Source: an uncultured Prevotellaceae bacterium (GTDB lineage: Bacteria > Bacteroidota > Bacteroidia > Bacteroidales > Bacteroidaceae). Taken from it: a DNA stretch of 64,000 nt. Positions 1 through 64,000 of this stretch are shown here, one piece after another. The DNA lies in the NCBI GenBank assembly GCA_900316355.1, contig ONCQ01000001.1:1-64000 (forward strand). The letters are read 5' to 3'. The notes under the pieces were generated by a model. It worked only from the letters and a program-made list of their open reading frames with translations. It was not told the origin of the DNA and did no database searches. The translations under genes and the position numbers were made by a program. Position 1 is the first letter of the stretch. Each line of letters opens with the position of its first letter.

Positions 1-88
1 CGTTCCCTTCAACGTGAACGTGGACAGGCTCATGCTCCTTACTGTAAAAGAAGAAGGAGAATCCAAAGAATCTAAATACTTCTGGCAT
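1..88 (-). CDS. DUF4160 domain protein (N-terminal part, runs off the left edge)
   Basis: Reading the minus strand from ATG at 88-86 gives 29 codons with no stop before the window edge: MPEVFRFFGFSFFFY followed by SKEHEPVHVHVEGN. This fits the start of DUF4160 proteins, small proteins of about 80-100 residues with an aromatic N-terminus and a 'H-x-P-x-H-x-H' stretch. Many are encoded beside a DUF2442 partner in toxin-antitoxin-like pairs, but the rest of this gene and any partner lie outside the window. A good minus-strand promoter sits just upstream at 117-147, which supports the reading. The molecular role of the family is not established. Confidence 0.75.
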   Translation of the reverse strand, partial: MPEVFRFFGFSFFFYSKEHEPVHVHVEGN

Positions 89-116
89 ATCTCTATCTCA
101 ATTTATAGTGACTGTG

Positions 117-147
117 CAAAGATAGGAATTATTTTCGATACCAACAA
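117..147 (-). promoter_or_regulatory. Bacteroidetes-type promoter for the DUF4160 gene
   Basis: On the minus strand a TTG (145-147) is followed after 20 nt by TATCTTTG (117-124), the expected -33/-7 arrangement. The start codon of the DUF4160 gene lies about 30 nt downstream. Confidence 0.6.
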
Positions 148-166
148 CTTTTTTGCAAAAAAAATG

Positions 167-195
167 TTGCATCTGGTAATTTTTAGCTATCTTTG
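167..195 (+). promoter_or_regulatory. Bacteroidetes-type promoter, divergent from the DUF4160 promoter
   Basis: TTG at 167-169, an 18-nt spacer and TATCTTTG at 188-195 match the Bacteroidetes promoter form. Transcription would begin near 202, about 220 nt before the next convincing coding start. This implies a long leader or a separate small RNA. Confidence 0.55.
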
Positions 196-201
196 CACCG
201 C

Positions 202-330
202 ATACGTGCAGAACAGATGATGATACTCTTCTGAGTGAGAAGAGCGAGTCCAGTGGAAGACCTGCCGATGGGCTAAAGGGATGAGAATCGCAAGATTCCA
301 TTTCCCAAAGTTTATTTGTACGGTTTAACT
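202..330 (+). ncRNA. possible small RNA or leader
   Basis: Between the promoter at 188-195 and the NUDIX gene there is no credible open frame, but two simple hairpins are visible. One has 7 bp (CTCTTCT/AGAAGAG) around 230. The other is GAATC-GCAA-GATTC, with a GNRA tetraloop, near 284-297. I do not recognise the RNA family, and there is no clear U-rich terminator, so the 3' end is a guess. It could be an independent sRNA or the 5' leader of the NUDIX-dacB transcript. Confidence 0.3.
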
Positions 331-363
331 CATAAAGTACAGATTATCAACACTATATAGATA

Positions 364-397
364 TTGCGTGGTATTCCATAAAAAGGCATTATCTTTG
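364..397 (+). promoter_or_regulatory. possible promoter for the NUDIX-dacB unit
   Basis: TATCTTTG at 390-397 is a full match to the -7 element, 25 nt before the ATG at 422. A TTG at 364-366 is 23 nt upstream, slightly longer than usual. Confidence 0.45.
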
Positions 398-421
398 TGG
401 GCGGAAAAGGATAAGCAGAGC

Positions 422-808
422 ATGAAACAAATAGAAGTCGTTGCAGCAATCATTCGCAAGGATGATAAGATATTCGCCACACAGCGAGGGTATGGCGAAT
501 GGAAAGACTGGTGGGAGTTCCCCGGCGGGAAGATGGAGGCTGGGGAGACACCGGAGGAGGCGCTCGTGAGGGAGATCCGCGAGGAGCTGTCTGCGGAGAT
601 CGGCGTGGATGAGCTGCTTTGTACGGTGGAGTGGGATTATCCGAAGTTCCATCTCATCTTGCATTGTTATCTCTGTTCGCTGCAGACGGAGGCACTGCAT
701 CTGAATGAGCATGAGGCGGCGAAGTGGCTCGCGAAGGATGAACTGGACAGCGTGAAATGGCTGCCTGCGGATTTGGAGGTGATAGAGATCATAGCACAAA
801 GAATATAA
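422..808 (+). CDS. NUDIX hydrolase, 8-oxo-dGTP diphosphatase (MutT-like)
   Basis: The 128-residue protein carries a NUDIX box at residues 36-56: G, E42, then REIREEL with metal-binding glutamates 54 and 55. The N-terminus (VVAAIIRKDDKIFATQR) is typical of MutT/CTP-pyrophosphohydrolase-like enzymes that remove oxidised nucleotides or other nucleoside diphosphate derivatives. I chose ATG 422 over an upstream GTG at 368 because 422 lies just after a -7 element and matches the family N-terminus. The box ends in LSA rather than LxG, a small deviation. The stop codon touches the ATG of dacB, so the two genes are probably co-transcribed. The exact substrate cannot be read from sequence. Confidence 0.88.
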   Translation: MKQIEVVAAIIRKDDKIFATQRGYGEWKDWWEFPGGKMEAGETPEEALVREIREELSAEIGVDELLCTVEWDYPKFHLILHCYLCSLQTEALHLNEHEAAKWLAKDELDSVKWLPADLEVIEIIAQRI

Positions 809-2083
809 ATGAAATATATGAGACAGTTTAGCTGGATAATGAAGGCTGTGGTCATGGTAGTGACGGTGGCCATAGTGGCGGCCTGCGGCAGCTCGAAGAA
901 GGTGGTGAGGAGGCAGCAGATGCCCGACGGCACGGTGGCCTCGCTGGGCCATGGCGGCTCCAAGAAGGCAACATCACAGACCAAGACGAGCAAGAAAGCG
1001 ACGACCGCCAACGAGCGGTTGGCACTGCGCATCGACAGCCTGCTGCAGGCAGAGGACTCGCTGCTGACGGTGTCGCAGCTGGGATTGCACATCGTGAACC
1101 TCACGACGGGGGAGGTCGTCTATAGCTACGCCGCCCAACAGCGCATGCGCCCGGCATCGACGGAGAAGGTGGTGACGGCCATCACGGCCCTGGACGTGCT
1201 GGGGCCGCACTACCAGTTCCAGACGCAGCTGCTGACCACGGCACCGCTGAGGGATGGGGTGCTGCAGGGCGACCTATATATAAAAGGTGGCATGGACCCG
1301 CTGCTCACAGCTGCAGATGTACGCACGCTGGCCGCACGGCTGAAGGCGGCGGGGGTGCGCCGGGTGACGGGTCGCCTGCTGGCCGATGCCTCGCTGAAGG
1401 ACGAGGATGAATATGGCTGGGGATGGTGCTGGGACGACGACAATCCCACACTCACCCCTCTCCTACTCGGTGGCAAGCCGGGACTGGCGGCACAGATGCT
1501 GACGGCGCTGAAGAATGCGGGCATCACCCTCGCGAAGGGCGTCGCCAAAGGCGTGGCACCCGCCACGGCCCGCTGTCTGGCCGCCTTCTACAGGCCGCTT
1601 GCAGAGGTGCTACTGCCGATGATGAAGGAGAGCGACAACCTGTGTGCCGAGTCGGTGTTCTATCAGCTGGGCCGAAGCCGCAAACTGATAGCCCCCCGCA
1701 TCTATCAGATCCTTAACGCTGAAGGCTCCTCCGTGGCCGACGGTAGTGGCCTGTCGCTATACAACTACCAGACGCCCGAAGTGTTCACACGTCTGCTGGC
1801 CTACGCCGCCGCACGCCCCGATAGCATCTTCAATCCTCTGCTAGAGGCTCTGCCCATAGCAGGCATCGATGGTACGCTGAAGAAACGCATGACGGGCACG
1901 CCAGCAGCTGCCAACGTGCGTGCCAAGACGGGCTCCGTGACGGCTATCAGCACACTCGTGGGCTACACCACCCAACGTTCCACCAACCAGCTCATGGCCT
2001 TCGCCATCATGAATCAGGGTGTCAGCCGTATGGCTGAAGGCCGTAACTTCCAGGACAAGTTGTGCGTGTTGCTGAGTGAATAG
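809..2083 (+). CDS. dacB: D-alanyl-D-alanine carboxypeptidase/endopeptidase (PBP4 type, peptidase S13)
   Basis: This 424-residue low-molecular-weight penicillin-binding protein has all three serine-acyltransferase motifs: S117-T-E-K120, S275-D-N and K373-T-G. It would trim or cleave D-Ala cross-links in peptidoglycan in the periplasm. The N-terminus has a basic start, a hydrophobic stretch and a cysteine after VTVAIVAA, so it is likely a lipoprotein. Residues after that cysteine are rich in Lys/Ser/Thr and probably form a linker. It starts directly after the NUDIX stop codon. It is somewhat shorter than E. coli PBP4, which I read as a reduced middle domain rather than a truncation, because all motifs are in order. 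Confidence 0.9.
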   Translation: MKYMRQFSWIMKAVVMVVTVAIVAACGSSKKVVRRQQMPDGTVASLGHGGSKKATSQTKTSKKATTANERLALRIDSLLQAEDSLLTVSQLGLHIVNLTTGEVVYSYAAQQRMRPASTEKVVTAITALDVLGPHYQFQTQLLTTAPLRDGVLQGDLYIKGGMDPLLTAADVRTLAARLKAAGVRRVTGRLLADASLKDEDEYGWGWCWDDDNPTLTPLLLGGKPGLAAQMLTALKNAGITLAKGVAKGVAPATARCLAAFYRPLAEVLLPMMKESDNLCAESVFYQLGRSRKLIAPRIYQILNAEGSSVADGSGLSLYNYQTPEVFTRLLAYAAARPDSIFNPLLEALPIAGIDGTLKKRMTGTPAAANVRAKTGSVTAISTLVGYTTQRSTNQLMAFAIMNQGVSRMAEGRNFQDKLCVLLSE

Positions 2084-2157
2084 GAGCCCCGCAGCGAGTA
2101 GATAGAAAAAAGAAAGATTAAAAATCATAAAAAAGCGAGAATCTTTCATCCGCGACC

Positions 2158-2188
2158 TTTGCACTTTGAACTTTAACCCCTATCTTTG
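2158..2188 (+). promoter_or_regulatory. strong Bacteroidetes-type promoter for the SDR gene
   Basis: TTTG at 2158-2161, a 19-nt spacer and TATCTTTG at 2181-2188 match the consensus closely. The ATG follows 46 nt downstream. Confidence 0.7.
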
Positions 2189-2234
2189 CGGGCGGAAAGA
2201 ATGATTAAGTAACTTAACTCATCACTAATAAACA

Positions 2235-3038
2235 ATGAATCCTTATCTTAATTTCTCCCTCGAGGGTAAGGTAGCCCTCGTCACAGGTGCCAGCTACGGC
2301 ATCGGTTTTGCTATCGCCAGTGCTTTTGCAGAGCAGGGCGCAACCATCTGCTTCAACGACATCAACCAAGAGTTGGTGGACAAGGGTCTGAAGTCATACG
2401 CCGAGAAGGGCATCAAAGCTCACGGCTATGTCTGCGACGTCACCGATGAACCCGCCGTGCAGGCGCTCGTGAAGAAAATCAAGGAGGAAATAGGCACCAT
2501 TGACATCCTCGTGAACAACGCCGGCATCATCCGCCGCGTGCCCATGCACGAGATGGAGGCCGCTGACTTCCGCCGCGTCATCGACATCGACCTGAACGCT
2601 CCGTTCATCGTCTCCAAGGCTGTGCTGCCTGACATGATGGCCAAGGGTCATGGTAAGATTATCAACATCTGCTCCATGATGTCTGAGCTGGGTCGCGAGA
2701 CCGTCAGCGCCTACGCTGCCGCCAAGGGCGGTCTGAAGATGCTGACCCGCAACATCTGCTCGGAGTACGGCGAGTATAACATCCAGTGCAACGGCATCGG
2801 CCCGGGCTACATCGCTACGCCCCAGACGGCACCTCTGCGCGAGAAGCAGCCCGACGGCAGCCGTCATCCCTTCGACAGCTTCATCTGCGCCAAGACCCCC
2901 GCAGGCCGCTGGCTCGACCCGCAGGAGCTGACAGGTCCTGCCGTGTTCCTCGCTTCCGAGGCTTCCAACGCTGTGAACGGCCACATCCTCTATGTCGATG
3001 GCGGTATCCTCGCTTACATCGGCAAGCAGCCTAAGTAA
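2235..3038 (+). CDS. gluconate 5-dehydrogenase-like short-chain dehydrogenase
   Basis: The 267-residue protein is a classical SDR. It has the cofactor motif TGASYGIG (17-24), NNAG (94-97), a catalytic Ser147, and Y160-AAA-K164. Overall it resembles Bacteroidales proteins annotated as gluconate 5-dehydrogenase (idnO) or 2-deoxy-D-gluconate 3-dehydrogenase (kduD), which interconvert a sugar acid and its keto form with NAD(P)H in the cytoplasm. The uronate genes often beside it (such as kduI) are not here. It has its own promoter and no close downstream gene, so it looks monocistronic. SDR specificity is hard to predict. Confidence 0.82.
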   Translation: MNPYLNFSLEGKVALVTGASYGIGFAIASAFAEQGATICFNDINQELVDKGLKSYAEKGIKAHGYVCDVTDEPAVQALVKKIKEEIGTIDILVNNAGIIRRVPMHEMEAADFRRVIDIDLNAPFIVSKAVLPDMMAKGHGKIINICSMMSELGRETVSAYAAAKGGLKMLTRNICSEYGEYNIQCNGIGPGYIATPQTAPLREKQPDGSRHPFDSFICAKTPAGRWLDPQELTGPAVFLASEASNAVNGHILYVDGGILAYIGKQPK

Positions 3039-3090
3039 ACGATAACGATAACCTTAACGGTAACGGTAACAATAACCTTAACGGTAACAA
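3038..3090. repeat. short-period repeat of ACGATAAC/ACGGTAAC units
   Basis: Right after the SDR stop codon, imperfect 6-nt units of the type GATAAC and GGTAAC repeat about eight times, with one longer unit (CCTTAACGGTAAC) seen twice. This is one of several low-complexity, short-period tracts that fill gaps in this window. Confidence 0.7.
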
Positions 3091-3202
3091 AAAGGTGAGC
3101 AAGCCCTTCGCAATCAATGCGGAGGGCTTGATGTATGTCAATAAAATAAAAAGATATATCGAAAAGGAAAAGAAATAGTGTACAGTTTACACGAAATCAC
3201 CT

Positions 3203-3210
3203 TACCTTTG
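3203..3210 (+). promoter_or_regulatory. -7 element of a likely promoter for the 3.2-3.6 kb RNA
   Basis: TACCTTTG matches the -7 consensus. No clear TTG is seen at the right distance upstream. The sequence downstream is structured and non-coding. Confidence 0.4.
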
Positions 3211-3561
3211 CAGTGTCTTAAGAGAAAGACATTTGAAAAAGATTAGAAAGTGTCTGTGACAGATACATCTATAATATACGGTTTTTCATGGTATTAGGTT
3301 AGTTTTAAAGGTTTTCATCTCCGAGCCGCAACGGCGGCTCATCTTTAGGTAAGTTAGTTAAGGTAAGTTGATTGCAGGATGCCCCTTCGGGGGTTTCCAT
3401 TTCAGAATAGCCACGCACAACTGCCGCAGTGATTGCGACCAGAAAAAGCAAGAGATTTACATCGTTAGATGTTCTCTAAAAGTTATTCTGAGAGATTCAA
3501 CAAAGATTTGTTCATAGCTTTTAGGTACGGCTCTTCGTGAGAAGGGCCGTTTCTGTTTGTT
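3211..3561 (+). ncRNA. candidate structured non-coding RNA of about 350 nt
   Basis: This part of the 658-bp gap between the SDR gene and mutS has no plausible protein but several strong hairpins. These are a perfect 7-bp stem with an AACG loop (3323-3340), a CCCC-TTCG-GGGG hairpin (3382-3393), and a final 10-bp stem with a GTGA loop followed by a T-rich tract (3527-3561). A -7 promoter element precedes it. AT-rich single-strand-like stretches such as GGTAAGTTAGTTAAGGTAAG lie between the hairpins. It does not match RNase P RNA, tmRNA or SRP RNA as I know them. A second region at 51338-51480 has a similar layout and the same terminator loop. Confidence 0.45.
3527..3561 (+). terminator. rho-independent terminator with GTGA loop
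   Basis: A 10-bp stem (3527-3536 with 3541-3550, one G-U pair) closes a GTGA tetraloop and is followed by TTCTGTTTGTT. It would end the candidate RNA upstream of the mutS promoter. Confidence 0.6.
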
Positions 3562-3610
3562 ATACCCCTCTGTCAGCTCGCCAAGCAGGAAAAAATACCT
3601 CCGTGAAGAA

Positions 3611-3645
3611 AAAGTTTAAAGTTTAAAGTTTAAAGTTTAAAGTTT
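3611..3645. repeat. five perfect tandem copies of AAAGTTT
   Basis: The 7-mer AAAGTTT repeats five times without error, ending 5 nt before the -7 element of mutS. It occupies the place where a -33 element would normally be, so copy number could affect mutS transcription. That effect is inference. Confidence 0.85.
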
Positions 3646-3650
3646 TTCCT

Positions 3651-3658
3651 TACCTTTG
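3651..3658 (+). promoter_or_regulatory. -7 element of the mutS promoter
   Basis: TACCTTTG lies 38 nt before the mutS ATG, directly after the AAAGTTT tandem repeat. No TTG is visible at the usual distance. Confidence 0.5.
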
Positions 3659-3696
3659 CAGACGCTAAACGCTAAACGTAGAAAACAACAACGGTC

Positions 3697-6309
3697 ATGG
3701 CCGATATCACCCCGATGATGAAACAGTTCTTCGACCTGAAGGCAAAGCATCCCGATGCTATTCTGCTCTTCAGGTGCGGGGATTTCTATGAGACCTACGC
3801 GCAGGATGCCGTGGAGGCCGCAGATATTCTCGGCATCACCCTCACCAAGCGCAACAACGGTCGCGAGGGCGATAACACGGCGATGGCAGGCTTCCCCCAC
3901 CACGCGCTGGACACCTACCTGCCCAAGCTCGTGCGTGCCGGTCGCCGCGTGGCCATCTGCGACCAGCTAGAAGACCCCAAGCTGACGAAGAAGCTGGTGA
4001 AGCGCGGCATCACAGAGCTGGTGACACCTGGCGTGGCGATGACAGACACGGTACTCAACTACCGCGAGAACAACTTCCTCGCCGCCGTGCATTTCATGAA
4101 GGAGGACCTGGTGGGTGTCAGCTTCCTGGATATCTCCACAGGCGAATGGCTGGTGGCCGAGGGGCCTGCCGATTATGTCGATAAGCTGATAGGCAACTTC
4201 GCCCCCAAGGAGGTGCTCTACGAGCGCGGCCGTAAGGGCTTGTTTGAGGGATGCTTCGGCACCAAATTCGTCACCTTTGAGCTCGACGACTGGGTGTTCA
4301 CCAGTCAGACGGCCAACGACAAGCTCACCCGCCACTTCGAAGTGAAGAACCTCAAGGGCTTCGGCATCGACGGCCTGCGCGCAGGCATCATCGCCGCCGG
4401 TGCTATCCTGCAATATCTGGAGCTGACACAGCACACCCAACTGCAACATATCACCGGCATCAGCCGCATCGAGGAGGAACGCTATGTGCGATTGGACAAG
4501 TTCACTGTCCGCAATCTGGAACTAGTGAGTCCCCTCAACGACGGCGGCCGCTCGCTGCTGGATGTCCTGGACCACACCACGACACCCATGGGCGCACGTC
4601 TGCTGCACCGCTGGATGCTGTTTCCCCTGCGCGATGTGGCTCAGATCAACCAACGCCTCGATGTTGTCGATTACTACTTCCGCCACCCCGAGTTCCGCGA
4701 GTTCATCGCCGAGCAGCTACAGGTCATCGGCGACCTGGAGCGCATCACCTCGAAGGTGGCCGTGGGGCGCGTGTCGCCGCGCGATGTGGTGCAGCTGCGC
4801 GTAGCCCTGCAGGCCATCGAACCCATGAAGAAAGTGTGCATGGAGGCCGAGGATGCCACGCTGCAGCACATCGGACAGCAGCTGCACCTCTGCGCCGCCA
4901 TCCGCGACCGCATCGCCCGCGAGGTGCAACCCGACCCGCCCCTGCAACTGCAGAAAGGCGGGGTCATCGCAGCGGGTGTCAACCAGGAACTCGATGAGCT
5001 GCGGAGCATTGCCACCGGCGGCAAAGACTATCTCCTGCAACTGCAGCAGCGTGAAGCAGAGCGGACGGGCATACAAAGCCTAAAGGTGGCCTATAACAAT
5101 GTCTTCGGATACTATCTCGAGGTGCGCAACACCTACAAGGATCGCGTGCCGGCAGACTGGATACGCAAACAGACGCTGGTGAATGCCGAGCGATATATCA
5201 CTCAGGAGCTGAAGGAATACGAGGATAAGATACTTGGTGCCGAGGACAAGATACTGTCTTTAGAAACACGCCTGTTCACGGAACTTGTGACAGCCATCGC
5301 ACAGATCGCCCCTGAGCTACAGCGCAACGCACAACTCGTGGCGCAGCTCGACTGCCTCCTCTCCTTTGCCCTCACCGCTGCCGAGCACAACTACATACGC
5401 CCTGTGGTCGATGACAGCACAGAGATAGACATCCGTCAGGGCCGCCACCCCGTCATCGAGTGTCAGATGCCTGTCGGCGAACGCTATATCGCCAATGACG
5501 TACGCATCGACACACAGGCGCAACAGATTCTCATCATCACCGGTCCGAACATGGCCGGTAAGAGTGCCCTGCTACGCCAGACAGCCCTCATCACACTGTT
5601 GGCGCAGATGGGTTGCTTCGTACCCGCCGAGAGCGCACGCATAGGATGGGTTGACAAGATCTTCACGCGCGTAGGCGCCAGCGACAATATCTCCGTGGGC
5701 GAGAGCACCTTCATGGTAGAGATGAGCGAGGCCGCCAACATCCTCAACAATATCTCCGAGCGCTCGCTCATCCTCTTCGACGAACTCGGCCGCGGCACCT
5801 CCACCTATGACGGCATCAGCATTGCCTGGGCCATCGTGGAGTTCATCCATGAGAACCAGCGCGGCCATGCCCGTACGCTCTTCGCCACCCACTACCACGA
5901 GCTCAATGAGATGGAGAAGCATTTCGCACGCATCAAGAACTTCAATGTCAGCGTGCGCGAGATGCGCGGCAAGGTACTCTTCGTGCGCAAGCTGGAGCCA
6001 GGAGGTTCCGAGCATAGCTTCGGCATCCATGTGGCACGATTGGCGGGTATGCCCAAGGACATCGTGAACCGTGCTGAGATGATCCTGCACCAGCTCGAAG
6101 CCAGCGCCGACCGCGAAGGACTCGGTATGGGTGCCAAGATTGGGGCGATGCCCGAGAGCGACCACATGCAGCTCTCCTTCTTCCAGCTCGACGACCCCGT
6201 CCTCAGTCAGATACGCGACCAGATTCTCGGCCTCGACATCAACAGCCTCACGCCCATTGATGCCCTCAACAAGCTCGATAGCATCAAACGCATCCTGACA
6301 GGCAAGTGA
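3697..6309 (+). CDS. mutS: DNA mismatch repair protein MutS
   Basis: The 870-residue protein is full length for MutS. The N-terminal mismatch-sensing domain has the GDFYE motif near residue 28-32, whose Phe and Glu contact the mispair. The ABC ATPase core has Walker A GPNMAGKS from residue 616 and Walker B with [15 protein letters not shown] around 692-704. It recognises mispairs and small loops and recruits MutL. It has its own promoter preceded by a run of AAAGTTT repeats and is convergent with sufS. No mutL is in the window. No palindromic repeat is inserted in this gene, unlike its neighbours. Confidence 0.97.
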
Positions 6310-6352
6310 GCAGTACTGTTGCCTAACAGGTAAGTGAACGCTGCTGCCTACC

Positions 6353-7633
6353 TTAGAACATCGTGCGCACGCGGTTGATGCCAGCAACAAGGGCATCAAC
6401 ATCTTCTTTTGTATTGTAGAGGGCGAAACTGGCGCGCACGGTGCCCTCGATGCCGAGGCGGTGCATGAGGGGTTCGGCGCAGTGGTGCCCTGTGCGCACG
6501 GCGATGCCGAGGCGGTCCAAGAGGGTGCCGAGGTCGAGGTGATGGATGAAAGGCCCCCTCCCAGCCTCCCCGGAGGAGGGAGCAGCGATGTTGAAGGAGA
6601 TGACAGGACTCGGGGCGGGTCCGTAAATATGCATACCCTCGATTTGCATGAGTTGTTCATAGGCATAAGTGCCCAGCTCATGCTCGTATTCTGCTATCTT
6701 GTTCATGCCAATACCGCTGACGAAGTCGAGGGCTACGGCGAGACCGCGGGCAGCGACATAGTCGGGGGTGCCGGCCTCAAACTTGTAGGGCAGGACATTG
6801 AACGTCGTGTGCTCGAAGCTGACCTTGCCGATCATCTCGCCGCCACCCATATAAGGCGGCAGCTTCTCCAGCCATTCCTCCTTGCCATAAAGGACTCCGA
6901 TGCCGGTGGGGCCATAAACCTTATGGCCGCTGAAGGCGAGGAAGTCACAGTCGAGGTCCTGCACATCGACAGCCATGTGGGGCACGCTCTGGGCGGCGTC
7001 AATGAGCACGGGCACGCCGTGGGCGTGCGCCATCGCAATGATGTCCTTCACGGGGTTCACGGTGCCGAGGACGTTGCTGACATGGGTGCAGGCCAGCAGC
7101 TTGGTGTTGGGCGAGAAGAGCGTGGGAAGCACGTCGAGGTCGAGGCGGCCGTCGTCGGTGATGGGGCACACCTTGATTTTAATGTCCTTGCGCATCTGCA
7201 ACAGCTGCCAGGGGACGATGTTGGAGTGGTGCTCCATCTCCGTGACGATGACCTCGTCGCCCGGCTGCATACAGGCCTGACCAAAGGTGGCTGACACGAG
7301 GTTGATGCCCTCGGTGGTGCCGCGTGTGAAGATGATTTCAGCGGTGGAATGGGCATTTATGAACGCCCTTACTGTCTCGCGTGCCTCCTCGTAGAGGCGT
7401 GTAGCCTCCTGCGAGAGGTAGTGGACACCACGGTGCACGTTGGCGTTGACATTCAGGTACTCTTCGGTGATGGCATCGATGACGCATTGCGGTTTCTGCG
7501 TCGTGGCACCGTTGTCGAGATAGACGAGCGGCTTGCCGTAGATTTGGCGAGATAATATAGGGAAAGACCCACCCCCGACCCCTCCCGTGAGGGAGGGGAG
7601 GGGCTGGCGCAAAGATTCTATATCTTGTTTCAT
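6353..7633 (-). CDS. sufS: SufS-type cysteine desulfurase
   Basis: A group II PLP-dependent desulfurase of 426 residues that takes sulfur from cysteine for Fe-S cluster assembly. The PLP lysine is K238 in FSGHKVYG and the catalytic cysteine is C385 in RTGHHCAEPL. Two segments are foreign to the family and are encoded by GC-rich palindromic repeats. One is the stretch [16 protein letters not shown] near residues 9-25. The other is APSSGEAGRGPF, about residues 350-361, just before the active-site cysteine loop. The gene is separated by about 19 kb from sufC/sufD, whereas suf genes are commonly clustered. ruvB ends 6 bp upstream, so the two genes may be co-transcribed. Confidence 0.93.
   Translation of the reverse strand: MKQDIESLRQPLPSLTGGVGGGSFPILSRQIYGKPLVYLDNGATTQKPQCVIDAITEEYLNVNANVHRGVHYLSQEATRLYEEARETVRAFINAHSTAEIIFTRGTTEGINLVSATFGQACMQPGDEVIVTEMEHHSNIVPWQLLQMRKDIKIKVCPITDDGRLDLDVLPTLFSPNTKLLACTHVSNVLGTVNPVKDIIAMAHAHGVPVLIDAAQSVPHMAVDVQDLDCDFLAFSGHKVYGPTGIGVLYGKEEWLEKLPPYMGGGEMIGKVSFEHTTFNVLPYKFEAGTPDYVAARGLAVALDFVSGIGMNKIAEYEHELGTYAYEQLMQIEGMHIYGPAPSPVISFNIAAPSSGEAGRGPFIHHLDLGTLLDRLGIAVRTGHHCAEPLMHRLGIEGTVRASFALYNTKEDVDALVAGINRVRTMF
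6551..6585. repeat. GC-rich palindromic repeat inside sufS (single arm)
   Basis: A C-rich run followed by its G-rich complement (CCTCC...AGGAGG) codes, on the minus strand, for a Pro/Ser/Gly-rich insert in SufS. It resembles one arm of the paired repeats found elsewhere in the window. Confidence 0.6.
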
Positions 7634-7695
7634 GGGCTTTTAGTCAAACTGCAGGGTTAACTCCCCTCCCTCACGGGAGGGGTTGGGGGTGGGTC
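7566..7695. repeat. paired inverted GC-rich palindromic repeat across the sufS/ruvB junction
   Basis: The left arm (from 7566, GACCCACCCCC...) contains CCCCTCCC-GTGA-GGGAGGGG (7579-7598). The right arm (to 7695, ...GGGGGTGGGTC) contains the inverse, CCCCTCCC-TCAC-GGGAGGGG (7663-7682). The arms lie in the start of sufS and the end of ruvB, and the short spacer holds the ruvB stop and sufS start codons. Both arms are translated in frame. Confidence 0.85.
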
Positions 7696-8704
7696 TGCCC
7701 AAGTGCTCATAGGCCAAATCCGTCACCTCGCGGCCACGGGGTGTGCGCTTGATGAAGCCCTCCTTGATGAGGAAGGGTTCATAGACTTCTTCGACAGTAC
7801 CCGGGTCTTCGCCGATGGCCGTAGCGATGGTGGTGATGCCTACGGGGCCACCCTTGAACTTATCGATGATGGCCAGGAGGATCTTGCGGTCGATGAGGTC
7901 GAGGCCGTGGCGGTCGATGTTCAGGGCCTCGAGGGCATACTTGGCGATTTCGAGGTCGATGCGGCCGTTGCCCTTGACCTGTGCGAAGTCGCGCACACGG
8001 CGCAGCAGGGCATTGGCGATACGTGGCGTGCCGCGTGAGCGTCCCGCTATCTCCGCTGCCGCCGCCTCGTCGATGGGCTGTCCCAGGATGCTGGCGGAGC
8101 GCAACACGATGCCTCGCAAGGTTTCGGCATCATAATATTCAAGATGCAGGTTGATGCCGAAGCGGGCGCGCAGGGGAGCCGTGAGCAGACCGCTGCGCGT
8201 GGTGGCACCCACGAGCGTGAAGGGATTCAGGTCAATCTGTATGGAGCGCGCACTGGGGCCGCGGTCAATCATGATGTCGATGCGGTAGTCCTCCATGGCC
8301 GAGTAGAGGTACTCCTCCACGACGGGTGACAGACGGTGGATCTCATCGATGAACAGCACATCCTGCGGCTCCAGAGAGGTGAGGATGCCGGCCAGGTCGC
8401 CCGGCTTGTCGAGCACGGGGCCGCTGGTAATCTTGAAGCCCACGCCCAGCTCGTTCGCAATGATATTGGAGAGCGTCGTCTTTCCCAGTCCCGGTGGGCC
8501 GTGCAACAACGTGTGGTCCAGCGGTTCGCCGCGATAGCGGGCGGCCTCCACGAAGACCTTCAGGTTCTGCACCACCTGTGCCTGACCAGCGAAATCCTGG
8601 AAGTGGAGGGGGCGCAGGGCGTTCTCGAAGTCGGAGCTCCCCCCCTGCCCCTCCTTCGGGGGAAGCGGCGTAGAGTGTATTAAGCTATTAAGTTCTTGGT
8701 CCAC
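7640..8704 (-). CDS. ruvB: Holliday junction branch-migration DNA helicase RuvB
   Basis: This 354-residue AAA+ ATPase is the motor that drives branch migration with RuvA. Walker A is GPPGLGKT (69-76), Walker B ends in D120-E121-I-H, the sensor region has GATTRSG, and the C-terminal winged helix contains RTPRGREVT. The core is normal, but both ends carry repeat-coded residues: [11 protein letters not shown] near residues 12-22 and [11 protein letters not shown] near the C-terminus. Both ends are exposed in known RuvB structures, so such extensions may be tolerated (inference). A divergent promoter region separates it from the Rid-family gene. Confidence 0.96.
8635..8670. repeat. GC-rich palindromic repeat in the 5' part of ruvB
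   Basis: A C-rich run, a TTCG turn and a G-rich run form a single arm like those in the paired elements. On the minus strand it codes for the Pro/Gly-rich N-terminal extension of RuvB. Confidence 0.65.
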
Positions 8705-8733
8705 TTGGATAGTGTTTTTGATAATTTCGGGTG

Positions 8734-8741
8734 CAAAGTAA
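8734..8741 (-). promoter_or_regulatory. -7 element for ruvB
   Basis: Minus-strand TTACTTTG, 30 nt upstream of the ruvB start, approximates TAnnTTTG. It sits back to back with the promoter of the Rid-family gene. Confidence 0.4.
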
Positions 8742-8783
8742 CGAATTTTTCATGAGGAACGCAATTCTAATGAAAAAAAGCAC

Positions 8784-8791
8784 TACTTTTG
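8784..8791 (+). promoter_or_regulatory. -7 element for the Rid-family gene
   Basis: TACTTTTG matches TAnnTTTG and lies 22 nt before the ATG at 8814. Confidence 0.45.
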
Positions 8792-8813
8792 CGGCGTTTT
8801 TGCCAGACAGAGC

Positions 8814-10007
8814 ATGGATTACACGCTGATTCCATACCCGCAGATAGGCGTTTCGGTAGAGCTGTCCACCTTCCATATCAAGGATGGCCTCACGGAACAT
8901 CACGCGATTCTCCACGTAGAACCGCGCGGTGAACTGTTTGCACAGCAGTTCGCCCGCCTGCAGCAGGCTGAGGAGGCGCTGCTACAGGACGCTGCCTGTG
9001 ACGGCGCCCAGGTGGTCTTCAAGCGCTACTTCCTCAGCGATGCCACGAACCAAGCCTCAGCCCTCATCCCTCAACCCTCATCCCTCAGCCCTCATCCCTT
9101 CCCAACGCTCCCCTTCAGGGGGCTCGGGGGCTCCTCAGCCGTCAGCTACATCCAGCAGCCTCCCCTCGACGGCTCGAAGGTAGCTGTCTGGCTCTACCTC
9201 GTCCACGGCATGGACGTAGAGAACCACGACGGCCTCGTCATTGCCCGCCACAACGGCTATGAGCACCTGTGGAAGATGGGGATGTGCGTCCCCGAGGGCG
9301 ACAGCGCCCAGCAGACCACTACCCTGCTGCAACAGTATGAGGATCTTCTGCAGCGCCATGGTGCCACGTTGGCCGACAACTGCATCCGCACCTGGTTCTA
9401 TGTCCGTGATGTCGATACCCAATATGCGGGCATGGTGAGGGCGCGCCGCGAGAACTTCGCGGCAAAAGGGCTAACGAAAAACACCCATTTCATCGTCTCC
9501 ACAGGCATCGGAGGATCGCCTGCCGACACCAAAGCATTGGTACAATTGGGCACCTATGCCCTGGTGGGCTTCGCGCCCGAGCAGCAGCGCTACCTCTATG
9601 CCAAGACACACCTCAACCCCACCTACGAATATGGTGTCACCTTTGAGCGCGGCACCACCATCAGCTACGGCGACCGCAGCCACGTCTTTATCAGCGGCAC
9701 AGCCAGCATCAATAATAAAGGTGAGGTGGTGCATGTGGGGGACATCGTGAAGCAGACCCATCGCATGTGGGAGAATGTGGAAGCGCTCCTGAAGGAAGCT
9801 GACGCCAGCTTCGATGATGTGGCACAAATCATCGTCTATCTGCGTGACATCGGTGACTACGCTGTCGTGAAGCAGCTCTTCGACGCGCGCTTCCCCGGCA
9901 TCCCCTGCGTCATCACCCTCGCGCCCGTCTGCCGTCCCACATGGCTCATCGAGATGGAGTGCATCGCCATCAAAGCGGTCAGGAATCCGCTATTCAAAGC
10001 GTTCTGA
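8814..10007 (+). CDS. Rid/YjgF-superfamily protein, chorismatase (FkbO/Hyg5)-like
   Basis: The 397-residue protein ends in a YjgF/Rid-like domain with VAQIIVYLRDIGDYAVVKQLF and a conserved ITLAPVCRPTWLIEMECIA. Its middle part (IRTWFYVRDVDTQYAGMVRARREN) resembles the FkbO/Hyg5 chorismatase and Rid-fusion group. Such proteins act on imines, or hydrolyse chorismate, as cytoplasmic enzymes; which applies here is not clear. About residues 83-108 are not family sequence. They come from a tandem 13-nt repeat (CCCTCATCCCTCA-like) followed by a palindromic repeat whose 32 bp are identical, inverted, to a site in ybeY. The insertion keeps the frame. Confidence 0.72.
   Translation: MDYTLIPYPQIGVSVELSTFHIKDGLTEHHAILHVEPRGELFAQQFARLQQAEEALLQDAACDGAQVVFKRYFLSDATNQASALIPQPSSLSPHPFPTLPFRGLGGSSAVSYIQQPPLDGSKVAVWLYLVHGMDVENHDGLVIARHNGYEHLWKMGMCVPEGDSAQQTTTLLQQYEDLLQRHGATLADNCIRTWFYVRDVDTQYAGMVRARRENFAAKGLTKNTHFIVSTGIGGSPADTKALVQLGTYALVGFAPEQQRYLYAKTHLNPTYEYGVTFERGTTISYGDRSHVFISGTASINNKGEVVHVGDIVKQTHRMWENVEALLKEADASFDDVAQIIVYLRDIGDYAVVKQLFDARFPGIPCVITLAPVCRPTWLIEMECIAIKAVRNPLFKAF
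9059..9132. repeat. tandem CCCTCATCCCTCA-like repeat plus palindromic repeat inside the Rid gene
   Basis: About three 13-nt units (9059-9098) run into a palindromic repeat (9101-9132). The last 32 bases are the exact reverse complement of 26024-26055 in ybeY. The whole tract is translated. Confidence 0.8.
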
Positions 10008-10014
10008 TTTTGTT

Positions 10015-10070
10015 GTTATAACGTTATTCCGAGATACCGTTATTCCGTCATACCATTATTCCGTTATTCC
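10015..10070. repeat. short-period repeat CCGTTATTCCG before the M16 gene
   Basis: The gap between the Rid and M16 genes is almost entirely made of imperfect copies of (C)CGTTATTCCG/CATTATTCC. It leaves little room for an independent promoter, so the two genes are probably co-transcribed. Confidence 0.7.
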
Positions 10071-10074
10071 ACTA

Positions 10075-11322
10075 ATGTTTCAATCTTTCAATTTAGATAA
10101 CGGTCTTCGCGTCATCCTGGCCCCCTCGTCCACGGATGTCGTCTATGCCGGCATTGCCGTGGCCACCGGCACGCGCCATGAGCTGGACAGCGAGAGCGGC
10201 ATGGCGCACCTCGTGGAGCACATGACCTTCAAGGGCACGGAGCGCCTCACATCCATGCAGATCCTGAACCGCATGGAGAGCGTGGGCGGCGACCTCAACG
10301 CCTACACGGGCAAGGAAGAAACTATCTACTATGCCACCTTCCTGCGCCAGCACCTGAAGCGCGCCATCCCCCTGCTCCTGGACATCGTCTTCAACAGCAC
10401 CTTCCCCCAGGAGGAACTCGACAAGGAGGTGGAGGTGGTCATCGACGAGATTGAGAGCTACAACGATTCGCCTGCTGAACTCATCTACGACGACTTCGAA
10501 GCCCTCCTCTTTCCCGACCACCCTCTCGGACGCAGCATCCTTGGCGATGCCGAGCGCCTGCGGCAGTACCGCACATCCGACCTTCAAGCCTTCGCCCGCC
10601 GCACCTACAGCCCCGAGCGTGCCGTGCTGTTTATAAAAGGAAATGTTAAGATAGACCCACCCCCCTGCCCCTCCCTTGTAGGGAGGGGAGTAAGTACCTT
10701 TGAGAATGAGAATGCGGATGCCTGCTTGAAACATACTACTCCCCTCCCTACAAGGGAGGGGCAGGGGGGTGGGTCTTTTGTTTATAAAAAGCCCGTCCAC
10801 CAAACCCACGTCATGCTCGGCGCGCGGGCCTATGCCGCCACCGATCCGCGCTACTATGGCCTGCTGCTGTTGAGCAACCTGCTCGGCGGACCGGCGATGA
10901 ACTCCCGCCTCAGTCTCGCCCTGCGCGAGCGCACGGGTCTCGTCTATACCGTGGAGAGCAACCTCACCGCCTACACCGACACTGGGGTGTGGTCTGTCTA
11001 TTTCGGCTGTGATGCTGAGGATCTGAAGCGCTGCCTGCGTCTCGTACACCGTGAGCTGCGCCGCCTCATCGACCGTCCCCTCAGCCCCCGCGCCCTCAAC
11101 GCCGCCAAGCAACAGCTCCTGGGACAGCTCGGCATCAGCTACGACCATTTTGAGAACGTAGCCCTCGCGATGGCCAAGCGGTACCTCCACTACCACCGCG
11201 TCCTCACACCCGTCGAAATCGCCCAATCCATCGAGGCTCTCACTGCAGAAACTCTCCACTCCATCGCCGCCGACATCTTCAACCCCGACCGCCTCACCAC
11301 CCTCATCTATCAACCCGAGTAA
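10075..11322 (+). CDS. M16 family zinc metallopeptidase (pitrilysin/processing-peptidase type)
   Basis: The inverted zinc motif H45-L-V-E48-H49 is present, with the downstream ligand E125 in VVIDEIES exactly 76 residues after H49. The C-terminal half has the usual GGPAMNSRLSLALRERTGLVY stretch in two parts. At about 415 residues it is the single-unit form that dimerises. No signal peptide is visible. A paired palindromic repeat adds about 41 residues (roughly 194-234), between the catalytic domain end (LFIKGNVK) and KKPVHQTHVMLG. Removing it would leave a normal family protein. The insert has no stop in this frame. A strong terminator follows. Confidence 0.93.
   Translation: MFQSFNLDNGLRVILAPSSTDVVYAGIAVATGTRHELDSESGMAHLVEHMTFKGTERLTSMQILNRMESVGGDLNAYTGKEETIYYATFLRQHLKRAIPLLLDIVFNSTFPQEELDKEVEVVIDEIESYNDSPAELIYDDFEALLFPDHPLGRSILGDAERLRQYRTSDLQAFARRTYSPERAVLFIKGNVKIDPPPCPSLVGRGVSTFENENADACLKHTTPLPTREGQGGGSFVYKKPVHQTHVMLGARAYAATDPRYYGLLLLSNLLGGPAMNSRLSLALRERTGLVYTVESNLTAYTDTGVWSVYFGCDAEDLKRCLRLVHRELRRLIDRPLSPRALNAAKQQLLGQLGISYDHFENVALAMAKRYLHYHRVLTPVEIAQSIEALTAETLHSIAADIFNPDRLTTLIYQPE
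10654..10775. repeat. paired inverted GC-rich palindromic repeat (MITE-like) inside the M16 gene
   Basis: Arms 10654-10690 and 10739-10775 are near-perfect inverted copies of about 37 nt (outer GACCCACCCCC / GGGGGTGGGTC). Each contains an inner CCCTCCC-(TTGTA or TACAA)-GGGAGGG hairpin. The spacer is about 48 bp. An 11-bp direct repeat TGTTTATAAAA lies at 10628-10638 and 10779-10789, near both ends, and might be a trace of duplication during insertion. Confidence 0.88.
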
Positions 11323-11336
11323 TAAGAAACCCGAAT

Positions 11337-11377
11337 AACAAGAAACCCGCCTCACAAGTTGAAGGCGGGTTTCTTGT
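11337..11377. terminator. bidirectional terminator between M16 and wbqC genes
   Basis: A perfect 15-bp stem (11337-11351 with 11363-11377) closes an 11-nt loop and has A/T-rich flanks on both sides. It lies between two convergent genes and ends right at the wbqC stop codon. Confidence 0.85.
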
Positions 11378-11925
11378 TATAGGTAGAGGATAGACTCGGG
11401 ACCCATGTTGAAGAGGAGGTCGAGGATGGAGAGGTCGGGGAGGAAACCGAGGCGGGGGGCAAAGACCTGATAGTAGGGGTGGGGTGTGCCGTCTGGCTGG
11501 AGGCGGCGCTGCGAAGGGGGCACAGGTTGTGTGATGTCGAGGAGGCGGCAAACGACCTCGTGGAGGGCGGCATTGAAATCGATGAGGTAGTCGTGGGTTC
11601 GCGAGGCGAAGAAGGGGGAAAACTCATCGGCATAATACTCGAAGAAAGGACTCTTGCCATAGGCCGTGCGCAGAGCGTTCCAGTGGTGGTGGCGCCAGTT
11701 GCCGTGCTCGCTGATGCGTATTTCGCGCATCGCCACATGGCTCGATGCGGCCTCGACAGGGATAATCAGGTGCTGAGGGCCGTCGGGCATGGCGATGGTA
11801 CAGCGGTTGCGGATGGTCTGCTTGACATAGTGCTCGGCGGTGTCAATGACCACCTCACCGCCCGTGAGGAGGGTGGTGTGGTACTGCTGGTACCAAGAGA
11901 TGGGAGCGAGGTAGGCGGTTGTCAT
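11377..11925 (-). CDS. WbqC family protein
   Basis: A 182-residue protein beginning MTTAYLAPISWYQQY, with later motifs ISEHGNWRHHHWNALRTAYGKSPFFEYY that are typical of the WbqC family. Members are found near polysaccharide biosynthesis genes and are suspected to help modify sugars, but the reaction is not settled. ATG 11925 overlaps the upstream methyltransferase stop by 4 bp (ATGA), which fixes the start and implies translational coupling. A longer upstream reading frame exists but is arginine/proline-rich shadow sequence. A terminator hairpin begins at the stop codon. Confidence 0.85.
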   Translation of the reverse strand: MTTAYLAPISWYQQYHTTLLTGGEVVIDTAEHYVKQTIRNRCTIAMPDGPQHLIIPVEAASSHVAMREIRISEHGNWRHHHWNALRTAYGKSPFFEYYADEFSPFFASRTHDYLIDFNAALHEVVCRLLDITQPVPPSQRRLQPDGTPHPYYQVFAPRLGFLPDLSILDLLFNMGPESILYL

Positions 11926-13199
11926 CTGACTTTGAGGAGGAGTTTGGTGCCGTCGGAGAGGGTGGTGGCGATGAGGTGGGTATTGCCGCCTTCGCGGAGG
12001 TGGAGCTGCTTGCGGAGAGAGGCGACGGACATGGGGAAACCACGCACGGTAAGGTCGGCGGCATCGACACCGGCAAGAAGACGGCGCAAATCTGACTTGC
12101 TGAAAGAACTGACATCGTCTATTCTCCAACTGCGTCCTGGAAAGTCGGGAATGGGAGTGTTAGAGACGTAGAGGTGTGAGTGCTGCGCGAGCTTGTGAAC
12201 AGGGAAGCGCTGGCAGATGGTCTTGAAGGCACCAGCCTTGAGGATGGAGGGGTTGGGCTCGTAAAGTCCCTCCCCTAACCCCTCCCCTGTTAGGGAGGGG
12301 GACTTTATCAGAGAGGGGAGTAGATAGTCTTGGGGAGTGGAATGCTCTTCGGCGAGGGTGAAGGTGAAGGAGGATCTCAGCAGGGAGGAGGGGTTGGAGG
12401 ACGCAACCAAATCGACGCAATGGATGGGTATATGGTCATAGTCCGTTTGCTGCGCAACACTCGCATCACCGCCTTGCATCACGAGCAGGAGCTCCTTGCA
12501 TTCGCCATCGACGCTGACGACGTGGACATCTGTGATGCCGCGCAGGGCGCGCAGGGCAGCCACGATGTCGAGCATGGGAGAGAGCTTGATGAGCGTGTAG
12601 GCGGCATGGCGGCGCAGCTGTTCCTGAAGGGCGCAAACATCGGGCGTGCAATCCTCGATGAGGGCCACTTTGCGGCCTGCGGCATCGCGACGTGCGGGGT
12701 CGATGAGCAGGACGGTGCCTGCGGTAGCAGGCTCCCCAGACAGGATGTCCTCCGCCTCGCCGCAGACGACCTCCGCTGCGGGCAGTCCCACGAGTGGCAG
12801 GTTGTGACGCACGACGGCACAGAGGTCTGCGTTACGCTCGACATAAACGGCACGGCTGAAGAGCGGTGCCAGGGTCATGAAGTCGATGCCGAAGCCGCCG
12901 GTGAGGTCAATAAAATTGACAATGGACAATGGACAATGGACAATGGACAATTGTTCAAGGAGGTGGCGCTTGTAGAGGGCGGTGGCTTCGCTGGAACACT
13001 GCTCCAGGCTGAGGCGCGGGGGATAAAGGATGCCGTCAGTGGCTGCCAGCAAGGGAAGCTTACGGGCGGCCAACTGACGGCCTTCTATCTGTGTCAGCGC
13101 TTCACGCAAGTTGACATCCGCAGGCACACGGCCTAACGCCAGCTGGCGCACATCGTCGTCGGCGTGTTCACGGATGAAAGCCTGCGTAGCATCAGTCAT
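11922..13199 (-). CDS. class I SAM-dependent methyltransferase with THUMP-like C-terminal domain
   Basis: The 425-residue protein has SAM-binding motif I DLTGGFGID (about 98-106) and motif IV DPARR, followed by a C-terminal region typical of the THUMP-like domain. This points to an RNA methyltransferase, but the target is unknown. Two kinds of repeat are inserted in frame. One is an ACAATGG tandem repeat giving LSIVHCPLSIVN just before motif I. The other is a GC-rich palindrome giving SLIKSPSLTGEGLGEGL near residue 305. Its start overlaps the upstream thioredoxin gene by 8 bp and its stop overlaps wbqC. Confidence 0.83.
   Translation of the reverse strand: MTDATQAFIREHADDDVRQLALGRVPADVNLREALTQIEGRQLAARKLPLLAATDGILYPPRLSLEQCSSEATALYKRHLLEQLSIVHCPLSIVNFIDLTGGFGIDFMTLAPLFSRAVYVERNADLCAVVRHNLPLVGLPAAEVVCGEAEDILSGEPATAGTVLLIDPARRDAAGRKVALIEDCTPDVCALQEQLRRHAAYTLIKLSPMLDIVAALRALRGITDVHVVSVDGECKELLLVMQGGDASVAQQTDYDHIPIHCVDLVASSNPSSLLRSSFTFTLAEEHSTPQDYLLPSLIKSPSLTGEGLGEGLYEPNPSILKAGAFKTICQRFPVHKLAQHSHLYVSNTPIPDFPGRSWRIDDVSSFSKSDLRRLLAGVDAADLTVRGFPMSVASLRKQLHLREGGNTHLIATTLSDGTKLLLKVR
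12263..12306. repeat. GC-rich palindromic repeat in the methyltransferase gene
   Basis: Outer AAAGTCC/GGACTTT ends enclose C-rich and G-rich runs. The 44-nt palindromic unit is translated as a Gly/Pro/Ser-rich loop of about 15 residues. Confidence 0.75.
12912..12951. repeat. tandem ACAATGG repeat in the methyltransferase gene
   Basis: Four perfect ACAATGG units plus partial flanks (AATTG... at one end, ...CAATTG at the other) lie directly before the SAM-binding motif and are translated. Confidence 0.85.
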
Positions 13200-14307
13200 T
13201 AAGCAGCTCTTCTATTTTCTCAGCGAGCTTGTCGCCGCGCAGGTCGCGAGCCACGATGATGCCATCCTTGATAAGGACGGTGGCGGGAATGGAGCGCACG
13301 CCGTAGATGTCGGCACCCTCGCACTCCCAGCCCTTGAGGTCGGAGATCTGCGGCCACGCCATACCGAGGTCGGCGATGGCCTGCTTCCAGTCGTTGGCAT
13401 CCTGGTCGAGGCTGACACCAATGATGTCGAAGCCCTGCGCGTGGAATTTGTCATAGGCGGCCTTCACGTGAGGCATCTCAGCGCGGCAGGGTCCGCACCA
13501 GCTGGCCCAGAAGTCAATCATCAGTACCTTGGCACCCGCAGCCACCTCGCTCACGGCGAGCTCAGCGCCCTCGGGCGTGTTGGCTTTGATGTCCTTATAG
13601 TGCTGTCCCACGGCGGTGGCAGCTTTCACCTCGTACATCTCGCGCAGCGCTTTCATGTCGTCGTAGGGGCAATCCTCAGGCACGGCAGCAATCTGCTCGG
13701 TCACGAACTCGTCGCCCAGCATGCCGGCATAGTTCACGAGGTAGCTCTGTCCGGCGATGTTCGTGATGTTGGCGGCGATGAACTCCTTATAGATGCTCGT
13801 CATCTGCTCCTGCAGGGCGTTCATCTTCTGCTCGGCATCGGCTTTGGCCTCGTCGGTGACGGCGGTGTCATTCATCACCTCAAAGAGGCCCTGTGCCTGG
13901 GTGTTCAGCTCGCGCTCCTGCTTAGCGAGGGCTGTCAGCGCCTCGTTGGCGGGTGTGCCGCTGAGCTCGGCAACGGTGTTCTGGGCGGTGTCCAGCTTGA
14001 TGGTGATATCGCCGTTCTCGAGTGCGAACTGCGCAGCCACCAGCAGTTCGGGGTTGTTGTTGGACTTCCAGATGACGTAGCGGATGGCTGCAGTGTCCTG
14101 CGTGCCCTCGAACACGAACTTGCCGCCCTTGACGAAGACCGTCTGCAGGGTGTCAATCTCAAACATGCTGCGCACCTCGGCCAGCACGACGGTGTCGCCG
14201 TCCTCAGCACCAGTCACAGTACCAGTTACTTTGTAGCCGCCATCTTTCTGGCAGGCTGCCACGCACAGCATAGCTGCCAGCGCGGCGAAAGAAAGAATCT
14301 TTTTCAT
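13192..14307 (-). CDS. TlpA-like thiol-disulfide oxidoreductase lipoprotein (DUF4369-thioredoxin)
   Basis: A 371-residue protein with a lipoprotein signal (C19 after MLCVAA), an N-terminal DUF4369-like beta domain (VTGTVTGAEDGDTVVL) and a C-terminal thioredoxin domain with W270-C-G-P-C274. Such proteins reduce or exchange disulfides on the periplasmic side. ATG 14307 was chosen because the longer frame upstream reads through repeat DNA and lacks a signal. Its stop overlaps the methyltransferase start by 8 bp. A second, smaller TlpA-like gene lies directly upstream, so the two form a tandem pair. Confidence 0.88.
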   Translation of the reverse strand: MKKILSFAALAAMLCVAACQKDGGYKVTGTVTGAEDGDTVVLAEVRSMFEIDTLQTVFVKGGKFVFEGTQDTAAIRYVIWKSNNNPELLVAAQFALENGDITIKLDTAQNTVAELSGTPANEALTALAKQERELNTQAQGLFEVMNDTAVTDEAKADAEQKMNALQEQMTSIYKEFIAANITNIAGQSYLVNYAGMLGDEFVTEQIAAVPEDCPYDDMKALREMYEVKAATAVGQHYKDIKANTPEGAELAVSEVAAGAKVLMIDFWASWCGPCRAEMPHVKAAYDKFHAQGFDIIGVSLDQDANDWKQAIADLGMAWPQISDLKGWECEGADIYGVRSIPATVLIKDGIIVARDLRGDKLAEKIEELLND

Positions 14308-14332
14308 TTGTTTGTTATAAATGAGGTTATCA

Positions 14333-14455
14333 ATATTAGCTTCGCTGACTTCTTTCAGGACTCGGCAATTGGCGCTGCCTTCCTCCTTCGCACCTCGGCC
14401 AATCAAACAAGTTTGTTGGCTCTCGGTTTGGTGTCGGTTCAAGCAAGCTTGTTTG
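14333..14455. repeat. AT/GC mixed palindromic repeats between the two thioredoxin genes
   Basis: The gap contains TTAGCTTCGCTGACT (also near 18793-18807), AAACAAGTTTGTT, and CAAGCAAGCTTGTTTGCTC, all small palindromes. No promoter motif is seen. Confidence 0.55.
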
Positions 14456-14458
14456 CTC

Positions 14459-15478
14459 TCATTGCTCCAAAAGTTCAAATTGCCCCTTGATGTCCTGCAC
14501 GTGGTCAGGGGAGCCGAGGACGGTGCCGTCGGGGGCAAGGAGGAGGTAGTAGGGCACGCCGCCTCCGACCTGGTAGTCGCCCGAGAGCGTCTGGTAGCCC
14601 TTCTCGGTCAGCAGGTAGTGGGGCCAAGGCATATCGTACTTCTCCATTGCTGCGCGCCAGGCGGTGGAGTCCTTGTCGCAGCTGATGCCGATGACGGCGA
14701 GGCGGTCGGCGTACTGCTCGGTGAGGCGCTTCACCTCGGGCATGGAGTAGAGGCAGATGCCACACCATGATGCCCAGAAGTCAATGAAGACATACTTACC
14801 AGCTGGTACCACCTCGGAGAGCATCGTCACCTTGCCATCTGTGTCCTGCATCTCCATGTCCAGCAGCTGACCGCCTTTGACGGTGCGGCGGTAGAGCGAG
14901 GTGCTCCCCGCGAAAGCCTCTGCGCGCGCAGTGTCTGCAGGCTCAATGGCAATCGTTTGCTCCAGCGTGTCGAGCTGGGCGGCGCTAAGGTTGTAGCCGC
15001 GTTGCAGCATGGCGAGGGCGAGGTCGGCACTGACGACGCTCGACGGGTGGTCGAGGATAAAGCGCCATCCTCCTCGCGGCAGCTCCTTGTAGTTGGATTC
15101 ATAGTCGGCGAAGTCGCTCTGCGGCTGACCACCCGTGATGGTGAGGTCGGCATTCAGCTGCATGGCGCACGCCGAGACATAGCAGTCGATGTAGTTCCAG
15201 CGGATGCTGTCCACCGGCCAACCGTTCTGCTCCACCAGGTTGAGGTTGTTGGTGGTGAGGAGGGCATAGACGGGTGTCGTGATGTCAGCATGCAGCTCGA
15301 AGGCGCCGTCCTTCACGACGGTCTCGCCCAGCTGTTCAAAGCCCATCTCGTGCGACGAGAGTCCCACGACGGTGCCGTCGGGGAGGTCTAAGCCGCTGCC
15401 CCGCAGCACGAAGGTCTTGTCCTGCGTGCATGCGGCCAGCAGCAATGTGGTGGTGATGAATGATAGAATCTTACGCAT
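14459..15478 (-). CDS. TlpA-like thiol-disulfide oxidoreductase lipoprotein, second copy
   Basis: A 339-residue relative of the downstream gene. It has a lipoprotein signal (MRKILSFITTTLLLAAC), an N-terminal DUF4369-like part, and a thioredoxin domain with W238-C-G-I-C242 in DFWASWCGICLYSMPEV. The CGIC active site differs from the CGPC of its neighbour, which may shift its redox potential (inference). The chosen ATG begins the signal peptide. It follows the secreted protein gene at 15495 by 16 bp, so both likely share a transcript. Confidence 0.87.
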   Translation of the reverse strand: MRKILSFITTTLLLAACTQDKTFVLRGSGLDLPDGTVVGLSSHEMGFEQLGETVVKDGAFELHADITTPVYALLTTNNLNLVEQNGWPVDSIRWNYIDCYVSACAMQLNADLTITGGQPQSDFADYESNYKELPRGGWRFILDHPSSVVSADLALAMLQRGYNLSAAQLDTLEQTIAIEPADTARAEAFAGSTSLYRRTVKGGQLLDMEMQDTDGKVTMLSEVVPAGKYVFIDFWASWCGICLYSMPEVKRLTEQYADRLAVIGISCDKDSTAWRAAMEKYDMPWPHYLLTEKGYQTLSGDYQVGGGVPYYLLLAPDGTVLGSPDHVQDIKGQFELLEQ

Positions 15479-15494
15479 AAGAATGACATCCCAT

Positions 15495-16787
15495 TTACTT
15501 TCTGATGACGATCTTCTTGCCGCCAACGACATAGATGCCCTTGCGGTTCATCGCCTTGATGCGGCGACCGCTCATGTCGTAGATGGCCTCGCTGGCGGGC
15601 ACGGCGGCGTTCACGCTCTTGACGGCATCCTCATCGGGGTTGGGTTCGACATACTCCTCTAAGGTCAGCACATCATCGATACCGCCCAGCGTCGCGATGG
15701 TCTCGTTGGAGATACCAACGACCATCGTGCCCTCAGGAATCGTGACTGTAGCAGCCAGCTTCTGCAGCTTAATCTGCCACTCGTCGCCGGTGGGCAGCAC
15801 CACCTGGAACCAGGTCATGGAGCCGTCGAGGTCGCTGACGGGGGTGGCGGCCTTCATCCACAAGGGATTGTCAGAGGGATATACATCCTCTGCCATCGGC
15901 AGTACCACGATGTCAGAGTAGGACCATACGATGGTGGGCGTCTGACCCCAAATGTAGCCGCTACCGATGGTATATGTCAGACGGTCCTTCTCCGGTTCAT
16001 AGGTGTTAATGAACAACACACTAGCGTAGTCGCTAATAAGTGTCAGGTTGCGCTCGTCATAGATGATAGTGTATCCGCTGGGGTCTGCGGGAATGGTCTC
16101 TACGGCGTCGCTGTGGAAGAATGCGATGTATTGGGCCACTTCGCTGGCCTTCACTTTGATGACGGGATCGGTGAGCTGTGTCTCGCCATCGGGAGCCAGC
16201 CAGTAGTCGAAGGTAGCCTTGTATTCCTCGTTGGGGGTGGCCGTCAGTGTGACGTCATCGCCAATGTTGTTGATGAATGGCTTGACATCTACTGCGCCAA
16301 AGAGATTGCAAGAGGCATCCACAGTGGCATAGACATGCGTGAAGAGCGCGTAGATGGTGGTGTCGGGCTCGAAGGGTGTGAGGTCCGTAGTGTTGTCATC
16401 GGCACTCGTCTTCGAATTCACAAAAAGCATCGTATAATCGCTGTAGTCGGAAGCCGGGGAGAGGACCTCTTCCTGTGTGCCGAAGCCGAGGAAGTGCCAA
16501 CCTTCGGCAGGCTGTGCGTAGCCGTTGAGGTACTTGGTGCTTTGTCCGAACACCTCAGCCTTATATTCTGTCGTTGCAGCCCAAGATTCGGCAGGGATGT
16601 CCTCCTTGCTCTCGGCTGTGTCCTCGTCTTGATCAACGACATAAATCTGACCAGCTCCCGTGGGATAGACCTCGAAGACATCGTAGAACCAGTGGTAGGC
16701 ATTGTCGGGTTCAGCGAAAGCGACAGAAGCCATGAGCGTTGCCACACATAGTGTCAGCGCACGCAATGAAAGTGTAAAATGTTTCAT
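15495..16787 (-). CDS. secreted protein of unknown function with Bacteroidales C-terminal tail
   Basis: About 430 residues, beginning with a clean signal peptide (MKHFTLSLRALTLCVATLMASVAFA). The body is rich in Asp/Thr/Val and aromatic residues, with a repeat-like segment DVTLTATPNEEYKATFDYWLA resembling bacterial Ig/'InlB B-type' modules. It ends with YDMSGRRIKAMNRKGIYVVGG and KKIVIRK, the tail common on secreted Prevotella/Bacteroides proteins. An ATG two codons earlier (16793) is also possible. No enzymatic motif is seen. Confidence 0.72.
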   Translation of the reverse strand: MKHFTLSLRALTLCVATLMASVAFAEPDNAYHWFYDVFEVYPTGAGQIYVVDQDEDTAESKEDIPAESWAATTEYKAEVFGQSTKYLNGYAQPAEGWHFLGFGTQEEVLSPASDYSDYTMLFVNSKTSADDNTTDLTPFEPDTTIYALFTHVYATVDASCNLFGAVDVKPFINNIGDDVTLTATPNEEYKATFDYWLAPDGETQLTDPVIKVKASEVAQYIAFFHSDAVETIPADPSGYTIIYDERNLTLISDYASVLFINTYEPEKDRLTYTIGSGYIWGQTPTIVWSYSDIVVLPMAEDVYPSDNPLWMKAATPVSDLDGSMTWFQVVLPTGDEWQIKLQKLAATVTIPEGTMVVGISNETIATLGGIDDVLTLEEYVEPNPDEDAVKSVNAAVPASEAIYDMSGRRIKAMNRKGIYVVGGKKIVIRK

Positions 16788-16818
16788 AAGCATTGTTGTT
16801 GATGATGAATAAAAAGGA

Positions 16819-18009
16819 TTATTGTTGATATCTGTTTGTGATGAGTCGTAGGACGCAAGCTGTGAGGAAGAGGTTGTGCGCCAGCGGGAACTGGCAGCGG
16901 GCCATGACGACGGTCAGCACCGCAGCGCCTAACAGCAGCCATAGCCCCTCCACGCGCTGCCGGCGATAGCGGTAGTACCCCCACACCACCAGCGGCAAGG
17001 GATTGTAGGCGAAGAGCAGGTTGTTCCACGATGTGGCTACGAGGTCAGAGCAGCAGACCAGATAGAGTTCCAGCGCTGCTACGAAGGCATACATCGCCAC
17101 GAGCACGCTGTCTAGGGCGATGGTGAAGCGCACGCACGGGCGATGCATCATCTCCATGACAGCCACGACCACAGCCAACGCTATCAGGAGGGCGCAGAAT
17201 GCCGAGAGATAGTCGGGCTCGTGGGCGGCAACGTTCGTAGCGCTGGCTGCCACCAGCTCCTTCGCATCGCCCGTCAGCACGGGGCGACTGACGCCCATGG
17301 AATCGATGAATTCAGCATTCTTCAGCAGGCGCTGCAAGTCGTTAGGCAGGACGATGCGCCGTTCCAGCGACACCTGTTCGTCCGCCTCTGTGCCCGCAAA
17401 CAAGAACCAGAAGAAATCGGCGAACGAAGCGCGGCAGGGTGCGTCGTTGTGCCAGTCGGTATGCGCGAAGCCGTAACGGGCGCGGTCGTGACAGGTGGCC
17501 GTCTGCAAGGGGTCGTCGGCAGCAAGATGGAAGCGCAACTGTGTCTTCCACAGCGCCGCATTGATGGAGCGCAGGGAGACCTGTGCGCAGCCGTTGTGCA
17601 GGTAGTCGTAGCGGTCGCACAGACCTCTGGCCACCTGGCCGTCCAGGAATTTCCACATCTGCCTGCGCTCATCGAGGGTCAGGTTCAGTTCGTATTCCGT
17701 CACGCTACGTCCCTCGCGTGCGTATTCCTCTATATAATCGCGCGCGGGCGCAACGAGATAGCCAGCAGGAGCGTGACCGGTGATGAACTTCAGGCGGTTG
17801 CCGGGTCGCATGTCCATGCCGTAGGTGAAGCAGTAGTCCAGTCCTACCGAGGGGCTGGAGAGGCGCAGCGCCGCGTGACCGAGCGCTGAATAGACTTCAC
17901 TCCCGGGTGATATAATGAGCAGTGAGACGCGCACGGAGTCGGCCAACGCAAGGATGCCTTGTGGGAAAACCGCAAGGAACACGAACAAAAGGTAACTCCG
18001 TAGTTTCAT
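16819..18009 (-). CDS. DUF4105 (Lnb N-terminal-like) membrane protein
   Basis: The 396-residue protein has a signal peptide, then a DUF4105 domain recognised by SPGSEVYSALGHAALRL and DYLHNGCAQ. These hold the His and Cys expected of a papain-like thiol fold, as in the lyso-ornithine/Lnb-type N-terminal domain. Four hydrophobic helices follow in the last 140 residues. It probably works at the inner membrane facing the periplasm. The substrate is unknown. It lies 49 bp after the FISUMP gene in the same direction. Confidence 0.78.
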   Translation of the reverse strand: MKLRSYLLFVFLAVFPQGILALADSVRVSLLIISPGSEVYSALGHAALRLSSPSVGLDYCFTYGMDMRPGNRLKFITGHAPAGYLVAPARDYIEEYAREGRSVTEYELNLTLDERRQMWKFLDGQVARGLCDRYDYLHNGCAQVSLRSINAALWKTQLRFHLAADDPLQTATCHDRARYGFAHTDWHNDAPCRASFADFFWFLFAGTEADEQVSLERRIVLPNDLQRLLKNAEFIDSMGVSRPVLTGDAKELVAASATNVAAHEPDYLSAFCALLIALAVVVAVMEMMHRPCVRFTIALDSVLVAMYAFVAALELYLVCCSDLVATSWNNLLFAYNPLPLVVWGYYRYRRQRVEGLWLLLGAAVLTVVMARCQFPLAHNLFLTACVLRLITNRYQQ

Positions 18010-18058
18010 TTCTCGTTTAACGTTGATCGTTGATTATTTAACGCTTTTAATTGATGTT

Positions 18059-18772
18059 TTACCTCACATAGCGCACGCTCAGCTTGTTGGCAGCGGGTTC
18101 CATGCTTTGGCGGTAGATGGCGTCGTTGTTGTAGGTGAACTTGCGGTAGAAGTAGTAGTCGCCGGCTTTGGCGTCATCGTGCGTAGATGTCCAGAAGAAC
18201 GCCTGCGAGCCTTTGAAGCGCCAGCCGCTGGTGCCCATGATGGTGCGGGTGGTGTAGTAGCCGCCCATGAGGATGTCTGTGGGTGTGGAGTGACCCTCGT
18301 ATGTCATCATGCGCTGGGCCACCTCGCCCCGCCATTCCAGCCTGGCAGCATCGTCGGCATTCATGCCCATGGCGACTTCCAGCGTTTGCCATTCGGCATC
18401 GGTGGGCAAGCGCCAGCCTTCGGGCGCCGCCTGTAGTGCTCCTTCGAGGGAGTAGAGGCAGCCGTACTTGTCGAGATTGCGGGTGGAGAGATTGCCGGCA
18501 GTAGCCTCGTAGTAGGTGTCGGCATCCTGATAGATGGTGCAGAGGATGGGGTCGTCGATGACGTAGGCAGCGTTCTCAGCCATCCAGTCGAGGCCAGCGT
18601 AGCGGACATAGGTGTATTCGTGTCCGTCGCGGCTGTCGGTGAAGGTGCCTGTCAGCTGCGGTGCGACGGGGGTGGTGTCGATGTCATCCTTGCTGCAGGA
18701 CTGCAGTAGCGTCTGCGCTACGATAGCAGACGCTGCAACCAGCATGCATAGGTGAAGGCGGTTAGCGTTCAT
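18059..18772 (-). CDS. FISUMP-domain lipoprotein
   Basis: A 237-residue lipoprotein (cysteine after TLLQS) with a FISUMP-like domain: YAGLDWMAENAAY, GCLYSLEGALQAAPEGWRLP, and a C-terminal SVRYVR. FISUMP proteins are secreted or cell-surface proteins of unknown role, common in Bacteroidetes and Fibrobacteres. The signal peptide is nearly the same as those of the SusD protein and the next lipoprotein upstream, though the mature parts are unrelated. It is the fourth gene of the SusC-led series. Confidence 0.82.
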   Translation of the reverse strand: MNANRLHLCMLVAASAIVAQTLLQSCSKDDIDTTPVAPQLTGTFTDSRDGHEYTYVRYAGLDWMAENAAYVIDDPILCTIYQDADTYYEATAGNLSTRNLDKYGCLYSLEGALQAAPEGWRLPTDAEWQTLEVAMGMNADDAARLEWRGEVAQRMMTYEGHSTPTDILMGGYYTTRTIMGTSGWRFKGSQAFFWTSTHDDAKAGDYYFYRKFTYNNDAIYRQSMEPAANKLSVRYVR

Positions 18773-18814
18773 ATATCGTGTTACTTTTAACTTTAGCTTC
18801 GCTGACTCTCAACT

Positions 18815-19759
18815 TTAAAACACATATCCAATAGCCTGCATGGTCTCGCGGGCGATGCGGAACTTCTGCATGACGAGGGGGTACTGTCCGTAGCGCGCCT
18901 CCAGCTGTTCCTCGGTGTTGGCCACTACGGTGCGGCAGAAGGAGGTGAGGTCTGTCTCGCGGTCGGGATAGAAGCCGTTGCTGACACCCATGCTCATCGG
19001 GTCCTTGCCGCGTGTGATGAAGCCGGCGGTGTAGAGGCGTATGTTGTTCTCGGCTGTCGTGATGGTCTCGGGGTCTGCGAACTGGGTGGCGTACAGATTC
19101 TCGCAGATGGCGAAGAACGCCTCGAAGGCGCTGCTGTTGTTCAGGATGAGTTTGCCCAGCAGGATGTTCATCACCTGCGCCGTGTAGCGCTGCTTATTCG
19201 CTTTGCTGAGCGTCAGCGGCAACTTGCAGGCTACGGCGGCCACCTCCTGTCCAGTGGCGGCATAGTCGTTGTAGGTGCCGAAGTTGTCGTTGTGGGTGAT
19301 GGTGTTGGTCAGCAGCCACGCGAAGGGGCGTATCTTGCCCGTGAGATGTGGGAGGATGTAGTCCTTGAGGTATTCCAAAGCAGCCATCTTCTCCTCATCG
19401 CTTTGCAGGAGGGTGAAGCGGTATTTGGTGACGCCGGAGGCTTCCGTGCCGACGGAGTAGGTGAGGTCCACGGTCTCGATGAACCATTGGTCATCGCCGT
19501 TGCGGTCGGTGCCGAGGAACTGGCGCTGCAGGGTGTCGTTGAAGACCACGTAGCTGCCGGTTTGCTCAAAGAACTGCCGACGCAGCGCCTCAATGGCCTC
19601 TGACTCCGTGATGGCGGAGGTGGCATAGCGGTCGGCGGGGTCGGTGAAGTTCACCTCTGTGGCATCGTCGGAGCAGGACAGTAGGAGAAGGGTCTGCGCA
19701 GCGATGGCAGACACCACAATCATGATGCCAAGGCGGTATGTTGACTTGTAATTCTTCAT
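18815..19759 (-). CDS. lipoprotein resembling putative zinc-binding metallopeptidases (Mx1), catalytic motif absent
   Basis: The 314-residue lipoprotein has a signal ending in LLLLSC. Its layout (DYILPHL..KIRPFAWLLTNTI, then a C-terminal DLTSFCRTVV...YGQYPLVMQKF) resembles the 'putative zinc-binding metallopeptidase' lipoproteins that often follow SusD genes in Bacteroidales. However, no HExxH is present anywhere, so it is probably not a working peptidase. It may instead be a surface-binding subunit of the Sus-like complex. ATG 19759 was chosen because it starts the signal peptide. Assignment is from remembered family features, not a search. Confidence 0.5.
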   Translation of the reverse strand: MKNYKSTYRLGIMIVVSAIAAQTLLLLSCSDDATEVNFTDPADRYATSAITESEAIEALRRQFFEQTGSYVVFNDTLQRQFLGTDRNGDDQWFIETVDLTYSVGTEASGVTKYRFTLLQSDEEKMAALEYLKDYILPHLTGKIRPFAWLLTNTITHNDNFGTYNDYAATGQEVAAVACKLPLTLSKANKQRYTAQVMNILLGKLILNNSSAFEAFFAICENLYATQFADPETITTAENNIRLYTAGFITRGKDPMSMGVSNGFYPDRETDLTSFCRTVVANTEEQLEARYGQYPLVMQKFRIARETMQAIGYVF

Positions 19760-19814
19760 TCTTCGTTTAACGTTTAAGAGATAACACCAATTCTCAATTT
19801 TCAATTCTCAACTC

Positions 19815-21425
19815 TCAATTGATGGCGATGGTCTCATAGGTTCGCCATTGGTTGCCATTATTGGGCATACCTGTGTTGAAGGTGATGACCTCCTCCGGGA
19901 TGGGCAGCGTCCATGAGGCGTCGTCCTCGGTGAGCGTGAAGCGATGGCGTTCGAGCATGTTGATGCTGGTGCGACTCTCATAAATGGTGTAGTCGTGTAC
20001 GATGCTGATGCGCTCCGGCTGCACGCCGCATACGCGGTAGCGGCGCAGGTCGAACCAGCGGTGTCCCTCCAGCGCCAGCTCCAGACGGCGCTCATGCCGG
20101 ATGGCTGTGATGAGGTCAGCCTGGGTGAGTCCGGACAGCGTTGCGCCGGCATTGTAGCGTTTGCTGCGCAGGGCGTTCAGCGCCTGTAGTGCCGGCTCGC
20201 TGTGCCCTTGATAGGCTTCCGCCTCGGCGAGGTTGAGGTACGCCTCTGCGGAGCGCAGCAGGAACAGCGACGACACGGGCGACAGCACACCACGATAGCC
20301 TTCGTAGTAGGCATAGTTGTAGTAATTCTTGTTTGCAGGATCTTGGTCGGTGTATTTGTTGCCCTCTTCATGCTTCACGGAACCCGTGAACAAGCCTTTA
20401 TGCCAGAACCACTGGCGGCGGCGGTTGTCGTTGCTGCCGTAGGCGTTGTAGAGGTCGTCGCTGATGCGAAAGCTCTGGTAGGCGTAGTAGCAGAGGCAGG
20501 GCGCATCGTCGCCGCCCATGGAGAACAGGTTCTCGGGGTTCGAGGCTACGGCGAACTTCGCAGTCGTGGTTGCCACGATATCCTGCAGCTGCGGGTGTGC
20601 CTCGATGACCTTGGCAGCGTACGTAGCTGCCTGTTCCCATTGCTGCAGATAGAGATAGACGCGGCTGAATAGCAGTCGCACCGCCGTCACATCGGCACGA
20701 TAGAGGCTCGTCTGCTTGGCTCTCACCTGTGCCAGCTCCGTTTCGGCAGTCTGCAGGTCCCTGACCACCTGGTCATAGACCGTCTGCACGGAAGCTCTGC
20801 TGAATTTGATGTCCTCCACCGCCTCCGATGTCTTCAGCGGCACAGCGAGGTCTGCGGCAGCCGTAGCGGGGTTGTAGGGCTGTCCATAGATGTTAGCGAG
20901 CCAGAAATAATAGAACGCGCGCAGGAAGTGCGCTTCGCCGCGCACCTTGTGCACCCCTTGCTGTTCCTCGTCGGTGGAGGAGGGCACATCGTTCACACTC
21001 TCGATGATGTTGTTGGCGACGTTGATGAGATTATAGACCTTTGTCCAGGTCTTGTTCTCCTGATAGAAGTCGGTGTAGGTGTCATTTTGTCCTACGCGCT
21101 GCTGCCACGTGAAATAGCCGAAAGCCCACGAGCGGCTGTCGTCATAGGCAGCGGCCTTGCCCATGTAAGGGGTGTTGTTCTCCTCCAGCTCATCGGCGAG
21201 GTAGTGCAGGAAGGAGCCGTAGTTAGCCTGTGCGCTGAAGGCCTCGCCCTCCACCACGGGCATATAGCAGTTGCCAATGAGCAGCTCATCAAGGTCATTC
21301 CATGTGCGGACATAGTCGTTGTCCTGGGAATATTCCTCCAGGAAACTGCTGCAAGACTGAAGGAGTAGGGTCTGCGCAGCGATGGCAGATACCACGACCA
21401 AAATGCCAAGGCGGTTAGCGTTCAT
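19815..21425 (-). CDS. RagB/SusD family nutrient-uptake outer membrane lipoprotein
   Basis: A 536-residue SusD-like lipoprotein, with a cysteine after TLLLQS and then SFLEEYSQDNDYVRTWNDLDELL. Middle helices include VRGEAHFLRAFYYFWLANIYG, and a C-terminal LTQADLITAIRHERRLELALEGHRWFDLRRY is a hallmark of the family. It binds ligand at the cell surface as a lid over the SusC barrel encoded just upstream. The 40-bp gap is made of CAATTTT-type repeats. ATG 21425 begins the signal peptide that it shares with two other lipoproteins of the locus. The ligand is not predictable, and no polysaccharide enzyme is adjacent. Confidence 0.93.
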   Translation of the reverse strand: MNANRLGILVVVSAIAAQTLLLQSCSSFLEEYSQDNDYVRTWNDLDELLIGNCYMPVVEGEAFSAQANYGSFLHYLADELEENNTPYMGKAAAYDDSRSWAFGYFTWQQRVGQNDTYTDFYQENKTWTKVYNLINVANNIIESVNDVPSSTDEEQQGVHKVRGEAHFLRAFYYFWLANIYGQPYNPATAAADLAVPLKTSEAVEDIKFSRASVQTVYDQVVRDLQTAETELAQVRAKQTSLYRADVTAVRLLFSRVYLYLQQWEQAATYAAKVIEAHPQLQDIVATTTAKFAVASNPENLFSMGGDDAPCLCYYAYQSFRISDDLYNAYGSNDNRRRQWFWHKGLFTGSVKHEEGNKYTDQDPANKNYYNYAYYEGYRGVLSPVSSLFLLRSAEAYLNLAEAEAYQGHSEPALQALNALRSKRYNAGATLSGLTQADLITAIRHERRLELALEGHRWFDLRRYRVCGVQPERISIVHDYTIYESRTSINMLERHRFTLTEDDASWTLPIPEEVITFNTGMPNNGNQWRTYETIAIN

Positions 21426-21465
21426 ATTTCGTGTTACTTTAATTCTCAATTTTCAATTTTCAATT

Positions 21466-24400
21466 TTAAAAGTCCACCGTCATTCCCAGCGTGTAGGACG
21501 GTGTGTCGGAGAGCTGTACTTCCGAGAAGCCACCCTGTGTGGGTGTCTGTCCGCGCAGGCGCTTGTCGCAGATGGTATAGACGTTGAAGGCGCTCAGCGT
21601 CAGCGCCAGGCGGTGCAGGCGCATCTTGGCCAGCATTTTGCGGTTGAACTCATAGGTCAGCGAGAGTTGCGACAGCTTGAAGTAGCTGGCAGACACCACG
21701 CGCGCTGAGGAGTAGTCGTACATTGTCCATGCCGACGGGTCGTCGGTGGGTACAATGCGCGCTCCAGAGTACGGTTCGCCGGAGCTCCAATGGTAGGTGT
21801 AGTAGCCCTGGTTCATCTGTCCGGAGCCGATGATGGCTGGGATATCCGTGCGTGCCTCGTCGCCCGGACGCTGCCAGCGTTCCAGCAGGTCGCGGTTGAC
21901 ATTGGCCTCGCTGCTGTAGGCGTTGTTGCTGCCGAAGCCGTCGAAGAGGCGGAAGAGGCGCGTCTTGGCGCCGAAGGCATAGGTCCACGTCATGCCCAGT
22001 CGCCATTCACGCCACGTGAAGGTGTTGTTGATGCTGCCGGTGATGTCGGACTCACGCTTTCCGCTGGGCACCAGCACCCGCGTGTAGGCATCGTAGTTGC
22101 TGGCATTGGCGAGTTCGCTCTGCCGCTCTTCCATATCGTAGAACAGCGGACCGCCATCCACGGGACTCAACCCCGCAAACTGATAACTCCAGAAGGTGCC
22201 CACGGGCTGGTCAGCGACGATGGCGTTGCCGCTGAGAAAGTCTGAGAGTTCATATGTCTCAGCACCCGGTGCAGTCTTCACTTTATTATATATCTTGGAG
22301 AAGTTACCCGAGAGAATCCAATAGAAGTCCTTCACCTTCACGGGCGTTGCCGAGAGTGTGATGTTGAAGCCTTGGTTGATGATGTCGCCGCTGTTGACGA
22401 TATAGCTCTCGAAGCCGTTCACGTCGGCGATGGTCTTCTCCATGAAGGCGTCGGTGGTCTTTTTGTGGTAGTACTCAGCGCCCACCTGCAGGCGTCCGCC
22501 CCAGAAGCTGGTTTCCAGACCCACGTTGGTGCTGTGTGTCTTCTCCCATCGCAGGTCGGGGTTGGCATAGTAGGCTACCGTCGAGACCATCTCGTTGTAG
22601 TAGGCATTCATCTGCCCCTTCTTGATGATCATCTGCGGCGTCTGGTGGTCGAGCATGTTACCCTGGTGGCCGTAGCTGGCCTTCAACACCAGCATGTCTA
22701 TCCAGTCGGCTTTGATCTTGAAGATTTGGTCGAGGTTGGCATTACCCGACACCGACCAGATAGGCAGTATCTTCTCCTTCGAGCGGCTGCCGAACTTGTT
22801 CGAGCCGTCGTAGCGCGCGTTGGCGTTCAGGGTGAAGAGGTTGAGGTAGCTGTAGCTCAGCGTGGCGTAGCCCGAGATCATGTTGTTCTTCTGGTCCGTA
22901 ATCGTTGGCACATTGCCGGCGAGCCACGTGTAGTAGGCGGTATATGTCAGCGGGATGTTGACGGCAAACGTCTTGCCACGGTCGGGGTAGTAGCCGCGCT
23001 GCGTCAGCGCCAAGCCTGTGTAGTGGTTGCTGCTGGCTTCGACACCAGCAGCGAGGTTGATGTTGTGGTCGTAGGTGTCGGTGAAGAGCTTGAAGTACTT
23101 GTTGTAGTTGGCTTGCAGGCGTGCGGTGTAGCCCACGTTCCTGTACTGCTGGCTCGACAGTTCGCCGCCGTAGGGGAACTCCGTGTTCTCGTCCAGCGGG
23201 TCGCCGAGTTCCGAGCGCCGCAGCTCAGCCACGTGGAACGTGTTGTCGCCCCAGTAGCTCTCCTGCGTGCTGTTGCTCACGTTGGCCGAGAAGATGCCGT
23301 TCAGCGACAGGTCGTTGTTAACCTGATAGCGCAGGTTCAGCGTTGCCTGTATGTTGTCCACATCTTGCCGCACAGAGCTGTTGTCCAGTTCGTTAAGAAT
23401 GTTGAAGCCGAGGTATTCACCTCCGCTGCCGCGTCGCTTGTACTTGTAGAGCGAGCCATCGTCGTTATAGACAGGGATGGTGCGGGCGGTGTTGTAGGCA
23501 TAGTTGACGGGGTTGATTTCCTCCTGTGCATACTGCTTCGCGTTGAGGTAGCCGTTGACATTGAACTGCAGCGACACCTTCTCCGCCAGCTGGAAATCCA
23601 CCTTCGCCATACCCGTGTAGCGGCGGTTCGTGGTGCCTCGGATGACATCGTAGTCGTCGTTCACGCCGATACTGGTGTAGTAGCGCACCTGCTCCGAGCC
23701 GCCGCTGACGTTCAGCGAGTGGTCGTGGCTGAAGGTGTTGCGGCAGAGCGTGTCGAACCAGTCCGTGTTGCGCGTCTGCATGGCGCCCACCTCGCTGCGG
23801 AACTCCTCGGGTGTCAGCTGGCCAGCGTACAATCGCGACAGCGCCTCCTCGTAGCCCACCAGCGGCATGCCCGTGGGGTAGTGGTAGTGCTGGTTGACGA
23901 GATCCTGAGAGAAGCGGATGCGTTCCTCGGAATTCATCAGGTTGATTTTCTGGTCGCTGTAGTACGGACGGCGGCGGAAGGTGCCCTGGAACGTGTAGCT
24001 CACGATGGGCTTACCCACGCGTCCGCTCTTCGTTGTGATCACGATGACGCCATTGGCGGCGCGCGTGCCGTACAATGCGGTGGCAGCGGCGTCCTTCAGC
24101 ACATCGATGCGCTCGATGTCCTGCGGGTTGATGCCGGAGATGGCGTTGCCGATGCGGTTCACGTAGTCCGGGTCGTTGAGCACGTCGGGGTTCAGGTCCA
24201 CGGGGTCTGTGAGGATGATGCCGTCGAGCACCCACAGCGGTTCGCGGTTGCCGATGAGCGTGCTCGTGCCTCGGATGCGGATCTTCGGCGTAGCGTTGAT
24301 CTCACCGCTGACGCCCGTGACCACCATGTCGGGAATCTTACCCTCCAGCATCTGCGAAAGGTTGCTGACGCCCGGCACCTCGATGTCCTTCATATCTACC

Positions 24401-24774
24401 GACGTCACCGAGCTCGTCAGGTTGCGGCGATCCAGTTGCTGATAGCCCGTCACCACGATGTCCTTCAACGCCTTCGCGTCCTCTTCCATCTGCACTTTCA
24501 CCACCATCTTGGCGCTCGCCTTCATGGTGATGGTCTTGAAACCCATGTACGAGATGACGATGGTGTTCGTCTCCGTCTCTGTCGGCAGCATGAAGCGACC
24601 TTCCACGTCGGTCACCACGAACTCCTTTTCGGCTTTATCGTGCACGATGGCGCCAATCATCGGGTCGCCCAGATCGTCGAGTACCGTGCCAATAATCTTC
24701 AGTGATGGCTTTTCCTGTGCCACGGCAACGGCGCACCAGACGCTCATCCATAAGAGAATAACCAGTCTCTTCAT
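21466..24774 (-). CDS. SusC/RagA family TonB-linked outer membrane protein
   Basis: 1102 residues. It has a signal peptide (to about AVAVA), a carboxypeptidase-D-like regulatory domain (IIGTVLDDLGDPMIGAIVHD..., about 26-105), a plug domain (SNLSQMLEGKIP; PLWVLDGI; IERIDVLKDAAATALYGTRAANGVIVITT in parts) and a long beta barrel ending in MTVDF. It imports ligands in a TonB-dependent way together with the SusD protein. Only 34 bp separate it from sufD upstream, and no promoter motif is seen there, so it may be read from the suf transcript. That is an unusual partner for a Sus-like locus. No anti-sigma/sigma pair is adjacent. Confidence 0.95.
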   Translation of the reverse strand: MKRLVILLWMSVWCAVAVAQEKPSLKIIGTVLDDLGDPMIGAIVHDKAEKEFVVTDVEGRFMLPTETETNTIVISYMGFKTITMKASAKMVVKVQMEEDAKALKDIVVTGYQQLDRRNLTSSVTSVDMKDIEVPGVSNLSQMLEGKIPDMVVTGVSGEINATPKIRIRGTSTLIGNREPLWVLDGIILTDPVDLNPDVLNDPDYVNRIGNAISGINPQDIERIDVLKDAAATALYGTRAANGVIVITTKSGRVGKPIVSYTFQGTFRRRPYYSDQKINLMNSEERIRFSQDLVNQHYHYPTGMPLVGYEEALSRLYAGQLTPEEFRSEVGAMQTRNTDWFDTLCRNTFSHDHSLNVSGGSEQVRYYTSIGVNDDYDVIRGTTNRRYTGMAKVDFQLAEKVSLQFNVNGYLNAKQYAQEEINPVNYAYNTARTIPVYNDDGSLYKYKRRGSGGEYLGFNILNELDNSSVRQDVDNIQATLNLRYQVNNDLSLNGIFSANVSNSTQESYWGDNTFHVAELRRSELGDPLDENTEFPYGGELSSQQYRNVGYTARLQANYNKYFKLFTDTYDHNINLAAGVEASSNHYTGLALTQRGYYPDRGKTFAVNIPLTYTAYYTWLAGNVPTITDQKNNMISGYATLSYSYLNLFTLNANARYDGSNKFGSRSKEKILPIWSVSGNANLDQIFKIKADWIDMLVLKASYGHQGNMLDHQTPQMIIKKGQMNAYYNEMVSTVAYYANPDLRWEKTHSTNVGLETSFWGGRLQVGAEYYHKKTTDAFMEKTIADVNGFESYIVNSGDIINQGFNITLSATPVKVKDFYWILSGNFSKIYNKVKTAPGAETYELSDFLSGNAIVADQPVGTFWSYQFAGLSPVDGGPLFYDMEERQSELANASNYDAYTRVLVPSGKRESDITGSINNTFTWREWRLGMTWTYAFGAKTRLFRLFDGFGSNNAYSSEANVNRDLLERWQRPGDEARTDIPAIIGSGQMNQGYYTYHWSSGEPYSGARIVPTDDPSAWTMYDYSSARVVSASYFKLSQLSLTYEFNRKMLAKMRLHRLALTLSAFNVYTICDKRLRGQTPTQGGFSEVQLSDTPSYTLGMTVDF

Positions 24775-24808
24775 CCTTGTTGTTGAGTTAATCCATAAAC
24801 CTTAAACG

Positions 24809-25996
24809 CTATTCCTTCTTGCACAATTTGCAGTCATCGCATGAGCGGAAACGCTTTTCCACCTGCATCTGTAGGCGTTGGCGGAGGGCCTCCAGCGGTA
24901 TCTCGCTGAGCACCTCGCTGGCGAAGGCCTGCTTCAGGAGCATGCGCGCCTCTGACTCGCTGATGCCACGCTGCCGCATGTAGAACAGGGCAGCTTCGTT
25001 GAGTTGTCCTACGGTGCTGCCGTGGGAACATTTCACATCGTCGGCATAGATCTCCAGCATCGGCTGCGTCCACATCCGTGCCTGATCGGTGCATACGAGG
25101 TTGGCGTTACGCTCTACGGAGTCTGTCTGCTGCGCTTCCTGACGCACCAGGACGCGCCCTGCGAAGGCCCCCGTAGCCTGCTGGTCCACCACATATTTAT
25201 ATAGTTCACGACTCGTACACCCTGGGGCGCGATGGTCGATGAGTGTGTTGTTATCTACGTGTTGCTGTCCGTTGAGGATGGCGCAGCCCAGCAGCTGCAC
25301 GTCGGCACCCTCGCCCACCAGCTGCACGTCCGTCTGGTTGCGGCTCACACCGCTGGCCAGCGTGAAGGCTGTGTGCGTGAGATGTCCGCCTGCGGCCACC
25401 TGTGCAAAGACCTGATGGAAGCGGTGGCAGCGGTCGTGGGTGTCCTCAATGTCATAGAGCGCCACGCGGGCACCCTCGCCCACGAAGACCTCCGTGACCT
25501 GTGTCGTCAGGAAGTCCTGCTGCGCCTCGGCGCGGTCGCCCAGGATGACCTGCACGTCAGCCCCTGCCTCTGCGATGATCAGCAAGCGGCGATTCTGCAT
25601 CAGCGGCGCCGTGGCCCGCAGCGTGTTTGTGATCTGCACGGGGTGCTCCCGATGCTCACCCGCCGCGGCATGCACGACGATGAGCTCCTGTGCCAACATG
25701 GTGTTGAGGGCTGTGATGGCATCGTCCTCCACGCGGGCCAAGGTGCCGTAGCGGCTGATGAGGGCCTCCTCGAGTTGGGGTGCGCTGGCCGCAGCCAGGC
25801 TGATGCCGTAGTTAGGCGCAAAGGCCGCAGCTACGTCGGTGTATTTATATCGTTCCACCTTCTGCGTAGGGAAGCCCAGACGCTGCAACGCCTCAGCAGC
25901 CGCCTCGCGCTGTGCGTTCATCACCGCCAGCGAACCAGCTTCAATGCGCTGCCGTTCGCTGCGGAAGAAATCAATATATTGTGATGTTGGGTTCAA
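24809..25996 (-). CDS. sufD: Fe-S cluster assembly protein SufD
   Basis: The 395-residue protein has the SufB/SufD core, with RELYKYVVDQQATGAFAGRV and DDVKCSHGSTVGQLNEAALFYMRQRGI (given here in two parts of the conserved C-terminal block). It works in the cytoplasm as part of a SufBCD scaffold. The C-terminus ends with a cysteine cluster, CDDCKLCKKE, that I do not associate with the usual core. sufB itself is not in the window. ybeY lies between it and sufC. SusC follows directly downstream. Confidence 0.93.
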   Translation of the reverse strand: MNPTSQYIDFFRSERQRIEAGSLAVMNAQREAAAEALQRLGFPTQKVERYKYTDVAAAFAPNYGISLAAASAPQLEEALISRYGTLARVEDDAITALNTMLAQELIVVHAAAGEHREHPVQITNTLRATAPLMQNRRLLIIAEAGADVQVILGDRAEAQQDFLTTQVTEVFVGEGARVALYDIEDTHDRCHRFHQVFAQVAAGGHLTHTAFTLASGVSRNQTDVQLVGEGADVQLLGCAILNGQQHVDNNTLIDHRAPGCTSRELYKYVVDQQATGAFAGRVLVRQEAQQTDSVERNANLVCTDQARMWTQPMLEIYADDVKCSHGSTVGQLNEAALFYMRQRGISESEARMLLKQAFASEVLSEIPLEALRQRLQMQVEKRFRSCDDCKLCKKE

Positions 25997-26016
25997 AAGT
26001 TTAAAAGTTCAATAGT

Positions 26017-26487
26017 TCAAGAAAGCCCCCGAGCCCCCTGAAGGGGAGCGTTGGGGATGACACTGCCATCACCCCCCGGCCAGGAGCTGAGCGCCCGGTT
26101 CTCGGCCGCCTCCATTATCTCACGTTCGCCCGGCCCCTTGTCGTTGATGCCGCAGAGGTGCAGGATGCCGTGGATGATGACGCGCAGCAGCTCTTGGTCG
26201 TAGGCCACGCCCAGCGCCTCGGCATTCGAGCGCACGGTGTCGAGGCTGATGAACAGGTCGCCGCTGATGCGCGTGGCGCTGCTGTTGTCGAAGGTGATGA
26301 TGTCGGTGAAGTAGTCATGTTGCAGGAACTGGCGGTTGACGCGCAGGATCTCCTCGTCGTCCACGAAGATATAGGCGATGTCGCCTACGCGGCGCCCGTA
26401 GGCGGCGGCCACCGCCTCCACCCACGCCCTCACCTTTGGCTGGTTGATGGCGGGCATCTTCGTGTTTATGGTCTGGAAACTAATCAA
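26017..26487 (-). CDS. ybeY: endoribonuclease YbeY (16S rRNA maturation), repeat-coded C-terminus
   Basis: A UPF0054 metalloprotein. The metal-site region reads HGILHLCGINDKG, giving two His ligands; the third His of the common HGxLHLxGYDH form is replaced or shifted. YbeY acts in 16S rRNA 3' end maturation and ribosome quality control. I favour a TTG start at 26487 because the reading then begins MISFQT...KMPAI, close to the Bacteroidales family start. A TTG at 26526 would add a repeat-like stretch overlapping the sufC stop. The last residues (NAPLQGARGLS) come from a palindromic repeat, not from the family. Confidence 0.85.
   Translation of the reverse strand: MISFQTINTKMPAINQPKVRAWVEAVAAAYGRRVGDIAYIFVDDEEILRVNRQFLQHDYFTDIITFDNSSATRISGDLFISLDTVRSNAEALGVAYDQELLRVIIHGILHLCGINDKGPGEREIMEAAENRALSSWPGGDGSVIPNAPLQGARGLS
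26024..26055. repeat. GC-rich palindromic repeat at the 3' end of ybeY
   Basis: The 32-nt unit with inner CCCC-TGAA-GGGG is the exact reverse complement of 9101-9132 in the Rid gene. It supplies the last coding residues of YbeY. The bases between it and sufD are an AT-rich AAAGTTCAA-type short repeat. Confidence 0.85.
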
Positions 26488-26522
26488 TGGTAAACCATCC
26501 AAGAGTTCAAAGGGTTCATGTT

Positions 26523-27269
26523 TCAAGATTCAGGTTTCAGCCAGTCGAAGCCACGTTCCTCAATCTCCCCGGCGAGTTCGGGGCCGCCGGTCTTCACGAT
26601 GCGGCCGTCGATGAGCACGTGCACCACGTCGGGCTTCAGATAGTCCAGCAGGCGCTGGTAGTGGGTGATCACGATGGCAGATGTGTCGGCCTTGCGCAGC
26701 TTGTTGAAGCCCTCGGCAACGATGCGCAGGGCATCCACATCGAGTCCCGAGTCTGTCTCGTCGAGGATGCACATGGTAGGTTCGAGCATCGCCATCTGGA
26801 AGATCTCGTTGCGCTTACGCTCGCCGCCGCTGAAGCCCTCGTTGACGGAGCGGTTCATCAGCTTATTGTCGAGTTCCACGAACTTGCGCTTCTCACGCAT
26901 CAGCTTCAGGAAGGCACCGGCATCCATGGGCTCCAGGCCCTGATACTTACGCTTGGCATTGAGTGCCGCACGCATGAAGTTGACCATCGAGACGCCCGGA
27001 ATCTCCACCGGTTGCTGGAACGACAGGAAGAGGCCCTCATGGGAGCGTTCATCGGGCGACATTGCCAGCAGATCCTTGCCATTGAAGATGACGGAGCCCT
27101 CTGTCACCGTGTAAGCCGGGTGGCCCACCAGCACATTGGAGAGGGTGCTCTTGCCGGCACCGTTCAGCCCCATCAGTGCGTGAATCTCGCCATCACGCAC
27201 CACGAGATCGATGCCCTTCAATATCTCCTTGCCACCCACTGTGGCATGCAAGTTCTTTATTTCTAACAT
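26523..27269 (-). CDS. sufC: Fe-S assembly ATPase SufC
   Basis: A 248-residue ABC-type ATPase. Walker A is GLNGAGKST (34-42), the signature is FSGGERKRNE, and Walker B is CILDETDSGLDVDAL, with the extra SufC features around KYQGLEPMDAG. It powers SufBD scaffold remodelling during Fe-S cluster assembly. It has its own strong promoter immediately upstream, so it is the first gene of this unit. In Bacteroidetes sufB usually precedes sufC, and its absence here is notable. ybeY follows with overlap or close spacing. Confidence 0.96.
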   Translation of the reverse strand: MLEIKNLHATVGGKEILKGIDLVVRDGEIHALMGLNGAGKSTLSNVLVGHPAYTVTEGSVIFNGKDLLAMSPDERSHEGLFLSFQQPVEIPGVSMVNFMRAALNAKRKYQGLEPMDAGAFLKLMREKRKFVELDNKLMNRSVNEGFSGGERKRNEIFQMAMLEPTMCILDETDSGLDVDALRIVAEGFNKLRKADTSAIVITHYQRLLDYLKPDVVHVLIDGRIVKTGGPELAGEIEERGFDWLKPES

Positions 27270-27295
27270 TCCCGTTTTTTATGTTTTTCTGGGCG

Positions 27296-27327
27296 CAAAG
27301 GTAAGACATATTTACGGCACTGCCAAA
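27296..27327 (-). promoter_or_regulatory. strong promoter of the sufC-ybeY-sufD unit
   Basis: On the minus strand TTTG (27324-27327), a 20-nt spacer and TACCTTTG (27296-27303) fit the Bacteroidetes consensus very well. The sufC ATG is 26 nt downstream of the -7 element. Confidence 0.75.
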
Positions 27328-27381
27328 ATTTCCATCGTTTTATTCACTTTTTCGTCGCCGCAGGGTGGCGCGCTTCCATGG

Positions 27382-29943
27382 TTACATGCCTACTGTCTTC
27401 TTTCCATCGCGGATATAGATGCCCTTGGGTAAATGACGAGTGACGCGCTCGAGCTTGCTCGCTTGACCCTTCAAGAATGACGAATGAGGAATCTGGCGAC
27501 CGGAGAGGTCGTAGCATTTACCATTTACGGGTTTACTATTTACCATTGCATTTGAGGGGGCTGAGATGCCTGTCCCGTGCCATGGCACGACGAAGGTGTA
27601 AGTCTCGCCAGCAGCAGTGTCAAACGTGTGCTCTTCCTCGCTCGTTATGAGGCGGCAAGGCTGTCCTGCCAGCGAGTGTATCGTGGCCAGCATCTGTTCA
27701 CTGTCCCATTCTACGTCAACCTCGAAGCCTCCTTCGGCGCGCATCCCCTGCACACGTCCTCCCGATTTCCAGGTCTCGGGCAAGGCCGGTAGCAGCCGCA
27801 ACGCCTGCCCGTGGCTCTGCAACAGCATCTCTGCGATGCCCGCCGTCATGCCGAAGTTGCCGTCGATCTGAAAAGGAGGATGCGCCGAGAGCAGGTTATA
27901 ATAGACACCCGAGTAGGCGGGGCTCGTGCTGACGTTGTACGAACGGGCGTGCTTCAGCGCCGTCGTCAACACGTCATACGCTCTTTCGCTGTCGCCCATC
28001 CGTGCCCACAGGCACAGCTTCCACGCCATCGACCAGCCCGTGCTCCGATCGCCGCGCAGGAGCAGGCTATTGCGGACGGCTTCCAGTAGCGCAGCGTCGC
28101 CCTCCAGCATATCAAAGGGATAGAGGCACATCAGATGCGACACGTGGCGGTGCTTCTGCTCCGTAGCCGAATGATAGGGAAAATGCTTCCACTCGCGCAG
28201 GAGCATGCTACCGCTGCTTACGCCATCCGCTACCGTGCCGTAGCGTCCATCGTACTCCTCGGTATGCACACCCTTGTCTAATTCATGGAATTTACTGCGT
28301 ATCTCCTGCAGCCTCGTCGTCGTCAGTCCTGCGGATTCATATCCAACGATATCGACAGCTTTGAGCGTGCAGTCGAACAGGTTCCAAACACACTGCTGGG
28401 TATGTGCCGTGCCGTCGTCCAATGGCCCTTGTTCGGGACTCCATTCCTGCGGGCATACCCACATGTCGTCCTGCGGGTCACGGATGAGCCGCTGCATCCA
28501 GAAGTCCACGCAGCTGAGCATCACGGGCAGTGCCTTCTCGCGCAGATAGTCCTTGTCCTGTGTATAGAGGTAATGCTGCCATAGGTGCCAGCTTAGCCAT
28601 GCCGGCGCAGCGCAGTAGTTCTGCTCAGCCTGCCATTCGGCTGTGTACCCCAGCGGATTATTGGAACACGCACAGAGCCATCCCTCTGTGATGCCCGTCA
28701 TCTTCTCGGCAAAAGCCTTCCAGTAGGACTGTTGCATGGCTCCTGTGTAGATCCAGTCAATCAGCGGCATAGCCATCTCGGAGAGGTTCGTCGGTTCAGC
28801 AGGCCAGTAGTTCATCTCAACATTGATGTTCGTATGTAGGCTACCGTGCCATGGAGGAGTGTTCGTGTTACACCACATACCTTGAAGGTTGGCCGGCACG
28901 GCACCATCGCGCGACGAAGCGATGAGCAGGTATCGGCCATAGGCGAAGAGCAGCTGTACCAGAGCCTTCCGCTCACTCTCCGAGGCGATTTCGCCCTTCG
29001 CAATCAGCGCATCCGTCGGCATCGCGGCTTCGGCACCCTCCAGCGACAATGTCATCCGACTGAACAACCGGCTGTAGTCTTCTTCATGCTCCTGACGCAA
29101 CTGTTCCCAGCTTTTGGCCGAGGCCGACGAGAGCTGCTGCAAGGCTTTGTCCTTGGGTAGGGGATTATTGCTCACATAGCCCGATACCGTGTGGTCGTAG
29201 TTCGTCGCCACGGTGAGTACTATGGTAATCTCGCGGGCATGAGAGACGACGATTCCATCGGCTTCTGTCTCCACGGTAGCGCCATCATCGGTTGTAACCT
29301 TCATGGTCGTGGCGGCTCTCACGGTCTGCAGCGTTGTCGTCATCGTGGCTACTTGGTTATTGTAGCTCGTGGCATCCGTGTGCGTTCCCTCAATCCATAT
29401 TCGCTGGTTCAGGCACGCCTCTGTCGCCGTCATGTGCACGACCAGACACTGCGCCGGCCAGCTGCACAGATACTCCCTGCGGTAATCTGCCTCGTCAGCC
29501 GTCCACGCCGCCTCAGCCACCGCATTCGTCAAGTCCAATGAGAAATGGTAGTTGGTGACTGTCGTCTTAGGCTCTAGGTCGTTGAGATGGAGATACCCTA
29601 AGTTCTGGTAATAGCCAAAAACCTTGCTGCTGCCCGTCCACAGCGTCTTCTCGTTGAGCTGCACCGTTTCCTCATTCACATCGCCTGCCACCATTGCCCC
29701 GATGTGTCCATTGCCTAATGGCAGATAATAGTCCATCCAGGCGTTGCTCACGCCATGGCTCTCGGCTGGCTGGAGATACCACAACGACAAGTCATTGGAC
29801 GGTACATAACTCGCATTTCCCGTCACACTATCGGCCTTGGCTTGTGAGGACGATAGTGTCAGGGCACAAAGCAGCAGACCACATCTGATCTTCAAGGATT
29901 TGTGAAGGAAGGAATCATAATCAAAAAACAAAGGACATACCAT
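27382..29943 (-). CDS. glycoside hydrolase family 95 (alpha-L-fucosidase type), secreted
   Basis: About 853 residues with an N-terminal signal (LLLCALTLSSSQAKA) and the GH95 core: LPLGNGHIGAMV near the start, NLQGMW and PPWHGSLHTNINVEMNYWP in the catalytic (alpha/alpha)6 domain, and FQIDGNFGMTAGIAEML near the end. GH95 enzymes remove terminal alpha-1,2-L-fucose (or L-galactose) from host or plant glycans by inversion. The C-terminal tail (CYDLSGRQI ... KGIYIRDGKK) resembles sorting tails but carries an inserted PHSSFLKGQASKLER segment. The same tail sits on the neighbouring gene. The start is uncertain: the promoter at 29968 excludes the longest frame. Confidence 0.92.
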   Translation of the reverse strand: MVCPLFFDYDSFLHKSLKIRCGLLLCALTLSSSQAKADSVTGNASYVPSNDLSLWYLQPAESHGVSNAWMDYYLPLGNGHIGAMVAGDVNEETVQLNEKTLWTGSSKVFGYYQNLGYLHLNDLEPKTTVTNYHFSLDLTNAVAEAAWTADEADYRREYLCSWPAQCLVVHMTATEACLNQRIWIEGTHTDATSYNNQVATMTTTLQTVRAATTMKVTTDDGATVETEADGIVVSHAREITIVLTVATNYDHTVSGYVSNNPLPKDKALQQLSSASAKSWEQLRQEHEEDYSRLFSRMTLSLEGAEAAMPTDALIAKGEIASESERKALVQLLFAYGRYLLIASSRDGAVPANLQGMWCNTNTPPWHGSLHTNINVEMNYWPAEPTNLSEMAMPLIDWIYTGAMQQSYWKAFAEKMTGITEGWLCACSNNPLGYTAEWQAEQNYCAAPAWLSWHLWQHYLYTQDKDYLREKALPVMLSCVDFWMQRLIRDPQDDMWVCPQEWSPEQGPLDDGTAHTQQCVWNLFDCTLKAVDIVGYESAGLTTTRLQEIRSKFHELDKGVHTEEYDGRYGTVADGVSSGSMLLREWKHFPYHSATEQKHRHVSHLMCLYPFDMLEGDAALLEAVRNSLLLRGDRSTGWSMAWKLCLWARMGDSERAYDVLTTALKHARSYNVSTSPAYSGVYYNLLSAHPPFQIDGNFGMTAGIAEMLLQSHGQALRLLPALPETWKSGGRVQGMRAEGGFEVDVEWDSEQMLATIHSLAGQPCRLITSEEEHTFDTAAGETYTFVVPWHGTGISAPSNAMVNSKPVNGKCYDLSGRQIPHSSFLKGQASKLERVTRHLPKGIYIRDGKKTVGM
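27403..27560. repeat. 158-bp gene-tail repeat, copy 1 (3' end of the GH95 gene)
   Basis: This segment matches 30191-30349 with about six differences by eye. It encodes the last ~50 residues and contains sub-repeats: GACGAATGA units, a CTCGAGCTTGCTCGC palindrome and ATTTACCATTTAC units. Confidence 0.92.
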
Positions 29944-29967
29944 TTGCATAGACTTTGAAATCAGCTG

Positions 29968-29975
29968 CAAAGGTA
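29968..29975 (-). promoter_or_regulatory. -7 element for the GH95 gene
   Basis: Minus-strand TACCTTTG. The initiation site would be near 29961, which sets an upper limit for the start codon and implies a very short leader. Confidence 0.5.
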
Positions 29976-30170
29976 CGCCTTCATCACATAAGTTGTATCA
30001 CTCATCCCATGGAAAAGATTTGCCCTTTCTATGGAAAAAACAGAGGCCCAAAAGGATGTTTAACAGGTTATATTTAAGGCGTTTAACTCAACTCCCCACT
30101 TCAGCCTCATGGAAAGTAATCACCATCTTGAAAACCACACGAGAAAAATGCTTTGCGCAGAAGCCCATTA

Positions 30171-32342
30171 TCACCTAACCACCACCTTTTTTCCGTCGCG
30201 GATATAGATGCCCTTGGGTAAATGACGAATGAGGCGCTCGAGCTTGCTCGCTTGACCCTTCAAGAATGACGAATGAGGAATCTGGCGACCGGAGAGATCG
30301 TAGCATTTACCATTTACGGGGTTACTATTTACCATTGCATCTGAGGGGAGGTCGTGGACGGCGGTCTCATCGTCGAGGATGAAGGTGGCGGTATAGGCTT
30401 CTTCAGCGTTCTCAACGGTGAGGGTATAGGTGCCGGGAGCGTAGGTGGAGAGGGCGGTGTTGAGGGCGATGACATTGTCGGTCTGCACCTCCTTATGATA
30501 GACCTCCTCATCGTTGGCATCGGTGACGGTTATCGTGTAAGCCCCCGAGAGGGGTTTGAAGTTGACGAACAGATTCTTGATGGAATACTCGCCCGTCAGT
30601 GTCTCTGCGTCGCTTCCTTCATCTGCTGTCATCCCGTATCCTTCTTTTCTTGGTGCCCTCGGCCTCGGTTTCTTGATGTGTGTGAAATCCAGCCACTGCC
30701 TCTTCACCTCAGCCCCATCGGGCGGGGTGACGCCATCGATGAGATAGGGATTATAGTAGAGTATCTCATCGCCGACGGTGCAGGACATCAAACCATCATA
30801 AAATCCGTCCCATCCTGAGAACATGATATTTGCGAAAGGAGTTCCTGAGCCCACGCCTTCCATCCAGCGGTTAGGATCATCATGATTGTACTTGTTGATG
30901 ACTGTCTGTGTTTCGTTGTCCCATACCGGTTCTTCTACATCAACATACGTGACACCTCCCTTGAAGAGTTCATCGTTTATATACTCCCTTTTGGAAATGA
31001 TACATGATACTGTGGGATATTGGTCTGCTCCGACTCCTCCATACACCTGAATAGTGTCGCCAATGTTGGACTCGAAGTCATAAAGAAGCTCGAAATCTTG
31101 TTTGTCGGGGAAGACACAGAATACTTTGCGCCCTTCTTCGTAAAATGCACCTACATACTCTGACCAAGGTTCAGGATTACCCCATTGCTCATTGGCCTCG
31201 TGGCGGCATCTCATCTTAAGACAGACTTTTCCATCAATGGTAATGGAGTCACCATCGAAATAGTAATAATCCAGTTTCTGTGCCGTATTGCCACCCCCTG
31301 GGAACCATCCCACCTTCCACACTTTCCCCTCCTCGATGAAGGGTCGATAAGAAACGTCCCTGACGGCAACCGGGTGCTCACCACGCTCGTCCACAGCGAT
31401 ATATTTATGTTCTGCAAGGAAGAAGGGGAAGGATAAGTCAACGTGATAGGGGCTCTTGCAGGGAGTGACATCTCCAGGCACATCTTCCTGAAGGTATAGC
31501 TTATAAGCAGAAATGTCTTCTGTACGTTCACTTCTACAATATATGTAAAGATCACCGCCACAAGGAAGCCACATGATGCCAGATACATGCAGGGCATAGG
31601 CATCGTGCACGGGGTCAGGGACGAGTTCATAGTGCAAATCGTTTTCATTGAAGGAATGTGTTCTCGCATAGTCCTGATCTTCCTCTCCCCTTGCTAAGTC
31701 CTGTCCCCACCAGCCATTGTAGGGTTGGCTAAAGGTGAATGGCCAATAGCTTGAGCCTGACACATAGGCCAGATGATAGCTCCACGAATTCGGGGCACTA
31801 TGCGAGAATAATCCGTCTAAGGGGTTCATCTCACTACCGATTCCCTCAATCCATCGACCTTTAGCTAGTACAGAAAGAGAGCTTGTCTTGTCTTTTCCCC
31901 GGAAGTTGATGACTTTCAGGGAGTCACCATATACCATGAGGTAATCAATCTTAGTGACTTCGCAATGTTCAAAATCGCCGTATTCCGGCTCAAATCTATC
32001 GCCCACCTTGAGCGAGAAGTCATAGGTAAGAACTTCCTTGTCTTCCTCCTCGTTGTACATATAGACACGTTGGTTCTCCTCACGGAACCAGCCGAGAGGT
32101 TTATCATTTCCATCTTGTGTTCTGGCACACAGTTGTTCATAGCTGTGTCCGTTTCTTTCTAATTGATTCTTCTCAGGAGAGAAGTAATAGTCGGTAACCG
32201 TGTGATCACCTCCCATGCTGAATCCATGCACACACCAGCGCTTAGCCCGTTCCACAAAAGGATGATAGGTGGTAGACTCCAGGGCTTGTATGTTAATGAG
32301 AACCAGGAGGCTCATGCAAATGAAGGTAAGCAGTCGTTTCAT
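30171..32342 (-). CDS. large secreted protein, two similar domains plus C-terminal tail
   Basis: A 723-residue protein with a signal peptide (MKRLLTFICMSLLVLINIQA). Two similar regions of about 150-200 residues follow each other. The first runs from FVERAKRWCVHGFSMGGDHT to RWIEGIGSEMNPL. The second runs from FIEEGKVWKVGWFPGGGNTA to RWMEGVGSGTPF. Each has aromatic and acidic positions in the same order. A DUF3244-like beta module (VNFKPLSGAYTITVTDAND...) precedes a tail nearly identical to that of the GH95 protein. I do not recognise an enzyme. It lies 94 bp after the TPR-HTH gene and may be controlled by it. Confidence 0.68.
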   Translation of the reverse strand: MKRLLTFICMSLLVLINIQALESTTYHPFVERAKRWCVHGFSMGGDHTVTDYYFSPEKNQLERNGHSYEQLCARTQDGNDKPLGWFREENQRVYMYNEEEDKEVLTYDFSLKVGDRFEPEYGDFEHCEVTKIDYLMVYGDSLKVINFRGKDKTSSLSVLAKGRWIEGIGSEMNPLDGLFSHSAPNSWSYHLAYVSGSSYWPFTFSQPYNGWWGQDLARGEEDQDYARTHSFNENDLHYELVPDPVHDAYALHVSGIMWLPCGGDLYIYCRSERTEDISAYKLYLQEDVPGDVTPCKSPYHVDLSFPFFLAEHKYIAVDERGEHPVAVRDVSYRPFIEEGKVWKVGWFPGGGNTAQKLDYYYFDGDSITIDGKVCLKMRCRHEANEQWGNPEPWSEYVGAFYEEGRKVFCVFPDKQDFELLYDFESNIGDTIQVYGGVGADQYPTVSCIISKREYINDELFKGGVTYVDVEEPVWDNETQTVINKYNHDDPNRWMEGVGSGTPFANIMFSGWDGFYDGLMSCTVGDEILYYNPYLIDGVTPPDGAEVKRQWLDFTHIKKPRPRAPRKEGYGMTADEGSDAETLTGEYSIKNLFVNFKPLSGAYTITVTDANDEEVYHKEVQTDNVIALNTALSTYAPGTYTLTVENAEEAYTATFILDDETAVHDLPSDAMVNSNPVNGKCYDLSGRQIPHSSFLKGQASKLERLIRHLPKGIYIRDGKKVVVR
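30191..30349. repeat. 158-bp gene-tail repeat, copy 2
   Basis: Near-identical to 27403-27560 and in the same orientation and frame at the end of the neighbouring but unrelated gene. This points to recent duplication or gene conversion. Confidence 0.92.
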
Positions 32343-32435
32343 AGTCGTATCGTTTTAATAGTTATTCGTCATTTGTCATTCGTCAAGAGTCAAGTAGTTT
32401 TTATTTTTCACTTTTCACTCTTTCACTTTTATTCT

Positions 32436-33848
32436 TCATAGATTCTCCAGCACTTGCTCCAGCGTTGTCTCGGGGTCGTTCTCGGCGAAGACTTCTTTCT
32501 TGAGCTTGAGTTTACGATGCTGCACGGCGGAGATGCTAATGCCGTAGAGGTTGCCGATGGCTCGGTTGGAGAGGCGCAGGCGTGTGAGGATGCATAGTTG
32601 AACGTCCTCATCTTTCAGGGCGGGGTAGCGGCTGCGCAGGTGTGCCACGCGGTCGCTATCGATGGCGTTCAGCGTGCGCTCCACCTCCTGCCATTCGTGG
32701 GGCGTGAGCACGATGTGCCGCTCTGCGCTCTTCCCCAGCTTCTGGATGACGGCAGAGCGTTCGAGGATGAAACTCTGCAGGAAGTCGATGGTGGCGTCGC
32801 GCTGGCGCAGCTGCTCGGCTTGTGCTGCCAGCTGCTGGGCGTGGAGTTGTTCCTGCTGCTGGCGGCGCAGGGCTGTGTTGCGCAGACGCTGTTTGATCAT
32901 CACGCCAGCGGCACAGGCGATGAGCACGAACGCGCTGAGGCCACCCCAGAGCATACGGCGGTGCAACGCCGAAGTGTAACGCAGGCGCTCGTTCTCGCGT
33001 TCCTGAAGCAAGGCTGCCTGGTAGTAGTCGTCTTTCTGCTGAAGAGCCTTGTAATACAGGTCTTCTGCGTGCTGGAAAGCCTCGTCGATGGTGATCTCTG
33101 CCGCCTCGGTGTCGTTGCGGCGCAGGGCCAACTTGGCCAGATTGCTCTGTACGATATAGGCCGCCTGCAGGTCGTCGCCGGGTTGCATCTTCCGATAGAC
33201 GGCTTCGGCTGCATCCAGCGAGTCGCAGCTCACCAGGCAGCGCGCCAACACCTGTTGCGTACCCAGTAGGAGGTCGTCGGGCGTGCAAGCTTCCGCCTCG
33301 CGGGCATAGCGCAATGCCGTGGGGTAGTCCTCCATCGCCCAATGAATGTTGGCCAGGCTGGTGAGTGTCTGGCACAGGAGTTCCGTGCCCAGCGTGTCCT
33401 GTACGCCCACCGCCAAGGTGTGAGCACGACGGACATAGGCGAGGGCCTCGTTGAAGCTTCCGTCGGTGTTGAAGGCCAACTGGCTCGCGTACGTACCTAT
33501 ATAATCTAATATGATGATATGGTTGCGCTCGCTGTCCGGGTGCCTCTCATACGTCTTAAGGGCAGACTTCGCCATGTCAAGGGCAGCCTGACTGTTCCCC
33601 CACGCCAGCGATTCCGCCAGTCGCAGCTGTGCCAGATAGAGCGTGTGCGTGTCGTTCTCCGCGTTGGCCTTGGTGATGGCTTCGTGCAGCAGGCGTTCAC
33701 CGTTCGTCACACTGTCATCATCAAAAGCGGTCAATGCCTGTTCGTAGCAGCTGCGCGCATCACAGACATGCGCCGTGTCAGCGGTATGCCGACACGACAT
33801 CATGCATGTGATGAGTAGTAGAAGAAAGAGTCTAAGAACGGCTTTCAT
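32436..33848 (-). CDS. TPR lipoprotein/membrane regulator with C-terminal HTH
   Basis: A 470-residue protein starting MKAVLRLFLLLLITCMMSC (lipobox). It has an array of tetratricopeptide-like helices (YEQALTAFDDDSVTNGERLL and following), one transmembrane helix (MLWGGLSAFVLIACAAGVMI), a Gln/Leu-rich coiled coil and a C-terminal LuxR-like HTH (LRLSNRAIGNLYGISISAVQHRKLKLKKE). This layout is a known Bacteroidetes signalling type in which a periplasmic TPR sensor is joined through the membrane to a DNA-binding domain. ATG 33848 begins the signal and lies just after a -7 element. The likely target is the downstream secreted protein or GH95 (inference). Confidence 0.82.
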   Translation of the reverse strand: MKAVLRLFLLLLITCMMSCRHTADTAHVCDARSCYEQALTAFDDDSVTNGERLLHEAITKANAENDTHTLYLAQLRLAESLAWGNSQAALDMAKSALKTYERHPDSERNHIIILDYIGTYASQLAFNTDGSFNEALAYVRRAHTLAVGVQDTLGTELLCQTLTSLANIHWAMEDYPTALRYAREAEACTPDDLLLGTQQVLARCLVSCDSLDAAEAVYRKMQPGDDLQAAYIVQSNLAKLALRRNDTEAAEITIDEAFQHAEDLYYKALQQKDDYYQAALLQERENERLRYTSALHRRMLWGGLSAFVLIACAAGVMIKQRLRNTALRRQQQEQLHAQQLAAQAEQLRQRDATIDFLQSFILERSAVIQKLGKSAERHIVLTPHEWQEVERTLNAIDSDRVAHLRSRYPALKDEDVQLCILTRLRLSNRAIGNLYGISISAVQHRKLKLKKEVFAENDPETTLEQVLENL

Positions 33849-33872
33849 CGCGCTATCGATTGTTTTCCGCTG

Positions 33873-33880
33873 CAAAGGTA
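33873..33880 (-). promoter_or_regulatory. -7 element for the TPR-HTH gene
   Basis: Minus-strand TACCTTTG, 24 nt before the ATG. No clear -33 TTG is seen. Confidence 0.5.
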
Positions 33881-34007
33881 CGGTGTTTTTCGATAGCTTG
33901 TATCTCTTCACCCGTGGAATTTTTCCACTCGCCAAATGCTGCGTAAGAAGTTGATGAAAAGCCTTTTATGTAAGGAATGCGCTCACACCCCTATGGAAAA
34001 GTGATTA

Positions 34008-36776
34008 TTACCGCCGCCAGAAGGCCCAGGCGATGAGGGCGATGAGGAGGAGGGCGAGGGCGATGAGGGCGGTGTTGGCGATGGCCTCGGTGGTGTGGAG
34101 GCTCTGCGGGTCGAAGCGGAAGGTGATCTGATGCTTGCCGGCGGGAATGACGACGGCGCGCAGGACGTAGTCGGCACGCAGGATGGGGGCGGGCTCACCG
34201 TCGATGGTGCACTGCCAGCCGGGGTAGTAGATGTCGGAGAAGACGGCCAAGCGCTCGCGGTCGGTCTCGGCCTCGAAGGTGAGGGCGTTGGCTTCGTAGG
34301 AGGTGAGGGTGATAGCTGAGGCCCCCCTTACGGCCCCCGAGGGGGCTTCTGTTGTGTCGCTATCTGATGGCTGAGGTGCCGTGTCCCCCTCGGGGGACGA
34401 TAGGGGGGCCACCCCTCCTGAACTAATCAATGCGTCGGGGAGTTGGTCGCGGAAGCGGACATCGACGGCGGCGGTGTGGCGGGGATTGATGGAGGAGAGG
34501 AGGGAGAGCTCTTCGTCGGCATTGGCGACGAGGAACACGTTATCGACAAACCAGGCGTTGCCCATCGCCCACGGGTTCTGCACGGGCACGGTCTCGCCGC
34601 CTTGCAGGGGCAGGATGGCGTACTTGGTGTTGAGCATGTTCAGCACGGGGAAGAGGCTGTCGCCGGCGATGCTGTCGAGGCGTCCATTGGTCTCGGCGAC
34701 GGCTTTGTAGAGGGTCGCGAGCTGCGGCTGGATGTGGGCTTCGATGAGCTCCTGGTAGCGGCGCAGCTTGGCGGCGTGGTAGCCGCCGATGCTCTTGTGC
34801 CAGTAGGAGGTGGTGTTGTCGTTGAAGGTGTTCACGGCGAGGTTCACGACGCGGTAGTAGAGGTCGCTGTCCTGCAGGATGGCCTCGTCGGTGGGTGTCT
34901 TCTGGAAGAACTGCTGTGCGGGCTGGGGCTTGGAGAACATGGCGTCGTTGAGGTAGCGCTTGTTGACATCCCACATATCGGCGGTGCAGAGCACGATGAG
35001 GCAGGCGACCATTGCCCACGCCTTGATCTTCTTATAATGGTACGCGATGAGCACGGCGCAGCCGACGAGGATGATGAGGAGCGAGCGTCCGGCATCGGCG
35101 GTGAAGACGGCGCGCCGCATATCGTTGAGGTTGCGCAGGATGTCGGCGAGCATGTCGGCGGGGATATAGCCCTGTGCCACGGCATTGTTGAGCATCTCGG
35201 CCTCGGAGCTGCTGACGTAGTTGCCGAAGAAGACGTCGGGCATGAGCCAGAAGAGCAGGCAGGGGCCGGCGGTGAGCGCGAGAGCCCCCCACCAACTCCC
35301 CCCAAGGGGGGAGAGCTTCGATGCTGTTGGGGACACCTCCCCCTTGGGGGAGGATGGGAGGGGGCTGACTATCTCTTTCAATGCGAGCATTGCGAGCAGG
35401 GGGATGGTGAACTCGGCGATGACGAGGATGGAGGCGACGGTGCGGAACTTGTCGTACATGGGGACATAGTCCAGCCACAGGTCGGTCCACGGCATGAAGT
35501 TCTTACCCCATGCGAGGGTGATGCTGAGGACGGTGGCGATGAAAAGCGCCCATTTCATCGGACCCTTGACGATGAAGAGGCCGAGGATGAAGAGGAACAT
35601 CACGAAGGCGCCGACATAGACGGGGCCGCTGGTGCCGGGCTGCTCGCCCCAGTACTGCCCGAGGCTCTGATAGACGGGCATATAGGTGGGGTTGGCCTTG
35701 GCCATGGCCGTCGTGCTCTGTGTGAGGGGTTGGCTGGCGCCGCCCTTGACATTGGGGATGAGCAGCGACCATGTCTCGCCGATGCCATAGCTCCAGGCGG
35801 TGATGTAGCTGCGCTCCAGTCCACTGCTGGTCTGGTCGGAGGGGTCTGCTGTCTTCTGTGTCAGCTCGCTCTTCCCGCGCATCGACTCCTTGGAGTACTC
35901 CCATGTGTGGTAGAGATTGGAGACGTTGACGGCGATGCCGATGAGGCAGCCAAGGGCGAAGACGGCAGTCGCTTTCATCCAGCGCAACCAAGAGGGGGCC
36001 CCCTCTACGGCCCCCGAGGGGGCTTCTGTTGTTTTGCTGTTAGAGGACTTTGCATCCGTGTCCCCCTCGGGGGACGACAGGGGGGCCATAGCCACTGCCA
36101 TCAGCACCATCACGAAGCCGAAGTAGTAGGTCATCTGGATGTGGTTCGACAGGATCTGCAGGGCCATGAAGACGGCGGTGACGAGGAGTCCCCAGCCGTA
36201 GCGGCCGCGGTAGCAGAGCACCATGCCGGCGATGGTGGGCGGGATGTAGGCCAGCGTGTAAAACTTCCAGATATGGCCTGCACCTATTATAATAAAGTAG
36301 TAGCTGGAGAACGCCCAGAGGACGGCACCCAGCGCTGCCATCCACGCCTTGAAGTCGAAGGCGCGCAGCAGGATGTAGAAACCCAGGAGCATGATGAACA
36401 CCAGCACGACATAGTCCGGCAGCCACAGCTTATAGACGCTCTCCACCTTCGAGAGTTTCTCGGTAGAGGGGTAAGAGGGCGCCATCTGATAGGTGGGCAT
36501 ACCCGAGAACAGCGTGTTGGTCCAGCGCGTGCGCTCGCCATCATGGCTCTTGCGGTAGGCCTCCATCTCCGAGGATGCGCCGGCACCGCCGCTGTGGTCG
36601 TGGCCCGTCAGCACCAGCCCTTCGGAGGCGGGCTTGGCGAAGTAGGCGAAGGAGAGGGCTACGAAGAAGAGGATGGCGAGGAGGTCGGGGAGGAGGGAAG
36701 ATACCCAGCGGACTCTCCCCCCGCCCTCCCTATCAGGGAGGGAGCTGTTACTATTTGACAGGTTGTTATTGCTCAT
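34008..36776 (-). CDS. YfhO-family multi-pass membrane protein with four repeat-coded inserts
   Basis: The 922-residue protein has many transmembrane helices (e.g. LLAILFFVALSFAYFA, VVLVFIMLLGFYILLRAF) and the large YfhO-like loop GHDHSGGAGASSEMEAYRKSHDGERT. It ends with a beta-rich periplasmic domain and a last helix. YfhO proteins are GT-C-like and are linked to glycosylation of surface polymers in Bacillus; the role in Bacteroidetes is unclear. Four palindromic repeats are translated: one at the N-terminus (SSLPDREGGGRV) and three internal. Two of those encode the similar peptide APLSSPEGDT...TTEAPSGAV. The inserts fall between hydrophobic segments. ATG 36776 was chosen over an upstream repeat-coded frame. 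Confidence 0.85.
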   Translation of the reverse strand: MSNNNLSNSNSSLPDREGGGRVRWVSSLLPDLLAILFFVALSFAYFAKPASEGLVLTGHDHSGGAGASSEMEAYRKSHDGERTRWTNTLFSGMPTYQMAPSYPSTEKLSKVESVYKLWLPDYVVLVFIMLLGFYILLRAFDFKAWMAALGAVLWAFSSYYFIIIGAGHIWKFYTLAYIPPTIAGMVLCYRGRYGWGLLVTAVFMALQILSNHIQMTYYFGFVMVLMAVAMAPLSSPEGDTDAKSSNSKTTEAPSGAVEGAPSWLRWMKATAVFALGCLIGIAVNVSNLYHTWEYSKESMRGKSELTQKTADPSDQTSSGLERSYITAWSYGIGETWSLLIPNVKGGASQPLTQSTTAMAKANPTYMPVYQSLGQYWGEQPGTSGPVYVGAFVMFLFILGLFIVKGPMKWALFIATVLSITLAWGKNFMPWTDLWLDYVPMYDKFRTVASILVIAEFTIPLLAMLALKEIVSPLPSSPKGEVSPTASKLSPLGGSWWGALALTAGPCLLFWLMPDVFFGNYVSSSEAEMLNNAVAQGYIPADMLADILRNLNDMRRAVFTADAGRSLLIILVGCAVLIAYHYKKIKAWAMVACLIVLCTADMWDVNKRYLNDAMFSKPQPAQQFFQKTPTDEAILQDSDLYYRVVNLAVNTFNDNTTSYWHKSIGGYHAAKLRRYQELIEAHIQPQLATLYKAVAETNGRLDSIAGDSLFPVLNMLNTKYAILPLQGGETVPVQNPWAMGNAWFVDNVFLVANADEELSLLSSINPRHTAAVDVRFRDQLPDALISSGGVAPLSSPEGDTAPQPSDSDTTEAPSGAVRGASAITLTSYEANALTFEAETDRERLAVFSDIYYPGWQCTIDGEPAPILRADYVLRAVVIPAGKHQITFRFDPQSLHTTEAIANTALIALALLLIALIAWAFWRR
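34320..34410. repeat. paired inverted palindromic repeat in yfhO (91 bp, copy A)
   Basis: Inverted arms GGCCCCCC...CCCCCGAGGGGG and CCCCCTCGGGGG...GGGGGGCC enclose a spacer. It has the same length as and strong similarity to 35997-36087, and is translated in the same frame. Confidence 0.85.
35283..35366. repeat. paired inverted palindromic repeat in yfhO (84 bp, copy B)
   Basis: Arms begin AGCCCCCC and end GGGGGCT. Each contains a CTCCCCC-AAGG-GGGAG type hairpin. Translated as a Pro/Ser/Gly-rich segment between two membrane helices. Confidence 0.8.
35997..36087. repeat. paired inverted palindromic repeat in yfhO (91 bp, copy C)
   Basis: Near-copy of 34320-34410 in the same orientation. Both arms and part of the spacer (TCTGTTGT) are alike. 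Confidence 0.85.
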
Positions 36777-36778
36777 AG

Positions 36779-36835
36779 ATGGTGATGAATGAGGAATGAC
36801 GAATGATGAATGACGAATGATGAATGACGAATGGT
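36779..36835. repeat. tandem GAATGACGAATGAT-type repeat
   Basis: About four imperfect 14-nt units lie upstream of the yfhO start. The same GACGAATGA word appears in the gene tails at 27.4 and 30.2 kb and near 32.36 kb. Confidence 0.8.
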
Positions 36836-36851
36836 TTTTCTCTTGAAAACA

Positions 36852-36889
36852 AAAGTGAGAAGTACTACTTGGCGAGCACTTCTCACTTT
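36852..36889 (-). terminator. rho-independent terminator of rpsO
   Basis: A perfect 12-bp stem (36852-36863 with 36878-36889) and 14-nt loop. On the minus strand it is followed by TGTTTTC. Confidence 0.75.
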
Positions 36890-36959
36890 GATAAGATCTC
36901 ACTTCTTGAAAAGTGACCGCTCCCTCCCTGATAGGGAGGGCGGGGGGAGAGTCTGCTTT

Positions 36960-37229
36960 TTACTTACGCAGACCCAGAGCCTTGACGATAGCACGGTAGC
37001 GGTTGATGTCGCGGGCCTTCAGATAGTTGAGGAGTGCGCGACGCTTACCTACGAGACCAGTGAGCGAACGCTCGGTGCTGTGGTCCTTGCGATTCTGCTT
37101 CATGTGCTCAGTGAGGTGAGCAATGCGGTAGGTGAACAGTGCAATCTGGCTCTCAGCGCTACCGGTGTCGGTAGTGCCCTTACCGAACTTCTCGAAGAGT
37201 TCGGCCTTCTTAGCGGAATCTAAGTACAT
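36960..37229 (-). CDS. rpsO: 30S ribosomal protein S15
   Basis: The 89-residue protein is complete and typical of S15: TGSAESQIALFTYRIAHLTEHMK, HSTERSL and KRRALLNYLKARDINRYRAIV in order. It binds 16S rRNA in the central domain of the small subunit. A -7 element at 37341-37348 gives a leader of about 105 nt, long enough to hold an autoregulatory structure as in other bacteria. The sequence contains an ACCCG-AAACA-CGGGT hairpin, but I do not recognise a known S15-binding motif. A terminator follows 70 bp downstream. Confidence 0.97.
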   Translation of the reverse strand: MYLDSAKKAELFEKFGKGTTDTGSAESQIALFTYRIAHLTEHMKQNRKDHSTERSLTGLVGKRRALLNYLKARDINRYRAIVKALGLRK

Positions 37230-37340
37230 AATGTTTTGATGATAGAAGTTTGTAAATCACATCCTTCAGGTGGTGAGCCGTCGTCATCAATCGTCGTGCA
37301 CCCACCCTCGAATGCACCCGTGTTTCGGGTTTAGCGGGCG

Positions 37341-37348
37341 CAAAGGTA
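37341..37348 (-). promoter_or_regulatory. -7 element for rpsO
   Basis: Minus-strand TACCTTTG, about 112 nt upstream of the rpsO ATG. The region beyond it (to 37440) is mostly AAGTGAAAAATG-type short repeats. Confidence 0.5.
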
Positions 37349-37462
37349 AGGCTTTTTCGTGGAAAGTGAAAAATGAAAAGTGAAAAATCGTGCGCTGAAG
37401 CCTCATTTTTCACTTTTCATCCGCACACCGCATTTTTTTTGGGGGGGTAAAGGTACGCATTA

Positions 37463-38470
37463 TTAATGATTCACGCGCTGCGGTGGGGTATGTTCTAAAC
37501 ACCTCATCGCCTCCGTGGTGTCGAATGGCCCCACATCCTCCAGCGTGAACAGGTTGCCATCGTCGAAAGCGCCGATGGCAGTGCCGAAATTATCCACGAT
37601 CATGCCATCGAACGCATTGATGTTCAGGGTATAGACCCTCGACCTGCCGCGGAAGTCAAACACCAGGCAGTCATGTTCCTCGCGCAGCTCCCATGCGCAC
37701 CAGTCCTTCTCGCCGAAGTCGCCGCGCAATGGTTCGTCCGTCAGGTAGAGTAGCACATTCACGAAGCGGTCTTCCGGCACGCTATAGAGATAGTAGCTCC
37801 CTCCGTGCTTGATTAGCGCAAAGGGTGCAGGCTCCTCCGAGCGGTAGAAGAGGGCCATCCCATAGGTGCTCGCCAGATGACGCCCGCAGATGCCCAATAT
37901 GCCCCGGCGATCCTTGCGTGTATGAATGAGATACTTGCGGTCGCTCCTCACCTCTGAAAGCTTCGATATGAAATACCGTGCCTCTGTTTCCGTCCTTTCC
38001 GAAACAACCTCGTGCGTGAGCAAACCATTATTATACAGGAGACCGCCGACTACGGCCAACACCACAACAACCGCTGCCATCGCCCATCCCCAGCGAACAC
38101 GGGAGTGCCTTTTTTTCACCGTCATCTCTTCCCCTGTAGCTTCCGATTCTTGTTCTGCGCTCTCTTCAGCAGCTGTCTCTCCCGTAACAGGGGCCCCTTC
38201 CATCTTCGCGCGATGGAAATGCGTATAGTCCTCATATCCGATGAAACGGGCTAAAATATCGAGTGTATTCATACGCACCATTACAGATGGGCGGTAGCCC
38301 CACAAGCGCATTAGCGTGGTGCTGCTCACCGATGAACCCGTTTTCTTCTGCAACTGGTCCGACAGGTAATCGAAGTCCGCTGGGGTGTGCATCTCACGAT
38401 GCAGTCGTGCTTCTACTGCACGACATAGCTTCTCATATTCCATAATAGACGTCATGACTGACTTTTGCAT
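37463..38470 (-). CDS. membrane-anchored protein with N-terminal HTH-like module, function unknown
   Basis: 335 residues. The first 100 (LSDQLQKKTGSSVSSTTLMRLWGY ... NTLDILARFIGYEDYTHF in parts) resemble a DNA-binding-like module seen at the N-terminus of many Bacteroidetes proteins of unknown role. An acidic/Ser-rich linker follows, then a basic stretch, one transmembrane helix (WAMAAVVVVLAVVGGLLY) and a ~190-residue extracytoplasmic domain with SYYLYSVPEDRFVNVLLYLT. This suggests a one-component transmembrane regulator (inference). It is divergent from the secreted protein at 38715, with paired direct repeats in between. ATGs at 38455 and 38443 are alternative starts. Confidence 0.6.
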   Translation of the reverse strand: MQKSVMTSIMEYEKLCRAVEARLHREMHTPADFDYLSDQLQKKTGSSVSSTTLMRLWGYRPSVMVRMNTLDILARFIGYEDYTHFHRAKMEGAPVTGETAAEESAEQESEATGEEMTVKKRHSRVRWGWAMAAVVVVLAVVGGLLYNNGLLTHEVVSERTETEARYFISKLSEVRSDRKYLIHTRKDRRGILGICGRHLASTYGMALFYRSEEPAPFALIKHGGSYYLYSVPEDRFVNVLLYLTDEPLRGDFGEKDWCAWELREEHDCLVFDFRGRSRVYTLNINAFDGMIVDNFGTAIGAFDDGNLFTLEDVGPFDTTEAMRCLEHTPPQRVNH

Positions 38471-38505
38471 AAGTTATTCTTTGCAACATTTGGCGTTTCG
38501 CAGTG

Positions 38506-38513
38506 CAAAGATA
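38506..38513 (-). promoter_or_regulatory. -7 element for the HTH-membrane protein gene
   Basis: Minus-strand TATCTTTG, 35 nt upstream of the ATG at 38470. Confidence 0.5.
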
Positions 38514-38560
38514 CAACATGAAAGCGAAAAATACCTACAAGCGGAACAAAAAACATTGTT

Positions 38561-38611
38561 ATGGCATGGAAATGGCATAGCCTTTTAGTGATATGTCATG
38601 GAAATGGCATA
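38561..38611. promoter_or_regulatory. paired direct repeats, possible operator
   Basis: ATGGCATGGAAATGGCATA at 38561 recurs as ATGTCATGGAAATGGCATA at 38593, exactly 32 bp apart (three helical turns). Each copy is itself a direct repeat of ATGNCAT separated by GGAA. They lie between the two divergent -7 elements, which fits binding of a regulator to two faces of one DNA side. Confidence 0.5.
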
Positions 38612-38632
38612 CCATATACGGGCAAATCACTG

Positions 38633-38640
38633 TATCTTTG
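38633..38640 (+). promoter_or_regulatory. -7 element for the 38715 gene
   Basis: TATCTTTG, 74 nt before the ATG. No clear -33 element; the direct repeats lie just upstream. Confidence 0.5.
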
Positions 38641-38714
38641 CAGCGAGTTTACCAACTCTCATTCAAGAGCAAGAAAACGAATCTATGTACCCTAACGATT
38701 AAAACCTAACAGTA

Positions 38715-39959
38715 ATGAAAAAGAACATTTTCCAACATGTGTTGCTCCTGACATTGATGGCAGCCATGACGTTGAACAGTTATGCACAAGTAAGACGAAC
38801 AAACATTGGAGCACGCCCGCGTGGTGCAGCCACCTCACGCCCTGCGCAGCAGAAGCAGGTGGAAAAGCGTTGGTGCTGCTATGAATACGGTATCCGACAC
38901 ATGGCTCTCGCCGACAGTGTCATCTACATTCTGGAAAGCGATGAGAACAATGCAGTTCTGGCCATCGACAACCAGACGGGCCGGGTGAGCACGGTTATCC
39001 CCGGCATCAAGGGCATCTATGAAGGTGCCCGTCCAAGGATTCATAACATCTGGTACGCTGATGGAAAACTTATCCTACTTACCAAGAAGCGTGGCAATGA
39101 AGTGGGAACCTTCACCTACAGCATGCGCATCTGGGATGGCCAGTCGGTGACCACCTCCAAATCTTTTGCAGCGGCGATGGATATCGTGGCGCACAACGGG
39201 AAATACATTCTGTACTATATCGAAGTGCCCGATAAAGACGATGCGTCTTGGACAACCAACTACTACGTCCTCTATGACTTGGAGGCGATGAAAGGTATCA
39301 TCCGCTTCCCTGTCGAGAAGGGCTTCGGCATGATGGAGCATTGCCAGATGGACGCCAACGGCACTTGCTGGGGTGTGAATAATGGCTCCGTGTGGCAGGT
39401 CACGAAAGAAGGCAAGTCAAAGTACTTCAAGCTCTTCAACCAACCTTATTTCGTTGCGTTGAAGGAGAATGAAGGATATACTCCAAATTCCTTGGAGGAG
39501 CATCAGATGACACTTCAGGGTGACTATATTTATGTCGCTGTGAAGCGCAGAATTTTCCGCATGAATGTTACTGAACCTGGCACATGGGAGGAGTACCTCA
39601 AGGTGCCCCCTACGCAGGCAGAAGACTTCTACAAGGTAGGTGCCCTGCCCGATGGCAGCCTTGTCACCTTCTCAGAAGTGAGCAAGGACTACGCCATGCA
39701 GTTTTTTGAGGTCGGAGCCTTTGACAGCCCCGTAGCCTTAGGCGAACATCCCAGTCTGCCTGACGGCATGTTAAGAAGTGAACTGTATGTACAGTGGTGC
39801 CGTATGCATACCGATGCCTTGGGTAACATCGTCGTGTTGGAGGACTGGGCAGAAGGAAAAGGAGGTGTCCATGAGAATTGCGACCTATGGATTCTCAATC
39901 CCAAAGGAGTGCAGGGCTTCAGTAATGCCGTCGGTAAGATCATGAAGCCTGCAAAGTGA
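38715..39959 (+). CDS. secreted protein of unknown function, possible beta-propeller
   Basis: A 414-residue protein with signal peptide MKKNIFQHVLLLTLMAAMTLNSYA cleaved before QVRR. The body alternates short strands and turns of the type DSVIYILESDENNAVLAID, DGKLILLTKK and GDYIYVAVKRRIFRMN. This spacing resembles beta-propeller blades, though no named repeat (WD40, NHL, Kelch) is clear. It has no C-terminal sorting tail. It is divergent from the HTH-membrane protein and followed by a frameshifted small secreted gene. I do not recognise the family. Confidence 0.65.
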   Translation: MKKNIFQHVLLLTLMAAMTLNSYAQVRRTNIGARPRGAATSRPAQQKQVEKRWCCYEYGIRHMALADSVIYILESDENNAVLAIDNQTGRVSTVIPGIKGIYEGARPRIHNIWYADGKLILLTKKRGNEVGTFTYSMRIWDGQSVTTSKSFAAAMDIVAHNGKYILYYIEVPDKDDASWTTNYYVLYDLEAMKGIIRFPVEKGFGMMEHCQMDANGTCWGVNNGSVWQVTKEGKSKYFKLFNQPYFVALKENEGYTPNSLEEHQMTLQGDYIYVAVKRRIFRMNVTEPGTWEEYLKVPPTQAEDFYKVGALPDGSLVTFSEVSKDYAMQFFEVGAFDSPVALGEHPSLPDGMLRSELYVQWCRMHTDALGNIVVLEDWAEGKGGVHENCDLWILNPKGVQGFSNAVGKIMKPAK

Positions 39960-39993
39960 CAACAATCTTTCTTTATATAAACGTATATAACCA

Positions 39994-40235
39994 ATGAAGA
40001 AACTGCTTTTTCTGTTGCTTGTCATTTTGAGTGGACAAGCAGCCAGTGCACAGCGGCGTCTTTCGGCGTGACCGAAGATAATTACGATTTCCATCTGTAC
40101 TCAACAACCCAGTTGCCCACCACATGGAGCTATAGCTCCCATAGTCACGACTCCGATACAGGCATAAGCGTGACAGGGAGCGTCGTGGACGGCATCATCC
40201 ATAGCGCTGAGTTCAGCGTGTCTTTCCATTATTGA
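39994..40235 (+). pseudogene. small secreted protein split by a frameshift
   Basis: ATG 39994 opens a clean signal peptide (MKKLLFLLLVILSGQAASAQ) but hits TGA at 40069. Going back one base after the CAG codon at 40051-40053 gives a continuous second part beginning AASFGVTEDNYDFHLYST and ending SAEFSVSFHY with a stop at 40233-40235. The joined product would be about 80 residues. This is best explained by a one-base loss (or two-base gain) near 40050-40068, or a sequencing error. Both halves look protein-like: a proper signal, then a polar beta-rich body. It is not a known family to me. Confidence 0.6.
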
Positions 40236-40263
40236 ACGAGAAAAAATTAAAACTTATTATCTC

Positions 40264-41757
40264 ATGAACAAGCAACTTTCCTCTCTGTGCGTGGCGCTGG
40301 TGGCGCTGGGCGCATCCTTCTTAATCGCCTGCTCCGGCACAACGGGCAACGAGAATAACACCGTAGGCATTATCGACTATCTGGCCTTCGAGAGAAATGG
40401 CGGCGACGGCGCTTTCCTTATGAATCTGGAGGGCGACATCATCGAACTGCCCGAGAACCTATTGCTGCCGAGCGCCTCCGTGAACGGCATCTTTTCGGCC
40501 TTCGACAAGGAGACGAATCTCTACTATTTCTTCAAGACCGAGCAAGACCCGAAGCCCATCGGCGAAGGTTATAAGAAGGTGGGTGCCTTCACAGGCAAGT
40601 ATGCCCCCGTTGTGGATGCAGAAGACCAAGTCAAATACATCAATCGCAGCGGCAAGGAGGCATTCTCTGTGCAGGCCAAGGATGCGGGCAACTTCTTCTG
40701 CGGGCGTGCCCTGTTCTGTGCCGACGATGGCAAGGGTGGTCTGCTTTGGGGATACTTTAATGAAGAGGGCGAGACGGCCATCCCCAACACCTACTACGCT
40801 GCTAACCGTTTTAACGAGGGCTATGCCATCGTGTGGAAAGATGAACACACATGGGCTGTCATCGACAAGGAGGGCAACGAGCTCCTTAGCGACATCGTCA
40901 ACCACTCGGCTCCCAAGCGCGACGGTGCCGTACGCGAAGATCTGGTGCAGGATGGCTATCTGCTGGCGTTGAATCCGAGTCAGGAAATCCTCTTCGTGTA
41001 TGACATTGCACACCCCGAGAAGAGCTTTGAGAAAGTTTTTGATAACCGTATCCGTCTCTATGACCGCGTCTTTGAGGGTCGCATCTTGGTGGGTGAGAAG
41101 GACATTTATCAGATCAAAGACGACGATTTGGAATATGTTGGCGAAGGCCGCCTGCGCAGCCAGTTCGACAATCTCGACTACCCCCTTGTGATACCTTATC
41201 CCTTGGAGGTGAAAGGTGCTGACAAGATTGCTTTCTGCTCCAATCCCAGCACGATGTTTCTCGTGGACACCGGCGGCACAGCACGCGATGTCACATCCCA
41301 ACTCGAACGCTCGCATGAGTGCTATAACCAGGCTTTCAATGCCATGCCCGGCGGCACAACGGAACCCCGTGTGGGCTCAACCGTTTACTACGACAACCCC
41401 GTTTTTGGCCGTTGGAGCAATGGCGATGAGTTGAATAATGTGACGATGGCGCTTGTCAGCAGTTATGGGGTGTTCGATGGTCAGAAGTGCTATGGCAATA
41501 TCTCTACCTCTGTAGAGTTTGAGCCCTGCGACAACTTCATCATCAAAGCCTTCACCGTTCACGACAACAAGGTGGTTCTGCACTACGACAAGGTGGCTAT
41601 GGAGTTCACGGGCGATCTCGACAACCCCGACTCCGAGGGCGAATGGGTGGAGAAGCTGCTGGTCTCTGACTCCCTCATCGTCATTCCCGTGAACAACAGG
41701 ACGCTGAAGTTGCAAAGCAGCGATGAATCCCTGAACGGAGTGACATTGAGGAGATAA
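40264..41757 (+). CDS. WG-repeat lipoprotein
   Basis: 497 residues with a lipoprotein signal (MNKQLSSLCVALVALGASFLIAC). It has WG/KWG-like repeats in the first half (LLWGYFNEEGETAIPNTYYAANRFNEGYAIV, split across 160-200; HTWAVIDKEGNELLSDIV next). WG-repeat proteins are usually surface or periplasmic binding proteins. The second half has no motif I recognise. It precedes the C10 protease by 28 bp in the same direction, so the two may be co-expressed. Confidence 0.75.
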   Translation: MNKQLSSLCVALVALGASFLIACSGTTGNENNTVGIIDYLAFERNGGDGAFLMNLEGDIIELPENLLLPSASVNGIFSAFDKETNLYYFFKTEQDPKPIGEGYKKVGAFTGKYAPVVDAEDQVKYINRSGKEAFSVQAKDAGNFFCGRALFCADDGKGGLLWGYFNEEGETAIPNTYYAANRFNEGYAIVWKDEHTWAVIDKEGNELLSDIVNHSAPKRDGAVREDLVQDGYLLALNPSQEILFVYDIAHPEKSFEKVFDNRIRLYDRVFEGRILVGEKDIYQIKDDDLEYVGEGRLRSQFDNLDYPLVIPYPLEVKGADKIAFCSNPSTMFLVDTGGTARDVTSQLERSHECYNQAFNAMPGGTTEPRVGSTVYYDNPVFGRWSNGDELNNVTMALVSSYGVFDGQKCYGNISTSVEFEPCDNFIIKAFTVHDNKVVLHYDKVAMEFTGDLDNPDSEGEWVEKLLVSDSLIVIPVNNRTLKLQSSDESLNGVTLRR

Positions 41758-41785
41758 CATCGAACACGATACAGATTTTCTGCTT

Positions 41786-44700
41786 ATGAAAAGGACATTA
41801 TTAGTATTCCTGTTGCTGATAAGCGTTTCCCTATCAGCAAGGCAACGAACTGATGAAGAACTGAAGAATATAGCCAGAAGCGTTCTGCAGTCAGATAACC
41901 AGAGGGTTAGGCGTGCCAAAGCCATCGACAAGACGTTGGCGGTCACGGGGCAGTTAGAGAATGTCTCCATTGTGACGGCAGGCAAAAGTGCGTTTGTCGT
42001 TGTGTCGAATGATGAAGCAGATAAACCCGTCGTCGGCTACTCTTTCACGGAATATAATGAAAAGGAGATGCCCGACAATTTCAAGTGGTGGCTACAAGCC
42101 ATCAATGCTTCCATGACGAAGCAGGCAAAGAAGACCTTAGTGCCATCAGGACTTCCGCAAAGTGTGAAACCGTTGCTGACGACCGAATGGGGACAGAATG
42201 CCCCCTTTAACAGGCTAAGTCCGAATCGCTATCCGACAGGGTGCGTGGCAACAGCAATGGCGCAGTTCCTATATTATTATCGTTATCCACTACAGGGAAC
42301 AGGAACTCACACGTATGGCGACTTGTCCTTTGACTTTGGAAGCACTGTATTTCAGTGGGGAAACATGTTGCCACATTACGATCATTATAACGAGCAGCAG
42401 GCAAATGCTGTTGCCACCTTGATGTACGCTTGTGGTGTTTCTGTTGAAATGGCTTATGACGTTGACGGGAGCTCGGCCTATTTTGAAGATATCGATGACG
42501 CACTAAACCGTTATTTTGGATATGAAACGGGCAACCTTTATACTCGTAATAGCCATTCTGATGACTGGATGAGTGCCATCTATCAGGAATTGTCACAAGC
42601 AAGACCTGTATTGTATGGAGGTCAGCATGATGCTGTTGGCCATGTTTTTATCATCGACGGCTACGATGCTGACGGCAATGTGCACGTGAACTGGGGATGG
42701 AATGGTGACTATAATGGCTACTTTGACATCGACGCTCTTGATCCTGAGGGCGACGGCGGATATAATCAGAATCAGAAGATGCTTGTCGGTTGCCGAGAGT
42801 ACCTGCCGCATCCGAATCTCACAACCACGAAGTTCACGACATCTGGAAGCACTCTTCCGGGTGACAGCCAAACCATCACATTCTCCATCACCAACGATGG
42901 CATCGCTTTTGGTGGCACTGTCAATTGCTTTATTAGCACTTCAGAAACGTCATTAGGAAGTAAAATCTATTCCAAATCCCTCTCGTTGGAGAGTAGCGCG
43001 TCGAAAGACATCTCGTTGAGCTATACGCCTGCATCTGCCGCTACCTACTATTTGACACTGACCGCAGATGATGATGGTAAGAATATCATAGGTACGGGAA
43101 CACTGCTGATAAGCGATAATCATGGAATCATCACCTTCCAAGATTCAGAGGTCAAAGCCATTTGCGTGGAGAACTGGGATGCTAATGGTGATGGCGAGTT
43201 GAGCTATGGTGAGGCTGCTGCAGTGAATAGTATTGGGCTTGCATTTAATGGCAGCAACATCACCTCGCTTGATGAACTGCGCTATTTTACAGGATTGACA
43301 AGCATCAAATACTCTGCTTTTAAAGATTGCGAGAACCTCGCATCAATTACTATTCCATTGAAAGTATCAAGCATCGAAGTAGGGCTTAAAGAAGGTTATA
43401 TCGAATCGCCCTTTTTAGGTTGCAGTAGCCTCAGATCCATCAAGGTTGAAAAGGGGAACCCATACTATGATTCTCGCAACGATTGTAACGCAATCATTGA
43501 AACGGCATCTAACGAGCTGATTATAGGTTGCCAAAATACGATTATTCCAGACGATATTGAGATTATAGGAACTGCAGCTTTCTACAAATGTACAGGACTG
43601 ACCTCCATTGTCATCCCAGAAAGTGTAACCGATATTTACTTAGCCGCTTTTGAGTACTGCAGCAATCTAACCTCTCTCCATCTTCCGGAAAGTGTCAGTT
43701 ACATTGGCTGTAATGCTTTCGAATGGTGTACGAGTTTGACCTCCATCAATATCCCACTGCAAGTTACGAGTATTCAATCCATGACCTTCTGGGGATGCAC
43801 GAGCCTGAAGTCGATTACCATACCGGAAAGTGTGACAATAATTGGCAGCGGGGCATTTTGGGGGTGTAGCAGCTTAACTTCTATAACAATACATAAAAAT
43901 GTAAGAGTGATTGTCAGCGAAGCTTTTTCCGGTTGTTCTGGTCTGATTTCCATAAAGGTGGATGAAGAAAATCCTATTTTTGATTCGAGAGAAGACTGTA
44001 ATGCAATCATAGAAACGAGCACCAATCTCTTGTGCTCTGGTTGTCAGAACACGATTATACCAAAGAGCGTAACTGCCATTGCTCCTTCTGCATTCTCTGA
44101 CATACGCAGTTTGACGTCTATCACGATTCCAGAAGGTGTTACTACCATCGGTGATTGGGCTTTTAACGAGTGCACAGGCCTAACCTCGATAACCATTCCC
44201 AGTACTATAGCCGGTATCGGGAATGCTGCCTTCCAGGGCTGTGAAAGCTTGACCTCCATTGACCTTCCGGATGGCCTGGCGAGTATCGGTGATTGGGCTT
44301 TTAATCTTTCGGGATTGACCTCCGTTACTATTCCTGATGGTGTCAACAGCATCGGAGCCAACGCTTTCGCATTCAGCAAACTGAACATAGTAGTTCTCGG
44401 CGCTAATATAAAAGACATCGGTGATGAGGCATTTCGTTGTCCTCGATTGAAAGTTGTAAAATGCTATGCAGAAGATGTCCCAAACGTAGGAAATAATGCG
44501 TTTGAAACTGGGAAAATGCGAGCGCTTATAGTTCCCGAGAAATCCATAGAAAAGTATAAAACGACCTCACCTTGGAATGAATTTGAAATGATCATTGCTA
44601 TTGAAGCGATAGATAAATCTAATATCATCTTTGCTGATGACACAGTGAAGTCAATATGTGTTGCGAAATGGGATATAGACGGTGATGGCGAGCTGTCTAG

Positions 44701-45847
44701 ATTAGAAGCAGCATTGGTGGAAACTATCGACAGGGAATTTCGGAATAGTAATATCACATCGTTCGACGAGTTGCAGTACTTCACAGGATTATCCCAGATC
44801 TCTAGAGGTTTCGAGGGCTGTCGCAATCTAACATCCATCTCTATTCCAAAGAATGTGACACTCATAGAACGATCGGCCTTTTTGGGGTGTGGTAACCTCA
44901 CAAGTATTAATATAGATAGTGGTAATGCTGTATATGACTCGCGTGAAGATTGCAATGCAATCATTGAAACGGCAACCAACACTTTGCGTTTTGGTGGTAA
45001 TAGCACCATTATTCCCAACAGCGTGACGAGCATTGGAGAGTATGCTTTCGATGGATGCAGCGGCCTTGCATCTGTGACCATTCCCAACAGCGTGACGAGC
45101 ATTGGAAAGTATGCTTTCTATGGATGTAGCGGCCTTACATCTGTGACCATTCCCAACAGTGTGAAATCAATTGGAGAGTATGCATTCTATTATTGCAGCG
45201 GTTTGACATCCATCTCTATTGCTAACAGTGTAACTTATATAGGTAGGTCTGCATTCTCAAGCTGTAAAAGTCTAACGTCTGTGGTTATCCCTGAAGGTGT
45301 AACAACTATTGAATCAGATACCTTTTCTGGTTGCAGTAATCTTACTTCAGTCACGTTATCGGAAAATATAAGTACTATTGGGGACTGGGCGTTTTACGAG
45401 TGTAGTAAATTACATTCTGTTACAATTCCGAAGAGCGTGAATCACATTGGCGGCGCTGCATTCAAAAGTTGTACGAGTTTATCATCCATTGTTATTATGG
45501 GCGATGCGACAGAAATAGGTGGTAGTGCTTTCGCTGGGTGTTGGGTGCTGGCAGATGTATATTGCATCTCTGAAATTGTGCCTTCTGCAGAATCTAATTC
45601 ATTTGCAACTTTGTACTCCTCAACCCTTCACGTGCCTGCCAGCGCCATAGAAGACTATCGCACGACCGCACCGTGGAGCAGTTTCGGCAGCATTGTGCCT
45701 CTCAAAGGCGATGGTGTAAGGAATGGGGATGTCCAGGTGAAAGACGATGTCGCTCCATGGCGCACGCTTGACGGTCGCACGCTGAGTGGCAAGCCCGCCA
45801 CGAAAGGCATCTTCATACGCAACGGCAAGAAGATGCTGGTGAAGTAA
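41786..45847 (+). CDS. C10 (streptopain-like) cysteine protease fused to BspA-type leucine-rich repeats
   Basis: A 1353-residue secreted protein. After the signal peptide and a propeptide-like region comes a C10 peptidase domain with catalytic Cys153 (YPTGCVATAMAQ) and His286 (VGHVFIIDGY), followed by HVNWGWNGDYNGYF. A beta-sandwich linker leads to two arrays of LRR_5 repeats (LTSITIPESVT..IG..AF..C type), each opened by an acidic loop: W-DANGDGELS near 463 and W-DIDGDGELS near 960. A C-terminal tail (LDGRTLSGKPATKGIFIRNGKK) suggests export and surface anchoring. C10 enzymes of oral Prevotella degrade host proteins, and BspA-type repeats bind host ligands or other bacteria. Confidence 0.93.
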   Translation: MKRTLLVFLLLISVSLSARQRTDEELKNIARSVLQSDNQRVRRAKAIDKTLAVTGQLENVSIVTAGKSAFVVVSNDEADKPVVGYSFTEYNEKEMPDNFKWWLQAINASMTKQAKKTLVPSGLPQSVKPLLTTEWGQNAPFNRLSPNRYPTGCVATAMAQFLYYYRYPLQGTGTHTYGDLSFDFGSTVFQWGNMLPHYDHYNEQQANAVATLMYACGVSVEMAYDVDGSSAYFEDIDDALNRYFGYETGNLYTRNSHSDDWMSAIYQELSQARPVLYGGQHDAVGHVFIIDGYDADGNVHVNWGWNGDYNGYFDIDALDPEGDGGYNQNQKMLVGCREYLPHPNLTTTKFTTSGSTLPGDSQTITFSITNDGIAFGGTVNCFISTSETSLGSKIYSKSLSLESSASKDISLSYTPASAATYYLTLTADDDGKNIIGTGTLLISDNHGIITFQDSEVKAICVENWDANGDGELSYGEAAAVNSIGLAFNGSNITSLDELRYFTGLTSIKYSAFKDCENLASITIPLKVSSIEVGLKEGYIESPFLGCSSLRSIKVEKGNPYYDSRNDCNAIIETASNELIIGCQNTIIPDDIEIIGTAAFYKCTGLTSIVIPESVTDIYLAAFEYCSNLTSLHLPESVSYIGCNAFEWCTSLTSINIPLQVTSIQSMTFWGCTSLKSITIPESVTIIGSGAFWGCSSLTSITIHKNVRVIVSEAFSGCSGLISIKVDEENPIFDSREDCNAIIETSTNLLCSGCQNTIIPKSVTAIAPSAFSDIRSLTSITIPEGVTTIGDWAFNECTGLTSITIPSTIAGIGNAAFQGCESLTSIDLPDGLASIGDWAFNLSGLTSVTIPDGVNSIGANAFAFSKLNIVVLGANIKDIGDEAFRCPRLKVVKCYAEDVPNVGNNAFETGKMRALIVPEKSIEKYKTTSPWNEFEMIIAIEAIDKSNIIFADDTVKSICVAKWDIDGDGELSRLEAALVETIDREFRNSNITSFDELQYFTGLSQISRGFEGCRNLTSISIPKNVTLIERSAFLGCGNLTSINIDSGNAVYDSREDCNAIIETATNTLRFGGNSTIIPNSVTSIGEYAFDGCSGLASVTIPNSVTSIGKYAFYGCSGLTSVTIPNSVKSIGEYAFYYCSGLTSISIANSVTYIGRSAFSSCKSLTSVVIPEGVTTIESDTFSGCSNLTSVTLSENISTIGDWAFYECSKLHSVTIPKSVNHIGGAAFKSCTSLSSIVIMGDATEIGGSAFAGCWVLADVYCISEIVPSAESNSFATLYSSTLHVPASAIEDYRTTAPWSSFGSIVPLKGDGVRNGDVQVKDDVAPWRTLDGRTLSGKPATKGIFIRNGKKMLVK

Positions 45848-45899
45848 AGTCATCAAATTGTATCACTCAAAAGTCCGCCCTACAGGGGGGCTGTCCGAA

Positions 45900-45936
45900 G
45901 GGTGCAGGGTTTTGGCCAGAACCCTGCACCCTTTTC
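45900..45936 (+). terminator. rho-independent terminator after the C10-LRR gene
   Basis: A perfect 12-bp GC-rich stem (45900-45911 with 45920-45931), 8-nt loop and TTTT. It lies 53 bp after the stop codon. Confidence 0.8.
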
Positions 45937-45939
45937 GCG

Positions 45940-46190
45940 AAAACCCTGCGGGGTTCGATGAGGGGGCTCTATTGTCTGCAAGCTTACCCTCTATAGTGTC
46001 TGCGCGTAGTCTCTATAGAGGGTTAGGCAAGGGAGTAGTAGTGTCTTTCATGTGGGGTTAGAATTCACAGAGTCTGTGAAGCATTGGCTCAGAAGTAATG
46101 TGGTGTGCGCATGAAAAGTGTTAAGAAATGTTTTTTCTTAAGAGGAGTTTTTTCACTTTTCACTTTTCATTCTTCCCTTTTCATTTATTA
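45940..46190. other. non-coding gap before typA
   Basis: Holds a 10-bp inverted repeat CCCTCTATAG (45987-45996) / CTATAGAGGG (46013-46022) that could form a second hairpin. Further on are TTTTTCACTTTTCACTTTTC-type short repeats (46149-46185). I see no gene. Confidence 0.6.
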
Positions 46191-46194
46191 TGCG

Positions 46195-46202
46195 TACCTT
46201 TG
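46195..46202 (+). promoter_or_regulatory. -7 element for typA
   Basis: TACCTTTG, 20 nt before the ATG at 46223. It overlaps a longer reading frame, which argues that the upstream ATG at 46190 is not used. Confidence 0.55.
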
Positions 46203-46222
46203 CAGCCGAAAAACAGTCACGT

Positions 46223-48028
46223 ATGAAGCAGAACATTAGAAATATCGCCATCATCGCACACGTCGATCATGGCAAGACGACGCTGGTGGACAAGATGCTG
46301 CTGGCCGGCAACCTGTTCCGCGAGAACCAGCAGACGGGAGAGCTGATGCTGGACAACAATGAGCTGGAGCGCGAGCGCGGCATCACCATCCTCTCCAAGA
46401 ACGTCAGCATCAACTACAAGGACACGAAAATCAACATCATCGACACCCCGGGTCACAGCGACTTCGGCGGCGAGGTGGAGCGTGTGCTCAACATGGCCGA
46501 CGGCTGCCTGCTGCTGGTCGATGCCTTCGAGGGCCCGATGCCGCAGACGCGTTTCGTGTTGCAGAAGGCCCTGCAAATCGGCTTGAAGCCCATCGTGGTC
46601 ATCAACAAGGTGGATAAGCCCAACTGCCGCCCCGAGGAGGTGTATGAGATGGTCTTCGACCTGATGTGCGACCTCGACGCCACCGAGGAGCAGCTGGACT
46701 TCCCCGTCATCTACGGCTCTGCCAAGCAGGGCTGGATGGGCGAGGACTGGCAGACGCCCACGGACAATATCTTCTACCTGCTCGACCAGATTCTGGAGCA
46801 CATCCCCGCTCCCGAGCAGCTGGAAGGCACGCCGCAGATGCTCATCACCTCGCTGGACTACAGCACCTATACGGGCCGCATCGCCGTGGGTCGCGTACAC
46901 CGCGGCACCCTGAAGGAGGGTATGGCCATCACCATCGCACACCGCGACGGCTCGAAGGAGCGCACGAAGATCAAGGAGCTGCACACCTTCACGGGCATGG
47001 GCCATCAGAAGACCGACGCCGTCAGCTCGGGCGACATCTGCGCCATCATAGGCCTCTCGAACTTCGAGATCGGCGACACCATCTGCGATGCCGAGGAGCC
47101 GGAGGCACTGCCCACCATCAGCATCGATGAGCCCACGATGTCGATGCTCTTCACCATCAACGACTCGCCGTTCTTCGGCAAGGAGGGTAAGTGGTGCACG
47201 AGCCGCCATATCCACGAGCGCCTGCAGAAGGAGCTGGAGAAGAACCTGGCGCTGCGCGTGGAGATGCCCGAGGGCGCCACAGACCGCTGGATTGTCAGCG
47301 GCCGCGGCGTGCTGCACCTGAGCGTGCTCATCGAGACCATGCGCCGCGAGGGCTACGAACTGCAGGTGGGACAGCCGCAGGTGATTTATAAGGAGATCGC
47401 CGGCGAGCGCTGCGAGCCCATCGAGGAGCTGACTATCAACGTGCCCGAGGAGTTTGCCTCGAAGATGATTGATATGGTCACGCGCCGCAAGGGTGAGATG
47501 ACCTCTATGGAGAGCCAGGGCGACCGTGTGAACATCGAGTTCCTCATCCCCTCGCGTGGCATCATCGGTCTGCGCACCAACGTGCTCACGGCCTCGCAGG
47601 GCGAAGCCATCATGGCACACCGCTACAAGGAGTACCAGCCCTACAAGGGCGAGATCGTGCGCCGCACGTCGGGCTCCATGATCGCGCTGGAGGGCGGCAC
47701 CGCCTTCGCCTACGCCATCAACAACCTGCAGGACCGCGGTAAGTTCTTCATCGAACCGCAGACCGAGGTGTATGCCGGACAGGTGGTGGGCGAGCACATC
47801 CACGAGAACGACCTCGTCATCAACGTCACCAAGAACAAGCAGCTCACGAACATGCGTGCCAGCGGCTCCGACGAGAAGGTGCGCATCATCCCCGCCACGC
47901 TCCTCAGCCTCGAAGAAGCCCTCGAATACATCAAGGAGGACGAGTACGTGGAGGTGACCCCCAAGAGCATGCGCATGCGCAAAATCATCCTCGACCACCT
48001 GGAGCGCAAGCGTGCGAACCGTGAATAG
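46223..48028 (+). CDS. typA: ribosome-associated GTPase TypA/BipA
   Basis: A translational GTPase of 601 residues with G1 AHVDHGKTT (12-20), G3 [13 protein letters not shown]4 NKVDKP, EF-G-like domains and a typical BipA C-terminus ([18 protein letters not shown]). It binds ribosomes and aids assembly and stress adaptation. The ATG at 46223 lies 20 nt after the promoter and matches the family start. A paired palindromic repeat follows the stop codon without touching the gene. Confidence 0.96.
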
Positions 48029-48031
48029 GAA

Positions 48032-48180
48032 GACCCTCCCCCCTGCCCCTCCCTTGTAGGGAGGGGAGTGATTACCTTTCAAGAACCGCTATTATTTAAC
48101 AATCATTAAAAATGGCCCTATAACCTCCATTGCTCAAAGCATTTTACTCTCCCCCTACAAGGGGGAGCGGGGAGGGGGTC
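48032..48180. repeat. paired inverted palindromic repeat between typA and the zinc-peptidase gene
   Basis: Arms 48032-48068 (GACCCTCCCCCC..., inner CCCTCCC-TTGTA-GGGAGGG) and 48148-48180 (inner CCCCC-TACAA-GGGGG, ending GGGGGTC) are inverted copies. The outer and inner sequences match the element inside the M16 gene. It fills the whole intergenic gap. Confidence 0.88.
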
Positions 48181-48187
48181 TTATCTT

Positions 48188-49066
48188 ATGGACCTAACCG
48201 GAAGAAGACAGAGCTCCAACGTCGATGACCGTCGGCGCATGAGCGGCGGTGCAAAAGCCGGCATCGGCGGCATCGCGGGTGTGATCATTGCAGTGGTGTT
48301 TGCCTATCTCACGGGCGGCAACCCGCTGGAGGCCGGCATGCAGGCCTTCCAACAGTCGCTGGGAGCTAACACCGAGATGAGCGCCACGCAGGAGCGTGAG
48401 TTCACCGAGGAGGAACAGGCGCTGGCCGTCTTCGCCTCGCAGGTGCTGGCCAGCACGGAGGACGTGTGGACGGAGGTGTTCAAGACACAGCTGGGCAAGA
48501 CCTATGTGCCGCCCAAGATGGTGCTCTACACGGGTAGCGTGCAGACGGGCTGCGGCGCTGGCAACGCGCAGGTCGGGCCATTCTACTGCTCGGCAGACCA
48601 GGCGCTATACATCGACCTCTCGTTCTTCTCGGATATGAAGAAGACGCTGGGTGCCGACGGCGACTTCGCCTATGCCTACGTCATCGCCCACGAGGTGGGA
48701 CACCACGTGCAGCACCTCCTCGGCACCCTCGACAGCGCCCACAGCCAGATGGCTAAGATGAGCGAGACGCAGGCCAACAAGGTCAGCGTGCGCATCGAGC
48801 TGCAGGCCGACTTCTACGCCGGCGTGTGGGGTTACCACGAGGGCAAGACCTTCGGCTCCCTCGAGGACGGCGACCTGCAGGAGGCCATCCAGTGCGCGCA
48901 GGTCATCGGCGACAACTACCTGCAGGAGAAAGCCCGCGGCTACTCGCAGCCCGAGAGCTTCACCCACGGCACCAGCGCCCAGCGCATGAAATGGCTGAAA
49001 CTCGGACTCAACACCGGTGACATGCGCCGCGGCGACACCTTCAGCCTAAGCGAAAGCCAGCTGTAA
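48188..49066 (+). CDS. YpfJ-like neutral zinc metallopeptidase
   Basis: The 292-residue protein matches the putative neutral zinc metallopeptidase family (zinicin-like; YpfJ). It starts with MDLTGRRQSSNVDDRR, has one membrane helix (AGIGGIAGVIIAVVFAYL), and carries H168-E-V-G-H172 in AHEVGHHVQHLLG. The third part includes ELQADFYAGVWGYH, the usual downstream ligand region. It is likely anchored in the inner membrane with the catalytic domain outside. The natural substrate is unknown. It is flanked on both sides by paired palindromic repeats. Confidence 0.92.
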   Translation: MDLTGRRQSSNVDDRRRMSGGAKAGIGGIAGVIIAVVFAYLTGGNPLEAGMQAFQQSLGANTEMSATQEREFTEEEQALAVFASQVLASTEDVWTEVFKTQLGKTYVPPKMVLYTGSVQTGCGAGNAQVGPFYCSADQALYIDLSFFSDMKKTLGADGDFAYAYVIAHEVGHHVQHLLGTLDSAHSQMAKMSETQANKVSVRIELQADFYAGVWGYHEGKTFGSLEDGDLQEAIQCAQVIGDNYLQEKARGYSQPESFTHGTSAQRMKWLKLGLNTGDMRRGDTFSLSESQL

Positions 49067-49205
49067 AGCCCCCTCCCTGCTCCCCCAAGGGGGAGTGATA
49101 GGAAATGTACTAAAGACCATAAAACATATATTATATGAATAATCAACAATCTCCAAAAGTAACTTCCAATCCCCTCCCCCTTGGGGGAGGCCGGGAAGGG
49201 GCTTT
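49065..49205. repeat. paired inverted palindromic repeat across the ypfJ/metG junction
   Basis: Arms begin AAAGCCCCCTCCC (49065) and end AAGGGGCTTT (to 49205), each with an inner CTCCCCC-AAGG/TTGG-GGGAG hairpin. The left arm starts in the ypfJ-like stop codon. The metG ATG is in the spacer and the right arm is translated as MetG residues 11-24. Confidence 0.86.
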
Positions 49206-51252
49206 CAAGCGCACTACAGTGACGTCGGCGCTGCCGTATGCCAATGGCGGCGTGCATATCGGACATTTGGCAGGCGTGTATGTGCCTGCGGACATATATG
49301 TGAGGTACCTGCGCCTGAAGGGCGAGGACGTGATGTTCATCGGCGGCTCGGACGAGCACGGCGTGCCCGTGACACAGCGCGCCCGCAAGGAAGGCATCAC
49401 GCCGCAGCAGGTGGTGGATCGCTACCACAAGATGATCAAGGACTCGTTCGAGGAGTTCGGCATCTCGTTCGACGTGTATAGCCGCACCACCTCGAAGACC
49501 CACCACCAGTTCGCCAGCGACTTCTTCCGCAAGCTCTACGACGACGGCAAACTCATCGAGAAGACCACGAAGCAGTTCTACGACGAGACGACGGGCACCT
49601 TCAAGACCGACCGCGACATCGTGGGCGAATGTCCCCACTGCCACGCAGAGGCCAACGGCGACCAATGCGAGAAATGCGGTCGCGATCTGGACCCCACGGA
49701 GCTCATCAACCCGCGCTCGAAGGAGAGCGGCGCCAAGCTCATCCTGAAGGACACCACGAACTGGTTCCTGCCCCTCAACGACTACGAGGGCTGGCTCAAG
49801 GAGTGGATTCTTGAAGGCCACAAGGAATGGCGCTCCAATGTCTATGGCCAGTGCAAGTCGTGGCTCGACATGGAGCTGCAGCCGCGTGCGATGACGCGCG
49901 ACCTGGACTGGGGCATCCCCGTGCCGGTGGAAGGCGCTGACGGCAAGGTGCTCTATGTGTGGTTCGACGCGCCCATCGGCTATATCTCCAATACCAAGGA
50001 ATTGTGCGAGAGCAACCCCGAACGCTGGGGCACATGGCAGCGCTGGTGGCAGGACGAGGAGACGCGTTTAGTCCATTTCATCGGCAAAGACAACATCGTG
50101 TTCCACTGCATCATCTTCCCCGTGATGATGAAGGCGCACGGCGGTTATATCATGCCCGACAACGTGCCGGCCAACGAGTTCCTGAACCTCGAAGGTGACA
50201 AAATCTCCACCTCCCGCAACTGGGCTGTTTGGTTGCACGAGTACCTCGTAGATTTCCCCGGCAAGCAGGATGTACTGCGCTACGCCCTCACCGCCTCGGC
50301 ACCCGAGACGAAGGACAACGACTTCACATGGGCTGAGTTCCAGGCACGCAACAACAACGAGCTGGTGGCCGTCTATGGCAACTTCGTGAACCGCGCCCTG
50401 CAGCTGACGCAGAAATACTACGACGGCGTGGTGCCCGCCTGTGGCGAGCTCACCGATTTCGACCGCCAGACGATTGCCGAGTTCACCGACGTGAAGGCCA
50501 AGGTGGAAGCCTTGCTCGACAACTTCAAGTTCCGCGATGCGCAGAAGGAAGCCATGAACCTGGCGCGCATCGGTAACAAATACCTGGCCGACAGCGAGCC
50601 CTGGAAGGTCATCAAGACCGACCCCGAGCGCGTGAAGACCATCATCAACATATCCCTCCAGCTGACCGCCAACCTGGCCATCGCCTTCGAGCCCTTCCTG
50701 CCGTTCTCTTCGAAGAAGCTGTACGGAATGCTCAATGTGGAGGCGCTGGGATGGGACAACCTCGGCAGCACGGCGCTGCTGAAGGCTGGCCACCAGCTGG
50801 CGAAGCCCGAGTTGCTCTTCGAGAAGATCGAGGATGAGGCCATCCAGGCACAGATGGACCGCCTGGCACGCATCAAGAAGGAGAACGAAGCCGCCAGCTA
50901 TCAGGCCGCTCCCGTGAAGCCCAACGTCAGCTTCGAGACGTTCGAGAAGCTCGACATCCGCGTGGGACTCATCAAGGACTGCCAGAAGGTGAAGAAGAGC
51001 AAGAAGCTCCTGCAGTTCACCATCGACGACGGCACAGGCACAGACCGCACCATCCTCTCGGGCATTGCCGCCTTCTATGAGGACCCGTCGGTGCTCGTCG
51101 GCAAGCGCATCCTTTTCGTGGCCAACTTCGAGCCGCGCCAGATGATGGGCATCGAGAGCCAGGGCATGATCCTGTCAGCCGTAGATTTCGACGAAAGCCT
51201 CAGCGTGGTGACGACCACGAAGGACGTGAAGCCCGGCAGTCAAGTGGGCTAG
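49135..51252 (+). CDS. metG: methionyl-tRNA synthetase with C-terminal tRNA-binding domain
   Basis: A class I aminoacyl-tRNA synthetase of 705 residues with HIGH (in [10 protein letters not shown]), a CxxC zinc knuckle pair (CPHCH ... CEKCG), a KMSKS variant (GDKISTSRN) and a C-terminal Trbp111-like OB-fold ([14 protein letters not shown] ... [11 protein letters not shown]). It charges tRNA-Met. The first 24 residues ([14 protein letters not shown] and surroundings) are foreign and come from the palindromic repeat; the family sequence begins at [14 protein letters not shown]. The spacing leaves no other obvious ATG start, so the extension is probably translated. Confidence 0.96.
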
Positions 51253-51272
51253 ACTTGATAAAAGTCAAGGAA

Positions 51273-51312
51273 AACCGCGATTTTTATGTTTTGCGACATA
51301 GGAATCGCGGTT
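51273..51312 (+). terminator. terminator after metG
   Basis: A 10-bp stem AACCGCGATT/AATCGCGGTT (51273-51282 with 51303-51312) with a 20-nt loop, followed by GTTTC. It sits 20 bp after the metG stop codon. Confidence 0.65.
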
Positions 51313-51329
51313 GTTTCGTCAAGTCGCCG

Positions 51330-51337
51330 TACCTTTG
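51330..51337 (+). promoter_or_regulatory. -7 element for the candidate RNA upstream of the V-ATPase operon
   Basis: TACCTTTG, followed by about 140 nt of non-coding sequence that ends in a terminator. Confidence 0.45.
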
Positions 51338-51480
51338 CACCGCAAAAAGGAAACAAAAGGCACTGTGAAGCGCGAAACTGTTTTCCATTCATAGAAAAAG
51401 CAAAGATTTAGTTAGTTAGTTTATAAGGTAAATGATTTTGTAAAGCGGTGGTCCGTGAGGATCGCTGCTTGTTTTTTTGT
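51338..51480 (+). ncRNA. candidate small RNA or leader with GTGA-loop terminator
   Basis: The 351-bp gap between metG and the V-ATPase genes contains a promoter element, an AT-rich stretch (TTTAGTTAGTTAGTTTATAAGG), and an 11-bp stem with a GTGA loop (51444-51469) followed by TGTTTTTTTG. The layout and the GTGA-loop terminator resemble the larger candidate at 3211-3561. It ends before the V-ATPase promoter at 51530-51560, so it looks like an independent transcript. Confidence 0.45.
51444..51480 (+). terminator. rho-independent terminator with GTGA loop
   Basis: The stem 51444-51454 with 51459-51469 contains several G-U pairs, has a GTGA loop, and is followed by a run of T. Confidence 0.75.
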
Positions 51481-51529
51481 TAGAAAGGTTAAGTTTGGCG
51501 AACAACACCATATCTTTTGCCCTTTTTAT

Positions 51530-51560
51530 TTTGCAAAACACCAAAATATACGTACATTTG
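51530..51560 (+). promoter_or_regulatory. promoter of the V-type ATPase operon
   Basis: TTTG at 51530-51533, a 19-nt spacer and TACATTTG at 51553-51560. The first ATG follows 43 nt later. Confidence 0.7.
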
Positions 51561-51603
51561 CGCACGAAAACACTCAAATAACAATAAAAAGACGTCTTTT
51601 GAC

Positions 51604-52191
51604 ATGGAAAAAATTCAAGAACTCACCGAAAAAATCCGACGCGAAGGTGTAGAGAAAGGGCAGGCAGAGGCTGCGCAGATTGTGGCACAGGCTCAGGAAC
51701 AGGCTGCCAAGATTGTGGCTGATGCCAAAGCTCAGGCCGAAGCCATCGCTGCAAAAGCCAAGAAAGATGCTGCCGATCTGGAACAGCACACAAAGAGCGA
51801 GTTGAAGCTGTACATGGCTCAGGCTGTCAACGCCCTCAAGAGCGAAATCACCAATATCGTTACAGATAAGGTGGTGGCACAAAGCGTGAAGAAACTGACC
51901 GACGACAAGGACTTCCTGGGCAAGTTCGCCGTGGCAATGGCTACGCAGTGGGCCAAGCAGGAGGACATCGTCATCAGCACCGCCGATGCCGAAAGCCTGA
52001 AGACATTCTTCGCTCGCGAAGCCAAAGCACTAATGGACAAGGGCGTGAAGATTGAGCAGGTTAACGGCCAGCGCGCACTCTTCAGTGTTCAGCCTGCCGA
52101 TGGCAGCTACCGCGTGGACTTCGGCAAGGATGAGTTAGAGAGCTACTTCAAGAACTTCCTGCGTCCACAACTCATCGAAATGCTCTTCTAA
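51604..52191 (+). CDS. V/A-type ATP synthase subunit E
   Basis: A 195-residue protein beginning MEKIQELTEKIRREGVEKGQ, with a long Ala/Lys/Gln-rich helix (to about residue 65) and a compact C-terminal domain. This is the usual form of subunit E, part of the peripheral stalk. ATG 51604 was chosen because it is 43 nt after the promoter and matches the family. It is the first gene of the seven-gene operon. Confidence 0.9.
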   Translation: MEKIQELTEKIRREGVEKGQAEAAQIVAQAQEQAAKIVADAKAQAEAIAAKAKKDAADLEQHTKSELKLYMAQAVNALKSEITNIVTDKVVAQSVKKLTDDKDFLGKFAVAMATQWAKQEDIVISTADAESLKTFFAREAKALMDKGVKIEQVNGQRALFSVQPADGSYRVDFGKDELESYFKNFLRPQLIEMLF

Positions 52192-52221
52192 TGTAGTTGA
52201 TAATTAATCAACTAAAAATAT

Positions 52222-53067
52222 ATGGCAAACTACTATTGTCTAATGGCCGGCCTGCCGGATATCCAGCTCAGCGATGCCAAGCCCCAACTCAACCTCCTCC
52301 AGCTGAAGGAAGAGCTGGCGCCTGTTATCGACCCGAAGGATGAGCAGTTGCTTTACTACTACTTCCTGCGCTTCGACTGCGAGAATCTGGTGCGCCTCCT
52401 GGCAAACCCCGAGGCTGACATCGACGAGCGAGGCAACCTCAGCCGCGAACAGTACGAAGACCTGATGCGCAGCGCACGCGAAATTAACTTCAACGTGCAC
52501 CGCTACCCCGCCTTCATGTCTGTCTTCGCACGCGAATACGCCTACAACAGCGGTAAAGCCGACTGGTTTGCACGCGACGCTATGATGCTGGCCTACTACG
52601 AATATGCCCGACAAGTGCCGAACACGATGATGGCAAAATGGTACCAGCTCAACCTCGACATCCAGAACATCCTCACGGCACTCATCGCACGCAAGCAGGG
52701 ATGGCAGATTTCCAATTATGTGCAAGGCGGCGGCCCCGTGGTGGAAGCCATTCTGGAACACGCAAACCAGCACGACTTCGACCTCGCTGGGGATTTTGAA
52801 TATGTGAAGGAGCTGATGCACTGCGCCGACACCGAAGACCCAGTGGAAAAGGAGCGACAGATAGATGCGCTGCGATGGAACTGGCTGGAGGAGCAGACCT
52901 TCCTGGAGCCTTTTGACATCAACGCACTCTTCAGTTATCTCGCACGCACGGAGATGCTGGAACGCTGGGCACTGTTAGATGTCGAACAGGGAAAGGCACG
53001 CTTCACGGAAATCATCGAGAACCTTCGCGGCGAAGCAAAGGTACCAGAAGAATTTATAAGAAAATAA
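52222..53067 (+). CDS. DUF2764 protein of the V-type ATPase operon
   Basis: 281 residues starting MANYYCLMAGLPDIQLSDAK, a DUF2764 family protein found in Bacteroidetes and some other V-type ATPase operons between E and A. Its place is where subunit C is encoded in other V/A-ATPase operons, so it may replace the central-stalk cap or a stator part (inference). It is soluble, largely helical, with many Tyr/Trp-containing helices (e.g. EYARQVPNTMMAKWYQLNLD). The spacing to the A gene is 14 bp. Confidence 0.88.
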   Translation: MANYYCLMAGLPDIQLSDAKPQLNLLQLKEELAPVIDPKDEQLLYYYFLRFDCENLVRLLANPEADIDERGNLSREQYEDLMRSAREINFNVHRYPAFMSVFAREYAYNSGKADWFARDAMMLAYYEYARQVPNTMMAKWYQLNLDIQNILTALIARKQGWQISNYVQGGGPVVEAILEHANQHDFDLAGDFEYVKELMHCADTEDPVEKERQIDALRWNWLEEQTFLEPFDINALFSYLARTEMLERWALLDVEQGKARFTEIIENLRGEAKVPEEFIRK

Positions 53068-53081
53068 TCAACAAAAAAGAT

Positions 53082-54821
53082 ATGACAAAAGGAACAGTAA
53101 GTGGCGTTATAGCCAATATGGTCACGCTGCGCGTAGATGGTCCGGTGAAGCAGGGTGAAATCTGCTACATCGAGACAGGGGGTGACCGCCTCATGAGTGA
53201 GGTCATCAAGGTTGTCGGCCAGGATGTCTATGTGCAGGTATTCGAGAGCACCCGCGGCCTGAAGGTGGGTGCTGTGGCAGAGTTCACGGGCCACATGCTC
53301 GAGGTGCAGCTCGCACCGGGCATGCTCAGCAAGAACTTCGACGGTCTGCAGAATGACCTCGACAAGATGGAGGGTGTCTTCCTCAAGCGCGGTCAATATA
53401 CCGACCCGCTCGACCGCGAACGCCTCTGGGACTTCGAGCCCATCGTGAAGGTCGGCGACAAGGTCGTGGGCAGCGACTGGCTCGGCAAGGTCGAGGAGAA
53501 CCATCAGCCGCTGAAGATTATGGCTCCCTTCCAGATGGAGGGCAGCGCTACGGTGAAGAAAATTGCCGCTGCCGGACAGTACAAGGTCACGGACATCATC
53601 GCCACCCTCACCCTCGAGGACGGCACGGACTTGGATGTCAACATGATCCAGCACTGGCCCGTGAAGTTCGCCATGACTAACTACAGGGAGAAGCCCCGTC
53701 CCTTCAAGCTCTTGGAGACCAGCGTCCGCACTATCGATACTTTCAACCCCATCGTAGAAGGTGGCACGGGCTTCATCCCCGGCCCCTTCGGCACGGGTAA
53801 GACGGTGCTGCAGCACGCTATCTCCAAGCAGGCCGAAGCCGACATCGTAATCATCGCTGCCTGCGGTGAGCGCGCCAACGAGGTGGTGGAAATCTTCACC
53901 GAGTTCCCCGAACTCGAAGACCCCCACACTGGCCGTAAGCTGATGGAACGAACCATCATCATCGCCAACACATCGAATATGCCTGTGGCTGCCCGTGAGG
54001 CTTCCGTATATACCGCTATGACGATGGCCGAGTATTACCGCTCAATGGGTCTGCGTGTGCTGCTGATGGCCGACTCCACCAGCCGTTGGGCACAGGCGCT
54101 GCGCGAGATGTCAAACCGCATGGAGGAACTTCCCGGCCCCGACGCCTTCCCCATGGACCTCTCTGCCTTGATTGCCAACTTCTACGGCCGCGCAGGTTAT
54201 GTCTATCTGAACAATGGCGAGGTGGGCAGCATCACCTTCATCGGTACGGTGTCACCGGCCGGTGGTAACCTAAAGGAACCTGTCACGGAGAGCACCAAGA
54301 AGGTGGGCCGCTGCTTCTACGCCCTCGAGCAAGAACGTGCCGACAAGAAACGCTATCCCGCCGTGAACCCTATCGACTCCTACTCCAAGTACCTGGAATA
54401 CCCCGAGTTCGCCGAATATATCAAAAACCATATCAACGAGGAATGGATTCCCAAAGTGCTCAATCTGAAGACACGTATGCAGCGTGGTAAGGAGATTGCA
54501 GAGCAAATCAACATTCTCGGTGACGACGGCGTGCCCGTTGACTACCACGTGACGTTCTGGAAGTCTGAAATCATCGACTTCGTCATCCTGCAGCAGGATG
54601 CTTTCGATGAGGTGGATGCTGTGACACCTCTGGAGCGTCAGGAGGAGATCCTGAACATGGTCACCACGATTTGTGAGCACGAGTTCAAGTTCGACACCTT
54701 CCTCGACGCCACCGATTACTTCCGCAAGCTCATTAACCTGTGCAAGCAATGGAACTATAGCCCGTACAAGAGCGAACAGTACTACGATTTCAAGAAGCAA
54801 ATTGAGGAATTCATCAAGTAA
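53082..54821 (+). CDS. V/A-type ATP synthase catalytic subunit A
   Basis: 579 residues. Walker A is GPFGTGKT (234-241), with a typical bulge domain before it and DSTSRWAQALREMSNR after it. It is the ATP-hydrolysing subunit of the V1 head. The start MTKGTVSGVIANMVTLRVDG fits the family. The gap to subunit B (118 bp) is filled with TTTAAGGATT-type short repeats. Confidence 0.96.
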   Translation: MTKGTVSGVIANMVTLRVDGPVKQGEICYIETGGDRLMSEVIKVVGQDVYVQVFESTRGLKVGAVAEFTGHMLEVQLAPGMLSKNFDGLQNDLDKMEGVFLKRGQYTDPLDRERLWDFEPIVKVGDKVVGSDWLGKVEENHQPLKIMAPFQMEGSATVKKIAAAGQYKVTDIIATLTLEDGTDLDVNMIQHWPVKFAMTNYREKPRPFKLLETSVRTIDTFNPIVEGGTGFIPGPFGTGKTVLQHAISKQAEADIVIIAACGERANEVVEIFTEFPELEDPHTGRKLMERTIIIANTSNMPVAAREASVYTAMTMAEYYRSMGLRVLLMADSTSRWAQALREMSNRMEELPGPDAFPMDLSALIANFYGRAGYVYLNNGEVGSITFIGTVSPAGGNLKEPVTESTKKVGRCFYALEQERADKKRYPAVNPIDSYSKYLEYPEFAEYIKNHINEEWIPKVLNLKTRMQRGKEIAEQINILGDDGVPVDYHVTFWKSEIIDFVILQQDAFDEVDAVTPLERQEEILNMVTTICEHEFKFDTFLDATDYFRKLINLCKQWNYSPYKSEQYYDFKKQIEEFIK

Positions 54822-54939
54822 TTTAAGGATTTAAAGATTTTATATTTAAGGATTTGCCTCACAATACGCAATCATCAAATATTCAAATCAGCCACTAAAT
54901 CCTTTAATCGTTAAATCATTAAATCTTTAAACGAAAGAG
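54822..54939. repeat. TTTAAGGATT/TTAAATC short-period repeats between subunits A and B
   Basis: Imperfect units such as ATTTAAGGATTT and AATCNTTAAA repeat across the gap. No promoter motif is seen, so the operon probably reads through. Confidence 0.7.
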
Positions 54940-56262
54940 ATGGCACAAGCTTTTCAAAAAATCTATACAAAAATCAGCCAGATCACGAAGGCTACCTGTT
55001 CTCTGAAGGCGACAGGCGTAGGCTACGACGAGCTGGCCACCATCAACGGCAAGTTGGCCCAGGTGGTGAAGATTATGGGCGACAATGTGACGCTGCAGGT
55101 GTTCGAAGGCACCGGTGGCATCCCCACCAACGCCGAAGTCGTCTTCCTCGGTCACTCTCCCTCACTGAAGGTTAGCGAACAGCTCGCTGGTCGCTTCTTC
55201 AACGCCTACGGCGACCCCATCGACGGCGGTCCTGCCATCGAGGGTAAGGAAGTGCCCATCGGCGGCCCCTCGGTGAACCCTGTGCGCCGCAAGCAGCCCA
55301 GCGAGCTCATCGCCACGGGTATCGCTGGTATCGACTTGAACAACACCCTCGTCTCCGGTCAGAAGATTCCTTTCTTCGCCGACCCCGACCAGCCTTTCAA
55401 CGAGGTGATGGCCATGGTGGCCCTGCGCGCCAAGGTGGACAAAATCATCCTTGGGGGTATGGGCATGACCAACGATGACTACTACTTCTTCAAGAACACA
55501 TTCAGCAATGCCGGTGCGCTCGACCGCATCATCTCGTTTATGAACACCACCGAGGACCCTGCCGTGGAGCGCCTGCTGATTCCCGACATGGCCCTGACGG
55601 CTGCCGAGTACTTCGCCGTGGAGAAACACGAGACTGTACTCGTGCTGCTGACAGATATGACGCTGTATGCTGACTCTCTGGCCATCGTGTCGAATCGAAT
55701 GGACCAAATCCCTTCCAAGGACTCCATGCCCGGTTCTCTTTACTCCGACCTGGCCAAGATTTACGAGAAGGCCGTGCAGTTCCCCGAGAGTGCCGGCGGC
55801 GGCAGCATCACCATCATCGCAGTGACGACCCTCTCCGGCGGCGACATCACACATGCTGTGCCGGATAACACGGGTTACATCACCGAGGGTCAGCTCTATC
55901 TTCGCCGCGACTCTGATGTGGGCAAGGTCATCGTTGACCCGTTCCGCTCGCTGTCACGTCTGAAGCAGCTCGTGGCCGGTAAGAAGACGCGCAAGGACCA
56001 CTCGCAGGTCATGAACGCCGCCATCCGCCTGTACTCCGATGCCGCCAACGCCAAGACCAAACTCGAGAACGGTTTCGACCTCACCGACTACGACAACCGC
56101 TGCCTGCAGTTTGCCAAGGACTACGCCACCGCTATCCTGGCCATCGATGTCAATGTGGATACCACTGAGATGCTGGACGTCACCTGGCAGCTGTTCCGCA
56201 AGTACTTCAAGCTTGAGGAAGTCAACATCAAGAAGGAGTTCACAGATATTTACTGGAAGTAA
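54940..56262 (+). CDS. V/A-type ATP synthase non-catalytic subunit B
   Basis: 440 residues, with GTGGIPTNAEVVFLGHSPSL, EMMAMVALRAKVDK-type helices and LILGGMGMTNDDYYFFKN. It is homologous to A but lacks a proper Walker A loop (ISGQKIPFFADPDQ at that place). It alternates with A in the V1 ring. The next gene starts directly after its TAA. Confidence 0.95.
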   Translation: MAQAFQKIYTKISQITKATCSLKATGVGYDELATINGKLAQVVKIMGDNVTLQVFEGTGGIPTNAEVVFLGHSPSLKVSEQLAGRFFNAYGDPIDGGPAIEGKEVPIGGPSVNPVRRKQPSELIATGIAGIDLNNTLVSGQKIPFFADPDQPFNEVMAMVALRAKVDKIILGGMGMTNDDYYFFKNTFSNAGALDRIISFMNTTEDPAVERLLIPDMALTAAEYFAVEKHETVLVLLTDMTLYADSLAIVSNRMDQIPSKDSMPGSLYSDLAKIYEKAVQFPESAGGGSITIIAVTTLSGGDITHAVPDNTGYITEGQLYLRRDSDVGKVIVDPFRSLSRLKQLVAGKKTRKDHSQVMNAAIRLYSDAANAKTKLENGFDLTDYDNRCLQFAKDYATAILAIDVNVDTTEMLDVTWQLFRKYFKLEEVNIKKEFTDIYWK

Positions 56263-56946
56263 ATGGCTATTAAGTTTCAATATAATAAAACATCGCTCCA
56301 GCAGATAGAGAAGCAGCTGAAGATGCGACAGCGGACCTTGCCAATTATCAAGAACAAGGAGACCGCGTTGCGTCTGGAGGTGAAGCGCTGCAAGGAAGAG
56401 GTGGCTGAATTGGAAGCACGCCTGCAGCAGCAGATTGCCGGCTACGAAAGCATGTACGCCCTGTGGGGGGAGTTCGATGCCTCGCTGGTGACGCTGCAAG
56501 ACGTAGAGATTGATGTGAAGAAGGTGGCAGGCGTGCGCGTACCCATCCTCAAGAACATCAAGCTCGAAGCCAAGCCCTTCGGCATCTTCAGCGCACCCAA
56601 GTGGTACTTCGACGGTATCAACCTCCTCCATGGCCTTGCCAAGACCGCCGTGGAGCGTGAGTTCGCCGTTGCCAAGCAGGACCTGCTGGATCACGCCCGC
56701 CGCAAGACCACCCAGAAGGTGAACCTCTTTGAGAAGGTGCAGATTCCTGGGTTCCAGGAAGCGGTGCGCAAGATCAAACGATTTATGGAAGACGAGGAGA
56801 ACCTCTCCAAGTCGAGTCAGAAGATCCTCAAGTCCTTGCAGGAGAAACGGCGCGATGCCGACGGCAACGGCATCGACGATGCCGACGACGCAGCCTTGGC
56901 AGCCGCAGACATGCAAAATAAAATGAAGAAAGGAGGTGAAGCATGA
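56263..56946 (+). CDS. V/A-type ATP synthase subunit D with acidic C-terminal tail
   Basis: 227 residues. The N-terminal and C-terminal long helices (KQLKMRQRTLPIIKNKETAL; KVNLFEKVQIPGFQEAVRKIKRFMEDEE) are those of the rotor shaft subunit D. The last ~35 residues contain D198-A-D-G-N-G-I-D-D-A-D-D, an arrangement like a calcium-binding loop, followed by an Ala/Lys-rich end. I do not know this tail from standard D subunits. It begins immediately after B and overlaps I by 4 bp. Confidence 0.9.
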   Translation: MAIKFQYNKTSLQQIEKQLKMRQRTLPIIKNKETALRLEVKRCKEEVAELEARLQQQIAGYESMYALWGEFDASLVTLQDVEIDVKKVAGVRVPILKNIKLEAKPFGIFSAPKWYFDGINLLHGLAKTAVEREFAVAKQDLLDHARRKTTQKVNLFEKVQIPGFQEAVRKIKRFMEDEENLSKSSQKILKSLQEKRRDADGNGIDDADDAALAAADMQNKMKKGGEA

Positions 56947-58823
56947 TTAAAGCAATGAAGAAGCTGACCTTCCTGGTCACCGATAAGGAATATGCTCCTT
57001 TCATCGAACAACTGCGACAGCTCGGTGTCGTGCATGTCGTGGAGCTGCAAGCCGGCGCCACCAGCCCCGAGTTGCAGGATGCCCTGGCCCTGGATGATCG
57101 CTACAAGGCAGCGCTGAAGGCGATGTCCTATGCAGCCGCAGCCTATGAGAAAGCGAAGAAGGCGGGCGAGGAAGAGGCTGTGAACTTTGACACACCCGCA
57201 CAGCCCTTGACAGCGTCCACAGGCTTCGAGATTATGGAGCAGCTGGAGCAGCTGGCAGCCGACGAGACCGACACGCGCCACGCCATCGATGCTGCCGACA
57301 AGGCCATCGCACAGCTGGAGCCCTTTGGCGAGTTCTCGTGGCAGTCGCTACACGCTCTGGAAGAGGAAGCGCACTGCCGCATCGATTTCTTCCGATGCTC
57401 CACCAAGAGTTTCCGCCAACAGTGGGCCGACGAGTTCTTTGCCATCCCCGTGGCCGAAGAGAACAAGAAGACCTACTTTGCCACCTTCACTGGTAGCGAT
57501 GCTACAACAGCCCCTTCTATCTCGGCAGAGTATCTGGAACTGCCACAGCAGAGCCTCTCCTACTATCAGCAGGAAAAGGAAAGACTGCAGCAACGGCTCC
57601 ACGATATCCACCAACAGCAGTTGTACATCGCACTCGAAGAGCGAGAAGCTGTCGAGGCCGCCAAGCTCGTCAACGACGACCGCATCTCGCTGGCCCGCGT
57701 GCAGCTCAGTCACGAGGATGTGGTTGATGGTATAGTGCGATTGATGGAGGCTTGGATAAAGGTTGAGAATGCCGACGATGTCACCACCGCCCTGGACCAG
57801 GCTGGCATCTACTACGAGATGGCAGACCCCGCGGAAGGCGACAAGGTGCCCATCGAGATTCAGAACAACAGCTACAGCAGCCTCTTCGAACCCATCCTGA
57901 AGATGTACTCGCTGCCCAACTACCGCGACCTCGACCCTACGGTCTTCTTCGCGCCGTTCTTTATGCTGTTCTTCGGCCTCTGCATGGGCGATGCCGGCTA
58001 CGGCCTGCTCATCCTCGCCGTCAGCCTCTACCTGCTGAAGGCCAAGCCCGACTTCAAGGCTTATGCCAAGCTGGGTTGCTGGCTCGGTGCCACCACGATG
58101 GTGGTGGGCCTGCTGACCGGCTCCTTCTTCGGCATCGACCTCTCGCAGCAGGACTGGGCTTTCTTGGCACCTGTCAAGCACCTTTTCATCAATGAGAACA
58201 ACTACAAGCCCTTCGGCTATGCCCCGATGATGGTCTTCTCCGTATGCATTGGTTTTGTGCAAGTGCTGCTAGGCATGATCCTCGCCGGTGTCAAGGCTGC
58301 CAGGAATGGCGGCTGGAAATATGGCGTGGGCAAGTTCTCATGGGTGGTCTTCCTCGTGACGGCCGTCATCATGTTCGCAGCCGCGCCCGAGTCCAAGGCC
58401 GCGCTGTACATCCTGTACGGCATCATCGGATTAAGCGCCTGTGGCATCATGTTCTACAACAACCCCGACAAGAACATCTTCGTCAACTTCGGCGGCGGCG
58501 TGTGGAGCGTCTATGGCATGGCCACGGGTCTGCTGGGCGACCTTCTGAGCTACATCCGCCTCTTCGCCCTCGGCCTCACGGGCGGCGTCCTCGGCGGCGT
58601 GTTCAACCAGCTTGCTACAGACCTGACGGAAACCCTACCCTGGTTCATCCGCTGGCTGCCGATGCTACTCATCCTGCTGTTGGGCCATGGCATCAACTTT
58701 GGTCTCTGCATGATTTCCAGCTTCGTTCACCCGATGCGTCTGACCTTCGTAGAGTTCTTCAAGAACGCCAACTTCGAGGGTGGCGGCAAGCCCTTCAAGC
58801 CCTTTAGGCGCGAGGCTGCCTGA
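56943..58823 (+). CDS. V/A-type ATP synthase subunit I (a-subunit homologue)
   Basis: 626 residues. The N-terminal half is a coiled-coil cytoplasmic arm. The C-terminal half has about seven transmembrane helices, e.g. FFAPFFMLFFGLCMGDAGYG and LSYIRLFALGLTGGVLGGVFN with the arginine that faces the c/K ring. It forms the ion channel half-paths. The ATG overlaps the subunit D stop codon (ATGA). Confidence 0.94.
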   Translation: MIKAMKKLTFLVTDKEYAPFIEQLRQLGVVHVVELQAGATSPELQDALALDDRYKAALKAMSYAAAAYEKAKKAGEEEAVNFDTPAQPLTASTGFEIMEQLEQLAADETDTRHAIDAADKAIAQLEPFGEFSWQSLHALEEEAHCRIDFFRCSTKSFRQQWADEFFAIPVAEENKKTYFATFTGSDATTAPSISAEYLELPQQSLSYYQQEKERLQQRLHDIHQQQLYIALEEREAVEAAKLVNDDRISLARVQLSHEDVVDGIVRLMEAWIKVENADDVTTALDQAGIYYEMADPAEGDKVPIEIQNNSYSSLFEPILKMYSLPNYRDLDPTVFFAPFFMLFFGLCMGDAGYGLLILAVSLYLLKAKPDFKAYAKLGCWLGATTMVVGLLTGSFFGIDLSQQDWAFLAPVKHLFINENNYKPFGYAPMMVFSVCIGFVQVLLGMILAGVKAARNGGWKYGVGKFSWVVFLVTAVIMFAAAPESKAALYILYGIIGLSACGIMFYNNPDKNIFVNFGGGVWSVYGMATGLLGDLLSYIRLFALGLTGGVLGGVFNQLATDLTETLPWFIRWLPMLLILLLGHGINFGLCMISSFVHPMRLTFVEFFKNANFEGGGKPFKPFRREAA

Positions 58824-58872
58824 CAAACCATTTCACAATAAACTTAAAATCATTCAACAACAAACTTAATAA

Positions 58873-59334
<462 letters not shown>

Positions 59335-59351
59335 ACAACCCTATTTCAGAG

Positions 59352-59410
59352 GCTTCCGAGGCGCAGTGCCCATCGCGGGCACAACGCCCCGGAAGCACAT
59401 GGTTTTTCGC
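59352..59410 (+). terminator. terminator after the V-type ATPase operon
   Basis: A long interrupted stem (59352-59358 GCTTCCG with 59390-59396 CGGAAGC, plus inner GGCG/CGCC and GTGCCC/GGGCAC) is followed by ACATGGTTTTT. Confidence 0.7.
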
Positions 59411-59442
59411 GCGTACACGCGTACACGTTTAACATTAAAGGT

Positions 59443-60084
59443 ATGAGTGATATGAAGACACTGGAACAGATCTTTGCCGGAAAGCTTTTGAAAATAAAAG
59501 CCATCAAGTTGCAGCCCACCAACCCTTTCACTTGGGCCAGCGGTTGGAAGTCACCCTTCTATTGTGACAATCGCAAGACGCTCTCCTACCCCGAACTGCG
59601 CAACTTCGTGAAGCTGGAGACCGCGCGCATCATCATGGAGCGCTTCCCTGATGTGGAAGCCATCGCCGGCGTGGCCACGGGTGCCATCCCGCAGGGCGCC
59701 ATGGTGGCCGACGAGCTGGCATTGCCGTTCGTCTATGTGCGCTCAAAACCCAAGGACCACGGCCTTGAGAACCTCATCGAGGGCGAGCTGAAGCCCGGCA
59801 TGAAGGTGGTCGTCGTCGAGGACCTCATCTCCACCGGCGGCAGCTCCCTGAAAGCTGTCGAGGCTATCCGCCTCAATGGCTGCGAGGTCATCGGCATGGT
59901 GGCCTCCTACACCTATGGCTTCGCCGTCGCCGACAAGGCCTTCCGCGAGGCCGGCGTGAAGCTCGTCACGCTCACCAATTACGAGGCCGTCGTGGAGGAA
60001 GCTCTCGCCACCGGCTATATCAAGGAGAGCGATGTAGAACTCTTAAATGCATGGCGCAAAGACCCTGCACACTGGGACGCATGA
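59443..60084 (+). CDS. pyrE: orotate phosphoribosyltransferase
   Basis: 213 residues. The PRPP-binding loop is VVVVEDLISTGGSS (about 122-135), with GVATGAIPQGAMVADEL earlier and PNPFTWASGWKSPFYCDNR-type substrate region near residue 25. It converts orotate and PRPP to OMP in pyrimidine synthesis. The stop codon overlaps the ATG of the SRPBCC gene. Confidence 0.96.
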   Translation: MSDMKTLEQIFAGKLLKIKAIKLQPTNPFTWASGWKSPFYCDNRKTLSYPELRNFVKLETARIIMERFPDVEAIAGVATGAIPQGAMVADELALPFVYVRSKPKDHGLENLIEGELKPGMKVVVVEDLISTGGSSLKAVEAIRLNGCEVIGMVASYTYGFAVADKAFREAGVKLVTLTNYEAVVEEALATGYIKESDVELLNAWRKDPAHWDA

Positions 60085-60557
60085 CAAAGTTCGAAAGCGA
60101 CATCAAGCAGATACACTATCCGCAGGCGAGCGTCTTCGCAAAACTCGCCGACCTGCGCAACCTCGAGGGCCTCAAGGAACGCCTCGGCGACCCCGCCGCC
60201 ATCGAGCAGCTACGCGCCAGCGGACAGGTGCCCGAAGACAAGCTCTCACAGATCCAGCAGATGGCCAGCCAGCTGGCCTTCACCGAAGACACCATCAGCA
60301 TCGAGGGCACGCCTATGGGCACCGTGACGCTTCGCATCGTGGAGCGCGACGAGCCCAAATGTGTGAAGTTCCAGGTCGAGGGCGCCCCCATCAATGCCAA
60401 CTTGTGGATACAGGTGCTACCCACAGCGCCCTACGAAAGTAAGATGAAATGTACCATCGGCGCAGAACTCAATTTCTTCATCAAGCAGATGGCCAAGAAG
60501 CCGCTGCAGGAAGGCGTGGAGAAGCTGGCCGAGATGCTCGCCATGATTCCCTATTAA
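60081..60557 (+). CDS. SRPBCC-like (START/Bet v1 fold) protein
   Basis: A 158-residue soluble protein with alternating strands and a long C-terminal helix (KKPLQEGVEKLAEMLAMIPY), as in SRPBCC proteins that hold hydrophobic ligands. In Bacteroidales a similar protein is found between pyrE and argH. ATG 60081 overlaps the pyrE stop by 4 bp. The ligand and role are unknown. Confidence 0.75.
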   Translation: MTKFESDIKQIHYPQASVFAKLADLRNLEGLKERLGDPAAIEQLRASGQVPEDKLSQIQQMASQLAFTEDTISIEGTPMGTVTLRIVERDEPKCVKFQVEGAPINANLWIQVLPTAPYESKMKCTIGAELNFFIKQMAKKPLQEGVEKLAEMLAMIPY

Positions 60558-60562
60558 AGACT

Positions 60563-61903
60563 ATGAACCATTTCCTCTGGCAAAAGAACACGCTGCCCAC
60601 GGCCGAGATTGAACGCTTCACGGTAGGGCGCGACCGCGAGCTGGACGCCTATCTCGCCGAGAGCGATGTCATGGGCTCCATGGCACATATCACCATGCTC
60701 GAGAGCATAGGCCTCCTCACTGCCGACGAGTTGAGTGTGCTCCTTGCCGAGCTGCGCCACATCCTGAAGGATATCCGCGCCGGCGAGTTCCACATCGAAG
60801 AGGGTGTCGAAGACGTACACTCCGAGGTGGAGCTGCTGCTGACGCGCCGCCTAGGCGACGTCGGTAAGAAGATTCACAGCGGTCGCTCGCGCAACGACCA
60901 GGTGCTCGTGGATCTCAAGCTGTGGACACGCCGCCAGCTGCGCGAGGTGGTGACGCTCACGAAGACCCTCTTCGACGAGCTCCAGGCACAGAGCGAGCGC
61001 TACAAAGGCGTACTCATGCCCGGCTACACCCATCTGCAGGTGGCGATGCCCTCCAGTTTCGGCCTCTGGTTCGGCGCCTATGCCGAGAGCCTCACCGACG
61101 ACATGCTCTTCCTGCAGGCCGCCTACAAGATGGTCAACCGCAACCCCTTAGGTTCCGCTGCCGGCTATGGTTCCAGCTTCCCCCTCGACCGCCAGATGAC
61201 CACCGACCTGCTGGGCTTCGACACCATGGACTACAACGTCGTCTATGCCCAGATGGGGCGTGGCAAGATGGAGCGCAACGTTAGCTTCGCCATCGCCTCC
61301 GTGGCCGGCACCATCGCCAAGCTCGCCTTCGACGCCTGCCTCTTCAACTCGCAGAACTTCGCCTTCGTGAAGCTGCCTGCAGAGTGCACCACGGGCTCCA
61401 GCATCATGCCCCATAAGAAGAACCCTGACGTCTTCGAGCTCACGCGCGCCAAATGCAACAAGCTACAGGCGCTGCCGCAGCAGGTGATGCTCATTATGAA
61501 TAACCTGCCCAGCGGCTATTTCCGCGACCTGCAGATTATCAAGGAAGTCTTCCTGCCTGCCTTCGAGGAACTCAAGGACTGCCTCATCATGACCGCCTAC
61601 ATCATCAACAAGATGCAGGTCAACGAGCACATCCTCGACGACCCGCGCTACGACCTGATGTTCTCCGTCGAGGAAGTCAACCGCCTCGCCGCTGCCGGCA
61701 TGCCCTTCCGCGATGCCTACCGCAAAGTGGGCCTCGACATCGAAGCCGGAACCTTCACACCCGTCAAGGAGGTCCACCACACCCACGCCGGCTCCATCGG
61801 CAACCTCTGCAACAAGGAGATTGCAGCCCTCATGCAAGACATCCTCGCCGACTTCCACTTCGAGAAGGTGGAGGAGGCAGAGAAGAAACTGGAAGAAGGA
61901 TAG
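60563..61903 (+). CDS. argH: argininosuccinate lyase
   Basis: 446 residues of the fumarase/aspartase superfamily with signature GSSIMPHKKNPD (about 278-289) and IHSGRSRNDQV near residue 110. It splits argininosuccinate into arginine and fumarate. ATG 60563 is 5 bp after the upstream stop. A longer in-frame start is shadow sequence over the SRPBCC gene. The next gene follows after 14 bp. Confidence 0.96.
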   Translation: MNHFLWQKNTLPTAEIERFTVGRDRELDAYLAESDVMGSMAHITMLESIGLLTADELSVLLAELRHILKDIRAGEFHIEEGVEDVHSEVELLLTRRLGDVGKKIHSGRSRNDQVLVDLKLWTRRQLREVVTLTKTLFDELQAQSERYKGVLMPGYTHLQVAMPSSFGLWFGAYAESLTDDMLFLQAAYKMVNRNPLGSAAGYGSSFPLDRQMTTDLLGFDTMDYNVVYAQMGRGKMERNVSFAIASVAGTIAKLAFDACLFNSQNFAFVKLPAECTTGSSIMPHKKNPDVFELTRAKCNKLQALPQQVMLIMNNLPSGYFRDLQIIKEVFLPAFEELKDCLIMTAYIINKMQVNEHILDDPRYDLMFSVEEVNRLAAAGMPFRDAYRKVGLDIEAGTFTPVKEVHHTHAGSIGNLCNKEIAALMQDILADFHFEKVEEAEKKLEEG

Positions 61904-61917
61904 ACACGCCCCCGAAC

Positions 61918-62589
61918 ATGTATTATAAAAAACATACCTTGCGCCAGCCTTCCCCCTCTATCTTCAGACTCGCTTCGCTCGAAGAAGCGAACAAGTTCGA
62001 GCGGAAAGAGAGGGGGGTAGGGAGTGAGTCTGTGGGTCTGTTTTTTCTGTCTTATCTTATCTTACTCATTGTCTTCTGCCTTACCGGCTGTGAGAAGGCG
62101 GAGCAGACCTACAGCAACAACATCGCACGGCTGACGCTCATCTCCACCAACCTCATCCCCCACCTCAACACCTCGCTCAACAACCCCGGCGAGTTCTGCA
62201 CCATCACCGCCTGTAACAACACCTATGTCTTCCACAGCCCCGGTCTGCGCGAGGACTACGTCCACGAGCGCAGCGAGCTGGAGCGCAAGTCCAATTACGT
62301 CCTCGGCCTCGCCGGCCTCATCGTGGGCACCCCCATCATGGCCGATCAGCTCAGCAGCCAGGCCGCCGTCGTCTGCTTCGACCTCGCCTGCCCCAACTGC
62401 TACGAGGAAGCCGCCATCACCCGTAACCTCACCCTCATGGAGGGACAGCGCGCTGACTGCAGCCGCTGCGAGCGCCGCTACGACCTCAACACCCAGGGCA
62501 TCGTCGCCACAGGCCCTTCCGGCCGCTCCCTCTACCGCTACCGTGTCAACTACTACCCCTCCGGCTATACCCTGACAATTAATAATTAA
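61918..62589 (+). CDS. lipoprotein with Rieske-like domain carrying four cysteines
   Basis: 223 residues if ATG 61918 is used. The signal peptide and lipobox (LLIVFCLTGC58) start only after about 39 residues that are coded by a palindromic repeat. A GTG at 62032 would give a normal lipoprotein of 185 residues and may be the true start. The C-terminal domain resembles a small Rieske-type fold (ITACNNTYVF..., VVCFDLACPNC, CSRCERRYDLNTQG), but the two Cys-x-His pairs are replaced by C158-P-N-C161 and C181-S-R-C184. It may bind zinc or a different Fe-S form (inference). Confidence 0.65.
   Translation: MYYKKHTLRQPSPSIFRLASLEEANKFERKERGVGSESVGLFFLSYLILLIVFCLTGCEKAEQTYSNNIARLTLISTNLIPHLNTSLNNPGEFCTITACNNTYVFHSPGLREDYVHERSELERKSNYVLGLAGLIVGTPIMADQLSSQAAVVCFDLACPNCYEEAAITRNLTLMEGQRADCSRCERRYDLNTQGIVATGPSGRSLYRYRVNYYPSGYTLTINN
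61944..62030. repeat. palindromic repeat at the start of the Rieske-like gene
   Basis: C-rich CCAGCCTTCCCCCTCTATC and G-rich AGAGAGGGGGGTAGGGAG arms enclose small palindromes (GACTCGCTTCGCTCGAAGAAGCG and AAGTTCGAGCGG in turn). It is translated as the N-terminal extension. Confidence 0.6.
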
Positions 62590-62601
62590 GGCTCCACCAT
62601 T

Positions 62602-63258
62602 ATGACCATCATCAACTTCGCAGAACACAACTCCATCATCAACCAGTACATGTCCGAGCTGCGCGACAAGAGCTACCAGCGCAACCGCCTCCTCTTCCGC
62701 AACAACGTGGAGCGCATCGGCGAGATGATGGCTTTCGAGCTCTCCAAGGTCCTCGACTACAAACCCAAGACCATCACCACACCCCTGGGCACCATCGACA
62801 TACCCCTTCCCAAGGACGATCTGCTCATCGCCACTGTTCTGCGCGCCGGCCTCCCCTTCCACGACGGTTTCCTGCACGTCTTTGACAAGGCCGCCTGCGG
62901 CTTCGTCTCTGCCTACCGCATGTACACCAACCGCGAGCACACCGAGGTGGGCATCCACACCGAATACATGGCCGCGCCCTCGTGCAAGGGCAAGACCCTC
63001 GTCATCGTCGATCCCATGCTGGCCACCGGCGGCTCCATGGCCGCCAGCTATGAGGCACTTGTCAAAAGCGGCAAACCCAGGAAGGTGCACATCGCCTGCG
63101 TCATCGCCACCCCCGACGGTCTGGAGACACTGCGCCAGACGCTCCCCGAGGAGGCCACCGTCTGGTGCGCAGCCATCGACCCCGGCATGAACGCCAATAA
63201 ATACATTGTCCCCGGCTTCGGCGACTGCGGAGACCTCTGCTACGGTGAGAAACTGTAA
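62602..63258 (+). CDS. upp: uracil phosphoribosyltransferase
   Basis: 218 residues. The PRPP motif is VIVDPMLATGGSM (about 134-146) and the uracil-binding stretch is IVPGFGDCGDLCYG at the end. It salvages uracil to UMP. It follows the Rieske-like gene by 12 bp, so it may share its transcript. A hairpin lies right after its stop. Confidence 0.95.
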   Translation: MTIINFAEHNSIINQYMSELRDKSYQRNRLLFRNNVERIGEMMAFELSKVLDYKPKTITTPLGTIDIPLPKDDLLIATVLRAGLPFHDGFLHVFDKAACGFVSAYRMYTNREHTEVGIHTEYMAAPSCKGKTLVIVDPMLATGGSMAASYEALVKSGKPRKVHIACVIATPDGLETLRQTLPEEATVWCAAIDPGMNANKYIVPGFGDCGDLCYGEKL

Positions 63259-63263
63259 CAGAA

Positions 63264-63287
63264 TTTTGCCACATCAGCGTGGCAAAA
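63264..63287 (+). terminator. hairpin after upp, likely terminator
   Basis: A perfect 9-bp stem TTTTGCCAC/GTGGCAAAA with a 6-nt loop. It lacks a downstream T-run, so efficiency is uncertain. Confidence 0.5.
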
Positions 63288-63364
63288 GTGCAAAGGAAAG
63301 ATAAAAGTTGGGGGCGGGGCACTACTTTTTGAGGCTTTCTCTTCGCCACGTCAAGAGAAAAGGC

Positions 63365-63372
63365 TATCTTTG
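63365..63372 (+). promoter_or_regulatory. -7 element for pckA
   Basis: TATCTTTG, 87 nt before the pckA ATG. The leader between is AT-rich, with ATTAAACTTTAAACACTAAAC-type short repeats (63413-63450). Confidence 0.5.
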
Positions 63373-63459
63373 CGACGATTTAAGGAATGGCCTTATTATA
63401 AGGCATCCTCATCATTAAAACATTAAACTTTAAACACTAAACTTTAATATTTTACGCCC

Positions 63460-64000
63460 ATGGCAAAGTTTGACAGCTCCGTTCTGGAGCAGTACGGCAT
63501 CAAAGGTTCTACCGTGATTGCCTACAACCCCTCTTACGAGACTCTCTTCGAGGAGGAGACAAAAGCTGGTTTGGAAGGTTTCGAGGTTGGTCAGCAGACC
63601 GAGCTCGGTGCCGTGAATGTGATGACCGGTATCTTCACCGGCCGTTCGCCCAAGGACAAGTACATCGTTGATGACGCTCAGAGCCACGACAAGGTGTGGT
63701 GGACATCTGAGGCCTACAAGAACGACAACCACCCCATGAGCGAAGAGGTCTGGGCACAGGTCAAGGACATCGCCACGAAGGAGCTCTCCGGCAAGAAGCT
63801 CTATGTTGTGGATGCCTTCTGTGGTGCCAACGAGGCTACTCACCTCGCCGTCCGCTTCATCCTCGAGGTGGCTTGGCAGGCTCACTTCATCAAGAACATG
63901 TTCATCCAGCCCACAGAGGCTGAGTTGGCTAACTTCAAGCCCAACTTCGTCATCTACAACGCCTCCAAGGCTAAGGTTGAGAACTACAAGGAGCTCGGCC
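63460..64000 (+). CDS. pckA: phosphoenolpyruvate carboxykinase (ATP), N-terminal part
   Basis: The first 180 codons are in the window. They encode [20 protein letters not shown] and later [19 protein letters not shown], matching the ATP-dependent carboxykinase N-terminal domain, with the RSPKDK motif contacting substrate. It interconverts oxaloacetate and PEP and, in gut and rumen Bacteroidetes, fixes CO2 for the succinate pathway. The rest lies beyond the right edge. Confidence 0.95.

Follow-up and report, generated by a model that had tools for sequence, protein, structure and literature searches.

What are the GC-rich paired palindromes that lie in and between the genes of this uncultured Prevotellaceae bacterium, and what moves them? 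The gene for an M16 family peptidase (10075..11322, + strand) raises the question: an A-type paired palindrome at 10653..10776 lies in frame in the linker between its two M16 domains, where it encodes DPPPCPSLVGRG...TTPLPTREGQGGGS. The nearest named relatives of this gene come from MAGs, several rumen-derived, that carry the label uncultured Prevotellaceae, Bacteroidaceae or Bacteroidales; judged by these, the host is a rumen Prevotellaceae/Bacteroidaceae MAG and need not be a Prevotella. The gene forms part of the window, the whole 64-kb stretch of DNA analysed here, in which a sequence-only reading had listed eight such elements. The main new result of our analysis is a link, overlooked in that reading, between the palindromes and a DUF559 endonuclease.

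Build, subfamilies and copy number

All eight listed palindromes were recovered in place by inverted-repeat search, folds and arm search. The shared build that had been proposed for them was confirmed: each arm consists of a C-rich foot and its own C/T-rich hairpin (for example CCCCTCCC-TTGTA-GGGAGGGG), and the outer feet pair mutually. When the whole window was scanned for inverted repeats, the top six pairs were six of the eight elements, with arms of 26–49 nt that are 81–100% complementary; five further pairs of 22–28 nt, 71–82% complementary, came next. The elements at 48032–48180 and 49065–49205 have gapped arms and fell outside the first six of the scan, and were detected by folding and arm search. 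Their fold energies are −70 and −65 kcal/mol, and those of all eight range from −53 to −132 kcal/mol (native sequences only).

We named subfamilies A to F after foot and loop: A (foot GACCC[AT]CCCCCCTG, loop TTGTA), B (GACCCACCCCCGA, loop GTGA), C (GACTCTCCCCCCG), D (GGCCCCCC, CCCCCGAGGGGG), E (AAAGCCCCCTCCC) and F (AGCCCCCCACC). Besides the A-type pair in the M16 gene, the window holds a B-type pair (GACCCACCCCCGA with CCCCTCCC-GTGA-GGGAGGGG) at the ruvB/sufS junction (7565..7696). The gene for a YfhO-family membrane protein (34008..36902, − strand) is host to three in-frame elements, of D type (34320..34410), F type (35283..35366) and D type (35997..36087), and to a 243-bp C-type element at its 5′ end (36711..36953). 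A pair whose left arm is of A type (48032..48180) is intergenic, between typA/bipA (46190–48028, +) and a zinc peptidase gene (48188–49066, +), and a 141-bp E-type pair (49065..49205) lies at the 5′ end of metG (49135..51252, + strand), the predicted ATG of which, at 49135, is within the element.

The sequence-only reading had also reported single arms in several genes, a list that is mostly unconfirmed by a BLAST search of the window with eight arm sequences as queries (E ≤ 0.05). One arm is clear (12264..12300), inside a gene with PG_1098/THUMP-like domains (11922–13199, −), and ruvB has a 15-nt partial match (8640–8654); nothing more was found in sufS and ruvB outside the pair at 7566, and none in the Rid gene (8814–10007).

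The genome holds many more copies. Searched with 231 bases around 10653–10776, the 3.16-Mb genome gave 121 BLAST matches, a figure that includes both strands of each palindrome. In this MAG the palindromes form a family of many copies, divided into several subfamilies. The A-type query matched 20 of the 61 genomes searched, namely its own, 18 of 36 from the same genus, and one of 24 in the order's other families, the last with two weak matches.

Placement and reading frame

The earlier statement that most elements lie inside genes stands in part. Four of the eight are within a gene and open (10654 in the M16 gene; 34320, 35283 and 35997 in yfhO), three only overlap gene ends (7566, 36711 and 49065) and the one at 48032 is intergenic, so that the statement is true only if gene ends are counted. 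The three gene-end elements each contain a predicted start and/or stop. At the ruvB/sufS junction, the C-terminal tail and stop of ruvB and the predicted start and N-terminus of sufS are element-encoded, both in the window and in the relative G061. Candidate yfhO starts and the N-terminus MSNNNLSNSNSSLPDREGGGRVRW lie within element 36711–36953, where the element-free relative G064 reads MKQLKSLLPDLL. In metG, translation from the ATG in the element would give a different N-terminus (28 residues compared) in place of MEKKFKRTT in G064 and MGKNFKRTT in G062 (predicted starts). The start used by these two relatives is lost in the window, and the gene neighbours differ there; in G065 the start of metG is likewise replaced by an unrelated element.

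The four gene-interior elements have two to six stop-free frames out of six, so that more than one phase or orientation permits read-through. Insert lengths are in many cases not divisible by three (91, 122, 130), while the net length differences from relatives are. At the M16 site, all 46 lengths, the window's included, agree modulo 3; many of them are native linkers, so the agreement reflects a general conservation of frame. For the three yfhO sites, agreement modulo 3 holds in 15 of 16 comparisons, the exception being a partly aligned locus (L204). The combination of odd insert lengths and frame-neutral net lengths means that insertion often involved some loss of target, as where 84 nt replaced 51, or 138 replaced 30.

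A survey of 33 paired elements in the own genome, at loci picked around BLAST hits and with a finder that misses D and F types, gave eight that were open in the same frame on both sides, 12 in the same frame with stops, 12 on the same strand in another frame and one with coding sequence on one side only; codon usage could not split interiors from junctions in this set. In the sites compared here, the elements replace linkers in frame and even provide predicted start codons (metG, yfhO, sufS).

Orthologous sites in relatives

The window sites were compared with those of five relatives, G061–G065 (via L106, L107, L108, L110 and L109); in G061–G063, most long aligned blocks are 85–98% identical to the window. 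Site 7566 holds the same element in G061 and a different element in G063, and is empty in G062. At the M16 site, G061 has the same element, which is absent from L077, L110 and L112 (71–74% amino-acid identity), and in G063 the element is inverted (95% identity inverted, compared to 78% direct). Site 34320 has the same element in G061, another insert shared by G062 and G063, a C-type element in G064 and none in G065. At 35283, the same element is found in G062, a 51-nt segment in G064 and G065, and AT-rich inserts in G061 and G063. Site 35997 is the same in G061, holds other inserts in G062 and G063, and is empty in G064 and G065; at 36711, G064 is without the element. The intergenic site at 48032 is the same in G063, and is occupied by a B-type element in G061, an AT-rich inverted insert in G062 and an unrelated insert in G065.

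Orthologues without the insert, for which the sequence-only reading had suggested looking, are found for the M16 gene (L077, L110, L112), yfhO (G064/G065) and the 5′ end of metG (G062/G064), and the same insert is not shared by all distant orthologues. The palindromes thus behave as mobile DNA, with orthologous sites empty, swapped or inverted in close relatives. No target-site duplication was noticed by eye in the 13 printed site comparisons, and no target motif at the compared sites.

Other observations were made at these sites. The empty ruvB/sufS site of G062 (L107) has an open frame from RuvB to SufS (...AYEHLNLTRTIYGKPLVYLDNG...), possibly a fusion scar or an assembly error. In the M16 interdomain linker, other palindromic elements were seen by eye in at least six compared loci (L079, L082, L109, L111, L135, L144), and short tandem repeats (for example ATAGACTCTATAG units) occur in L081, L085, L114 and L123; extra DNA seems to be accommodated generally in this linker. 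Several kinds of AT-rich inverted insert (TTTAAGGATTTAAAG..., GTGAAAAGTGAAAG..., AATTGAAAATTG...) are present in the window at 54822–54939, where the insert is 118 bp compared to 6 bp in G061 and G063, and in relatives at sites 35283, 35997 and 48032. They occupy gene junctions or the very positions at which other genomes have GC-rich palindromes, and DUF559 was not found in those at the relatives' sites. At one further gene, G061 (C2:61163-61289) and G063 (C10:4929-5118) were seen by eye to have different inverted inserts, each enclosing the start codon and a hydrophobic, signal-peptide-like start, such that the entire N-terminus differs between the two.

A DUF559-bearing parent at metG

In G061 and G063 the metG site holds ~498 bp, in which an open DUF559 gene (encoding 124 aa in L186, from G063) is enclosed by the left and right arms also present in the window. 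The 141-bp window element aligns with the L186 copy over the leftmost 33 bp (100%) and the rightmost 104 bp (99%), and retains the last codons of the DUF559 gene, 12 residues of the nuclease C-terminus that read as in G061 (49103..49139, + strand). By this comparison the 141-bp element is an internal-deletion derivative of the 498-bp DUF559 element. The description of the palindromes as MITE-like gains support here, from a derivative alongside its full-length parent, with the internal-deletion step observed at one site only (metG). The own genome also has a full-length element, on contig C56; it occupies the same locus as in G061, and has therefore not moved since the split from G061.

Association of DUF559 with the arms

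We scored the association as the best inverted repeat between the flanks of DUF559 (300 bp, or 350 bp for plasmid records), with a cut-off of ≥18 that was chosen after the first control had been seen. The loci were best-ranked or chosen, not random, and some DUF559 rows are mutual orthologues. The cut-off was reached by 28 of 40 DUF559 hits (L186–L265, fragments included), compared to none of 150 random windows from the same loci. In a later set, without a control of its own, 17 of 20 hits reached it and none fell below 15. DUF559 genes were found in 109 of 198 genomes sampled across the Bacteroidota; among the 30 best-scoring loci of this sample, eight scored ≥18 and 22 below, compared to one of 150 controls. 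Outside the Bacteroidota, we examined 20 plasmid records chosen from 37 with hits. Twelve of the 20 loci scored ≥18 (Deinococcus 4/4, alphaproteobacteria 6/8, cyanobacteria 2/6, gammaproteobacteria 0/2), compared to none of 120 control windows, which cover the first 13 loci. Arm-flanked DUF559 genes are thus found in the Bacteroidota, Cyanobacteriota, Deinococcota and Pseudomonadota.

Of 63 Bacteroidota DUF559 domains, 51 have C/T-rich hairpins on each side, compared to five of 400 control windows; the remaining 12 are without hairpins on one or both sides, and three of an initial 66 domains were dropped for short flanks. Each of the A to E arms was seen around a DUF559 gene (A in L256; B in L246 and L318; C in L225 and L324; D in L228 and L326; E in L186). 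Arm distance tracks nuclease distance (Mantel r = 0.49, 0/5000 permutations) across 39 of 66 domains, those in which an arm pair could be recognised, and within the own genus (r = 0.40 for 26 rows, and r = 0.34 for 25 rows with pairs of >85% identity excluded; 0/5000 for each), shared genome ancestry being included in these correlations. In these comparisons the arms and the nuclease are shown to co-occur far beyond chance.

The association by presence and absence is modest. Among 37 same-genus genomes, the own one included, 15 of the 19 with an A-type match have DUF559, compared to 7 of the 18 without a match (Fisher p = 0.020, uncorrected for phylogeny); the A-type genomes without DUF559 (G014, G018, G026 and G027) are MAGs that are 61–84% complete.

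Some loci show DUF559 in varied surroundings. On contig C135 of G049, two copies (L226 and L236) lie ~3.4 kb apart and are 94% alike with unlike flanks, which suggests a duplication; the inverted repeats in their own flanks reach scores of only 11 and 14. On Deinococcus plasmids (L302, L349, L352) DUF559 is found at differing positions within the hpa gene cluster, and on Sphingomonas plasmids (L300, L350) between transhydrogenase genes and between sufB and sufC.

The DUF559 enzyme and its in-frame copies

DUF559 (PF04480) has 15 invariant columns across 24 aligned proteins, including E69, D71 and H75, which we infer from the family to be catalytic. A DUF559 profile matched two PDB entries, 3hrl, an ‘endonuclease-like protein’ (E = 4.8e-32), and 3r3p, a ‘mobile intron protein’ (E = 2.8e-8), which we take to be I-Bth0305I. 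On sequence grounds DUF559 belongs to the Vsr/EDxHD-type nucleases of the PD-(D/E)XK class. One DUF559 gene has been assigned to the EDxHD family (PMC9403480), and a Caulobacter DUF559 protein is called VsrA (PMC12907096).

Larger proteins of other Bacteroidota contain in-frame DUF559 domains, bordered on either side by apparently arm-encoded peptides. The hosts of these domains are MetH, between the two B12 domains (L288, and L294 by the same flanking sequence), leucyl-tRNA synthetase, adjoining the editing domain (L268), the type I restriction protein HsdR (L272) and type ISP and methylase enzymes (L266, L267); in L277, DUF559 follows a glutamine amidotransferase domain.

A proposed mechanism and its alternatives

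The paired palindromes are probably short non-autonomous members of a mobile family whose full-length form encodes DUF559. The full-length form would mostly be ~0.5 kb (480–580 bp, some to 0.7 kb), with the DUF559 gene between two inverted arms. DUF559 would recognise its own arm type and cut at or near the arm, or at the target; repair of the break would copy the arm-bounded element in, often deleting some target sequence, and selection would retain those insertions that leave the frame open in linkers or at gene ends. We infer that the agent of movement is DUF559.

A different source of movement would be a HuH (Y1) REP-associated tyrosine transposase (RAYT), with the pairs being REP doublets. 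REPINs have the same build, two inverted hairpin REPs around a spacer, and the own genome has two divergent Y1_Tnp genes, L009 (C34:62097-63431) and L010 (C44:7107-8264, minus strand). In-frame REP insertions are also described within tnpAREP genes of subclass 2.4, among whose hosts are Cyanobacteria and Bacteroidetes (PMC6006769); in-frame behaviour is therefore not unique to the elements here, and it is the enzyme that differs. However, the two own RAYTs lack flanking arms (inverted-repeat scores of 10 and 10 with 900-bp flanks), and the flanking repeats found at four of the relatives' 20 Y1 loci (L065, L066, L070 and L073; scores 23–38) are unlike these arms. Y1_Tnp is also unlinked to element presence in the same-genus genomes (7 of 19 compared to 5 of 18, p = 0.73), and the GT[AG]G foot is missing, the feet in the window being GACCC, GGCCC, AAAGCCC, AGCCCC or GACTC. 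Given the unflanked own RAYTs and the lack of a Y1 association, we rejected RAYT/REPIN as the driver and consider this origin highly unlikely. In the products of L009 and L010, long low-complexity inserts separate the HuH motif from the probable tyrosine motif (GDESKARGDESKARG..., SASLASSSPSSPSS...).

Alternatively, DUF559 could be a passenger or parasite of arms that are spread by host repair or replication template switching. The loss of target on insertion with no duplication noticed, the element flipped in place at the M16 site, and the several kinds of AT-rich inverted inserts at the same sites in relatives would all fit, and part of the site turnover may be a general host process, because these unrelated inserts share the sites. 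The recurrence of DUF559 between arms of many subfamilies in four phyla, judged against random-window controls, argues against a passenger, as do its co-divergence with the arms and its 15 invariant columns, and we give this possibility a small but real chance. That the palindromes are fixed functional structures held by selection, such as terminators or mRNA stabilisers, and not mobile DNA, would suit their very stable predicted hairpins and the position of some at gene ends. This is scarcely credible in view of the presence, absence, swapping and inversion seen at orthologous sites; in addition, four elements lie within reading frames and Rfam, at gathering thresholds, gave no match anywhere in the window.

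Comparison with known systems

The likeness to Rickettsia palindromic elements that the sequence-only reading had drawn was borne out in behaviour, as in-frame insertion in unrelated genes was observed. Those elements are described as palindromes of ~150 bp in frame in unrelated genes (PMC10969869, PMC3733652); the family here differs in its endonuclease-encoding full-length form, its paired C-rich hairpin arms and its Bacteroidales host, and the likeness drawn here is one of behaviour. REPINs and BIMEs with RAYT are reported to share the inverted hairpin repeats in many copies, some of them in frame, and the enzyme gene within its own repeats (PMC6006769, PMC3733652), whereas the enzyme here is a PD-(D/E)XK DUF559 nuclease, not a HuH tyrosine transposase, and the GT[AG]G foot does not occur. 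MITEs are likewise described as short internal-deletion copies of a longer coding element that keep its terminal inverted repeats (PMC10969869). In contrast, the parent here encodes a DUF559 nuclease and no transposase (the transposase search covered Y1_Tnp), and the target is often lost, with no duplication noticed.

EDxHD/Vsr-type homing endonucleases such as I-Bth0305I belong to the same nuclease family as DUF559. They are known from introns and inteins (PMC12350094, PMC9403480), whereas the gene here lies between palindromic arms, with no intron or intein noticed. Yeast mitochondrial GC clusters are also GC-rich palindromes with fast turnover, merging and shuffling, and endonucleases have been proposed as their helpers (PMC4478555). 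They differ in being mitochondrial and mostly intergenic, with short AG/ACT direct-repeat flanks, and no nuclease gene between arms is mentioned in the text consulted (PMC4478555). One report describes recombination hotspots in the form of three repeated segments that contain a transposase and a DUF559 gene (PMC12308824). We found no report of DUF559 between palindromic arms in the open-access papers searched.

Implications

We know of no agreed driver for palindromic repeats within bacterial genes outside RAYT systems, and a nuclease nested between the repeats is a testable candidate. CGTC repeats are reported to have no association with transposase genes (PMC3733652).

More broadly, there may be a widespread class of transposase-free mobile elements, in which a Vsr/EDxHD-type endonuclease gene lies between inverted hairpin arms, occurring in at least four phyla and spreading both itself and nuclease-less palindromes into linkers and gene ends; we regard the chances for and against this as even. 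If true, it would account for many C-rich palindromes and Pro/Gly/Ser-rich inserts in bacterial genes, and would point to a function for DUF559 genes. Such inserts should then be handled as mobile DNA by gene finders and protein databases. It would also offer essential proteins, MetRS among them, a natural means of acquiring new peptide stretches, start codons and N-termini.
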